This document shows, one piece after another, positions 1 through 43,619 of a DNA stretch of 43,619 nucleotides; the stretch's first letter is position 1; every line of letters starts with the position of its first letter. Location: NCBI GenBank assembly GCA_022843265.1, contig JALHNZ010000027.1, forward strand, positions 1 through 43,619, written 5' to 3'. The stretch comes from Gemmatimonadaceae bacterium (lineage in GTDB: Bacteria > Gemmatimonadota > Gemmatimonadetes > Gemmatimonadales > Gemmatimonadaceae). The position numbers and the translations under genes are program-made. The notes beneath the pieces were generated by a model. That model worked only from the letters and a program-made list of their open reading frames with translations. It ran no database searches and was not told the DNA's origin.

Positions 1-2
1 CG

Positions 3-329
3 GATGAGTTGGCGATTGCGTTGCGTGGCGCGGGTGGATTGGTGGGGACCCCCATCGAACCGGCGCCGCCACTGCTTCCGCTCGGTGCGCATGAGCATGT
101 CGCGTCCGGTGAGGGCGCCGACGCAGACGCGGCGATTTCCGCTGTTGCAGATGATGCGGTGCCCGAGGATGCGGTGGATGCAGATGCAGATGTAGATGCG
201 GATGCAGATGCAGATGTAGATGCGGATGCAGATGCAGATGTAGCATCTGACGAGGTATCTCAGGTTGCTGTTGTATCGGACGACGCCGATCCGTATCGCG
301 CTGAGTCTGTCAGTGTGAACGCCGAATGA
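3..329 (+). CDS. scpB: C-terminal end of probable ScpB (segregation and condensation protein B), 5' truncated
   Basis: The reading frame enters from the left edge with no start and ends at TGA 327-329. The visible part reads DELAIALRGAGGLVGTPIE and then an acidic, low-complexity tail rich in Asp-Ala-Asp-Val. ScpB is the kleisin-associated winged-helix subunit of the SMC condensin complex. The call rests mainly on position, because scpA-scpB-rluB is a very common gene order and the stop here overlaps the rluB start (ATGA). The winged-helix domains lie outside the window, so identity cannot be confirmed. The tail is encoded by a perfect 24-bp tandem repeat and is probably disordered. Confidence 0.5.
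   Translation, partial: DELAIALRGAGGLVGTPIEPAPPLLPLGAHEHVASGEGADADAAISAVADDAVPEDAVDADADVDADADADVDADADADVASDEVSQVAVVSDDADPYRAESVSVNAE
177..242 (+). repeat. 24-bp in-frame tandem repeat in the scpB 3' end
   Basis: The 24-bp unit starting GATGCAGATGCAGATG is present 2.75 times without a mismatch (177-200, 201-224, 225-242). It encodes alternating Asp-Ala and Asp-Val pairs. Perfect identity between copies suggests recent slippage expansion. Confidence 0.9.
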
Positions 330-1267
330 CCGGCCGCGACCGGCCCAAGGGTCCGCCGAAGCGACCCACAAAAGGGCCGCCCAAGGGACCGCCTTCGGGC
401 GCCAACCGCAGCGACGGACCCAACCGCAGCGACGGTCCCAAGCGCAGCGACGGTCCCAAGCGCAGTGATGGTCCCAAACGTGCGGTCGGTCCGCGTAAAT
501 CGGCCCCAAAACGCGATCCGTACACCACGCCTATTGATCCGAACGCAGAAGGCCCGATGCGGATCCAGCGTGCACTCGCACGCGCTGGCATCGCATCACG
601 TCGCGAAGCGGAGAAGCTGGTCTTGGCTGGGCGGGTGCAAGTGAACGGCATTCCAGCGCTCACGGGTCAGGTGGTGGATTCGGTCAAGGATGTCATCACC
701 GTTGATGGTCGTGCGGTGAAAGTAGCCGTGACGAGCAGCACCTGGATTGTGTTGCACAAACCGTCGGGTGTGATGACCACGAAGTCGGATCCGGAAGGAC
801 GACCCACGGTGTTCGAGCTGGTGGCGCCGGTGCCCGGCTTGGTGTACGTGGGGCGACTCGACTTCCTGACGGAAGGGTTGTTGTTGCTCACGACCGATGG
901 ACAGGCGGCGCACCGTCTCACGCACCCGAGTCGCGAGGTGGAGCGTACCTACGTGGCGATTGTGCGTGGCGATGCGCCCGGTGCGGTGCGGCAGGCGCGT
1001 CGCGGCATTCAGCTCGACGATGGTCCGGTACATCCCGTGGAAGTGCGGGCCGAAGCGTTGGGCGAGCGTCGTTGGTCTTTCGAAATCACGCTGATCGACG
1101 GCCGTACGCGCGAAGTCCGTCGTTTGTGCGAAGCGCTCGGTTTGTCCGTGGAACGACTGATTCGCACCCGATACGGTCCGGTGGAGCTTGGGGAACTGGG
1201 GGTTGGTGAGAGCCGTCCGCTCTCCTCGCGCGAACGTTCAGTGATCGAAGCGCTCAGCGGCGGGTAA
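326..1267 (+). CDS. rluB: 23S rRNA pseudouridine synthase, RluB/RsuA family
   Basis: This enzyme isomerises uridine to pseudouridine in large-subunit rRNA. The 313-residue protein has a basic, Pro/Gly/Lys-rich N-terminal tail (residues 1-75). An S4 RNA-binding domain begins at about residue 78 (MRIQRALARAG, then SRREAEKLV and VNG). The RluA/RsuA catalytic domain follows, with the motif GRLDFLTEGLLLLTTDG, in which Asp179 is the expected catalytic aspartate. The usual GRLDxxTxGLLLLTxDG pattern is kept. The ATG overlaps the upstream stop by 4 bp. A terminator-like hairpin follows at 1302-1319. Assigning RluB rather than RluE, RluF or RsuA is inferred from the scpB neighbour and the presence of an S4 domain. 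The repetitive tail is not part of the family core. Confidence 0.9.
   Translation: MTGRDRPKGPPKRPTKGPPKGPPSGANRSDGPNRSDGPKRSDGPKRSDGPKRAVGPRKSAPKRDPYTTPIDPNAEGPMRIQRALARAGIASRREAEKLVLAGRVQVNGIPALTGQVVDSVKDVITVDGRAVKVAVTSSTWIVLHKPSGVMTTKSDPEGRPTVFELVAPVPGLVYVGRLDFLTEGLLLLTTDGQAAHRLTHPSREVERTYVAIVRGDAPGAVRQARRGIQLDDGPVHPVEVRAEALGERRWSFEITLIDGRTREVRRLCEALGLSVERLIRTRYGPVELGELGVGESRPLSSRERSVIEALSGG
404..493 (+). repeat. 18-bp tandem repeat encoding (K/N)RSDGP units in RluB
   Basis: Five consecutive 18-bp units (404-421, 422-439, 440-457, 458-475, 476-493) encode NRSDGP, NRSDGP, KRSDGP, KRSDGP and the diverged KRAVGP. Identity falls along the array. A related Lys-Gly-Pro-Pro run precedes it. The product is a basic disordered arm in front of the S4 domain. 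Confidence 0.85.
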
Positions 1268-1301
1268 CAGCGCTGAGTGGTGTGATGGATGTGCCGACCG
1301 T

Positions 1302-1335
1302 CCCGCGTCCAGGCGCGGGTCTTTCTGTCTCTTGA
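1302..1335 (+). terminator. Intrinsic terminator after rluB
   Basis: The arms CCCGCG (1302-1307) and CGCGGG (1314-1319) pair perfectly around the loop TCCAGG. They are followed by a T-rich stretch, TCTTTCTGTCTCTT. It lies 35 bp after the rluB stop and separates scpB-rluB from the moxR operon. Confidence 0.6.
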
Positions 1336-1350
1336 GTGGAGTAGATCGCG

Positions 1351-2388
1351 TTGACAGTTCCTCCAGTGCCGGGTACGCCGGGATCGGCCGTTCGACCGCA
1401 GGCCGATGCGAGCGTTGGCGTGAACGGCAGTGCCAACGCCGATGTGCAGCTTGTGCAGGCGGTGCTGCATGAAGTCGCGCGACGTATCGTCGGGCAGGAC
1501 TATCTGGTGGAGCGACTCATGATCAGTCTGCTCACGGGCGGCCATGTGCTGCTCGAGGGTGTGCCGGGACTCGCCAAAACGCTCACGGTTCGCACGCTCG
1601 CGGAGACGGTGCACACCACGTTCCAGCGCATTCAGTTTACGCCCGACCTGCTGCCAGCCGATGTGATCGGCACGCAGATCTTTGATCAGGGAACGGGTGA
1701 GTTTCGCGTCAAACACGGTCCGATCTTCGCGAACATCATTCTGGCCGACGAAATCAATCGTGCGCCCGCGAAAGTGCAGGCCGCGTTGCTCGAAGCGATG
1801 CAGGAAAAGCAGGTCACGATTGGTGGCACCACCTATCCGCTGGCCGAACCGTTTCTGGTGCTCGCGACGCAGAATCCGATCGAACAGGAAGGCACGTATC
1901 CACTGCCTGAAGCGCAGGTGGATCGTTTCATGTTCAAGCTGCGCGTTGGCTATCCCACGCGGGCCGAAGAAAAAGAAATTCTGCGGCGCATGGCGGGCGG
2001 TGAAAAGATTCCGGTGAACGCCGTAGCGTCACCCGTGCAACTGCTGGACGCCCGCAAGCGCATCGCCGAGATGTACATGGACGATCGCCTCGTTGATTAC
2101 ATCGTGGAGTTGGTGCACGCCACGCGATATCCGAAGGACGTGGGGCTCGCGGATCTGGTGCCGCTGGTGGAGTTTGGCGCATCACCGCGTGCCACCATTG
2201 CATTGGGTCAGGCCTCGCGCGCACACGCGTTTCTGCGCGGGCGCAGCTTTGTCACACCCGATGATGTGAAGGCCATCGCGCCCGATGTGCTGCGGCATCG
2301 TGTGCTCACCACGTTCGAAGCCGATGCTGAGGGCGTGACAACGGATGCGATTGTCAGTCGCATTCTGGGGCGCGTCGAAGCGCCGTGA
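1351..2388 (+). CDS. MoxR-family AAA+ ATPase
   Basis: MoxR ATPases act as chaperones that mature or regulate VWA-domain proteins, and the VWA genes follow directly. In the 345-residue protein the Walker A motif GVPGLAKT spans residues 70-77. Walker B is ADEINRAP with Asp133-Glu134, sensor 1 is VLATQNP at about residue 170, and the family signature QEGTYPLPEAQVDRF follows. The start is a TTG. It is chosen because GGAG (1338-1341) sits 9 nt upstream and no closer in-frame ATG exists. A later GTG in the first 25 codons is possible, since conserved homology begins near residue 30. It is the first gene of the Bat-type cluster. Confidence 0.93.
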   Translation: MTVPPVPGTPGSAVRPQADASVGVNGSANADVQLVQAVLHEVARRIVGQDYLVERLMISLLTGGHVLLEGVPGLAKTLTVRTLAETVHTTFQRIQFTPDLLPADVIGTQIFDQGTGEFRVKHGPIFANIILADEINRAPAKVQAALLEAMQEKQVTIGGTTYPLAEPFLVLATQNPIEQEGTYPLPEAQVDRFMFKLRVGYPTRAEEKEILRRMAGGEKIPVNAVASPVQLLDARKRIAEMYMDDRLVDYIVELVHATRYPKDVGLADLVPLVEFGASPRATIALGQASRAHAFLRGRSFVTPDDVKAIAPDVLRHRVLTTFEADAEGVTTDAIVSRILGRVEAP

Positions 2389-2412
2389 GCGAAACGCTGT
2401 GAGCGAAACGCT
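2385..2412 (+). repeat. 14-bp perfect direct repeat at the moxR/DUF58 junction
   Basis: GTGAGCGAAACGCT occurs at 2385-2398 and again at 2399-2412. The first copy contains the moxR stop (TGA 2386-2388). The second begins with the GTG start of the DUF58 gene. The two copies are in different frames relative to that gene. Confidence 0.95.
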
Positions 2413-3340
2413 CGTCGTCCCCTCCGACGTGCTGCGTCAGGTGCGGCGTCTCGAGTTGCGGACGCGTCGCCTGGTGGATTCGCAGTTCTCCGGTGACTAT
2501 CGCTCGCTCTTCAAAGGGCAGGGCATGGAGTTCGCGGAAGTGCGCGAATACCAGCCTGGCGACGAAGTGCGCACCATCGACTGGAATGTGTCGGCGCGCA
2601 TGGGACGTCCGTTTGTCAAACGCTACGTCGAAGAGCGTGAGCTCACGGTGATGTTGGCCCTCGACGTGTCCGGATCCTCGCAGTTCGGCACGGGCGCGCG
2701 CTTCAAGTCGGAGGTGGCGGCGGAGCTCGTGGCGGTGTTGGCGCTGGCGGCGGTGCGCAACAATGATCGCGTGGGCCTGCTCTGTTTTTCGGATCGCGTG
2801 GAGCACGCGGTGCCACCGCGCAAAGGACGTCGTCACGCGCTGCGTGTACTGCGCGACCTGTTGGCGATTCAACCCGTGGGTCGGCGCACTGACTACGCGA
2901 TGGCGCTTGAACGACTTGGTCGGCTGCTGCCGCATCGGTCCGTGGTGTTTGTATGCTCCGATTTTGTTGGCGATACGCTCGAAGGTCCGCTCACGCGGTT
3001 GGCGCAGCGTCACGATGTAATCGCGCTGACGATCGAAGATCCGGCGGAGCTCGAACTGCCTGATATCGGGGCCGCACGCTTGATCGATCCGGAGTCGGGT
3101 GATGTGGTTGATGTGGACACCAGCGATCCGGCCGTGCGTGCGTGGTTCGCGGAGCAGATCGCGCGCGAGCAGCAGACGCGGCAGAAACTCTTTGGTCGAC
3201 TGGGTATTGACGAAGTGCTCGTGCGCACTGACACGGGTTATGTCGAGCCGTTGCTGGAGTTCTTTCGTGCGCGGGCGCGACGTGCGCACGGTGCAGTGCG
3301 CACCGCGGTGCGGCCAAACGCCAAGCCGTCGGCGGCGTGA
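2399..3340 (+). CDS. DUF58 domain protein (VWA-like, MoxR partner)
   Basis: This 313-residue protein belongs to the DUF58 family, usually encoded beside MoxR and Bat genes. The signature GQGMEFAEVREYQPGDEVR is followed by IDWNVSARMGRPFVKRY. A VWA-like fold follows with a MIDAS-type DVSGSS whose first Asp is residue 89, and later FVCSDF. No transmembrane segment is seen, so it is probably cytosolic. The GTG at 2399 is taken as start because it gives the usual family N-terminus and lies 10 nt after the moxR stop. The frame stays open further upstream inside moxR, but that extension reads as moxR in another frame. The stop overlaps the next ATG by one base (TGATG). Confidence 0.9.
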   Translation: MSETLVVPSDVLRQVRRLELRTRRLVDSQFSGDYRSLFKGQGMEFAEVREYQPGDEVRTIDWNVSARMGRPFVKRYVEERELTVMLALDVSGSSQFGTGARFKSEVAAELVAVLALAAVRNNDRVGLLCFSDRVEHAVPPRKGRRHALRVLRDLLAIQPVGRRTDYAMALERLGRLLPHRSVVFVCSDFVGDTLEGPLTRLAQRHDVIALTIEDPAELELPDIGAARLIDPESGDVVDVDTSDPAVRAWFAEQIAREQQTRQKLFGRLGIDEVLVRTDTGYVEPLLEFFRARARRAHGAVRTAVRPNAKPSAA

Positions 3341-4488
3341 TGAGCGCGCGCGTGCATGGTGCATGGTGGAGCGCAGCGCGAATGTGCGCGCGTGGTGCGT
3401 GCGTGCTGAGCGTGATCTCGGTCGCCGCAATCGCGCCCACGCGCGCGGTCCATTCGCAGTCGTTTGACGCGCTCTGGAATCGTGAGCAGGCAGTATACGG
3501 GATGCGCGTATCCACGCGAAGCACGCAGCAACCCCCGCGCGATCGCGTGCAAGCGGGCGTGGAGATGAGCAAGGACACGGTGACGGTCGGCGATCCGTTC
3601 AGCATGACCGTGCGCTTGCGTGTGCCGCCGGATGCCACAGTGATCTGGCCAGTGCTTTCCGATTCGTCAGCGAAGATTGCACCACGCGCCCCGATGTCGC
3701 GTCGTGACGGCCCCTCGAATGTCGCCTTCCGTGAAGAGCTCGCCGAGTTCGTGGTATCCGCGTGGGATACCGGGCGGGTGAACACGGGGTGGGAGCCAAT
3801 CCTGGTCGTCATCGGCAACGACACCGTAACCGTGGCGCTCGCGAACAATGGCGTGTACGTGCGCAGCGTGTTGAGCGCCGACACTGCCGAACATGTCCCA
3901 CGACCAGCCAAGCCCGTGTTTGCGCAGGAGCTTCCGTGGTGGCAGCGCTGGTGGATTGCTGCGCTGGTCCTGCTTGCGCTGGCCACGCTCGCCTACGTGC
4001 TCTGGAGACGACGACGACAGCCTGCGCGGTTGCTCGCTACAGGCCCTCGTCTTGGCGCGTTTGAGCACGCCATGCACGCCTTCGATCGCCTCGATCGCCT
4101 GGCGTTGACCGACGCGGGTGAACATGGACGTGCGTCGGTGCTCGCGCTTGATATTCTGCGCGGCTATTTGTCGGCGCGCATTCCTGTCACATCACGCGCG
4201 CAAACGAGTGCGGAGTTGCTGGCGGTGGTGGGCGATGACACGCGCGTACCCCTCGCTCGCCTTATCCAGTTGCTCGTGGCCGTTGATGCCGTCAAGTTCG
4301 CGCGTCGCTCGCTGACCGCCACCGATGCACGGCATCTCACGGCCGAGGCCCGCGCTGTGGTGGAGTCTGTGGAAGAAGTGGAGCGTGTGCGCAAAGCACA
4401 TGCCGAAGCGGTTGCCCGTGCGCAGGCAGAAAACGACGCGCGAAAGAAAAAGGACGCGGAACCGCGTGAACCGGCGGGGGTCGCGTGA
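3340..4488 (+). CDS. BatD/DUF4381-like single-pass membrane protein
   Basis: This 382-residue protein has an N-terminal signal-like segment (VLSVISVAAIAP, about residues 21-35). A beta-rich extracytoplasmic part follows (SKDTVTVGDPFSMTVRLRV, resembling the opening of BatD beta-sandwich domains). A single transmembrane helix spans about residues 205-225 (WWIAALVLLALATLAYVLW), followed by RRRR and a cytosolic helical tail with a charged, Lys/Ala-rich end. Genes of this shape commonly sit between the DUF58 and BatA genes. A GTG directly before the ATG is an equally possible start. Function is unknown. It may anchor or present the VWA partners at the membrane. Confidence 0.72.
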   Translation: MSARVHGAWWSAARMCARGACVLSVISVAAIAPTRAVHSQSFDALWNREQAVYGMRVSTRSTQQPPRDRVQAGVEMSKDTVTVGDPFSMTVRLRVPPDATVIWPVLSDSSAKIAPRAPMSRRDGPSNVAFREELAEFVVSAWDTGRVNTGWEPILVVIGNDTVTVALANNGVYVRSVLSADTAEHVPRPAKPVFAQELPWWQRWWIAALVLLALATLAYVLWRRRRQPARLLATGPRLGAFEHAMHAFDRLDRLALTDAGEHGRASVLALDILRGYLSARIPVTSRAQTSAELLAVVGDDTRVPLARLIQLLVAVDAVKFARRSLTATDARHLTAEARAVVESVEEVERVRKAHAEAVARAQAENDARKKKDAEPREPAGVA

Positions 4489-5513
4489 TGGAATGGCTGA
4501 AGGAATGGTGGGCCACTCCCATGCCCGCTGTGGCCAGCATCGAGTTTGCTCGGCCCTGGGTGCTGCTGCTGCTGCTCGTGATTCCCGTGTTCATCTGGTG
4601 GCGCAGACGTACACGGCCACCCGCGCTGATCTTCTCTCGCGCGGGACTGGTCGCGACCGGCCCGCACCGCACGTCGCGTCTGGCGCGCGTGGCCCCCTGG
4701 TTTCGGTGGCTGGCAATCGCGGGCGTGATTGTCGCGCTCGCCCAACCGCGCAGTGGCGCACGTACGCAGAACGTCACGCGCGATGGTATCGATATCGCAC
4801 TCGTGGTCGATATTTCGAGTTCCATGCTCGCGGAAGATTTTCAGCCGCAGAATCGCATGGAAGTGGCAAAAGACAAAGCCAAAGCGTTTGTCTCGGGTCG
4901 CACGACCGACCGCATTGGTGTCATTGCGTTTTCTGGCGAGGCGCTCACGCAGGTACCGCTCACCGCCGATTATCCGGTGGTGCTGGCGGCGATCGACAAC
5001 TTGCAGCCCGGGCAACTGCAAGATGGTACCGCCATTGGTACGGCGATCGCCACGTCAGCCAATCGACTTCGCAGTGCGGGCGGTCGATCGCGCGTGATGC
5101 TGTTGCTCACGGACGGTGAGAACAATCGCGGCGACATTGATCCGCGCACCGCCGCGCAGGCGTCGGCACAGTTCGGGATTCGGATTTATGCGATTGGTAT
5201 TGGCAGTGAAGGCATGGCGCCGATCCCGGTTGGTCGTGGATTGTTTGGCTTGCGATACGAGAATCGTCCGGTGCGCATTGATGAAGCGCTGCTCACGGAG
5301 ATCGCCGAGTCCTCGGGCGGCCGCTATTTCCGTGCGCGCGATGCGGACGCACTCGAAGCCATCTTCGGGCAAATCGATCAGCTCGAGCGTTCACCCGTGG
5401 ACGCGCGCAGTTTTGTGCGATTCACCGAACGTTTTCACTGGCCGCTCGCCGTAGCCATGCTGGCACTGCTTGGTGAAGTGTGGGTGTTGGCGTGGCGAGG
5501 GACGGTGCCATGA
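4488..5513 (+). CDS. batA: BatA-like VWA domain membrane protein
   Basis: The 341-residue protein follows the BatA plan. Two N-terminal transmembrane helices (about residues 21-38, VLLLLLVIPVFIWW, and 72-87) bracket a basic loop. A VWA domain follows with a complete MIDAS: DISSS from Asp108, DGTAIGTA, and LLTDGEN with Asp209. A C-terminal helix (WPLAVAMLALLGEVWVLAW) closes it. Bat proteins were named for aerotolerance in Bacteroides; their biochemical role is unsettled. The start overlaps the previous stop (TGATG) and the stop overlaps the next start (ATGA), so translation is probably coupled. All metal-binding positions are present, so it should bind a divalent ion. Confidence 0.88.
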   Translation: MEWLKEWWATPMPAVASIEFARPWVLLLLLVIPVFIWWRRRTRPPALIFSRAGLVATGPHRTSRLARVAPWFRWLAIAGVIVALAQPRSGARTQNVTRDGIDIALVVDISSSMLAEDFQPQNRMEVAKDKAKAFVSGRTTDRIGVIAFSGEALTQVPLTADYPVVLAAIDNLQPGQLQDGTAIGTAIATSANRLRSAGGRSRVMLLLTDGENNRGDIDPRTAAQASAQFGIRIYAIGIGSEGMAPIPVGRGLFGLRYENRPVRIDEALLTEIAESSGGRYFRARDADALEAIFGQIDQLERSPVDARSFVRFTERFHWPLAVAMLALLGEVWVLAWRGTVP

Positions 5514-7222
5514 ACGAACTCACGACGGCGTGGCCGGTGCGTTTTGACCTGCCGTGGCCCATTGCGCTCGCGTTGGTTCTGCTGCTCCCCCTGCTGGTGT
5601 TTCTCGCGGTGAACGGGGCACGTCGTCGTCGTCGCATCCGTTTGGCGCGATTTGCGGCGGCGGGCACGCTGCAGCGACTCGGTGCGTCACCCGCCTCGCG
5701 TCGCGGACAACTGTTCCGCCTGACTGGCGTTGCGTTGCTGTGCGCGATCGCGCTGACGGGCCCGCGGTGGGGCGTCCTGAGTTCGCAGGAAACACGACGC
5801 GGCATTGACGTGGCCGTGGCGCTCGACGCCTCGCTCTCCATGATGGCGCGAGACGAACGTCCATCGCGGCTTGAGCGCATGAAGCAGGAAGTGAGAAGGT
5901 TGCGTGCGTCATCACGCGCGGATCGCATGGCGCTGCTTGCCTTTGCCGGACGCAGCTACATTCTGACGCCGCTCACCGCAGACGATGGCGCGCTCGAACT
6001 GTATCTGGAGAACCTGTCCCCCGACGTGGTCGGACAGGCGGGTTCTTCGATCGCCCGCGCGATCACCCAAGGCACAGAATTGTTGGCCGCTTCAACGAGC
6101 ACGTCGGATCGCGCACTCGTGATCATGAGTGACGGAGAAGCGTTCGAGCCGGTTGAAGATGTGCGCGCGGCCGCTGCAGAAGCGGCCAAACAGGGTGTGG
6201 TGCTGGTGACGGTTGGGTTTGGTACGCCCGAGGGCGCAACGATTCCCGAAGCCGTCAATAACACCACGCAGGAAAAGCGTGATGAACAGGGCAACGTGGT
6301 TATCACGCGGCATATGCCGGAGTTATTGCAGGCGGCCGCGGAAGCGTCGGGTGGCGTGTACGTGCCGGCCGATGTGACCGACCGCGCCGGTCGTATTCGC
6401 GCGGCCTTGTCATCCCTCCGTACGGAACGTCGTTCGATTTCGTCGCGTGAAGACCATGTGTCCCGCTTCGCGTGGTTTCTTGCGCCGGCGCTACTGCTGT
6501 TGCTGCTCGATACCTGGCTGATGCAACGTCCGGCGCGCAAACCACGCACCGCCGCGGCGATGGAGCCGTTGCCAAGCTCGATTTCAAAAAGCGTTTCGCC
6601 CGCTGCCGCGTTGTTGCTGTTGTTGGCGATCGGTGGGTGTGCGCAGGCGCCAGACCCTGCTCGTCGTCTCGAGAGTGGTGACGCACTCGGTGCCGTGCGC
6701 GGGTATCGTGCGCAGTACGCCGCCGGTGATACGTCCGTCAAGACACGCTACAATTTGGCGACTGCGCTGCTCGAAGCCGACTCTCTCGCCGCGGCCAACG
6801 AGTTGTTCGAATCGGTTCGCCGTGGTGCCGACGGTGAAGTGCGCGCGCGCGCGCAATACAATGCCGGATTGTCGAAACTGCGCGAGGGTCGTACCGCTGA
6901 AGGGGATAGTGCCAAAAGTGCGTTCGCGGCGGCGCGCGCCTTGCTGCGCTCGTATCTCTCAGATCGTTTCAGCGATCTGGATGGCAAGTGGAACTATGAG
7001 CTGGCGCTTCGACCAGAACCACCGATGGGCGGTGGAGGCGGTGGTGGTCAGAATGATCAACAAGGTCAGCAATCGGACGAGGCCGACCCGCAACCCGGCC
7101 AGCTGGATCAATCACAAGCCGAGGCATTGTTAAACAGTGCCGCGCGCGATGAGCGAGATGTGCAAGGCCGCAAGCAGCGGATGACGCGTCAGCCACCACC
7201 ACCGGGTGGGCGCGACTGGTGA
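5510..7222 (+). CDS. BatB-BatC fusion: VWA membrane protein with C-terminal TPR domain
   Basis: The 570-residue protein joins two products usually encoded separately. Residues 1-340 are BatB-like: two N-terminal helices, a VWA domain with DASLS (Asp106) and MSDGEA (Asp208), and a helix near residue 325 (FAWFLAPALLLLLLDTWLM). Residues 351-570 are BatC-like. They open with a second signal-like stretch ending in a lipobox-like AIGGC (Cys377). TPR-type helices follow (TRYNLATALLEADSLAAANELF, RAQYNAGLSKLREG), then a Gly/Gln-rich linker and the family-typical end GGRDW. The ATG overlaps the batA stop, and the TGA overlaps the next GTG. Met351 (6560) could act as an internal start for a separate lipoprotein, but no clear ribosome-binding site precedes it. 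Confidence 0.85.
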   Translation: MNELTTAWPVRFDLPWPIALALVLLLPLLVFLAVNGARRRRRIRLARFAAAGTLQRLGASPASRRGQLFRLTGVALLCAIALTGPRWGVLSSQETRRGIDVAVALDASLSMMARDERPSRLERMKQEVRRLRASSRADRMALLAFAGRSYILTPLTADDGALELYLENLSPDVVGQAGSSIARAITQGTELLAASTSTSDRALVIMSDGEAFEPVEDVRAAAAEAAKQGVVLVTVGFGTPEGATIPEAVNNTTQEKRDEQGNVVITRHMPELLQAAAEASGGVYVPADVTDRAGRIRAALSSLRTERRSISSREDHVSRFAWFLAPALLLLLLDTWLMQRPARKPRTAAAMEPLPSSISKSVSPAAALLLLLAIGGCAQAPDPARRLESGDALGAVRGYRAQYAAGDTSVKTRYNLATALLEADSLAAANELFESVRRGADGEVRARAQYNAGLSKLREGRTAEGDSAKSAFAAARALLRSYLSDRFSDLDGKWNYELALRPEPPMGGGGGGGQNDQQGQQSDEADPQPGQLDQSQAEALLNSAARDERDVQGRKQRMTRQPPPPGGRDW

Positions 7223-9465
7223 ACGTTCGCACAACACTTGCACTGCTGGCGTCCCTGCTTGTGTGTGGCCTGGCGGCCAACGAAGCGGATGCGCAGGCGC
7301 GCGCTCCGGTGATTCAGAATCGCGTGCGGCTTATCCCGGGGCAGCCGGTAGGCTTTCACGTGCTGATGGTGCCCGACACGGTGTACGTGGGACAACAGGC
7401 CACGTACGAGATGGGCGTATTTATCAGCGAAAGCGCGCAAGCTCGCATGCGGCGGAATCCGGAAGTCGTGCCCGCGGAGTTGCGTGGAGTGCTGGCGTAC
7501 GATCTCGGCGGTCCTCAGTCATTACAGGCGTTGCAGGTGGGAGGACAGCGCGTGTTTCCACACGTGTTGCAGCGAGCGCTGTTTCCGTTGGCCAGCGGCC
7601 TCGTCACCATTCCGGCCTCACAGCTCACGTACGCGTTGCCACGGTCGTCGAGTTATTTCAGTCGCGAAGAGTCTGCGGTCGTGCGTGCGGATGCGGTGAC
7701 GCTCTACGCGAAGCCACTTCCGCTGGACGGGCAGCCTGAAGCGTTTTCGGGAACGGTGGGACAGGTCAGTCTGTCCGCGTCGGTCGATCTCAAATCGGCG
7801 CGCGTCGGGGAAACGGTGGTGCTCACGGTACGCGTGGCCGGTCGTGGCAATGTGAAGCTCTGGCCTCGACCAACGGTGCGAACATCGTCGGCGTCGCTTG
7901 TGGCCGCGGGCGAACGGATACGGGTTGACACCACCGGACAGTACGTGCGTGGCACGAAGGAGTTTGACTGGCTGGTGACACCAGAGCGTGAAGGCCGGCT
8001 GGTCATCCCGGTGGTGAAGTATCCGTACTTCGATCCGTATGCCGACGCATATCGTGTCGCGAGTTCCGATTCGCTCGAACTGCCGATTGCTCGCGGGCAG
8101 ATCATCGCGGATAGCGAGAGCGATGCGGAACGTGATGTGCTTCCGATTCGCCGAAGCAATCGTGGAGCACTTGCGGCACCGCTCACCTCGCAGCCGTTGT
8201 TCTGGGCGCTGATTGCGTTGATGCCGGTTCCGGCGATTGTGGTGCGCAGAAAACAGGGTGTCGCGACTCGCGCCGTGGCGACGGATGCTGATACGCAAGC
8301 CAGCGCGGTGCGCCGTTCCGTCACAACGCCAGCGAATACCAACCCCACGCGAGTGGCCGCGGCATCATTGCGTCGCAAGTTGCTTGATCAGCTCGCGGAA
8401 CGACTCGACACCACGTCGCCGATGCTGGCCGAGCGCCGCGTGTTGCAGCAGCGCCTGCGTCGGCGCGGCGTGACGCGTGAGACAACACGTGACGTGATGC
8501 GATTGATTGACGAGCTTGATGAAGCGGCCTGGTCAGCCAGTGGCACGCCGTCGGCGGCGATTGAGCGCGATGCTCCAACATGGACGGAACGACTGCGCTC
8601 GTTGGTGGTGCGCGTGCACGACGAAGCAATGCCCGCACGCACGCCGTTTGCCGGTAGCGATACGGCCATGCCTGCGAGCAAAACGAAACCACCGGGTGCG
8701 CACGCGTTGTTCGCCGTGCTTGCCACCGGTGCGTTACTGCTCGGCGGTGCACAGCTGCTCGCCGCGCGCGCGGATACGTTCGGGGCGGCAGTGGCGCAGT
8801 ATGACGCGGGCATGTTTGCCGACGCGTCCGAAGCCTTTCTTTCGATTGCCAACGTCACGCCGCGCAACGCGGATGCGTGGGCGAACACGGGCACATCGGC
8901 GTGGGCTGCGCATGACAGCGTCGCGGCCGTGGTAGGGTGGCAACGCGCGCTTCGGCTTGAGCCCACCGCGCTCGATCTGCGCGAGCGTCTCGAACTGCAC
9001 TCAGCGCTCGCGCGCGACGGCGAGGTGAGTGTGCCGCACATCGGTCGGCAGACGCCTACCGTCGTCGCGCTTGGGCTGTGGTGTACCGGCTGGGCACTGT
9101 TCGCGATCGCATTGGTCGCGGCTCGAACGCGCGCCGGTGGCGTGCTGCATGAATACGCCGGACTCAGTCGTGTGACGGCGGTGGCGCTGCTTGTTGCTGC
9201 AGCCGGCAGCGCGGTCTGGCAGCGGCAGCTCTCGTCGCAGCTGGACAATCCATCGATCGCTGTGGTCACACAGTTTGAACCGCTGCGCGTCACGCCCGCC
9301 GTGGACGCGAACCTGAGCGGCAATACGGATCGGGGCGACGTCGTGCTGCGGGGTGACACGCGTGTTGATGCGGAACGCGGAGAAACCTGGGTGTCGGTGA
9401 CGCATAGCGATGGTCGACTCGGCTGGTTGCCGGCCCGCGCGCTGCGCGGCCTGGGAACGGATTGA
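7219..9465 (+). CDS. BatD-BatE fusion: oxygen-tolerance protein with TPR and SH3-like C-terminus
   Basis: The 748-residue protein begins with a signal peptide (TLALLASLLVCGLAANEADA). BatD-type beta-sandwich regions follow (PDTVYVGQQATYEMGVFI; SARVGETVVLTVRVAGRGN), with a transmembrane helix at about 325-343 (LFWALIALMPVPAIVV). A cytosolic stretch leads to a second signal-like helix after Met484 (ALFAVLATGALLLGGAQLL). The BatE-like part comes next: TPR repeats (about 510-600), two helices (about 615-668) and a C-terminal SH3-like domain ending in RLGWLPARALRGL. The GTG start overlaps the previous stop. It completes the moxR-DUF58-bat locus and abuts mutL with no gap. Its substrate is unknown; TPR and SH3 modules suggest a cell-envelope scaffold. 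Confidence 0.82.
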   Translation: MNVRTTLALLASLLVCGLAANEADAQARAPVIQNRVRLIPGQPVGFHVLMVPDTVYVGQQATYEMGVFISESAQARMRRNPEVVPAELRGVLAYDLGGPQSLQALQVGGQRVFPHVLQRALFPLASGLVTIPASQLTYALPRSSSYFSREESAVVRADAVTLYAKPLPLDGQPEAFSGTVGQVSLSASVDLKSARVGETVVLTVRVAGRGNVKLWPRPTVRTSSASLVAAGERIRVDTTGQYVRGTKEFDWLVTPEREGRLVIPVVKYPYFDPYADAYRVASSDSLELPIARGQIIADSESDAERDVLPIRRSNRGALAAPLTSQPLFWALIALMPVPAIVVRRKQGVATRAVATDADTQASAVRRSVTTPANTNPTRVAAASLRRKLLDQLAERLDTTSPMLAERRVLQQRLRRRGVTRETTRDVMRLIDELDEAAWSASGTPSAAIERDAPTWTERLRSLVVRVHDEAMPARTPFAGSDTAMPASKTKPPGAHALFAVLATGALLLGGAQLLAARADTFGAAVAQYDAGMFADASEAFLSIANVTPRNADAWANTGTSAWAAHDSVAAVVGWQRALRLEPTALDLRERLELHSALARDGEVSVPHIGRQTPTVVALGLWCTGWALFAIALVAARTRAGGVLHEYAGLSRVTAVALLVAAAGSAVWQRQLSSQLDNPSIAVVTQFEPLRVTPAVDANLSGNTDRGDVVLRGDTRVDAERGETWVSVTHSDGRLGWLPARALRGLGTD

Positions 9466-11259
9466 ATGGCGCGTATCAAAGTGCTCAGCGGGCCGGTGGC
9501 CGATCAGATCGCCGCGGGGGAAGTCGTGGAACGGCCCGCATCGGTGGTCAAAGAGCTCGTGGAAAACGCGCTCGACGCCGGTGCGACGACCATCGACATC
9601 ACGATTGAAGAAGGCGGTCGTGCACTGATTCGCGTAGCCGACAACGGTAGTGGCATGTCGCGCGACGACGCGGTGCTTTCCCTCGAGCGGCACGCCACCA
9701 GCAAGATCGTGTCGGCCGAAGATCTGGTGGGTGTTTCGAGCTTTGGTTTTCGCGGCGAAGCGTTGCCGGCGATCGCCTCGGTGTCTGAGTTTGCGGTGGA
9801 AACGGCGCCCGAGGATGGCGCGGGCACGATGGTACGTGGACACGGCGGGGAAATCGTCGCCGTCGAGGATGTCGCGCGTCGGCGTGGCACCACGGTGCAC
9901 GTACATCGACTGTTCTACAACACGCCTGCGCGTCAAAAATTCCTGCGTGGCGCGCGCAGCGAATGGCGTGCCATTGCTGAAACCGTGGGCAGCATCGCGC
10001 TGCTCCGCCGTGACGTACATTTTGTCACGCGTCACGACGGAAAAATTGGACTCGACCTGCCGGTCGCGCCGACTCTGCGCGCGCGGCTGGCCGCATTGTG
10101 GGGCGCCGAGTCGATCGCGCGTTTTGTTGATGTCGATGATGTGTACGGGGTGGTGCACCTGCGTGGTCTGCTTGAACGACCGGCCGACGTTGGCACGCGT
10201 ACGCGACGCGTCATGCTGGTGATCAACGGGCGCATCGTGCGCGACAACGGCATCGTGCGTGCGGTCGAAGCGGCCTATCGTTCCACGCTGCCATCCGGCG
10301 TGCGACCGTCGCTGGTGCTCGAACTCACGCTCCCAGTTGATGAAGTGGATGTGAATGTGCATCCAGCCAAAGCTGAAGTGCGCCTGCGTGAACGCTGGCC
10401 GATTGAGCGTGCCGTGGAACACATGGTGCGCCGTGCGCTCGGCGAGTTTGACTCGTCGGCCGGCGTGGGGTGGCGCACGTGGACGCCCAACGCGACAACG
10501 ACTGGCACGCTGCAGCCGGCCGCTGAATCCGAGCCATGGATGTTGCGCGTGCCAACAACGGCGGAGGGTTTGTTTGCCGCCGCTGAAACGCAGCGTCCGG
10601 ATGATGGGACATCGGCCGCGCCGACGGTGAGTGGTGTGGCCCACACAGCGCACGCCGCGGCGGAACATGTCGCGCCACTGGAAGACGTGATTGTCCCACC
10701 GCTCATGCAACTGCGGCGCACGTTTATCATGTTCGAGCACCCCGACGGCGTGGTGTTGATTGACCAGCATTCGGCGCACGAACGCGTGCTGTACGAACGT
10801 TTTCTTGAGGCGATGGCGCGCGGTGCATCGGCAGGGCAGCGTTTGCTCTTTCCGCTCACGCTGCACATGTCGGCGCCGGAAGCAGACGCGTTCGAACAAC
10901 ACGCCACCATCTTTGCGCAACTCGGTTTTGAAATCGAAGCGTTTGGCGGGCATACGTTGCTGGTGCAAGCCGTGCCCATGCCACACGCACGATTTGACGC
11001 GGAGCGCTGCTTGCGCGACACGCTCTCAGCGCTCGCGGGCGATCGACTACCTGCATCGGCGGCACGACACGAGCGGCTCGCCGCCACGGTTGCGTGCAAA
11101 TCGGCCGTCAAGGCGGGCGATGCGTTGTCGCCCGGCGAAATGCGCGCGCTCTACATTGATCTTGCACGCACCACTCTGCCCGCCCATGACGTACACGGCC
11201 GCGCCACCATTGTGCGGCTGTCATGGGACGAGCTCGAACGACGCTTCGGACGTACCTAG
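9466..11259 (+). CDS. mutL: DNA mismatch repair protein MutL
   Basis: MutL couples MutS mismatch recognition to strand removal. The 597-residue protein has the N-terminal GHKL ATPase with all motifs: KELVENALDAGAT, DNGSGM, GFRGEALPAIASV and TTVHVHRLFYNTPARQ. A variable linker spans about 335-400. A C-terminal dimerisation domain carries the endonuclease motif DQHSAHERVLYE (Asp433, His435, Glu439). It is therefore of the nicking type found in bacteria lacking MutH. The second-site motif is ACKSAVKAGD. The last metal motif, normally CPHGRP, reads DVHGRA (Asp575, His577), so the cysteine is replaced. The start directly follows the upstream stop. Confidence 0.97.
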   Translation: MARIKVLSGPVADQIAAGEVVERPASVVKELVENALDAGATTIDITIEEGGRALIRVADNGSGMSRDDAVLSLERHATSKIVSAEDLVGVSSFGFRGEALPAIASVSEFAVETAPEDGAGTMVRGHGGEIVAVEDVARRRGTTVHVHRLFYNTPARQKFLRGARSEWRAIAETVGSIALLRRDVHFVTRHDGKIGLDLPVAPTLRARLAALWGAESIARFVDVDDVYGVVHLRGLLERPADVGTRTRRVMLVINGRIVRDNGIVRAVEAAYRSTLPSGVRPSLVLELTLPVDEVDVNVHPAKAEVRLRERWPIERAVEHMVRRALGEFDSSAGVGWRTWTPNATTTGTLQPAAESEPWMLRVPTTAEGLFAAAETQRPDDGTSAAPTVSGVAHTAHAAAEHVAPLEDVIVPPLMQLRRTFIMFEHPDGVVLIDQHSAHERVLYERFLEAMARGASAGQRLLFPLTLHMSAPEADAFEQHATIFAQLGFEIEAFGGHTLLVQAVPMPHARFDAERCLRDTLSALAGDRLPASAARHERLAATVACKSAVKAGDALSPGEMRALYIDLARTTLPAHDVHGRATIVRLSWDELERRFGRT

Positions 11260-11302
11260 TGCTGCGTAGACCGCCCGCCATACCCTCGCGCACGCGGCGC
11301 TG

Positions 11303-12244
11303 ATGTCGGAGCACTCCGAACCGCTCCGCGTGATTTGTGGACCCACGGCTGCTGGTAAATCTGCGGTGGCCATGTTGCTCGCCAGTCGCTTGGAACAGAC
11401 CACGCCGATCACGATTATCAGCGCCGATTCGCGTCAGATTTATCGCGGCTTCGACATTGGTACCGCCAAACCCACGCTTGAGGAACAAGCCGCGGTGCCG
11501 CACGAGTGCATCGATGTGATCGATCCAATCGCGCGGTGTTCGGCGTGGCAGTGGGCCGATCTGGCACGTGAGGCGATTGCGCGAGCGTATGCTGCTGGTC
11601 GAACCCCGGTGATCGTGGGTGGCACTGGCTTCTACATTCGCGCGCTCACCGAACCGCTGCATGAAGCGCCCGAGCTCGACGCCGACCGACGAGCACCGCT
11701 GAACGCGTGGATTGACGAACAGTCACCCGCGCTGCTTCGCGCGTGGTGTGAGCGGCTGGATCCGGAGCGCGCGCAGTTCGGCCCCGTGCAGTGGCGACGC
11801 GCCATCGAGGTTGCGCTGCTGACCGGCGAGCGGCTTTCCGCGTGGCATGAACGACCCCGAGCGGCTGAACCGATTCCGGTGCGCTATCTTCTGGTCGATC
11901 CCGGGCCGTCGCTGGCGCATCGCATTGCCGCGCGAGTGGACGCCATGCTGGATCATGGCTGGCTTGACGAAGTGGCGCGGCTCCGGGCGGTCGTGCCGGC
12001 GGAAGCGCCGGCGTGGTTGGCGACCGGGTATGCGGAGGTCGTAGCACACGCCGATGGGCAGCTGACGTTCGATGCGATGCGTACCCGCGTGACCATCAGA
12101 ACCCGGCAGTATGCCAAACGGCAGCGTACGTGGTTTCGACATCAGTTGGACAGCGCGCAGGTCACGCGTATCGCGCCCGATACCGCGAGTGTCATGGACC
12201 TGGCGTGGCGTTGGTGGCACGACCAACACGAGGAGAGGCTGTGA
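11303..12244 (+). CDS. miaA: tRNA dimethylallyltransferase MiaA
   Basis: MiaA transfers the dimethylallyl group to N6 of A37 in tRNAs reading UNN codons. The 313-residue protein has the P-loop GPTAAGKS (residues 13-20). It also has the signature ADSRQIYRGFDIGTAKP with the tRNA-binding Asp-Ser-Arg, GGTGFYIRALTEPL, and QWRRAIEVALLTGE in the insertion domain. The C-terminal motif TRQYAKRQRTWFRH is also present. The length is normal for the family. The ATG lies 43 bp after mutL, without a strong ribosome-binding site. The stop overlaps the GTG of bshA. A mutL-miaA order is common in bacteria. Confidence 0.97.
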   Translation: MSEHSEPLRVICGPTAAGKSAVAMLLASRLEQTTPITIISADSRQIYRGFDIGTAKPTLEEQAAVPHECIDVIDPIARCSAWQWADLAREAIARAYAAGRTPVIVGGTGFYIRALTEPLHEAPELDADRRAPLNAWIDEQSPALLRAWCERLDPERAQFGPVQWRRAIEVALLTGERLSAWHERPRAAEPIPVRYLLVDPGPSLAHRIAARVDAMLDHGWLDEVARLRAVVPAEAPAWLATGYAEVVAHADGQLTFDAMRTRVTIRTRQYAKRQRTWFRHQLDSAQVTRIAPDTASVMDLAWRWWHDQHEERL

Positions 12245-13374
12245 AGATCGGGATTACCTGTTACCCAACGTATGGTGGTTCAGGCGCCGTTGCGACCGAG
12301 CTGGGTATTGCGCTCGCGGCGCGCGGGCACGAAGTGCATTTCATCACGTACCAGCAACCGTTCAGGCTGCCCAGTTTCCTGCCGAACGTGTACTTCCACG
12401 AGGTGGAGGTCGGTCGGTATCCGCTCTTTGAGTTTCCGCCGTATGATCTGGCCCTCGCGGTGAAGATGCACGAGGTGGTGCGCGATCACGGCCTGGAGGT
12501 GTTGCACTGTCACTACGCGATTCCGCACGCAACAAGCGCGTGGATCGCGCGCGAAATGCTGCGTGAATCCAATCGTGATGTGAAGGTGGTCACGACATTG
12601 CACGGCACCGATATCACCATCGTTGGACAGGAACGCTCGTTCTTTACAATCACCAAGTTCTCGATTGAAAAATCGGATGCGGTAACAGCGGTGTCAGAAT
12701 ATCTGCGCGACGAGACCTACCGCGCCTTTGGCTGCACGGGATGTGCCGTGGAAGTCATTCACAACTTCATCGACCCCGTGCTGTTTGAACGGGCGCGTCA
12801 TGCAGCGCCGTTTCCCGAGGCGGTGCGTGACGGAAAGAAAGTGCTCATGCACATCTCGAACTTTCGCGCAGTGAAGCGTGTGCGCGATGTGGTCAAGGTT
12901 TTTGCGCAGGTGCATAAGGCGCTGCCCGCAACACTTGTGATGGTGGGCGACGGACCAGAACGTGTGGAAGCAGAAGACGAAGCACGTGATCTCGGCGTGC
13001 ACGCCGACGTGCGCTTTCTGGGCAAGATCGACTCGGTGGCACCGCTGCTCGCGGGTGCTGATCTGTTCCTGCTGCCCAGCCAAACCGAATCCTTTGGCCT
13101 CAGCGCACTGGAGGCGCTCGCCTGCGGCGTGCCCGTGATTGCCAGCCGAGTTGGTGGTTTGCCGGAAGTGGTGCAGCACGGTGTGACTGGCTGGTTGCAT
13201 CCATTGGGCGATGTCGAGGCGATGGCGCGTGATGCGGTCGCCGTGCTGTCCAATCAGGCCCTGTGGAACGCGACGAGTACGGCCGCCGCGTCCGACGCGC
13301 GAGCGCGCTTTGCGGAGGCCGATGTGGTGGGGCAATACGAAGCGCTGTATCGCCGCACGCTGGGCATCGCATGA
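12241..13374 (+). CDS. bshA: N-acetyl-alpha-D-glucosaminyl L-malate synthase BshA (bacillithiol pathway)
   Basis: BshA joins UDP-GlcNAc and L-malate, the first step of bacillithiol synthesis. The 377-residue GT4-family glycosyltransferase starts with the hallmark MKIGITCYPTYGGSGAVATE and continues HEVHFITYQQPFRLP. It includes TTLHGTDITIVG, and the GT4 EX7E motif at Glu283-Glu291 inside ESFGLSALEALACGVPVIAS. The GTG at 12241 gives the standard N-terminus and overlaps the miaA stop; the open frame further upstream is miaA in another phase. The stop overlaps the uppP ATG. No bshB or bshC is visible in the window. A generic GT4 enzyme is the alternative, but the N-terminus is characteristic. Confidence 0.9.
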   Translation: MKIGITCYPTYGGSGAVATELGIALAARGHEVHFITYQQPFRLPSFLPNVYFHEVEVGRYPLFEFPPYDLALAVKMHEVVRDHGLEVLHCHYAIPHATSAWIAREMLRESNRDVKVVTTLHGTDITIVGQERSFFTITKFSIEKSDAVTAVSEYLRDETYRAFGCTGCAVEVIHNFIDPVLFERARHAAPFPEAVRDGKKVLMHISNFRAVKRVRDVVKVFAQVHKALPATLVMVGDGPERVEAEDEARDLGVHADVRFLGKIDSVAPLLAGADLFLLPSQTESFGLSALEALACGVPVIASRVGGLPEVVQHGVTGWLHPLGDVEAMARDAVAVLSNQALWNATSTAAASDARARFAEADVVGQYEALYRRTLGIA

Positions 13375-14186
13375 CGCTGTGGCAGGCGATCATACTGGGC
13401 CTGGTGCAGGGGCTCACCGAGTTCCTGCCAGTGAGCAGTTCTGCGCACTTGTCACTCGCGCCGTGGTTGCTCGGCTGGAACACCCCGGGGCTCGCGTTTG
13501 ATGTGGGATTACATCTGGGTTCGCTCGTAGCCGTTGCGTGGTACTTTCGCGCGGACTGGATCGCGCTGGCGCGCGCCGCGATCGGCATGCTGCGCACCAG
13601 GCGCGTGAGCAGCCCGGTTGATCGTCGCGTGTTGTTGCTGATGGCGGCCACCGTACCGGCCGGCGTGGGCGGTCTGCTCCTGCAAGACTACGCGGAAACG
13701 GTCTTCCGCCACCCGGCGATTACGGCCACCACGTTGATCGTGCTTGGTCTCATTCTGTGGGCGGTAGATCGGGCGGTGTCGCAATCACGATCGCTCGATG
13801 TGCTCACGGCGCGCGACGCCTGGCTCATTGGGTTGGCGCAGGTGTGCGCGCTTGTGCCGGGGGTGTCGCGATCCGGAGCGACGATGACGGCGGGGCGCGC
13901 GTTAGGACTTGATCGTGCGTCGGCCGCGCGCTTCAGCTTTCTCATGAGCTTCCCGATTATCTGTGCGGCCGTCACGTTCAAGTTGCCCGATGTACTCCGC
14001 GATGGGGGCTCAATGATGCCGATGATTGTCGGTATCGTCGCCGCCGCGATCAGTAGCTGGTTGGCGATCACGGTGCTGTTGCGTTATGTGGTGAACAACA
14101 GTTTTGGAATCTTTGCCGTGTATCGCGTGCTGCTTGGACTCACCGTCTTTGCGTTGCTCGCGTGGCGCGGGCAACCGGTCGCGTAA
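13371..14186 (+). CDS. uppP: Undecaprenyl-diphosphate phosphatase UppP (BacA)
   Basis: This integral membrane enzyme removes the terminal phosphate of undecaprenyl diphosphate, recycling the lipid carrier for peptidoglycan and other polymers. The 271-residue protein carries both family signatures. The first is QGLTEFLPVSSSAH near the N-terminus, with Glu17 and the SSS run. The second is PGVSRSGATMTAGR at about residues 162-175. The rest is mostly hydrophobic helices, as expected. The ATG at 13371 overlaps the bshA stop (ATGA). Ten bases separate its stop from birA. Loss of this enzyme gives bacitracin sensitivity in other bacteria. Confidence 0.96.
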   Translation: MTLWQAIILGLVQGLTEFLPVSSSAHLSLAPWLLGWNTPGLAFDVGLHLGSLVAVAWYFRADWIALARAAIGMLRTRRVSSPVDRRVLLLMAATVPAGVGGLLLQDYAETVFRHPAITATTLIVLGLILWAVDRAVSQSRSLDVLTARDAWLIGLAQVCALVPGVSRSGATMTAGRALGLDRASAARFSFLMSFPIICAAVTFKLPDVLRDGGSMMPMIVGIVAAAISSWLAITVLLRYVVNNSFGIFAVYRVLLGLTVFALLAWRGQPVA

Positions 14187-14196
14187 GGCCGTGGTC

Positions 14197-14976
14197 ATGC
14201 TCGACGGAGTGTCGCTCAATCTGGATCGCGCCCACATCGCGCGATTTGTGCACGAACATGCCGTTGCGTCAACAATGGATTTGGCGCACGAGCTGGCATC
14301 AGCCGGCGCGCCGAGCGGCACGGTTGTCGTTTCGGATGTGCAAACCGCGGGGCGAGGACGCAGCGGCAAAGCCTGGCAGTCTCGCGCAGGCGATGGGCTG
14401 TGGTGCACGGTGCTTGAACGCGTCCCATCGGTGACTGCACTTGACGTGTTGTCGTTGCGTGTCGGGCTCGCGGTGCTCGAGAGCGCGCAGCCACTGTGCA
14501 ACCACCGGCTCGGACTGAAGTGGCCCAACGATGTGGTGGCACGAGACGACGCGGAACGCGGTGTCCTGCGCAAGCTCGCGGGCGTGCTGATCGAAGCGCG
14601 GTGGCGAGACGCGCAGGTTGAGTGGGTGGCCATTGGAATCGGCATCAATATGCGCGAGGCGCACGATGACCTGTCCGGGTCGTCGGCGTTCCGCGTGGCA
14701 GCGCTGCGCGACGATGTCCACCGCGTGGAGCTCCTGGAAGCACTCATTCCGGCTGTTCGCCGCGCCGCCCAGTGCGACGGTTCCCTCTCGGAGCGAGAGC
14801 GGATGCGCTGGAACGATGTAGATGCCATGGTCGGTCGCCGATGCGTCTCGCCGAGCGAAGGCGTGGTTGTCCGTGTGGAGTCAGACGGTGCGTTGACTGT
14901 GCGGGCGCACGACGGTGTCATCACGCGACATCGATCGGGTTCATTGTTTCTCCGTGAGGAAAACGCGACATGCTGA
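14197..14976 (+). CDS. birA: Biotin--[acetyl-CoA-carboxylase] ligase, monofunctional
   Basis: The enzyme makes biotinyl-AMP and attaches biotin to carboxylase carrier proteins. The 259-residue protein contains the ligase motifs STMDLA, GRGRSGKAWQS (from about residue 52), LKWPNDV (about 107-113) and KLAGVLIEA. The SH3-like C-terminal domain is also present (VGRRCVSPSEGVVVRVESDG). There is no N-terminal helix-turn-helix, so it is the non-repressor class. The ATG at 14197 is preferred; a GTG two codons upstream is possible. The last 7 bases overlap coaX. Confidence 0.93.
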   Translation: MLDGVSLNLDRAHIARFVHEHAVASTMDLAHELASAGAPSGTVVVSDVQTAGRGRSGKAWQSRAGDGLWCTVLERVPSVTALDVLSLRVGLAVLESAQPLCNHRLGLKWPNDVVARDDAERGVLRKLAGVLIEARWRDAQVEWVAIGIGINMREAHDDLSGSSAFRVAALRDDVHRVELLEALIPAVRRAAQCDGSLSERERMRWNDVDAMVGRRCVSPSEGVVVRVESDGALTVRAHDGVITRHRSGSLFLREENATC

Positions 14977-15758
14977 TCGTCTTCGACGTGGGCAACAGCG
15001 AAACCACCGTCGGTCTGTTTGATCAGACGCATCTGGTCGCGCACTGGCGCATTACCACCAGTATCGAGCGGACAGCTGACGAGTTCGGTCTGCTCATTCT
15101 TGGATTGCTGCACACGGCGGGTGTCGCGCCGGAGCAGGTGTCACACGCGGCCATCGGATCTGTCGTACCGCCAATCACGGGCCCACTCGCCGCCGCGTGT
15201 ACACGGTACCTGGGTGCGCCGCCAGTGATCGTTGACGCACGCGCGGCGCTCCCTATTACGGTGGCGGTGGACGAACCACTCACCGTTGGTGCCGATCGAT
15301 TGATCAACACGCTCGCCGCGAGTCGTCTGTATGCGCGTGATACCATTTGTGTTGATCTCGGCACCGCAACGACGTTCGATTGCATTACCGCGGACGGCGT
15401 GTTTCTGGGCGGCGTCATCATGCCGGGCGTTCGCACGTCGGCGGAGACGCTCACGCGCCGTACCTCCAAGTTGCCAGCCACGGAGATCGTGGCGCCGCAG
15501 CGCGTAATCGGCACGCGTACGGAGGAGTGCATTCGTGCGGGCGTATTGTTTGGCGCCGCAGACGCGATTGATGGCATCGTGCGTCGCATCAAACGCGAGT
15601 GGCCGCGTGCAACGGAGCCGTATGTGGTGGCGACCGGAGGCCTTGCGGAGGTTCTGCAGCCGCATTGCACGAGTTTCGACCTGGTCGCGCCGTATTTGAC
15701 ATTGGACGGGCTTCGGCTGGCACACGAAATTTTGGCCGGGCGCGGATCGACTGCCTGA
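14970..15758 (+). CDS. coaX: Type III pantothenate kinase CoaX
   Basis: CoaX phosphorylates pantothenate, the first step of coenzyme A synthesis. The 262-residue protein has the ASKHA-fold motifs of type III kinases. These are FDVGNSETTVGLF at the N-terminus (Asp6), IGSVVPPITG, VGADRLINTLAASRL, DLGTATTFDCIT, GGVIMPGVRTSAETL and a glycine-rich VVATGGLAE near the end. Type III enzymes need a monovalent cation and are not feedback-inhibited by CoA. The start overlaps birA, and birA-coaX pairing is frequent. This is the last gene of the operon; a dyad follows at 15780-15799. Confidence 0.96.
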   Translation: MLIVFDVGNSETTVGLFDQTHLVAHWRITTSIERTADEFGLLILGLLHTAGVAPEQVSHAAIGSVVPPITGPLAAACTRYLGAPPVIVDARAALPITVAVDEPLTVGADRLINTLAASRLYARDTICVDLGTATTFDCITADGVFLGGVIMPGVRTSAETLTRRTSKLPATEIVAPQRVIGTRTEECIRAGVLFGAADAIDGIVRRIKREWPRATEPYVVATGGLAEVLQPHCTSFDLVAPYLTLDGLRLAHEILAGRGSTA

Positions 15759-15779
15759 TAGGCAGACAAGAGCGCCGAC

Positions 15780-15799
15780 CTGACAGGAATGGCTGTCAG
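15780..15799 (+). terminator. Hairpin after coaX, possible terminator
   Basis: Perfect 7-bp arms CTGACAG (15780-15786) and CTGTCAG (15793-15799) surround a 6-nt loop, 21 bases after the coaX stop. No T-run follows, so classical intrinsic termination is doubtful. Confidence 0.35.
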
Positions 15800-15817
15800 A
15801 ACGACCGGTTAAAAGCG

Positions 15818-15848
15818 AGCTAAACCGTTACAGGATAGTCGTTTAGCT
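15818..15848 (+). promoter_or_regulatory. Inverted repeat upstream of the groESL promoter
   Basis: AGCTAAAC (15818-15825) and GTTTAGCT (15841-15848) form perfect 8-bp arms with a 15-nt spacer. The element sits 26 bp upstream of the putative -35 box. It could be an additional operator or part of the coaX termination region; the sequence does not decide. Confidence 0.4.
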
Positions 15849-15873
15849 AACGCGATGTGGCCGTTGGTGGGGG

Positions 15874-15902
15874 TTGACGATACCCCCCGCGAGCGCTAGT
15901 CT
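15874..15902 (+). promoter_or_regulatory. Putative sigma-70-type promoter of groESL
   Basis: TTGACG (15874-15879) and TAGTCT (15897-15902) are separated by 17 bp. The -35 differs from consensus at one base; the -10 keeps the first two and last bases. It lies just upstream of the CIRCE element, so HrcA bound there would sit at the transcription start. A 10-bp palindrome CTTCCGGAAG (15901-15910) touches the -10. Confidence 0.6.
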
Positions 15903-15912
15903 TCCGGAAGCG

Positions 15913-15939
15913 TTAGCACTCACACGCGGTGAGTGCTAA
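15913..15939 (+). promoter_or_regulatory. CIRCE operator (HrcA binding site)
   Basis: TTAGCACTC (15913-15921), a 9-bp spacer and GAGTGCTAA (15931-15939) match the consensus CIRCE inverted repeat exactly. HrcA represses chaperone operons from this site and is released on heat stress. It lies 55 bp before groES. Confidence 0.98.
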
Positions 15940-15994
15940 CCGTTGTGCCGTCAGTGGATTTTATGTCTGACTCACCTTTCGGAGGCTTCACCCT

Positions 15995-17964
<1,970 letters not shown>

Positions 17965-17985
17965 GCGTTCAAACGCTTGTGTGAA

Positions 17986-18022
17986 ACAAAGGGCGCCTCG
18001 CAAGGGGCGCCCTTTGTTGTTT
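17986..18022 (+). terminator. Intrinsic terminator of groESL
   Basis: ACAAAGGGCGCC (17986-17997) pairs perfectly over 12 bp with GGCGCCCTTTGT (18006-18017) around an 8-nt loop. A short T-rich tail, TGTTT, follows. It starts 22 bases after the groEL stop. A smaller dyad, AAGCGTT-CA-AACGCTT (17963-17978), begins inside the stop codon. Confidence 0.85.
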
Positions 18023-18045
18023 CGGGTGGACTGTGACTGCAACGG

Positions 18046-18127
18046 CGACTGTCACATCATCAGCTGCTACTTCAACTGCCACATCAACTGCCACATCAAC
18101 TGCCACATCAACTGCCACATCAACTGC
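18046..18127 (+). repeat. 12-bp minisatellite CAACTGCCACAT
   Basis: Four perfect 12-bp copies run from 18073 to 18120, followed by a partial fifth copy to 18127. A diverged copy (10 of 12 matches) lies at 18046-18057, separated by 15 bases that look like a decayed copy. The array is direct and has no spacers. It is in a non-coding gap. Confidence 0.9.
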
Positions 18128-18273
18128 ATTTACCACGGAGACACGGAGGCACGGAGAACGGCACGCGGGGTCTGGGCACGTTGCATTAACTCAAAATGAT
18201 GATGTCCGCATCAGTGACGCCGCCCGTCGCAACACGCCGTTCTCCGTGTCTCCGTGTCTCCGTGGTCAATGCA
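18125..18273. repeat. Large inverted repeat of CACGGAG units
   Basis: The left arm (18125-18161) and right arm (18237-18273) are reverse complements over 37 bp with two mismatches, around a 75-bp centre. Each arm contains three CACGGAG heptamers spaced 8 bp apart. A third, decayed hairpin with the same words lies at 18305-18333 (GACACG and CGTGTC arms). With the minisatellite this fills the 386-bp gap between groEL and the next gene. No convincing coding sequence is seen in it. It resembles a palindromic mobile or REP-like unit. Confidence 0.85.
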
Positions 18274-18349
18274 CTTTTCGCAACTCGCACTGCCACAATC
18301 CCAGCCACGAAGACACGCGTCTCCGTGTCCCGGATTCCCGCACCAACAC

Positions 18350-19024
18350 CTACGCCGGCACCGTCTCGTGATGAATCTCCGACACGTAACTCCGCACCGG
18401 CAACTTCTGCGCCTTGGTCACGGTTTCCGTGTCCATCAAGCCGGAGATGAGTGGTCGCAGCAGACCATCATGCGAGTCGTACACCATGCCGTGAATGATG
18501 GGCCGCTTTCCCCGCGACCACGCCCGCTGAATAATCGGCGTGCGCGCGAGCTGGAACACCTGCTTGACCACGTTCAACTCCACGAGTCGGTCTTCACGCG
18601 ACTGTTCATCCGGCAGAGCGGCCAGTTCTTCAGCGTGACGCAACCTGAGTTCGCGCACCACATGGAGCCAATGATCCATGACGCCGTGACCCATCGCTCC
18701 CATCGCTGCGTGCACTCCGCCGCATCCATAGTGGCCACTGATGGCGATGTGTTTCACATCCAGCACCTCTACTGCGTATTCAATGACTGAAAGCGTGTTG
18801 AAGTCGTTGGGATGCACCTGGTTCGCAATATTCCGATGCATGAGCACTTCACCCGGAAGCGTGCCAGTGATGGACTCACTTGGAATGCGCGAATCGTGGC
18901 CGCCGATGAACAGAAAGTGCGGCTGCTGACGAGCCGATCGCCGGTCGAAATATCCGGGATCGGTGGCCCGCATGGACTCGGCCCACTTGCGGTTGTTCTC
19001 GAAGAGATGGAGGAACTGCTCCAT
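18350..19024 (-). CDS. Beta-carbonic anhydrase homologue with altered zinc site
   Basis: Beta-carbonic anhydrases interconvert CO2 and bicarbonate. The 224-residue protein aligns over its whole length, including PGEVLMHRNIANQV, LSVIEYAVEVLDVKHI, GHYGCGG and ELNVVKQV. Its numbering matches the well-known E. coli enzyme without gaps: Asp44, Arg46, His98 and Cys101 are all present. The first zinc ligand, Cys42, is however Gly42, followed by His43: the motif reads IGGHDSRIP instead of IGCSDSR. His43 might replace the ligand, or the protein may have lost zinc and activity. Its ATG lies 2 bases after the SulP stop, so the two are co-transcribed. This suggests a role in bicarbonate handling with the transporter. 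Confidence 0.9.
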   Translation of the reverse strand: MEQFLHLFENNRKWAESMRATDPGYFDRRSARQQPHFLFIGGHDSRIPSESITGTLPGEVLMHRNIANQVHPNDFNTLSVIEYAVEVLDVKHIAISGHYGCGGVHAAMGAMGHGVMDHWLHVVRELRLRHAEELAALPDEQSREDRLVELNVVKQVFQLARTPIIQRAWSRGKRPIIHGMVYDSHDGLLRPLISGLMDTETVTKAQKLPVRSYVSEIHHETVPA

Positions 19025-19026
19025 GA

Positions 19027-20694
19027 TCAGTGTCCGGAAGAAGAGGGGCCGGTCAGCTCGGGAACGCCGACCAGTCGATAGTCGATTTCTCGCAGCTGCG
19101 CGGTGGTGCGGAAATCATGAAGAATCTCAAGGACGTCGTGATCGAAACGCTTGGTGTTGCGGCCATCGATCTCAATTCGTGATCCCGGCGCCAATGCATC
19201 GAGCGTCTGCTCGATATTCGCTTTGCTCAGGAAGGTGACCTGATCCGGCAAACGGTAACGCTGCAGCACGGCATCGGGCGAGCTCACGGGGTTGAGCGCG
19301 GGCTGGTACAAGTACTCTTTCAAAATGAACGTCACGCCAACCAACATGCCAATCGCGATTCCGATGAGCAGATCCGTGAGCACGATCGCCACCACCGTCG
19401 CGGCGAACGGAATGAACTGGCTCATTCCCTGCTTGTAGGACTGCTTCCAGAGCGCGGGCGCGGCCAACTTCCATCCGGTATGCAACAGGATGGCGGCGAG
19501 CGCGGCGAGCGGAATGTAGTTCAGCGCTTTCGGGATTGAGACCACCGCAATGAGCAACAACATGCCGTGCAGCACGGCAGACCAACGCGTACGGCCACCC
19601 GCGCCGATGTTCGCTGCCGAACGCACGATCACGCCCGTGATGGGAAGCGCACCGACAAATCCAGCCAGCGTGTTGCCGATACCCTGGGCTAACAACTCTC
19701 GATTGGTGTCGGACTCGCGTTTGTACGGATCCAGCTTGTCCGTGGCCTCAAGGCTGAGCAGCGTTTCGAGGCTCGCAACGATGGCAAGCGTTACGCCCAC
19801 GCGCCACGTTTCAGGATTACTGAGCGCCGAAAAATCAGGCAAAATAAAGAAGGTGAGCAAGTCACGCGCCGTTTCCGGAAGCGGCAACTGCACGAGGTGC
19901 TCAATACCGAGCTGCCAATCCGGCGCTGCAGAGCCGAACGCGAAGTTCATGCCTATTGCGGCAAGCACAACGACAAGCGGTCCCGGCAACATCTTGATTT
20001 TCTTCAGCGCGGGAACGCCCGCCCAGATGAACAGAATGGCAAGCGAAATCAGACAAATCAGTGCTGCACCAGGCTGGATCGAGTTATAGGCGTTGATGAG
20101 CGCACTGAATGTGTTGGAACCATCCGGCTGGATAAACGCTACATCGCCTTCATAATCTGCGTCATATCCAACTGCGTGCGGCAGCTGTTTGAGAATCAGA
20201 ATGACGCCGATGCCGGCCAGCATGCCCTTGATGACCGCCGACGGGAAGTAGTAACCAATCACACCCGCGCGCAGCACGCTCAGCACGATCTGGAGCAGGC
20301 CGCCAATGATGACCGCCGTGAGGAACGCCGGGAACGATCCGAGCGCGGTGATGCCGGCCAGCACGATGGCCGTAAGTCCTGCGGCCGGTCCGCTCACCAT
20401 GAGGTGCGAGCTCGAGAGCAAACCTACGAGAACACCACCGATCACGCCGGCGAGCAATCCAGAGGAGAGTGGAGCACCCGAAGCAAGCGCCACGCCGAGA
20501 CACAACGGAAGCGCCACCAGCACCACCACGATCGAGGCGGGCACATCCTGCTTCCAGCTTTCCGAAAACGGCGGCGTCGAGCGATCTACGGGCGGAGCGC
20601 CTCCAGCGCCGTCATTGGACGATGACCCAGCGTCCGGCGAGCCGGCGGTTCGGCGTCGACGGGGGGGAACGTTCACGGCACTCGTATCAATCAT
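19027..20694 (-). CDS. SulP-family anion (probably bicarbonate or sulfate) transporter
   Basis: This 555-residue membrane protein begins with a Pro/Gly-rich cytosolic arm of about 45 residues. The SulP core follows: DVPASIVVVLVALPLCLGVA, SGPAAGLTAIV, VIKGMLAGIGVILILKQLPH, SLEATDKLDPYKR, LLAQGIGNTLAGFVGALP and TGVIVRSAANIGAGG. A C-terminal STAS-like domain ends it, reading EIDGRNTKRFDHDVLE, without the usual phosphorylatable Ser/Thr of classical STAS loops. ATG 20694 is chosen because AGGAG lies 8 bases before it; a TTG six codons upstream would leave no such site. The carbonic-anhydrase partner directly downstream favours bicarbonate as substrate (inference). Confidence 0.9.
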   Translation of the reverse strand: MIDTSAVNVPPRRRRTAGSPDAGSSSNDGAGGAPPVDRSTPPFSESWKQDVPASIVVVLVALPLCLGVALASGAPLSSGLLAGVIGGVLVGLLSSSHLMVSGPAAGLTAIVLAGITALGSFPAFLTAVIIGGLLQIVLSVLRAGVIGYYFPSAVIKGMLAGIGVILILKQLPHAVGYDADYEGDVAFIQPDGSNTFSALINAYNSIQPGAALICLISLAILFIWAGVPALKKIKMLPGPLVVVLAAIGMNFAFGSAAPDWQLGIEHLVQLPLPETARDLLTFFILPDFSALSNPETWRVGVTLAIVASLETLLSLEATDKLDPYKRESDTNRELLAQGIGNTLAGFVGALPITGVIVRSAANIGAGGRTRWSAVLHGMLLLIAVVSIPKALNYIPLAALAAILLHTGWKLAAPALWKQSYKQGMSQFIPFAATVVAIVLTDLLIGIAIGMLVGVTFILKEYLYQPALNPVSSPDAVLQRYRLPDQVTFLSKANIEQTLDALAPGSRIEIDGRNTKRFDHDVLEILHDFRTTAQLREIDYRLVGVPELTGPSSSGH

Positions 20695-20779
20695 CCAGTT
20701 CACTCCTGGCAAAAAATCAAAAAAGGCAAAGCTAAAATTACTCGATGCCGGGTGATCCCGTCTACGAGCAACTGCCGAT

Positions 20780-21607
20780 TTACAGAGAGAGCTCCAGCTG
20801 CGGAGCCCGAACGACTACGGCGCCATGTCCCGAAACTGGACCCAGCGGGACGCGCTGCGAGGCAGCTACCACACGCGATACCAGCGCCGCGGCAACACGA
20901 CCACGCGCGGCAAGCGCACGGCCCACCGTGTGTACGGCCTGCTCGGGCGTATTGTTGGTTTCACTGAGGTGTGCGAGGACGATGGCCCGCAGCCCTTTGT
21001 GCGCGCAGGCTGCGATAAACGTCGCCGCCTGTGCATTGCTCAGGTGCCCCGTACTACTACCTATTCGCTTTTTAAGCATCCACGGATATGGTCCGGCCAT
21101 CAGTTGCTCGAGATCGTGATTGGCCTCGACAACGAGCATATCCAACCGCTCGAATGCCGACGGCAGGCTCTCTGGCACATGCCCGAGGTCGAGTGCGATG
21201 CCGAGTCGCTCGCCAGACCCCTGCTGCTCAAACACGAACGCCGAGCAATCACTCGCGTCGTGCGGCACGGCGTACGACGTACCGATCACATCACCCACCG
21301 ACCACGACTGCCCGTGCGTGATGGCACGTACCGGCACGATCGGTGTGGGTAGCTGCGCGAGTGTCGCCGACGTCGCAAACAGTGGCCAACCCCAGCGCGC
21401 GCAGGCCGGTATCGCGCCCTGCGCATGGTCGACATGTTCGTGTGTGAGCACGAGCGCGCTGATGGATTCCGGGGCGCATCCCAGCTGCGCCAGTCGCTGC
21501 GCGATGGTGCGGACGCCAAATCCAGCGTCCACCAGAATGCGCGTGCCTCCGGCGTCCACAAGCATCGCGTTTCCGCGGCTGCCGGTACCGAGCACGCTTA
21601 CGCGCAC
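20780..21607 (-). CDS. Metallo-beta-lactamase-fold hydrolase, YycJ/WalJ-like
   Basis: The 275-residue protein has the MBL fold start VSVLGTGSRGNAMLVDAGG and the metal-binding motif LTHEHVDH (His56, His58, Asp60, His61). AVPHDASDCSAFVF, EANHDLEQL and STGHLSNAQA match the YycJ/WalJ subgroup, where members are thought to act on DNA ends or other phosphodiesters. The later NHD and GHLS motifs are typical. The GTG start is 39 bases after the preceding gene. The exact substrate cannot be read from sequence. It is followed by an 85-bp gap before SulP, AT-rich for this genome, that may hold a promoter but shows no convincing boxes. Confidence 0.85.
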   Translation of the reverse strand: MRVSVLGTGSRGNAMLVDAGGTRILVDAGFGVRTIAQRLAQLGCAPESISALVLTHEHVDHAQGAIPACARWGWPLFATSATLAQLPTPIVPVRAITHGQSWSVGDVIGTSYAVPHDASDCSAFVFEQQGSGERLGIALDLGHVPESLPSAFERLDMLVVEANHDLEQLMAGPYPWMLKKRIGSSTGHLSNAQAATFIAACAHKGLRAIVLAHLSETNNTPEQAVHTVGRALAARGRVAAALVSRVVAASQRVPLGPVSGHGAVVVRAPQLELSL

Positions 21608-21646
21608 GATCCCGCTGCTCCGTGCGGTGGTGCCGGCCGCACGGTG

Positions 21647-22852
21647 TTACTCCGCGGACCAGCGGCGCGTGTACGCGTCTCGCAAATGTTGCTGCATACT
21701 CTCGTTGAGCGTGACACCACGTCGCAGCATTACGCGCGTTGCGGTTTGCATGAACTTGTCGGCGGCATACACCTCGTACGGAGCGCCGCTGCCAAACGCG
21801 AACGGCATCACGACCTTGGGCGGCATCTGATTGACCACATTGGCGCCGGCGCCAATCACGCATCCCGTCGTCAGTCGCAGTCCGATGCCGGTTTTCACAT
21901 GATCGCCGAACATCGTGCCTAGAAACTGCAGACCCGTGTCGCGCTGCCCCTCGGGCGTCCAGAGTGCGACGGTTCCGTAGGTGTTCTTCAGGTTGCTTGT
22001 GGTCGTGCCCGCGCCCAGGTTCACCCACCGGCCAAGCACCGAGTGCCCCACGAAGCCATCGTGCCCTTTGTTCGCATGGCCGATAAACACCGTGCTGCTT
22101 ACTTCACCGTTCACCTTGCACTGCTCACCGAACGCGCTGTTGGCCACGCGACCGCCGCTGATGGTGGTGTGTGCGCCCACGTAGCACGGCCCAACGAGTC
22201 GGGTAAAGGCCTGGATGAGCGCACCGTCGCACAACAGAATCGGGCCGGCCGTTGTATCGAGTACGACCTGCGGCTCCACGCGTGCACCGGGGTGCAGCCA
22301 CACACCATGTTCGCCGAGCACGGTGTGCTGCCGTGCATCGACACGCTCGACACCCGGTGCAACGCCAAGCGCCATGATGTCAGCCGCAAGCAACTCGCCG
22401 AGCGCGCGCGTAACATCCCAGACGTCATCACACCACAGGCCATCGAGCGTGGCACTGGCGAAATCGCCGTGCTGTTCGCGCGCCAGTTCCTCAAGCGACA
22501 AGCTGCCGCTGGCAAAGCGCGAGGCAGGCACTGGCTGCACCAGCAGCACCGCGGCCACGCGATCACGGCAGACGTACACCAGCGCGCGTTCCGTCACCTC
22601 CTTGAGGTGCACCGCGCATCGACTGTTGACCAGCGTCGTGCCCGCAGGTATCTCGCCGCTCATCGCAATCGGACTCGCGAACTCCTGAAAATGCGCGTGC
22701 GCATCGCCGCTCAGAAATCCAGTCGCACTCGCCCCGAGCACGTGTTGCCAGCGCTCGCGCACCAGAAGCGCGCCCACGCGCATTTCACTCCACGGTCGCG
22801 TGTGCGCGAATGGCTGAAAGGTGCGCGCGCGTGCGTCGTCGTAACAGATCAC
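21647..22852 (-). CDS. GlmU-like sugar nucleotidyltransferase / acyltransferase-type protein
   Basis: The 401-residue protein matches the alternative bacterial GlmU group (putative sugar nucleotidyltransferase, TIGR03991 by recall). The N-terminal part has QPFAHTRPWSEMRVGALLVRERW (split: QPFAHTRPW, EMRVGALLVRERW), a degenerate nucleotidyltransferase domain. The C-terminal half is a left-handed beta helix of hexapeptide repeats (LHPGARVEPQVVLDTTAGP, VGAHTTISGG, GHSVLGRWVNLGAGTTTSNL). In true GlmU these halves make UDP-GlcNAc; the exact reaction here is not known. GTG start overlaps the manC stop (GTGA). The manC neighbour supports a sugar-nucleotide role for surface polymers. Confidence 0.85.
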   Translation of the reverse strand: MICYDDARARTFQPFAHTRPWSEMRVGALLVRERWQHVLGASATGFLSGDAHAHFQEFASPIAMSGEIPAGTTLVNSRCAVHLKEVTERALVYVCRDRVAAVLLVQPVPASRFASGSLSLEELAREQHGDFASATLDGLWCDDVWDVTRALGELLAADIMALGVAPGVERVDARQHTVLGEHGVWLHPGARVEPQVVLDTTAGPILLCDGALIQAFTRLVGPCYVGAHTTISGGRVANSAFGEQCKVNGEVSSTVFIGHANKGHDGFVGHSVLGRWVNLGAGTTTSNLKNTYGTVALWTPEGQRDTGLQFLGTMFGDHVKTGIGLRLTTGCVIGAGANVVNQMPPKVVMPFAFGSGAPYEVYAADKFMQTATRVMLRRGVTLNESMQQHLRDAYTRRWSAE

Positions 22853-23880
22853 GGCGTGGCCAGATCGGGCGGCAGGGAATCCAGTAGTAACTTGAGATCG
22901 GAAGCCTTGTCGCGCGTGGTAACGAGCACCACACTGTCACGCACGACGACGACAAGATCATCGACGCCGTACAGCACCACGGGCGCGCCTTCGGTATGCA
23001 CCACATTGCCGTGACTCTGCAGCGCATGCAGTCGACCCGAGGCGGCATTGTTATCTGCATCGTGCGTGCGAACGCGGTGCAGCGCGGCCCATGTGCCCAC
23101 ATCGTCCCACCCAAAGGCACCGGGGACGACCAGCACGCGTGCACTGCGCTCAAGGACACCAACATCAATCGCCACACTCTGCACCGCCGCAAAGAACGCC
23201 TCGCGATCGTGTGCATGCGCCGCCAGGGCCGGTGCCACTTCGGGAGTCAGCGCACGAATCTCGTCGAGCAAATCGCCAACGCACCAGGCGAAAATTCCCG
23301 AGTTCCACAGATAGCCGGCGTCCACCATTTCCGCGGCGCGCTCTCGTGTTGGCTTCTCAACGAACCGCTCGACGCGCTGCACACGATCGCTCACCGCGTC
23401 ACCGGGTTGGATGTATCCAAACCCGGGATCCGGGCGAGACGGTACGATCCCGACCGTCACCAACGCACGCTTCTCGAGCGCGACCTTGGCCGCGAACGTG
23501 AGCGTTTCCTGAAACGCCGGCACATCGCGAATTGCCCAGTCGGCGTGAACACACACCATCACGGCGTCGGGGCCGTCCGTTTGCGCGATCACGGAGGCCG
23601 CCCACGCGAGCGCCGCGCACGTGCCAGCGGGTCGCGGTTCGGGAATCACATTTTCGCGTGGGACATCGCGCGCCAGGTCGCGCACCGCAGGCGCCAGCGA
23701 CGCATTCGTGAGAATGAGCGTGCGCTCTGGCGGCGACAGCGGTACCAGTCGCGACAGGGAATCGGCCAACATCGAGTTGGACGTAATGAGCGGCAGCAAC
23801 TGCTTGGGTCGCGTTGGCGTAGACAGTGGCCAGAAGCGCGACCCAACACCACCGGCGAGAACAACACTCCAGCAAATCAC
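22849..23880 (-). CDS. manC: Mannose-1-phosphate guanylyltransferase
   Basis: The enzyme makes GDP-mannose from mannose-1-phosphate and GTP. The 343-residue protein has the nucleotidyltransferase signature VVLAGGVGSRFWPLSTPTRP followed by KQLLPL. Further motifs are VIPEPRPAGTCAALAWAA, FVEKPT, YLWNSGIFAW and GAFGWDDVGTW. It lacks the C-terminal phosphomannose isomerase domain of fused ManC/AlgA proteins, so it is monofunctional. The GTG overlaps the stop of the response regulator gene and the stop overlaps the next GTG, indicating coupling. GDP-mannose would feed exopolysaccharide, LPS or glycoprotein synthesis. Confidence 0.93.
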   Translation of the reverse strand: MICWSVVLAGGVGSRFWPLSTPTRPKQLLPLITSNSMLADSLSRLVPLSPPERTLILTNASLAPAVRDLARDVPRENVIPEPRPAGTCAALAWAASVIAQTDGPDAVMVCVHADWAIRDVPAFQETLTFAAKVALEKRALVTVGIVPSRPDPGFGYIQPGDAVSDRVQRVERFVEKPTRERAAEMVDAGYLWNSGIFAWCVGDLLDEIRALTPEVAPALAAHAHDREAFFAAVQSVAIDVGVLERSARVLVVPGAFGWDDVGTWAALHRVRTHDADNNAASGRLHALQSHGNVVHTEGAPVVLYGVDDLVVVVRDSVVLVTTRDKASDLKLLLDSLPPDLATP

Positions 23881-24293
23881 GACATGGACTCCGGCTCGGG
23901 CAGTGCGTGCGGATCGTCAGTGCCCGTCAGCGCCATGGCGCGCGCGTACAAGCGACGGGGACTGAACGGCTTGGTCATGAACTCGGCAACGCCGAGGGCA
24001 TCCGCTTCTCGGTACGCGGCGTCCTGTCCAGCGGCCGTCAGGATCAGACAGGGCAAGGTGAGCCAGCGCGGGTCCTGCCGTATCGTGCGCAGCACATCAA
24101 TGCCGCTCATGCCGGGAAGCATGAGATCAAGAATGATCAGACGTGTCTCAGGCTGCGCACCGAGGGCTTCAAGCGCCGCGGCGCCGGTCTCGGCGAGTGT
24201 GACGTCGAAGGGGCCCTGTTCGAGACGCGTTTTGATGATGCGACCGATGTGCGGCTCATCATCGACCACAAGGACTGGTGTCGCAAGCGTCAC
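23877..24293 (-). CDS. Single-domain response regulator (CheY-like)
   Basis: The 138-residue protein is a receiver domain only. The acidic pocket is DDE at residues 11-13, the phosphorylation site is Asp56 in ILDLMLPGMSG, the Thr/Ser position is in LTAAG, and the conserved Lys is in MTKPFSP. No output domain follows. It therefore acts by protein contact, or as a phosphate relay. It starts at a GTG 30 bases after the Roadblock gene and overlaps manC. A receiver within a sugar-nucleotide operon is unusual. The cognate kinase is not beside it; two histidine kinases lie elsewhere in the window. Confidence 0.93.
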   Translation of the reverse strand: MTLATPVLVVDDEPHIGRIIKTRLEQGPFDVTLAETGAAALEALGAQPETRLIILDLMLPGMSGIDVLRTIRQDPRWLTLPCLILTAAGQDAAYREADALGVAEFMTKPFSPRRLYARAMALTGTDDPHALPEPESMS

Positions 24294-24323
24294 GACGCGT
24301 GACCTGAGTGCGTGTGCGTCACG

Positions 24324-24677
24324 TCAGATCAACGCGGCGATCTGCGGGCGATGACGGCGCAGATCAAAAAGTAACTGTGCGAGGTTTGCCTCGCGTCGCA
24401 CCAGCACCAGCAGGAACGCATCGGTCGACACGGCCGCCACCACCGCGAGCCCCTCTTCGTACTCAAGCACGGACAATCCGAATGTCCCGCGTCCGAGCGC
24501 TGAGGCGAGCTCCGTGGCCGCGCCGACCAGCGGTGGTACGTGCGCGGCCAGTCCGTCTGCATCGAGCCCCGATTCCACCGCGCCGTCGATGAGCAGGCCA
24601 TCGCGCCCCAGCACGACCACCGCGTCTACGCCTTCTCGGCGCCTGAGTGCACTTACCAGATCGCGAATCGTGGCCAT
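24324..24677 (-). CDS. Roadblock/LC7 domain protein (MglB-like)
   Basis: The 117-residue protein consists of one Roadblock/LC7 fold: IRDLVSALRRREGVDAVVVL, then GLLIDGAVESG and a hydrophobic strand ALGRGTFGLSVLEYEEGLA, ending in AFLLVLVRREANLAQLLFDLR (split in text). Bacterial Roadblock proteins are often GTPase-activating partners of small GTPases such as MglA, controlling polarity or motility; no GTPase gene lies nearby. ATG 24677 is chosen because AGGAG sits 9 bases upstream. A TTG two codons earlier would be only 3 bases from it. It is the first gene of a minus-strand run. Confidence 0.85.
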   Translation of the reverse strand: MATIRDLVSALRRREGVDAVVVLGRDGLLIDGAVESGLDADGLAAHVPPLVGAATELASALGRGTFGLSVLEYEEGLAVVAAVSTDAFLLVLVRREANLAQLLFDLRRHRPQIAALI

Positions 24678-24701
24678 TTCCAACAGCTCCTGCGCATGAA
24701 G

Positions 24702-24718
24702 GGGACAAAACCTGTCCC
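24702..24718 (-). promoter_or_regulatory. Short dyad in the leader of the Roadblock operon
   Basis: GGGACA (24702-24707) and TGTCCC (24713-24718) are perfect 6-bp arms with a 5-bp spacer. They lie 24 to 41 bases upstream of the Roadblock ATG, so they could be an operator or an mRNA hairpin. Nothing else was recognised in the 24678-24869 intergenic stretch, which must hold divergent promoters. Confidence 0.3.
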
Positions 24719-24869
24719 TCGGTGGACCGCGATTGGCGGCGCACTCGTGTGGTCAGGGTAGTGATCGGGCGGGTAAGGCGTCAAGACCAGTTGTCGGGCG
24801 CATCGTGGCACAGAGGTCACAGCGCTTGCTCGGACACGAGTTGCTCGGTAAGCTACCGGGTCTGTTCGT

Positions 24870-25490
24870 GTGGTTCTTCCCGAAGCATTTGCGAGGCATC
24901 CCCTGCTGCTCCAACATCGTCGACCGTGGCGCGCCGTGGCGGTGCTCGCCGCCACGCTGCTCGTCTCGGCTTGCAGTCAAGACGACCCGTTCCGCCCTGC
25001 GGCAACGGCGCCCAACGTGATCACCGGTGTGTCATTGGCCTCGTTTTCCACGGGCGCCGTGGCGCAGACCGCCATTGATCTGATCAACCTGCGGGCGGTG
25101 CGTCCAGAAGTGCAGGCCAATGGGCAGGTGAACTTTCAGTTGGCCGTGGATCTCGACGCCTCGGGCAAGGTGAATCTGTTGCCGGTGCTGGCTGTGCTCA
25201 GGCCACCTGGTGGTGCCAATACGGTGGGTCTGGCACGCTCCACCGCCGCGTTCGACGACCTCGCGCGAGCGCCAACCGGTGGCTTCCGTCCTGACACGGC
25301 GATGCTCGTCGATGTTGGCGAGACGATCCTGCTCCAGGTGCAGGCGGGCACGTGCTTCGCTGGCGACCCGCTGTTTGGCAAACTCGTGGTTGAGGGCGTC
25401 AACACCAACACTCGGCGCGTACTTCTTCGCTTCATGCTGAACCGAAACTGCGGGTACCGCGACCTCACCGAAGGCATACCGCGCAACTGA
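24870..25490 (+). CDS. Small lipoprotein of unknown function
   Basis: I do not recognise this 206-residue protein. It has a positively charged start followed by a signal segment (AVAVLAATLLVSAC) with a lipobox at Cys35, so it is probably lipid-anchored outside the inner membrane. The mature part begins SQDDPFRPAATAP and looks like a beta-rich domain (NGQVNFQLAVDLDASGKVN, VGETILLQVQAGTCFAGDP), with two further cysteines late in the sequence (TCFAG and RNCGY) that could pair. The start is GTG. It ends 7 bases before serS and may be the first gene of that operon. Confidence 0.7.
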   Translation: MVLPEAFARHPLLLQHRRPWRAVAVLAATLLVSACSQDDPFRPAATAPNVITGVSLASFSTGAVAQTAIDLINLRAVRPEVQANGQVNFQLAVDLDASGKVNLLPVLAVLRPPGGANTVGLARSTAAFDDLARAPTGGFRPDTAMLVDVGETILLQVQAGTCFAGDPLFGKLVVEGVNTNTRRVLLRFMLNRNCGYRDLTEGIPRN

Positions 25491-25497
25491 GTCTCCT

Positions 25498-26775
25498 ATG
25501 CACGATATCCGTCTCCTTCGCGATCAGATGGACCATCTCCGCGAGGGGATGCGACGCCGGGGCAAGCTTGAAGAGCTCGCGCCGGTACTGAACCGCGCCG
25601 AGTTTCTCGAGAAAGAACGTCGTGACGCGATCCGCGTTGCGGAAGAAGCGCAGGCGCGTCGAAACAAACTGTCACAGGAAGTGGCGCAGCGCCGTCGCAA
25701 CGGCGAAAATGCAGACGATCTCGTTGCGGAATCGCGCAAGATTGGCGATGAACTCACGGCGCTCGAAGAAAAGCGAGCTGCCGTTGAGGCCGAAGTGCAA
25801 CAGATCCTCATGGAACTGCCCAACCTGACGCTCGACGAAGTGCCGGCTGGAGGTGAAGAGGCCAACACCATCCTGCGCACGTGGGGCACGCCGCGTGCCG
25901 GTGATTCGGGAATAGCGCCCCATTGGGAAGTCGGCGAGCGCCTCGGCATGATCGATCTCCCGCGCGGTGCGAAGATCTCGGGCAGCGGGTTCATTGTGTA
26001 CCGTGGCGCTGGTGCGAAGCTTGTGCGTGCGCTCATGAACTTCATGATCGACGTACACACGGAAGAACACGGCTACGAAGAGTTGTGGGTGCCGCTCCTG
26101 GTGAATCGTGCGACGCTTACCGGCACGGGACAGCTGCCAAAGTTTGAAGACGATATGTATGCCATCGCCGACGACGATCTGTTTCTGATTCCGACGGCGG
26201 AAGTTCCGGTGACCAATCTGTATCGCGATGAGATTCTGGACGCCGGCGAGCTGCCGCGTTCGTTTGTCGCGTTCAGCGCGTGCTTTCGTCGCGAAGCGGG
26301 ATCAGCGGGCAAGGATACGCGTGGATTGCTGCGCGTGCACGAGTTCGACAAGGTGGAGTTGGTGCGTTACGCAACACCGGAGTCATCGCGCGACGAACTC
26401 GAAGTGCTCACCGCGCACGCCGAAAAAATGTTGCAGCTCCTCGAGCTGCCATACCGTGTTCTTCGACTGGCTGCCGGTGATACCGGTTTTTCGAGTGCGA
26501 TGACGTACGATCTGGAAGTGTTTGCGCCGGGCGTTGGCAAGTGGCTTGAGGTGTCGTCGTGCTCGGTGTTCACCGATTTTCAGGCACGTCGCGCAAACAT
26601 TCGGTATCGCACGGCGCCAGGTGAAAAACCACGCTTTGTGCATACGCTGAACGGCTCGGCGTTGGCGTTTTCGCGGATCATTGCCGCGTTATTCGAGCAT
26701 CATCAGCAGAGCGACGGCACGATCACGGTACCGGCTGCACTGCGCCGGTATCTGGGGCGCGATACGCTCGGCTGA
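25498..26775 (+). CDS. serS: Seryl-tRNA synthetase
   Basis: The enzyme charges tRNA-Ser with serine. The 425-residue protein begins with the long N-terminal coiled-coil arm (about residues 1-105; EFLEKERRDAIRVAEEAQAR and similar heptads) that binds the tRNA long variable arm. The class II catalytic core then follows. Motif 2 is FRREAGSAGKDTRGLLRVHEF (split: FRREAGSAGKDTRG, LLRVHEF) and motif 3 is NGSALAFSRIIAALFEHHQ. LIPTAEVPVTNLY and YDLEVFAPG are also conserved. The length is normal. The stop is one base before the next ATG, linking it to the histidine kinase gene. Confidence 0.98.
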   Translation: MHDIRLLRDQMDHLREGMRRRGKLEELAPVLNRAEFLEKERRDAIRVAEEAQARRNKLSQEVAQRRRNGENADDLVAESRKIGDELTALEEKRAAVEAEVQQILMELPNLTLDEVPAGGEEANTILRTWGTPRAGDSGIAPHWEVGERLGMIDLPRGAKISGSGFIVYRGAGAKLVRALMNFMIDVHTEEHGYEELWVPLLVNRATLTGTGQLPKFEDDMYAIADDDLFLIPTAEVPVTNLYRDEILDAGELPRSFVAFSACFRREAGSAGKDTRGLLRVHEFDKVELVRYATPESSRDELEVLTAHAEKMLQLLELPYRVLRLAAGDTGFSSAMTYDLEVFAPGVGKWLEVSSCSVFTDFQARRANIRYRTAPGEKPRFVHTLNGSALAFSRIIAALFEHHQQSDGTITVPAALRRYLGRDTLG

Positions 26776-26776
26776 G

Positions 26777-27943
26777 ATGCCACGCAAAGCGCCGCCGTTC
26801 GCTCTCGTCGCGCTGGCCGTGGCGTTGTTGTTGGGCTGGTACGTGGTGTACACGCAATCTGTGGTCGTGGAGTTGCGCCGGGTCGCGCAGGTTCAGGGGC
26901 AGATGACGTCGCGAGTGTACACGGCGTTAGTTGATACGGTGCCTGCAGAAGGCGATGTCCTGCTTGATCTCGCGCAGCTCGTGCTGTTGGACCTCGCCCA
27001 GTTGCTGCGTGCGTCCGGCGTGCCGCAGGTGCTGGTATCGCCCGACGGCACCGTGTCTGACACCGCGAACCTGCCCACGCTCAGAGACAGTGCCGCGCTC
27101 GCAGCCTACATCAAAAAGCTTGACGCGCTCAACGATCCCATCGAAGCAGCAGGCGCGGGGTCCATTCACTACGGCGATAGCCGACTGGTGCGTGGTCTCG
27201 CCACGATTCCGTTGTTGCAGGCCGGTGCGATTGGACTGCTGCTGTTGATTGGACTCTGGGGCCTGCGAGAACGCGGACGCGCCGAGCGCGAGAAAGTGTG
27301 GGCCGGCATGGCGCGTGAGTCGGCGCATCAGCTTGGCACACCATTGTCGTCTTTGTCTGGATGGTTGGAGCTGCTCGAAGACTCCGAGGGTGACAATCCC
27401 GCGGTTTCGCGCGCGGTGAAGCAGATGGGTCAGGATCTGTCGCGGCTTGATCGGGTTGCCCATCGCTTTGAACGCATCGGTCGACCGCCACGTCGTGACG
27501 AGGTTGAACTCGGGGGCATGGTGGATCGTATCGCCACCTACTTCGCGGCGCGTGTGCCGAAAGTTGCTCGCAAGGTAACGGTGCGCGGTGTGCGACCCGA
27601 CGAGCCACTCATCATCGCCGGCGATGGCGTGCTGCTGGAGTGGGTGCTCGAAGTGCTCGTGAAAAACGCCATTGATGCCTTGGGCGGGCGCGACGGCGAC
27701 GTTGTCATCAGTGCCGAGCCGCTCGCCGAGGGCGGGGCACGGGTGCGTGTTGCAGACAATGGGCCTGGCGTACCGCGATCGGATCGCAAGAAGATTTTTG
27801 AGGCGGGCTTCTCCACCAAGGAGCGCGGCTGGGGAATTGGCCTGTCGCTCGCCCGCCGCATCGTCGAAGAAAATCACGCCGGCAAATTGCTGTTGGTCGA
27901 CACCGAACGAGGCGCGACGTTCGACGTTATCTTGAAGGCATGA
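26777..27943 (+). CDS. Membrane sensor histidine kinase
   Basis: The 388-residue kinase has an N-terminal helix (about 9-26), a periplasmic sensor region (about 27-140) and a second helix (about 145-165, ATIPLLQAGAIGLLLLIGLWG). The dimerisation domain holds His184 in ESAHQLGTPLSSLSGWLELL. The ATPase domain has the N box KNAIDALGG, the G1 box DNGPGV and the G2 box RGWGIGLSLARRI. The H box HQLGTPL is of the less common AHQLGTPLS type. The sensor region holds an exact eight-residue duplication (VLLDLAQL twice). No response regulator is adjacent. ATG 26777 is chosen over earlier in-frame codons because those lie within serS; the stop overlaps the uvrD start. Confidence 0.92.
   Translation: MPRKAPPFALVALAVALLLGWYVVYTQSVVVELRRVAQVQGQMTSRVYTALVDTVPAEGDVLLDLAQLVLLDLAQLLRASGVPQVLVSPDGTVSDTANLPTLRDSAALAAYIKKLDALNDPIEAAGAGSIHYGDSRLVRGLATIPLLQAGAIGLLLLIGLWGLRERGRAEREKVWAGMARESAHQLGTPLSSLSGWLELLEDSEGDNPAVSRAVKQMGQDLSRLDRVAHRFERIGRPPRRDEVELGGMVDRIATYFAARVPKVARKVTVRGVRPDEPLIIAGDGVLLEWVLEVLVKNAIDALGGRDGDVVISAEPLAEGGARVRVADNGPGVPRSDRKKIFEAGFSTKERGWGIGLSLARRIVEENHAGKLLLVDTERGATFDVILKA
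26957..27004 (+). repeat. Tandem duplication VLLDLAQL in the kinase sensor domain
   Basis: Two adjacent 24-bp segments (26957-26980 and 26981-27004) encode identical octapeptides, yet differ in five of eight codons by synonymous changes (for example GTC/GTG, CTT/TTG, GAT/GAC, GCG/GCC, CTC/TTG). Confidence 0.85.
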
Positions 27944-30405
27944 CTTCTGTTTCGTACGGCTCGTTGTTCGATCAGCCTCCCGAGGCGCCCAAAGTAGACA
28001 TGTCGCGCGCGCTCGACGGACTAAACCCGGCGCAGCGAGAAGCTGTTCTACACGACGATGGTCCGTTGCTCGTGCTCGCGGGAGCCGGTTCGGGGAAAAC
28101 GCGCGTGCTGACCACGCGCATTGTGCGACTGATTGCCGAGCGTCGCATTCCCGCGTCCGCAATTCTGTCGGTCACGTTTACGAACAAAGCCGCCGGTGAA
28201 ATGCGCGAGCGCATTGGTCGACAGCTCGGCTACGAGCCAAGCGGCATGTGGAGCGGCACGTTTCACAGTATTGGTGCGCGGTTGCTGCGTCGGATTGCGC
28301 CGCTCGTGGGCCGAACGGCGCAGTTCACGATTTATGACGAAGACGATTCGATCTCGCTTGCCAAGCGTGTGATGGAACGTCGTCGGATTGACGTGAAGCA
28401 GTTTCCGCCCAAGGCGATTCTGGGTGCGATCTCTGATGCCAAGAACGCGCTGGTCTCGGCCACGGAGTACGCCACGCTGGCGCGTGATCCGTTCGCGCAG
28501 GCCGTGGCCGGTGTGTACGTGGATCTTGATGACGCGCTGCAGCGGGCGAACGCCGTGAGTTTCGATGATCTGCTCGTGCTGCCGGTGCGTGCGCTTGAGC
28601 AGAGCGAACCGTTGCGCGGCGATTTGCAGCAGCGGTTTCGGTACATCCTGGTCGACGAATATCAGGATACCAACCGGGCGCAGTACCGGTTCATTCAGCT
28701 GCTCGGCGCGGCGCACGGCAACGTGCTGGTCGTCGGTGACGACGATCAGTCCATCTACGGCTGGCGCGGCGCGGATATCCGCAACATTCTGGATTTTGAG
28801 CGCGACTTTCCGGGCGCCGGCATCGTGCGTCTCGAAGAGAACTATCGCAGCACGCCGCAGATTCTTGATGTCGCCAACGCGGTCATCGTGGGCAACACCG
28901 CGCGCCGGGGAAAGACGCTGCGCGCCACGCGGCCCGCAGGCGAGACCGTCATGCGCGTGGGCGCGCTCGACGAACGGGACGAAGCCGATTTTGTAGCCGA
29001 TACGATTGTTGATCGCACCACGCGCGGCGGGCTCGGTCGGCGCGAATGTGCAATTCTGTATCGCACCAACGCGCAGAGTCGTGCATTTGAAGATGCCTTT
29101 CGCCGTCGGAGTATTCCGTATCGCCTTGTCGGCGCGGTTCGTTTTTATGATCGCCGGGAAATCCGTGATCTGATGGCCTACCTCAAACTGGTAGCGAATC
29201 CAAGCGACGACGAGGCGTTCCGTCGTGCGGTGTCGGTGCCGCGACGTGGGTTGGGCGACACCACGATCGCCGTGCTGGCCGAGGCGGCACAGCAGGCGCG
29301 CATTCCGATTTTTGAAGCGGCCACGCGCGCCGACATCACCGGTGGGCTACGGGCCGCCGCGCGCACATCGTTGACAGACTTCGTCACACTGATTCAGCAG
29401 TTCCGCGAAAAGGCGCTTGACGCGTCAGTGGATGAGCTGTTGCGTGATCTGGTGGTGGCGATTCGCTACGAGGATCATTTGCGTGCGGAGGGTCAGGAAG
29501 GACTTGAACGTATTGAAAACGTGCGTGAGCTCATCGCTGGCGCGGCCGAAGTCGTTGCCGATGAAGGGGGTGAGGTTGGACTCACGCCACTCGATCATTT
29601 CCTGCAGCAAGCCACGCTCGTTGCGGGCACGGATGCGCTCGATCCGTCGGCGGATGCGGTGACGATGATGACCATGCACAATGCCAAGGGGCTGGAGTTT
29701 CCCCTGGTGTTTGTGACGGGTCTGGAAGACGGGTTGTTTCCGCTCGCGCGTGCGGCTGAAGATCCGGCGCAGCTGGAAGAAGAGCGACGTTTGTTTTACG
29801 TGGGTGTGACCCGCGCGGAACGCACGCTGTATCTCACGCACGCGGAGCAGCGCCGTCGAAACGGTGAGTTCATGGCGTGTGTGCCGTCGCGCTTCATGCG
29901 TGAAATTCCCAAAGAGATGATTCGGCGCGCTGATACCAAGCGCGTGATGACCGAGGGTCGCGGTCGTTCAGCGTTCGGTGATCCGGACGACGCGCCGTTT
30001 GGTTCCCGCGGTGGCAGCACAGGCGGTTGGCGCGATCAACCGCGTGGCGACGGTGACACACGACGCCGCGCCGCGCCGGGCATGTACGGCAGCGCCGGCT
30101 TTGGTTCGAACGCGTTCGAAGGCAAGAGTCGTCTGGACAGCGGGCGTTCGAGTGCGCGACGTGTGGATCCGTCGTCGTGGTCTGGAAACCAGGATGCCGG
30201 CGTCTCTCCTGAAGACGAATCGCAGGACGCGCCCGAGCTGCGCGTGGGCGAACGGGTGAAACACGCCAAGTTTGGTGGTGGCACGATTGCGGAGTTCACT
30301 GGCAGCGGACGCGACGCGAAGGTGCGAATTGACTTCGATGACGAAGAGATCGGTCGAAAGACTTTGGTGATTGCGCAGGCCAAACTCGAACGGGGATGGG
30401 AGTAA
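27940..30405 (+). CDS. pcrA: ATP-dependent 3'-5' DNA helicase, UvrD/PcrA type
   Basis: This superfamily 1A helicase unwinds DNA in repair and removes recombinases or stalled polymerase. The 821-residue protein has all motifs: Q motif LNPAQREAV, Walker A GAGSGKT (Lys53), FTNKAAGEM, DEYQDTN, VGDDDQSIYGWRGAD, LEENYRST, TMHNAKGLEFPLVFV and FYVGVTRAE. A disordered Gly/Arg-rich linker follows from about residue 680. The C-terminal Tudor-like domain (LRVGERVKHAKFGGGTI, ending KLERGWE) is the RNA-polymerase-binding module of PcrA. It overlaps the kinase gene by 4 bp and precedes gatC by one base. Confidence 0.96.
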   Translation: MTSVSYGSLFDQPPEAPKVDMSRALDGLNPAQREAVLHDDGPLLVLAGAGSGKTRVLTTRIVRLIAERRIPASAILSVTFTNKAAGEMRERIGRQLGYEPSGMWSGTFHSIGARLLRRIAPLVGRTAQFTIYDEDDSISLAKRVMERRRIDVKQFPPKAILGAISDAKNALVSATEYATLARDPFAQAVAGVYVDLDDALQRANAVSFDDLLVLPVRALEQSEPLRGDLQQRFRYILVDEYQDTNRAQYRFIQLLGAAHGNVLVVGDDDQSIYGWRGADIRNILDFERDFPGAGIVRLEENYRSTPQILDVANAVIVGNTARRGKTLRATRPAGETVMRVGALDERDEADFVADTIVDRTTRGGLGRRECAILYRTNAQSRAFEDAFRRRSIPYRLVGAVRFYDRREIRDLMAYLKLVANPSDDEAFRRAVSVPRRGLGDTTIAVLAEAAQQARIPIFEAATRADITGGLRAAARTSLTDFVTLIQQFREKALDASVDELLRDLVVAIRYEDHLRAEGQEGLERIENVRELIAGAAEVVADEGGEVGLTPLDHFLQQATLVAGTDALDPSADAVTMMTMHNAKGLEFPLVFVTGLEDGLFPLARAAEDPAQLEEERRLFYVGVTRAERTLYLTHAEQRRRNGEFMACVPSRFMREIPKEMIRRADTKRVMTEGRGRSAFGDPDDAPFGSRGGSTGGWRDQPRGDGDTRRRAAPGMYGSAGFGSNAFEGKSRLDSGRSSARRVDPSSWSGNQDAGVSPEDESQDAPELRVGERVKHAKFGGGTIAEFTGSGRDAKVRIDFDDEEIGRKTLVIAQAKLERGWE

Positions 30406-30406
30406 C

Positions 30407-30721
30407 GTGGCCGTTTCAGAAAACGATGTGCGACATGTCGCGGCGCTGGCGCGACTCGGTCTGGCAGACGATCGGGTGCAGTCGCTGGTGGGCGAGCTGA
30501 ATGGCATTCTTGCACACATGGATGTGTTGCAGCAGGTCGACATTGGTGGCGCGTCGCTCGATCCCGATGCCACGCAGGGCATGCGCATGCGTGAAGACGT
30601 CCCGAATCCGATTGCACTGCATCGCGCGCGCGACGAGTTCGCACCAAGCATGCGCGACGGGTTTTTTCTGGTGCCGCGTTTGTCCACGCACGGCTCGACG
30701 GACGACGAGGGCGAAGGATGA
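30407..30721 (+). CDS. gatC: Glutamyl/aspartyl-tRNA amidotransferase subunit C
   Basis: GatC is the small scaffold of the GatCAB complex that converts misacylated Glu-tRNA-Gln or Asp-tRNA-Asn to the correct amide. The 104-residue protein has the conserved N-terminus VSENDVRHVAALARLGL and the helical region LVGELNGILAHMDVLQQVD. It ends with the belt FLVPRL after the conserved MREDVP. The GTG start follows the helicase stop by one base. The stop overlaps the ATG of gatA. The three gat genes are contiguous in the order C-A-B. Confidence 0.95.
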   Translation: MAVSENDVRHVAALARLGLADDRVQSLVGELNGILAHMDVLQQVDIGGASLDPDATQGMRMREDVPNPIALHRARDEFAPSMRDGFFLVPRLSTHGSTDDEGEG

Positions 30722-32181
30722 GCGCCGAGGCATTGCTCTCACGGCCGGCTGCGGATGTCGCGGCGGACATCGTTGCCGGTCGCGTGCCGCGTGACGCGGC
30801 GCTCGACGCATCACTGGCCGCGATGGATGCGGCGAACGCAGGCCCGGACGGCTTGAACGCGGTGTTGTGGACGGATACCCCCGGTGCGCGAGCAGACGCC
30901 GCGGCGCTGTCACTCGATACCGGTGATTTGCCACTCGCCGGAATCCCCGTGGCGGTCAAGGACAACATCGCGACGCGCACGATGCCAACCACGTGTGGCT
31001 CAAAGATTCTTGAAGGCTACGTGAGTCCGTTCGAGGCCACGGTGATCGCGAAGCTGCGCGCTGCCGGCGCCGTGTTGCCGATGAAAACGAACATGGACGA
31101 GTTCGCGATGGGATCGAGCACGGAGAACAGCGCGTGGGGTATCACGCGGCATCCGCTTGATCACACGCGTGTGCCCGGAGGCTCATCGGGTGGGTCCGCC
31201 GCGGTGGTGGCCGCCGGGGTGACTCGCATTGCACTTGGTTCGGAAACGGGTGGCTCCGTTCGTCAGCCCGCTGCATTTTGTGGCATTGTTGGCGTCAAGC
31301 CCACCTACGGCCGCGTGTCGCGGCATGGTCTGGTCGCGTTTGCATCGAGCCTCGATCAGGTGGGCGTATTCGGACAGTCGGTGGACGATGCGGCGCTCGG
31401 GCTTCAGGTGATTGCCGGTGCTGATCCGCTTGACAGCACGTCCGTGTCCGTGCCCGTGCCAGACTATCGCGCATCGCGTGAGAGCGGTGGTGACAAACCG
31501 CTCGACGGCGTGGTAGTGGGATTGCCGGAGGAGTACTGGCCCGACTCGCTCGATGCACGCATGCGCGAGTTGCTCGATCGCGCGGTGCAGCGATTGATCG
31601 CACTTGGTGCCGATGTGCGAAAGGTATCGTTGCCGCATACGTCGCTCGCGATTCCCGTCTACTACATCGTGGCACCCGCGGAAGCGAGCTCCAACCTCGC
31701 GCGTTTTGATGGGGTGCGCTACGGACTGCGTGTTGAGGGCGATGGACTGCGTGGCATGTACGAAGCCACGCGTTCGCAGGGCTTTGGTCCGGAAGTCACA
31801 CGCCGCATTCTGCTGGGCACATACGTGCTGAGCGCCGGTTACTACGATGCGTACTACAAGCGAGCCATGGCCGTGCGGCGACTGATCGGTGATGACTTTA
31901 CGAAGGTGTTTGCCAGCGGTGTGCATGTGTTGTTCACGCCCACCACGCCAACGACCGCGTTTGTTGCCGGATCAAAGAAGGATCCCTACGAGATGTACAT
32001 GAGCGATATCTTCACGGCCACCGCAAACCTTGCTGGGGTGCCGGCCATGTCACAGCCGATTGGTCGTATTGACGGGTTGCCCGTGGGCGGACAGCTGCTG
32101 GCATCGCACTTTGACGAAGCCACGATGTTTCGTGTGGCGTACGCACTTGAGCGCGCGTTGGGCGGGGAGGCACACTCGTGA
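30718..32181 (+). CDS. gatA: Glutamyl/aspartyl-tRNA amidotransferase subunit A
   Basis: GatA is the amidase-signature subunit that releases ammonia from glutamine. The 487-residue protein shows the Ser-cisSer-Lys triad: Lys81 in VAVKDNI, Ser157 in PGGSSGGSAA and the nucleophile Ser180 in SETGGSVRQPA. Family-typical segments are DEFAMGSSTENSAWG, YGRVSRHGLVAFASSLDQVG and GYYDAYYKRA. Length is normal. It overlaps gatC by 4 bp and gatB by 4 bp. Ammonia would pass to GatB through the internal channel known for this complex. Confidence 0.98.
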   Translation: MSAEALLSRPAADVAADIVAGRVPRDAALDASLAAMDAANAGPDGLNAVLWTDTPGARADAAALSLDTGDLPLAGIPVAVKDNIATRTMPTTCGSKILEGYVSPFEATVIAKLRAAGAVLPMKTNMDEFAMGSSTENSAWGITRHPLDHTRVPGGSSGGSAAVVAAGVTRIALGSETGGSVRQPAAFCGIVGVKPTYGRVSRHGLVAFASSLDQVGVFGQSVDDAALGLQVIAGADPLDSTSVSVPVPDYRASRESGGDKPLDGVVVGLPEEYWPDSLDARMRELLDRAVQRLIALGADVRKVSLPHTSLAIPVYYIVAPAEASSNLARFDGVRYGLRVEGDGLRGMYEATRSQGFGPEVTRRILLGTYVLSAGYYDAYYKRAMAVRRLIGDDFTKVFASGVHVLFTPTTPTTAFVAGSKKDPYEMYMSDIFTATANLAGVPAMSQPIGRIDGLPVGGQLLASHFDEATMFRVAYALERALGGEAHS

Positions 32182-33632
32182 GCACGACCAACGTGACCGA
32201 AGGCTACGAAATGGTGATTGGTCTGGAAGTGCACTGCCAGCTCAAAACACGCAGCAAACTGTTCTCCGCGGCCAGTGCGCAGTTTGGCGATGCGCCGAAC
32301 GCAAACACGGATGCCGTGTGCCTTGGGCTGCCAGGTGCGCTGCCGGTGCTGAACAAGCACGCGATCCTGTTGGCGACACGCGCGTCGCTCGGCCTTGAGT
32401 GCACGGTGCACGAAGTGTCGGTGTTTGCACGCAAGCATTATTTCTATCCCGACCTGCCCAAGGGCTACCAGATCTCGCAGTTCGATCGTCCACTCGCCAC
32501 GGGTGGCAAGGTGGTGATTGGAACACATGCCGACGGATCGGAGAAGTACATCGGGATCACTCGCGTGCACGTGGAAGAAGACGCGGGAAAATCTGTGCAC
32601 GATCGTTTTCCCGGTTATTCCGCGATTGACCTCAATCGAGCCGGCACGCCGCTGATTGAAATTGTCAGCGAGCCCGATATACGATCCGCTGCCGACGCGG
32701 GTTTGTATCTGCGCGCGCTCAAGCAGATCATCGAATACACCGATGTCAGCGACGCGAGCATGGAAGAAGGCTCGCTACGGGTCGACGTAAACATTTCCGC
32801 GCGTCCGGTTGGCCACCAGGCGTTTGGCACACGTACAGAGATCAAGAATCTTAATTCTTTCAGCGGCGTTGAGCGCTCCATCGAAATCGAGTTTGCGCGT
32901 CACTGTAGCGTGTTGCGATCGGGTGGCGTGATCGAGCAGCGCACCATGTTGTGGGACGGGCACAAGGGCGAAGTGCGTCCCGCACGAGCGAAGGAAGGCA
33001 GTCACGACTATCGCTACTTCCCCGAGCCGGATCTGCCGCCGCTTGTGCTCAGTCCGGCGTGGATTCAGGAGCAGCGCGAGACGCTCGCCGAGTTGCCGGC
33101 CGCCAAGCGAACGCGGTTTGTCTCGCAGTATGGCTTGAGCAATCACGATGTGGAGCAGCTTACGGCCACGGTGGCGCTCGCCGATCAGTTTGAAGCGGTG
33201 GCGGCAGCCAGTGGCAACGCCAAGCGGGCGGCCAACTGGATGCTGGGCGTGGTGCTTGCTGCGGTGAAGGTGCAGGGCGGGGATGTGACCTCGCACCCCG
33301 TGAGTGTTGCGCGGCTCGGCGCGCTGATCAAGCTCGAGGAATCTGGCGCGGTGTCGAACACGGCGGCAAAACAGATCTTTGCGATCCTGGAGCGTGAGGA
33401 CGCCGAGCCCAGCGCCATCGCCGAGCGTGAAGGGTTGCTGCAGGTGAGCGATGACAGCGCACTCGTGGCGTGGATCGACGAGGTGCTCGCCGAGATGCCG
33501 GAAGAAGCCGCGCGTTTTATCGCCGGCGAGAAGAAGTTGCAGGGCGTGCTGGTGGGAGCCGTGATGAAAAAGTCCAAGGGTAGTGCGGATCCGAAGAAGG
33601 TGAATCAGTTGCTGGGGTCGAGGATCGGATAG
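32178..33632 (+). CDS. gatB: Aspartyl/glutamyl-tRNA amidotransferase subunit B
   Basis: GatB activates the misacylated tRNA with ATP and amidates it. The 484-residue protein begins GYEMVIGLEVHCQLKTRSKL. It continues with CLGLPGALPVLN, RKHYFYPDLPKGYQISQFD, GITRVHVEEDAGK, DLNRAGTPLIEIVSEPD and RTEIKNLNSF. The C-terminal YqeY-like tRNA-binding tail ends in DPKKVNQLLGSRIG. It starts with GTG within the gatA stop. A weak dyad (CGCTGA 33643-33648, TCAGCG 33658-33663) follows, without a T-run. Presence of GatCAB suggests that Gln- and/or Asn-tRNA are made indirectly. Confidence 0.98.
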   Translation: MSTTNVTEGYEMVIGLEVHCQLKTRSKLFSAASAQFGDAPNANTDAVCLGLPGALPVLNKHAILLATRASLGLECTVHEVSVFARKHYFYPDLPKGYQISQFDRPLATGGKVVIGTHADGSEKYIGITRVHVEEDAGKSVHDRFPGYSAIDLNRAGTPLIEIVSEPDIRSAADAGLYLRALKQIIEYTDVSDASMEEGSLRVDVNISARPVGHQAFGTRTEIKNLNSFSGVERSIEIEFARHCSVLRSGGVIEQRTMLWDGHKGEVRPARAKEGSHDYRYFPEPDLPPLVLSPAWIQEQRETLAELPAAKRTRFVSQYGLSNHDVEQLTATVALADQFEAVAAASGNAKRAANWMLGVVLAAVKVQGGDVTSHPVSVARLGALIKLEESGAVSNTAAKQIFAILEREDAEPSAIAEREGLLQVSDDSALVAWIDEVLAEMPEEAARFIAGEKKLQGVLVGAVMKKSKGSADPKKVNQLLGSRIG

Positions 33633-33702
33633 TACAACGCGACGCTGAGTCGGAACGTCAGCGGCCCATCATTCCAGTTTGCCACGGTTGTCAGTGAGCC
33701 CA

Positions 33703-36700
33703 ATGAACGACTCCAATAACTCCCAAAGCCGCCCACGAGGTAGCCCGCTCAAGCCGTGGCATCCCACGCAGATCGGGCGCTATCGCATTGTGAGCTTGCT
33801 GGGCGAGGGCGGCATGGGTTCGGTCTATGAGGCCGAGCAGGATCAACCGCGGCGCATGGTCGCGCTTAAGGTCGTGCGCGAAGACTTCGTGACGCCCGAA
33901 CTCGTGCGCCGCTTTGCGCTCGAATCGCAGGTGCTCGGTCGCCTGCAGCATCCGGGCATTGCACAGATCTTCGACGCGGGCACGTTCGAAGAAGAGCACG
34001 CCACGCTTCCGTATTTCGCAATGGAGCTGGTGAAGGGACAGCCACTCAATGAGCACGCGAAGACCAGGTCACTCGACCTGCGGCAACGCCTCGAGCTGTT
34101 CTCCCGCGTATGCGATGCAGTGCAGTACGCGCATCAGCAGGGGGTCATTCATCGCGACCTGAAGCCCGCAAATATTCTGGTCGACGACAACGGGCAACCG
34201 AAGGTGCTCGACTTTGGTGTCGCGCGACTCACCGACGCTGACGTGCAGGCCACCCGACAGACGAGTGTCGGCGAGGTGATCGGGACGCTCCAGTACATGA
34301 GCCCTGAGCAGGCCAATGGTGATGCCGCCAGCGTTGACGGGCGCACCGATGTGTATTCGCTCGGCGTGATCCTGTACGAACTCATGACGGATCGCCTGCC
34401 GTACGACTTATCGCGCAAGATGATCCACGAAGCCGCGCGCGTCATTGTGAATGACGAGCCGGAGCGACTGAGCTCTGTGAATCGTCAGTTGCGCGGCGAC
34501 GTGGAAGTAATTGTGGCCAAGGCGCTCGAGAAAGAAAAAGTGGCGCGCTACAACTCGGCTGAAGCCATGGCCAGCGATGTGCGCCGCTATCTCAGCGACG
34601 AGCCCATCACCGCGCGGCCGGCCAGCGCGCTGTATCAGCTGCGCAAGTTTGCGCGCCGCAACCGGGCGCTGGTCACCGGGCTCGGCGTGGCCGCTGCAGT
34701 GCTCGTACTTGGCACCGCGGTCAGTCTGTATCAAGCCGTGCGTGCCACCGCCGCCGAACGTTTGGCGGAGACGCGACTGGAAGAAGCGGTCAACTTGCGT
34801 GCACTCGCGGACCGTCGACGCGCTGAGGCCGATTCTGCATTGCTCGTGGTGGACTCCGCACGACGGGTTGCGGACTCGGCGCGCGTCTCCGCCGACTCCG
34901 CACGACTGGCGGCACTCGGTGAACAGGCCCTGGCCACCGCCAGCGCGCGTCGTGCAACGGACGAAGCTGCAAAAGCGTCGGCCGTCAATACGTTTTTGCA
35001 AGACATGCTGGCGTCGTCCGATCCATCCAACGCGCTTGGCAAGGATCTTACCGTGCGAGACGTGCTTGATCGCGCCGCCGCGCGTGTCGGCAACGGTGAT
35101 CTGGCACGACAGCCAGAAGTGCGCGCCGGCATTGAGAACACGATCGGCCGTACGTATTTCGCGCTGGGCCTGTACAGCGAGTCAAAAACGCACCTCGATT
35201 CGGCGTACGCGATTCGTCGACGCGTCCTTGGTCCCACCAACGTCGCATTGGCAACCACAGCCGCCGATATCGCACTCGCGCAGCAAGCTACGGGCGATTA
35301 CGCGTTGGCTGAACGCACCATCACCGATGCGCTGACGATCATGCGGCGAACATTGCCCGCAGACGACGACCAGATCACTGCGGCACTATCAACGCTTGCA
35401 GATATCCGCTACAAGTCGGCCAAAAACGCGGACGCGGAAAAGCTGTACCGCGAGGCGCTGCAACTGGCACGTCGTCGACACGGCAATACCGGACCTGTGG
35501 TCGCCACGCGTCTTTCGGCACTCGGCAATTTTCTGGGCTACACCGATCGGCTTGCAGAAGGTGAAACGCTGCTGCGCGAGGCGCTCTCGATGCGGCAGGC
35601 AGCGTTTGGTCGCAGCCATCCGGAGCTGTTGCCCGTGATGGTCTCGCTGGCTGATGTGACGCGCTACCAGCGTCGCTTCCCGCAGTCTGAAGCCATGATG
35701 CGCGACGCATTGCCGATCGCCCGTACGTTGTATGGCGCGTCGCATCCCACGACGGCCAATGTCGAAAGTCGATTGGGCACTGTATTGGCCGATCAGGGAA
35801 AGAGCGAGGAAGGAGAGCCGTTCCTGCGTAGTGCGCTGACCACGCGCATCCAGCGTTTAGGCGAGCGTCACCCCGATGTACAACTGTCGCGCACGGAGAT
35901 CGCGCGCATGCTGCAGTTTGCCGGTCGCTACGACGAAGCGGATTCGCTGTTCACGGCGGCGCTGCGTGCACGCCGCGCGGAACTTGGCCTGATGAGTCCG
36001 GCCGTCGCGTCGTCGCTCAACGACCTCGGCTATCTGGCGCGGCTGCAATCGCGATGGACAGAAGCCGAGCAGCGCTATCGCGAAGCGCTACCCATCTGGA
36101 AGGCGGCGGACATCGTGGACGAAGCAATCAATGCGCAGGCAGAAATCGGTTGGGCGTTGCTCAAGCAGGATCGTCTCGACGAGGCGGAGTCGCTCTTGAA
36201 CGACGTGCTGGCGCAGCGACGAACGCGTTATGGCGAAAAGAGTTTTCAGGTGGGTGATGCGTTCGAGAAACTGGCGCCGATCGCCGTGGCCCAAAAAGAC
36301 TTCGCCAAAGCTGAGGCACTGACCCAGTCCGGCTTGGAGATTCGGCGCGCGGTGTTTGGTCCGCGTGCGTTACAGGTAGCCGGACCGTTGCAAAATGTTG
36401 CGTTCCTGCGTGAAGCGCAGAACGACACGGCAGGAGCGACAAAGGCGCTTCGTGAATCGCTCGACCTCTTTTCGAGTCTTCGACCGGCGTCGGATCTGAA
36501 TGTGCTCTCGGCACAGCGCTGGTTGGCCACTGACTTGTGCACCGTAGGCGCCGCGGCCGAGGGCGATTCGCTCGTACAGATCGCGTTGGCGAATGTCGCG
36601 AAAGATCCCGCGTCAAATTTGCCGTTTCGACTGCAGGGCGTACGCGGATATTGCTTGCTGCAAAAGCGTCAGTACACACAAGCCGAGCCGCTGTTGCTTG

Positions 36701-36840
36701 AGGCGGAACGTGGACTGCGCACGTTGCCAAGCGCTCTTCCGGCAATGCGCGACGAGGTCGCTCGCTGGTTGACGAAGCTGTATGAACAGTGGGGAAAGCC
36801 CGAGGAAGCGGCCCGGTGGCGGGGTACCAAGACACCCTGA
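33703..36840 (+). CDS. Ser/Thr protein kinase with transmembrane segment and TPR array
   Basis: The 1045-residue protein starts with a Hanks-type kinase (about 27-300): LGEGGMGSVYEAEQ, Lys56 in VALKV, HRDLKPANI (Asp152) and DFG (Asp170), then GTLQYMSPEQANG. A transmembrane helix lies at about 323-347 (GLGVAAAVLVLGTAVSLYQA). A coiled-coil stretch follows, with repeated DSAR motifs (about 360-420). The rest (about 430-1040) is a long array of TPRs of kinesin-light-chain type (ALTIMRRTLPADDDQ, ALQLARRRHGNTGP, TTRIQRLGERHPDVQ). The array should lie outside the cytoplasm and sense or bind a partner (inference). ATG 33703 is chosen; TTG and GTG codons lie up to 24 bases earlier. Confidence 0.92.
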   Translation: MNDSNNSQSRPRGSPLKPWHPTQIGRYRIVSLLGEGGMGSVYEAEQDQPRRMVALKVVREDFVTPELVRRFALESQVLGRLQHPGIAQIFDAGTFEEEHATLPYFAMELVKGQPLNEHAKTRSLDLRQRLELFSRVCDAVQYAHQQGVIHRDLKPANILVDDNGQPKVLDFGVARLTDADVQATRQTSVGEVIGTLQYMSPEQANGDAASVDGRTDVYSLGVILYELMTDRLPYDLSRKMIHEAARVIVNDEPERLSSVNRQLRGDVEVIVAKALEKEKVARYNSAEAMASDVRRYLSDEPITARPASALYQLRKFARRNRALVTGLGVAAAVLVLGTAVSLYQAVRATAAERLAETRLEEAVNLRALADRRRAEADSALLVVDSARRVADSARVSADSARLAALGEQALATASARRATDEAAKASAVNTFLQDMLASSDPSNALGKDLTVRDVLDRAAARVGNGDLARQPEVRAGIENTIGRTYFALGLYSESKTHLDSAYAIRRRVLGPTNVALATTAADIALAQQATGDYALAERTITDALTIMRRTLPADDDQITAALSTLADIRYKSAKNADAEKLYREALQLARRRHGNTGPVVATRLSALGNFLGYTDRLAEGETLLREALSMRQAAFGRSHPELLPVMVSLADVTRYQRRFPQSEAMMRDALPIARTLYGASHPTTANVESRLGTVLADQGKSEEGEPFLRSALTTRIQRLGERHPDVQLSRTEIARMLQFAGRYDEADSLFTAALRARRAELGLMSPAVASSLNDLGYLARLQSRWTEAEQRYREALPIWKAADIVDEAINAQAEIGWALLKQDRLDEAESLLNDVLAQRRTRYGEKSFQVGDAFEKLAPIAVAQKDFAKAEALTQSGLEIRRAVFGPRALQVAGPLQNVAFLREAQNDTAGATKALRESLDLFSSLRPASDLNVLSAQRWLATDLCTVGAAAEGDSLVQIALANVAKDPASNLPFRLQGVRGYCLLQKRQYTQAEPLLLEAERGLRTLPSALPAMRDEVARWLTKLYEQWGKPEEAARWRGTKTP

Positions 36841-36888
36841 TGCGGTGACGCCTGAATCCCTTCACGTCAGAGTTCCGTACACTTTCTT

Positions 36889-37353
36889 ATGCACACGCCA
36901 AGCGACCCCCACATCAGCACCAAAACCGAGCGCGAAGCCAGCTGGGCGCGCGTCGGTGTGGATGCACGAGGCGTTGCGCCGCTTCCTCGCGACGACACGG
37001 CGCCTGCGGTCCACCTGAAGGCGGATTGGCGGTCTGATATTCCCGCGGCGCGCGCGGTGGTCAAACACACGCTGTCGCTTGGCGCGCTCGCATCTGGCCT
37101 CATCGAGTACACGGGTTGGCAGATTGCCCAGCGCGCGGGTGCACCGAAAGGAGTTGTTCCGCTCGGCGACTGGGCGATGGGTGCGCTCAGTAACCTCGGG
37201 GGCGCGGCAGCGATCGGTCTTGGCTGCGCATGCATCGCGATGGTCGTAGCCGGCTCACGCAAACGGCCGCTACGCGCCGGCGCGGCGGCTTTCGCGTTTG
37301 GCGTGGCAGGATTTCTCGGCTTTCTGGCGTTTCTCGTTTCGCGCGCGTTCTAG
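36889..37353 (+). CDS. Small multi-pass membrane protein of unknown function
   Basis: I do not recognise this 154-residue protein. The first 55 residues are polar, with several His, Asp and Arg, and look cytosolic. Helices follow at about 62-80 (LSLGALASGLIEYTGWQIA), 98-123 (GALSNLGGAAAIGLGCACIAMVV split) and 133-153 (AAAFAFGVAGFLGFLAFLV). A short charged loop, GSRKRPLR, separates the last two. It starts 48 bases after the kinase stop, so it could be expressed with the kinase or from its own promoter. The ending is convergent with the DinB-type gene. Confidence 0.6.
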   Translation: MHTPSDPHISTKTEREASWARVGVDARGVAPLPRDDTAPAVHLKADWRSDIPAARAVVKHTLSLGALASGLIEYTGWQIAQRAGAPKGVVPLGDWAMGALSNLGGAAAIGLGCACIAMVVAGSRKRPLRAGAAAFAFGVAGFLGFLAFLVSRAF

Positions 37354-37384
37354 AAGCCAGCGCGTGACTCGCGGGGGGCCACTT

Positions 37385-37405
37385 CGTGCGCAGGCCTAGC
37401 GCACG
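37385..37405. terminator. Hairpin between convergent genes, possible bidirectional terminator
   Basis: CGTGCGC (37385-37391) and GCGCACG (37399-37405) pair perfectly over 7 bp with a 7-nt loop. The DinB-type gene's stop codon (37396-37398, reverse strand) lies in the loop. No T-run follows on either side, so termination is plausible but unproven. Confidence 0.4.
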
Positions 37406-37950
37406 TTATCCATGTCACTGCCGCCATCAAGAAACGTGGGTCGCGCCAGCCCATCGGTATCGTCATAAAACTGTACGCTCTCCGGCGTGAGCCACTTGGC
37501 GATCAAAATGAGCTGCCCCGTGTGACCTGAGAAATGTTCGACCACGTGATAGACGGCCGCAAATACGGTGGTCTCCCGTCCCTGAATCGTGCGCGGTGCG
37601 CCGAGTGAAACGTCATCCAGTGACGCAAGGACGCGCACCGCGTCAGCGCACGATGCGTCTAGCTGATCAAGCAATTGCACGCGCGTGAGCCCGCTCGCAT
37701 CGGTCGCCGCAAACTCGCCGTCGCGATGTCGAACGTCAGTGGCGCCACCCACGCCGCTCACAATCCACTGACGCACATTCCCGGCGAGATGCAGCAACAG
37801 GTTGCCGGCGCTGTTTGCGCTTGCGTTCGGGCGCCACCAGATGCGCTCCTCCGGAATCGTCAGCACCGCGGCGCGAATCTTGGCGGGGTACTCGGTGCCA
37901 AGGTAGTAGCGCGAGCGGTTGAGAAAGGCTGATGCGAGATGCTGGTCCAT
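37396..37950 (-). CDS. DinB-like / DUF1572-type four-helix protein
   Basis: The 184-residue protein has the DinB superfamily pattern: a first metal-ligand His in NLLLHLAGNVRQW, and a pair in YHVVEHFSGHTGQLI, with an upstream RYYLGTEYPAKIRAA helix. Such proteins carry a divalent metal in a four-helix bundle. Some act as thiol-dependent S-transferases, including bacillithiol transferases, and most are uncharacterised. BshA in this window makes that link worth noting, but it is not shown by sequence. ATG 37950 is chosen since earlier codons would extend into the intergenic region shared with the HAD gene on the other strand. Confidence 0.75.
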   Translation of the reverse strand: MDQHLASAFLNRSRYYLGTEYPAKIRAAVLTIPEERIWWRPNASANSAGNLLLHLAGNVRQWIVSGVGGATDVRHRDGEFAATDASGLTRVQLLDQLDASCADAVRVLASLDDVSLGAPRTIQGRETTVFAAVYHVVEHFSGHTGQLILIAKWLTPESVQFYDDTDGLARPTFLDGGSDMDNVR

Positions 37951-38059
37951 TCGGTCTACCCGTGGGATCGAGGTCAATCGCGAAGGTATATTGGTGGTGT
38001 GATCACCGATCGGCTGGCGCTTTTCGCCGCTCGATAACATTACTCGCGCATGGCACAAA

Positions 38060-38728
38060 GTGACTACCAGATTTCGTGCAGTGGTGTTCGATATGGATGG
38101 TTTGTTACTCGACAGCGAGCGACTGTCACGCAAAGCGTGGTTTTCCGGTGGTGCGGATCTTGGTGTCGAGCTGCCGATGGAGGCGCTGAACGGCATCATC
38201 GGACGTCGTCGACCAGAAGTGGAGACGGAGTTTCGCCGTGTGTTGGGCGATGAGTTTCCCGTGGACGCATTGTACGCACGACATGCAGCGCACTACTACG
38301 CGAGTCTTGAGGCCACAACCGCCGAGGAACTGCGCAAACCTGGTGTGCTCGCATTGCTTGATTGGCTTGATCTGCAATCAGTGCCGTATGCGATTGCCAC
38401 ATCGACACTGGCCAAGGGCGCCGCGTCAAAGCTTGCGATCGCGGAGCTGACGGACCGTTTTCCGGTTGTGGTGAGTGGCGATCAGGTCGAGCGATCCAAA
38501 CCGGCACCCGACATTTTTCTTGAAGCCGCCGCCCGACTTCGCGTGCCCCCCGAGTTGTGTGTCGCGTTTGAAGACAGTGACCTCGGTCTTGAGGCCGCCC
38601 TCGCCGCAGGCATGCACACCATTGCGGTGCCGGATCTCAAGCCGTTGCCTGAGCAGGTGACACGTCGCGCCGCAGCGGTTCTGAATTCATTGGAAGAAGC
38701 GATCGTGTTATTGAGGACACTGATATGA
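38060..38728 (+). CDS. HAD-superfamily hydrolase, beta-phosphoglucomutase-like
   Basis: The 222-residue protein has motif I FDMDGLLLDSE (Asp11 nucleophile, Asp13 acid/base), motif II IATSTLAKGAASKL with a catalytic Ser/Thr, a Lys in RSKPAPDIF, and motif IV FEDSDLGLEAALAAGM. The cap domain lies between motifs I and II. This fits phosphatases or sugar phosphomutases of subfamily IA. Substrate cannot be read. The GTG start gives the usual MTTRFRAVVFD opening. Its stop overlaps the ATG of the next gene (ATGA), so it is coupled with the YeeE/YedE pair. Confidence 0.85.
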   Translation: MTTRFRAVVFDMDGLLLDSERLSRKAWFSGGADLGVELPMEALNGIIGRRRPEVETEFRRVLGDEFPVDALYARHAAHYYASLEATTAEELRKPGVLALLDWLDLQSVPYAIATSTLAKGAASKLAIAELTDRFPVVVSGDQVERSKPAPDIFLEAAARLRVPPELCVAFEDSDLGLEAALAAGMHTIAVPDLKPLPEQVTRRAAAVLNSLEEAIVLLRTLI

Positions 38729-39201
38729 GCAATCTTGCTGGCATGTTCCCGTTTGGCTGGACGCACTATCTCATCGGTGGGTTGTGTATCGGCGTTGGCG
38801 TGTCGCTGCTCTTTGCGCTCACGGGTTTGATCGGTGGCATGAGTTCCGTGTATACGACAAGCTGGAGCTACGTGACCCGGCACGCGTTTTTTCAGCAGGT
38901 GAAGCTTGTTGCCAGTCGTGAATGGCGACTCGCGTACGCTGGAGGCTTGATTGCAGGCGCCGCGGCGTGGTGGATGTTGTTCGGCGGTGGTGAACGGGTG
39001 AGTGTGTCATTTCATCCGGCGCAACTTTTTATTGGCGGTCTGCTGGTCGGATACGGCGCACGTTTGTCGCGCGGATGCACGTCCGGTCACGGCATCTGTG
39101 GGCTCGCTTCCCTGCAGAAGCCGTCGCTCGCTGCAGTGCTGACGTTCATGACCACGGCGGTTGTGGCCGCGAATCTTGTGCTGCGATTTGGGGGACGCTG
39201 A
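38725..39201 (+). CDS. YeeE/YedE-family sulfur transporter, N-terminal half type
   Basis: The 158-residue membrane protein has four or so helices. It carries the family signature GYGARLSRGCTSGHGICGLA, whose two Cys residues are the hallmark of thiosulfate- or sulfur-compound-channelling YeeE/YedE proteins. The preceding segment is HPAQLFIGGLLV. It is half the length of full YeeE, and the other half is the next gene. This matches the PmpA/PmpB two-gene type. It overlaps the HAD gene by 4 bp and precedes the next gene by 3 bases. Confidence 0.88.
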   Translation: MSNLAGMFPFGWTHYLIGGLCIGVGVSLLFALTGLIGGMSSVYTTSWSYVTRHAFFQQVKLVASREWRLAYAGGLIAGAAAWWMLFGGGERVSVSFHPAQLFIGGLLVGYGARLSRGCTSGHGICGLASLQKPSLAAVLTFMTTAVVAANLVLRFGGR

Positions 39202-39204
39202 ACA

Positions 39205-39690
39205 ATGTCACCGACCTCCCGATCAACGGGTGATTTGAGTGGCGACACCACAGCCATTCAGGTTCCAACGGTGCGCTCGTGGGCACAGCTGCTGTCCGCG
39301 CTTTCTGCGGGATGTCTATTTGGATTTGGTCTCGCGTTCTCCACCATGATTCGTCCCGCCGTGGTCCTTGGTTTCTTGCGCGGACAGGATTTTGGGCTGA
39401 TGCTCGTGCTCGGTGGCGCGGTGCTCGTCACGTTCATTGGCTATCGCATCGTACCTCGCCTGTTGCACAAACCGATCATCGGCGGTGCGTTCGCAGAACA
39501 CTCGGCTGTGATGGATCGCGACACGCTCGCTGGCGCGGCGATATTCGGGCTCGGTTGGGGGATCAGCGGTGTGTGCCCCGGACCGGCGATCGCGGGGCTC
39601 GGAGCCGGCTCGTGGGAGCTAGGGTACGCCGTGGCGGGCATCGCAATGGGTGCTCTGCTGCAGGGGCTCACCGCGCCGCGTAAGGCATAA
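39205..39690 (+). CDS. YeeE/YedE-family (DUF6691) sulfur transporter, second half
   Basis: The 161-residue protein has a polar N-terminus (about 1-25) and then helices. The first reads LLSALSAGCLFGFGLAFSTM with the family pattern SAGxxFGxGLxxS, then RPAVVLGFL. The second signature is FGLGWGISGVCPGPAIAGLG, containing the conserved Cys. Together with the preceding gene it should form one permease for a reduced sulfur species. It starts 3 bases after that gene. The gene ends before a weak GC-rich dyad (39698-39720) without a T-run, possibly a terminator. Confidence 0.88.
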   Translation: MSPTSRSTGDLSGDTTAIQVPTVRSWAQLLSALSAGCLFGFGLAFSTMIRPAVVLGFLRGQDFGLMLVLGGAVLVTFIGYRIVPRLLHKPIIGGAFAEHSAVMDRDTLAGAAIFGLGWGISGVCPGPAIAGLGAGSWELGYAVAGIAMGALLQGLTAPRKA

Positions 39691-39750
39691 CTCGGCGGAG
39701 CGGTCCAGCGGGTGCCGCTCATCTGGTTGAAGTCTTGGCCACTTTGATCG

Positions 39751-42183
39751 ATGTTCTACGCTCTGACTACACCATCTCAAGCGCAGGAGCGCGGATTGTC
39801 GGTCGCCAAATCAGCTGTGCCCCCAACGGCGTCGGTCGGCGCCCACGCGCACGTCAATAGCGGTCGCGCTGTAGTGGCTCACGCCGCTCGAGTGCCGCTT
39901 GCGTCGCTGTCAGTGGCTGCCGCGTTCCTCGATGCGCGTGGCACGGTGCTTGACCACAACGAGGCGTTCCGTGACTTATTGGGACTTCTGCCTGACACGC
40001 AAACTGACCTGCGATTCAGCGAGTGTTTTGGCAGTGAGACTGATCCCGATGCCGTGACACGTGTGAATGCCGCCATCGCACACGGCGAACTGTTTCTCGG
40101 CGAATTGCTCTGCTACGCGCGGACCGGTGCACCGTTCTGGAATGACCTGCACCTGATGCCGGTGGCGCGCGAAACTTCAGATGATGCGGTGACCTTGGCG
40201 TTGCTGCGCGATGTTACGGCGCGGCGGACGGCTGCGACGGCACTGAACGGCACCTCTCCCACGGATCGCATGCTGCTGGACCGAATCCAGGCTGGTGTGC
40301 TTGTGCATTCCGCAAATACTGATGTGTTGTATGTGAACGCCAAGGCGAACGAACTGCTGGGTGTGTCGCATGAGGCGGTGCTCGGCGCCGTGAACAGCGA
40401 TCCACGCTGGTCTTTTGTGCGCGAAGACGGCTCCGACATGCCAGTAGATGAGTATCCGGTCGCCAGATGCATCGCGACTGGCACCGCCATTCGAGACCTT
40501 GTTGTTGGCGTGAAGCGTTTCAACGACAGCAGGCTGATGTGGCTACTCGGCAACGCCTATCCCGTGATGAACGCCACCGGTGCGGTGGCAGAAGTTGTGG
40601 TCAGCTTCACTGACGTGACGGCGTTGAAACTGGCGGAACGTGCACGCAGCAAGTCGGAAGAGCAGTTGCGCTACGTGTTGCAGGGCAGCAACGACGGATG
40701 GTGGGACTGGGACATCGGCTCGGACGCGCTTTACTACAGTCCCCGCTGGTGGTCCATGCTCGGCTACGAGATGGAAGAGCTGCCGGTCGACTCTGGCACC
40801 TGGTCGCGACTCCTGCACGCGGATGATCAGTCGGCGGCGTTGTCGCAACTACAGGCGCGGCTCGACTCCGATGTTCAGTCGTTTGAACTTGAGTTTCGGT
40901 TGCGGCACAAAGCTGGACACTATGTGCGCGTGCTGTGCCGAGGCTTTGTGTTGCGCGATGGCGAAGGTCACCCTGTCCGCGTTTCGGGGACCAACACCGA
41001 TATTACGGAACGGCACGCATTGGAAGAGCGGCTGCAGCAGTCGCAAAAAATGGAAGCGATTGGACAGCTCGCAGGCGGTGTGGCGCACGACTTCAATAAT
41101 TTGCTCGCGGTGATTGTTGGCAACCTGGAGCTGATTGACGAGGCGGAGTCCGGGAGCGAGGATGCGCGCATTGGATTGGCAGATGCCATGTCTGCGGCGC
41201 AACGTGGCGCCGATTTAACGCATCGGCTCCTCGCGTTTTCACGCCGGCAGCCGATGCAGGCCACCGCCGTTGAACCTGGTCGTGTTGTGAAAAGTCTGAG
41301 CTCGGTGCTGCGCCGCATCATCGCAGAATCGATCAGCGTGCACGTAGACGTCGAGCAAGGGCTTCCGGCCATTCGCATCGACGGCAGCCTGCTCGAGAAT
41401 GCGCTGTTGAATCTCGCGATCAACGCGCGCGATGCGATGCCTTCGGGTGGTGCGCTGCGGATCAGCGCGTCGTTGGTGAACAGCGAGAGCGCATCCTGGT
41501 CGACCGATGTTGATTTGGCACCGGGGCCATATGTCTGGATCTCGGTCGCGGATTCTGGAATGGGCATGACTGCGGAGGTCCAGCGACGTGCAACGGAGCC
41601 ATTCTTCACCACGAAACCGGCGGGCAGTGGAACCGGCCTTGGGCTCAGTATGGTCTACGCATTCGTGAAACAATCCGGCGGCGCTATTCGCATCGAATCG
41701 CAGCTCGGGCAGGGGTCCACGATCCATGTGTATCTCCCCGTTGCATCCGGAGCGGACGCACGCATCCCCCGCGCGGCGGAGCTTTCGCCGAAAGAGTTGC
41801 GCGGGGGCGGTGAAGTGGTGCTGGTTGTTGAGGACGACGAGAGTGTGCGTCGACTGTGCGTGCGCGCGCTCAGATCGCTGGACTACACACCAATGCCGGC
41901 GAGCGATGGACCCGACGCGTTGTCGATACTTGAGCGCACGCCCAATGTGGCGGTGCTGCTCACCGACATGGTGATGCCCAACGGAATGAGCGGGAAACAA
42001 CTGGCCGAGACGGTGCGAGCGCGATGGCCCCACGTGCGTACGATCTACATGTCCGGGTACACGGCGAACATGCTGAACGTGGAGTCGCTGGATGCGCCGC
42101 GCTTGCTCGGCAAGCCGTTCACGACGGCGGAGCTGGGGCAAGCGCTCCGTGATGTGCTCCGTGAGGACCGCGGCGCGAACTAG
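39751..42183 (+). CDS. Hybrid sensor histidine kinase: three PAS domains, HisKA, HATPase and receiver
   Basis: The 810-residue protein has no clear transmembrane helix and is probably cytosolic. After an Ala-rich N-terminus come PAS domains at about 45-165, 170-300 and 305-430. The last includes NDGWWDWDIGSDALYYSPRW, a PAS_3-like pattern, and ends in DITERHALEERL. The phosphoacceptor is His446 in GGVAHDFNNLLAVIVGNLE. The ATPase part has NLAINARDAMP, ADSGMGM and GTGLGLSMVYAFVKQSGG. The C-terminal receiver has EDDES and Asp739 in LLTDMVMPNGMSG. This is the common aerobic environmental class of hybrid kinases, often working with a separate regulator. Its stop overlaps that of the next, opposite gene. 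Confidence 0.95.
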   Translation: MFYALTTPSQAQERGLSVAKSAVPPTASVGAHAHVNSGRAVVAHAARVPLASLSVAAAFLDARGTVLDHNEAFRDLLGLLPDTQTDLRFSECFGSETDPDAVTRVNAAIAHGELFLGELLCYARTGAPFWNDLHLMPVARETSDDAVTLALLRDVTARRTAATALNGTSPTDRMLLDRIQAGVLVHSANTDVLYVNAKANELLGVSHEAVLGAVNSDPRWSFVREDGSDMPVDEYPVARCIATGTAIRDLVVGVKRFNDSRLMWLLGNAYPVMNATGAVAEVVVSFTDVTALKLAERARSKSEEQLRYVLQGSNDGWWDWDIGSDALYYSPRWWSMLGYEMEELPVDSGTWSRLLHADDQSAALSQLQARLDSDVQSFELEFRLRHKAGHYVRVLCRGFVLRDGEGHPVRVSGTNTDITERHALEERLQQSQKMEAIGQLAGGVAHDFNNLLAVIVGNLELIDEAESGSEDARIGLADAMSAAQRGADLTHRLLAFSRRQPMQATAVEPGRVVKSLSSVLRRIIAESISVHVDVEQGLPAIRIDGSLLENALLNLAINARDAMPSGGALRISASLVNSESASWSTDVDLAPGPYVWISVADSGMGMTAEVQRRATEPFFTTKPAGSGTGLGLSMVYAFVKQSGGAIRIESQLGQGSTIHVYLPVASGADARIPRAAELSPKELRGGGEVVLVVEDDESVRRLCVRALRSLDYTPMPASDGPDALSILERTPNVAVLLTDMVMPNGMSGKQLAETVRARWPHVRTIYMSGYTANMLNVESLDAPRLLGKPFTTAELGQALRDVLREDRGAN

Positions 42184-42881
42184 TTGTCGGTGAGTATGAC
42201 GCCTTCCAGTGGTGCGCCGCCACCAGCCTTTTCAACCGCCGCAATCGTCCGAATCTTTCCGGCTGCGATTTGCACGTTGTTGATGGTGAGCACTGATGTT
42301 TTCGTACCGGCGGTGGTCATGATCACCACAAAGGTACCCGCGTCACGAACAACATAGTCCGACGCTGATTTCTCGGTCAGGTTTGCTTTGACTGGTGTCG
42401 CCGTGGCCAACTCGTTGGCGTTCGCGAGGATGTACACATCAACCGCCCCTGCGCCGAGTGCGGCGTGCACCGCACGAATCTTGACTTTGCCAGTTGCCGG
42501 ACGCGCGTTGTTGTCAGTAAAGATAAACGTCTGCGGCGCCGCTTCAGTCCCTGCGGCAAACACCGTGTAGTCCACCGCGTTCGCAATGTTCTGATTCGCT
42601 GTCGTGAGATCGCTGGCCACGCCCGCCTTGCGGAACTTCACCGCCGTGGTACCGGTTGCAAAGCTGCGATATCCGTCGCTCGACTTGAACGCCAGGTTGC
42701 TCTTGTAGCTTGTGGTGTTGAGCAAAACATCAACGGCGGTCACATTGCTGACTGCATGTACCGCGCGAATGCGCCCGCTATTGGACGGACCGGACGGATC
42801 ATCATCGTCACAGGCCGCGAGCGCGGCAAACGTGGTCACTGCAAGTACAGCTCGGGCTACACTGCGCAAGTTCAAACGCAT
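42180..42881 (-). CDS. DUF4397 lipoprotein
   Basis: The 233-residue protein begins with a lipoprotein signal (LAVTTFAALAAC; Cys24), then an Asp-rich linker and two DUF4397 repeats. The first opens GRIRAVHAVSNVTAVDVLLN and the second KVKIRAVHAALGAGAVDVYI. Such proteins are beta-rich and probably sit outside the outer or cytoplasmic membrane. Their role is unknown. ATG 42881 has GGAG about 8 bases upstream. Upstream in-frame codons would place a charged stretch before the signal peptide. The gene ends in the four bases CTAG shared with the hybrid kinase stop. Confidence 0.85.
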   Translation of the reverse strand: MRLNLRSVARAVLAVTTFAALAACDDDDPSGPSNSGRIRAVHAVSNVTAVDVLLNTTSYKSNLAFKSSDGYRSFATGTTAVKFRKAGVASDLTTANQNIANAVDYTVFAAGTEAAPQTFIFTDNNARPATGKVKIRAVHAALGAGAVDVYILANANELATATPVKANLTEKSASDYVVRDAGTFVVIMTTAGTKTSVLTINNVQIAAGKIRTIAAVEKAGGGAPLEGVILTDN

Positions 42882-42976
42882 GAGACACTCCGTGAAGAAA
42901 GGGATACGACAACGCACACTATGTCGTCATCTTCACGGCATTACTTGCGTGATCTCACACGCATCACAACTTCGCG

Positions 42977-43619
42977 CTACGCGTTGTCGTTCCTGGTGCG
43001 CAACGTGCGCCATCCCCACACGCCGATCGCGAGTAGTCCCAGCGTCGGTATGATGATGCCGAGCAGCGCGATGAATCCAGCAACGAAACCGACAAAGTTG
43101 CGCCACGCGGCACGAAACGCGTTGCTCAACACATTGTCTCCCGCGGACGAACTCGCGAGCGGCGCGGGCTCGTGTACGGTGACCGTCAGTGTGCTGAGTG
43201 CGACGCGAGACTGGAGATAACGAAGCCGTCCGGTATAGCGCTCGATCTCTTCGCGGACGCGCGCCAGTTCGCGCTCAACAGCCAGTACCTCCTCCAACTT
43301 GCCTGCACGCGTCGCCAGCAGATTCACCATACGGTCTTCAAGCCGACGCGCGTTGGCAACGCGCGCCGTGATGTCCACAAACTCTTCGCCCACATCCTCC
43401 GCGGTCGAAGTAATCGCTTCAACTTTGCCGACGGATTGCAATCCCGCGAGCGCCGAGTCAAATCGGGCGGCCGGAATCTTGAGTTCAATGGTGGCACTAC
43501 GCCACTGATACTCGGCGGCTGACAACGATGAGTTGCCCACGTAGCCGCCGTATCGGATTGCGACCTGCTGGACGGCAGCCATCGCCAGCTCGAGCGAGTC
43601 AACTTCAAGCGTCGCCGAG
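42977..43619 (-). CDS. DUF4349 domain protein, 5' end outside the window
   Basis: The frame is open through the right edge, beginning SATLEVDSLELAMAAVQQVA. It matches the DUF4349 core: YGGYVGNSSLSAAEYQWRSA, then IELKIPAARFDSALAGLQSVG. A long coiled coil follows (EEVLAVERELARVREEIERY), then SRVALSTLTVTVHE. A C-terminal transmembrane segment, VGFVAGFIALLGIIIPTLGL, is followed by GVWGWRTLRTRN. The family usually has an N-terminal signal or lipobox, which would lie beyond the window. About 95 bases separate it from the DUF4397 gene. Function is unknown. Confidence 0.85.
   Translation of the reverse strand, partial: SATLEVDSLELAMAAVQQVAIRYGGYVGNSSLSAAEYQWRSATIELKIPAARFDSALAGLQSVGKVEAITSTAEDVGEEFVDITARVANARRLEDRMVNLLATRAGKLEEVLAVERELARVREEIERYTGRLRYLQSRVALSTLTVTVHEPAPLASSSAGDNVLSNAFRAAWRNFVGFVAGFIALLGIIIPTLGLLAIGVWGWRTLRTRNDNA

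Follow-up and report, generated by a model that had tools for sequence, protein, structure and literature searches.

A β-carbonic anhydrase homologue with Gly-His in place of the zinc ligand Cys42, fixed in one genus of Gemmatimonadaceae and linked to a SulP transporter

The β-carbonic anhydrase (β-CA) homologue described here, encoded in a Gemmatimonadaceae genome, from a genus that lives in soil and water, directly beside the gene of a SulP anion transporter, has glycine in place of the zinc ligand Cys42 and histidine in place of the small residue at position 43. It is a variant within the known β-CA fold family, and the trait is genuine, conserved, and derived: the substitution, its fixation throughout a genus, purifying selection on the gene, a burst of change on the stem of the clade, operon-like linkage with SulP, and backup systems likely to hydrate CO2 are all observed. 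This pattern suggests that the metal site has been rebuilt and that the protein does something other than the ordinary conversion of CO2. The reading that we favor, at somewhat short of an even chance, is that of a genus-specific, neofunctionalized partner of SulP that arose from an ordinary SulP-linked β-CA, retains its metal, and has little or no normal CO2 hydration activity.

Identity and fold of the gene product

In the window (the whole stretch of DNA that was analyzed, 43,619 nucleotides), the CA-like open reading frame occupies positions 18350–19024 on the minus strand, which the initial annotation had left unspecified, starts with ATG, and encodes 224 residues. The translation, which reads HFLFIGGHDSRIPSE around the site, followed by ISGHYGCGG (the zinc-site region is also rendered HFLFIGGHDSRIP), is a full-length match to Pro_CA (PF00484, E 7.6e-43, 146.9 bits against a cut-off of 25.7), and the closest solved chains are 1ddz, 4rxy, 5bq1, and 1i6o. 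The AlphaFold2 model (pLDDT 88.7) has the β-CA fold over its full length, with a VIA Z of 25.9 to the H. influenzae β-CA (3mf3) and of 25.7 to 1i6o; its least certain stretch comprises residues 41–50, with a mean pLDDT of 73. Against the E. coli Can equivalog NF007756 (PRK10437), the protein scores 216.7 bits, under the curated cut-off of 251. By sequence and fold it belongs to the β-CA family, and it lacks the full set of zinc ligands that defines the catalytic β-CA class.

Residue changes in the active site

The defining feature of β-CAs is a zinc ion held by two cysteines and one histidine. Asp44 and Arg46 form the catalytic dyad, and in type II enzymes Asp44 also completes the zinc coordination, as a fourth ligand, when the site is closed. 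Residues 41–46 of the window protein are Gly-Gly-His-Asp-Ser-Arg, where β-CAs have IGC(S/A)DSR. The initial annotation had read IGGHDSR in place of IGCxDSR and had assigned E. coli numbers without gaps; both the open reading frame and the alignment bear this out, with Gly42, His43, Asp44, Arg46, His98, and Cys101 falling at the E. coli positions and no gap up to that point. On the minus strand, codons 42 and 43 are GGC and CAC (18896–18901), encoding the Gly-His pair; they are followed by codons 44–46 (18887–18895), in which Asp-Ser-Arg is kept, and by codons 98–101 (18722–18733), which retain the zinc ligands His98 and Cys101.

None of the 105 other homologues aligned, which include stand-alone Can proteins of many phyla, lacks Cys42, and position 43, histidine in the clade, is Ser, Ala, or Cys in the others. 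Thirty-three positions show at least 97% conservation across the 105 homologues, and the clade differs at three of them only, namely Cys42 to Gly, Val47 to Ile (codon 47, 18884–18886, minus strand; Val in 102 of the 105), and Phe61 to Leu (codon 61, 18842–18844, minus strand; Phe in 104 of the 105). In the structure of the Coccomyxa β-CA, Ala-48 and, from the neighboring subunit, Phe-66, equivalent to residues 43 and 61, line the CO2 pocket, and the counterpart of residue 47 forms part of what in the H. influenzae enzyme is the non-catalytic bicarbonate site. The Coccomyxa numbering runs five residues ahead, as set by Asp-49/Arg-51 and Cys-106 against 44/46 and 101 (PMC3230598). Of the CO2-pocket residues 43, 61, 66, and 83, two are changed in the clade (His43 and Leu61) and two are kept (Ile66 and Tyr83). 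The allosteric bicarbonate site of type II β-CAs, formed by Trp39, Gly41, Val47, Arg64, and Tyr181 (PMC3230598), reads Phe39, Gly41, Ile47, Arg64, and Tyr182 in all five proteins of the clade. Taken together, the changes of the clade strike the metal ligand and both pockets, that for CO2 and that for bicarbonate. Since two of the altered positions (43 and 61) lie in the wall of the CO2 pocket and a third (47) lies in the non-catalytic bicarbonate site, ordinary CO2 hydration by a textbook site would be unlikely.

It can be proposed instead that the protein is still active as a carbonic anhydrase, with a new zinc site in which His43, or a shifted Asp44, would take the place of Cys42, and that it acts on CO2 (by hydration) or on bicarbonate brought in by SulP (by dehydration). 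The Asp44–Arg46 dyad, Gln33, Tyr83, His98, and Cys101 are kept in all five proteins (as is Arg64), a retention that would be equally expected of an active enzyme and that, to this extent, counts against the account favored here. However, a histidine at position 43 should fill or polarize the CO2 pocket, which this residue faces in the homologous structure (PMC3230598), and Phe61 of the same pocket is changed too. The strong purifying selection on the CA gene and the preservation of its operon partner SulP, described below, also agree with a working enzyme, which we consider a serious but unlikely solution.

Fixation in the genus and evolutionary history

The five species of the genus, represented by separate assemblies, are all fixed for the Gly42-His43 pair, and the four other CAs are 79–83% identical to that of the window. 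The Gly-His type is also found under three named records of Gemmatimonas sp. and Gemmatimonadaceae MAGs, which are apparently the same assemblies as members of the genus. No GGHDSR was found outside the genus in a DNA pattern scan of 395 genomes of the phylum, and SulP-linked orthologues elsewhere in the family all read IGC(C/A/S)DSR, with Cys42 intact. The initial annotation had asked whether the Gly-His pair recurs in homologues encoded next to SulP; it does so inside the genus, in five of five cases, but not outside it. A search of the open-access literature found no earlier report of a natural β-CA without a zinc cysteine.

The loss of a catalytic ligand is what early decay would be expected to look like in a single genome, and a decaying gene, an assembly error, or a one-off mutation could each have been responsible for the unusual motif. 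Sequencing or assembly error and a one-off mutation are excluded by the presence of both residues, fixed, in five species from separate assemblies, with codon 43 varying synonymously between CAC and CAT. Decay of the CA gene is ruled out by a dN/dS of about 0.1 (0.07–0.14 inside the clade, where dS is mostly above 1 and synonymous sites are near saturation), and the full-length frame and the conserved synteny also speak against it. Explanations of this kind are hardly credible. The initial annotation had already taken the full length and the conserved surroundings as arguments against decay, a view that is strengthened here, and its reservation that the motif might turn out to be a sequencing error, or that Cys might be found in all close relatives, is answered by the other species of the genus. 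The Gly-His change has been held for a long time under purifying selection.

A tree of 110 proteins places the five Gly-His CAs in one clade (SH-aLRT 100), which sits in a 12-member group (SH-aLRT 97) whose other seven members are SulP-linked and read IGCCDSR. Because the clade is nested in this manner, its ancestral state was likely Cys-Cys (IGCCDSR), subsequently changed to Gly-His. In the sister clade (L097, L131, L009, and L099–L102), with its adjacent cysteines, Cys43 would face the CO2 pocket, which raises the possibility that the Gly-His change struck a position that was out of the ordinary to begin with.

On the stem of the Gly-His clade, the CA accumulated 0.55 changes per site, compared to 0.15 in the adjacent SulP (3.7 times more). 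The crown depths of the two proteins are equal (0.163 for CA and 0.171 for SulP), as are the corresponding depths in the sister clade (0.333 and 0.314). CA alone underwent a burst of change on the stem and then returned to a normal rate and constraint, which looks like a change of function rather than decay. Asp44, Arg46, His98, and Cys101 all stayed unchanged over stem and crown (1.24 changes per site), an outcome with a probability of about 0.7% at the mean rate of the protein, a crude figure since conserved core sites are slower than average; their retention would favor a metal that is still bound.

The adjacent SulP gene and the gene neighborhood

The gene of the SulP (SLC26-type) anion transporter, which has a C-terminal STAS-like part, lies upstream of the CA gene on the same strand (19027–20712, minus strand), and the two are separated by the 2 bp at 19025–19026, in agreement with the spacing given in the initial annotation. 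Its Sulfate_transp domain matches PF00916 with 186 bits (E 1.2e-54), and its nearest solved chain is the BicA-type transport domain 6ki1 (E 1.3e-24); the scores fall under the BicA and DauA equivalog cut-offs, and only family membership is assigned. The conserved upstream neighbor encodes a metallo-β-lactamase (MBL)-fold protein (20780–21607, minus strand; fold read from the sequence), and the conserved downstream neighbor is groEL (16324–17964, plus strand), convergent with the CA gene. All five genomes of the genus share this arrangement (MBL-fold gene, SulP, CA, groEL), and linkage of the CA to SulP extends from these five to at least 34 orthologues. No clear matching change was seen in SulP, in which only the interior positions 456 and 480 are fixed in the genus and unlike at least 85% of the other sequences.

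The genome of the window includes a second SulP gene, immediately followed by a different β-CA of the SCIDSR type with its Cys intact (L186, contig C19, about 29.7–31.9 kb, and L003), and two SulP–CA pairs thus coexist in one genome. The spacer that separates groEL from the CA gene contains a 12-bp tandem repeat, CATCAACTGCCA, at 18058–18127 in 5.8 copies (93% match), followed by 8-bp repeats of the CACGGAGA type at 18134–18161 and 18237–18264.

Other likely CO2-hydrating systems in the genomes

The survey of CO2-hydrating systems covered Pro_CA, α-CA, and DabA (PF10070). Four genomes of the genus encode a second, canonical β-CA (Can); the fifth, G004, is without a second Pro_CA but has DabA. 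The profile survey found α-CA in none of the five; DabA is present in three of them (G003, G004, and G002; L187, L188, L190, and L191) and was not found in the genome of the window. Another likely CO2-hydrating system is present in every genome of the genus. In three sister-clade genomes (G131, G111, and G123), the SulP-linked Cys enzyme was the sole system found among those surveyed, without any DabA, in assemblies that are 89–96% complete; G007 has both the Cys enzyme and DabA. The Can of the window genome (L001) comes from another lineage than that of its sisters in the genus (L119–L121), which suggests that the housekeeping Can has been replaced or transferred.

With such backup systems in the genus, the SulP-linked copy could afford to lose its ordinary activity. 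Their presence in all five genomes means that activity is not demanded of this copy, even in G004, where the lack of a second Pro_CA or an α-CA would otherwise support a working enzyme but where DabA is present. The same systems agree with a metal-free pseudoenzyme, a protein that has lost its zinc and whose fold would now regulate SulP, either by binding bicarbonate or in a purely structural manner, after the fashion of the animal CA-related proteins. The disappearance of the otherwise invariant ligand Cys42 is in keeping with such a role, and the animal proteins, inactive yet known to stimulate a transporter, enhance MCT1 (PMC6609565). On the other hand, His98, Cys101, Asp44, and Arg46 have survived a branch of otherwise heavy change, and the non-catalytic bicarbonate site departs from its H. 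influenzae form, with Phe39 for Trp39 and Ile47 for Val47. A metal-free regulator appears to us improbable.

Comparison with known systems

Type II β-CAs, such as E. coli Can (YadF) and H. influenzae HICA, share with the window protein the full-length fold (VIA Z 25.7–25.9, about 2 Å), 41–44% sequence identity, and the residues Asp44–Arg46, His98, Cys101, Gln33, and Tyr83, whereas Gly42 for Cys42, His43, Leu61 for Phe, Ile47 for Val, and Phe39 for Trp set the window protein apart. The SulP-linked β-CAs of other Gemmatimonadaceae (for example, L081/L097) are orthologous to it, have SulP directly upstream, and are about 47–64% identical; in contrast to it they keep Cys42, and the nearest clade, with IGCCDSR, has Cys43 rather than His43. 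Operons and fusions of SulP with CA were reportedly described by Felce and Saier in 2004. SulP–CA operons with an intact enzyme are known, as for β-CA3 of Methylococcus capsulatus, which is encoded with a SulP transporter, and the β-CA has been proposed to handle or move the SulP bicarbonate (PMC11423575). The SulP-adjacent relatives in methanotrophs (L068 and L071), unlike the window protein, have their zinc Cys intact.

Animal CA-related proteins VIII, X, and XI also have a CA fold, with catalysis lost, but theirs is the unrelated α-class fold and they come from animals; the zinc ligands lost in them are histidines. In DabA2 of the DAB2 complex, a β-CA-like active site is tied to a membrane subunit, and CO2 hydration was seen neither in the purified complex nor with purified DabA2 alone (PMC13144422). 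Unlike the window protein, DabA2 keeps its own Cys351/Asp353/His524/Cys539, and its partner is DabB, of the ion-translocating type, not SulP.

Proposed mechanism and implications

According to the account that we favor, a neofunctionalized partner of SulP with its metal retained, the IGCCDSR enzyme of the genus ancestor would have lost the Cys42 ligand and gained His43, along with the replacements of Phe61 by Leu and Val47 by Ile, in an episode of rapid change limited to the CA gene. The metal would most likely still be held by Asp44, His98, and Cys101, and His43, expected to point into the former CO2 pocket, may be a substitute ligand. Such a site would be akin to a permanently "closed" state, with little or no normal CO2 hydration, and the role of the protein would be to modulate the movement of anions or protons through the neighboring SulP, a partnership deduced from linkage, which is no proof of contact. 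Precedents for this account are the inactive animal CA-related proteins, with their effect on MCT1 (PMC6609565), and DabA2, with a β-CA-like site that shows no CO2 hydration in the purified complex (PMC13144422). The initial annotation had offered two readings, a bicarbonate-binding partner or an enzyme with a His-based metal site, and the present evidence modifies each of them. Tentatively, and at well below an even chance, the protein could represent a Gly42/His43–Asp44–His98–Cys101 metalloprotein built on the β-CA fold in a SulP operon, with either a new chemistry or a role in gating the transporter by metal, protons, or bicarbonate; its site would have been rebuilt, not merely lost, which would make it a bacterial analogue of the CA-related proteins of animals.

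The clade is a natural experiment in which Cys42 has been replaced while the rest of the site is kept and purifying selection continues. It could reveal whether the β-CA fold works with another metal site, or else a route that leads from a carbonic anhydrase to a transporter accessory. Because the likely ancestral form, IGCCDSR, survives in sister genera for comparison, the clade is also relevant to a long-standing question, namely whether the carbonic anhydrases found beside SulP are enzymes or binding partners.
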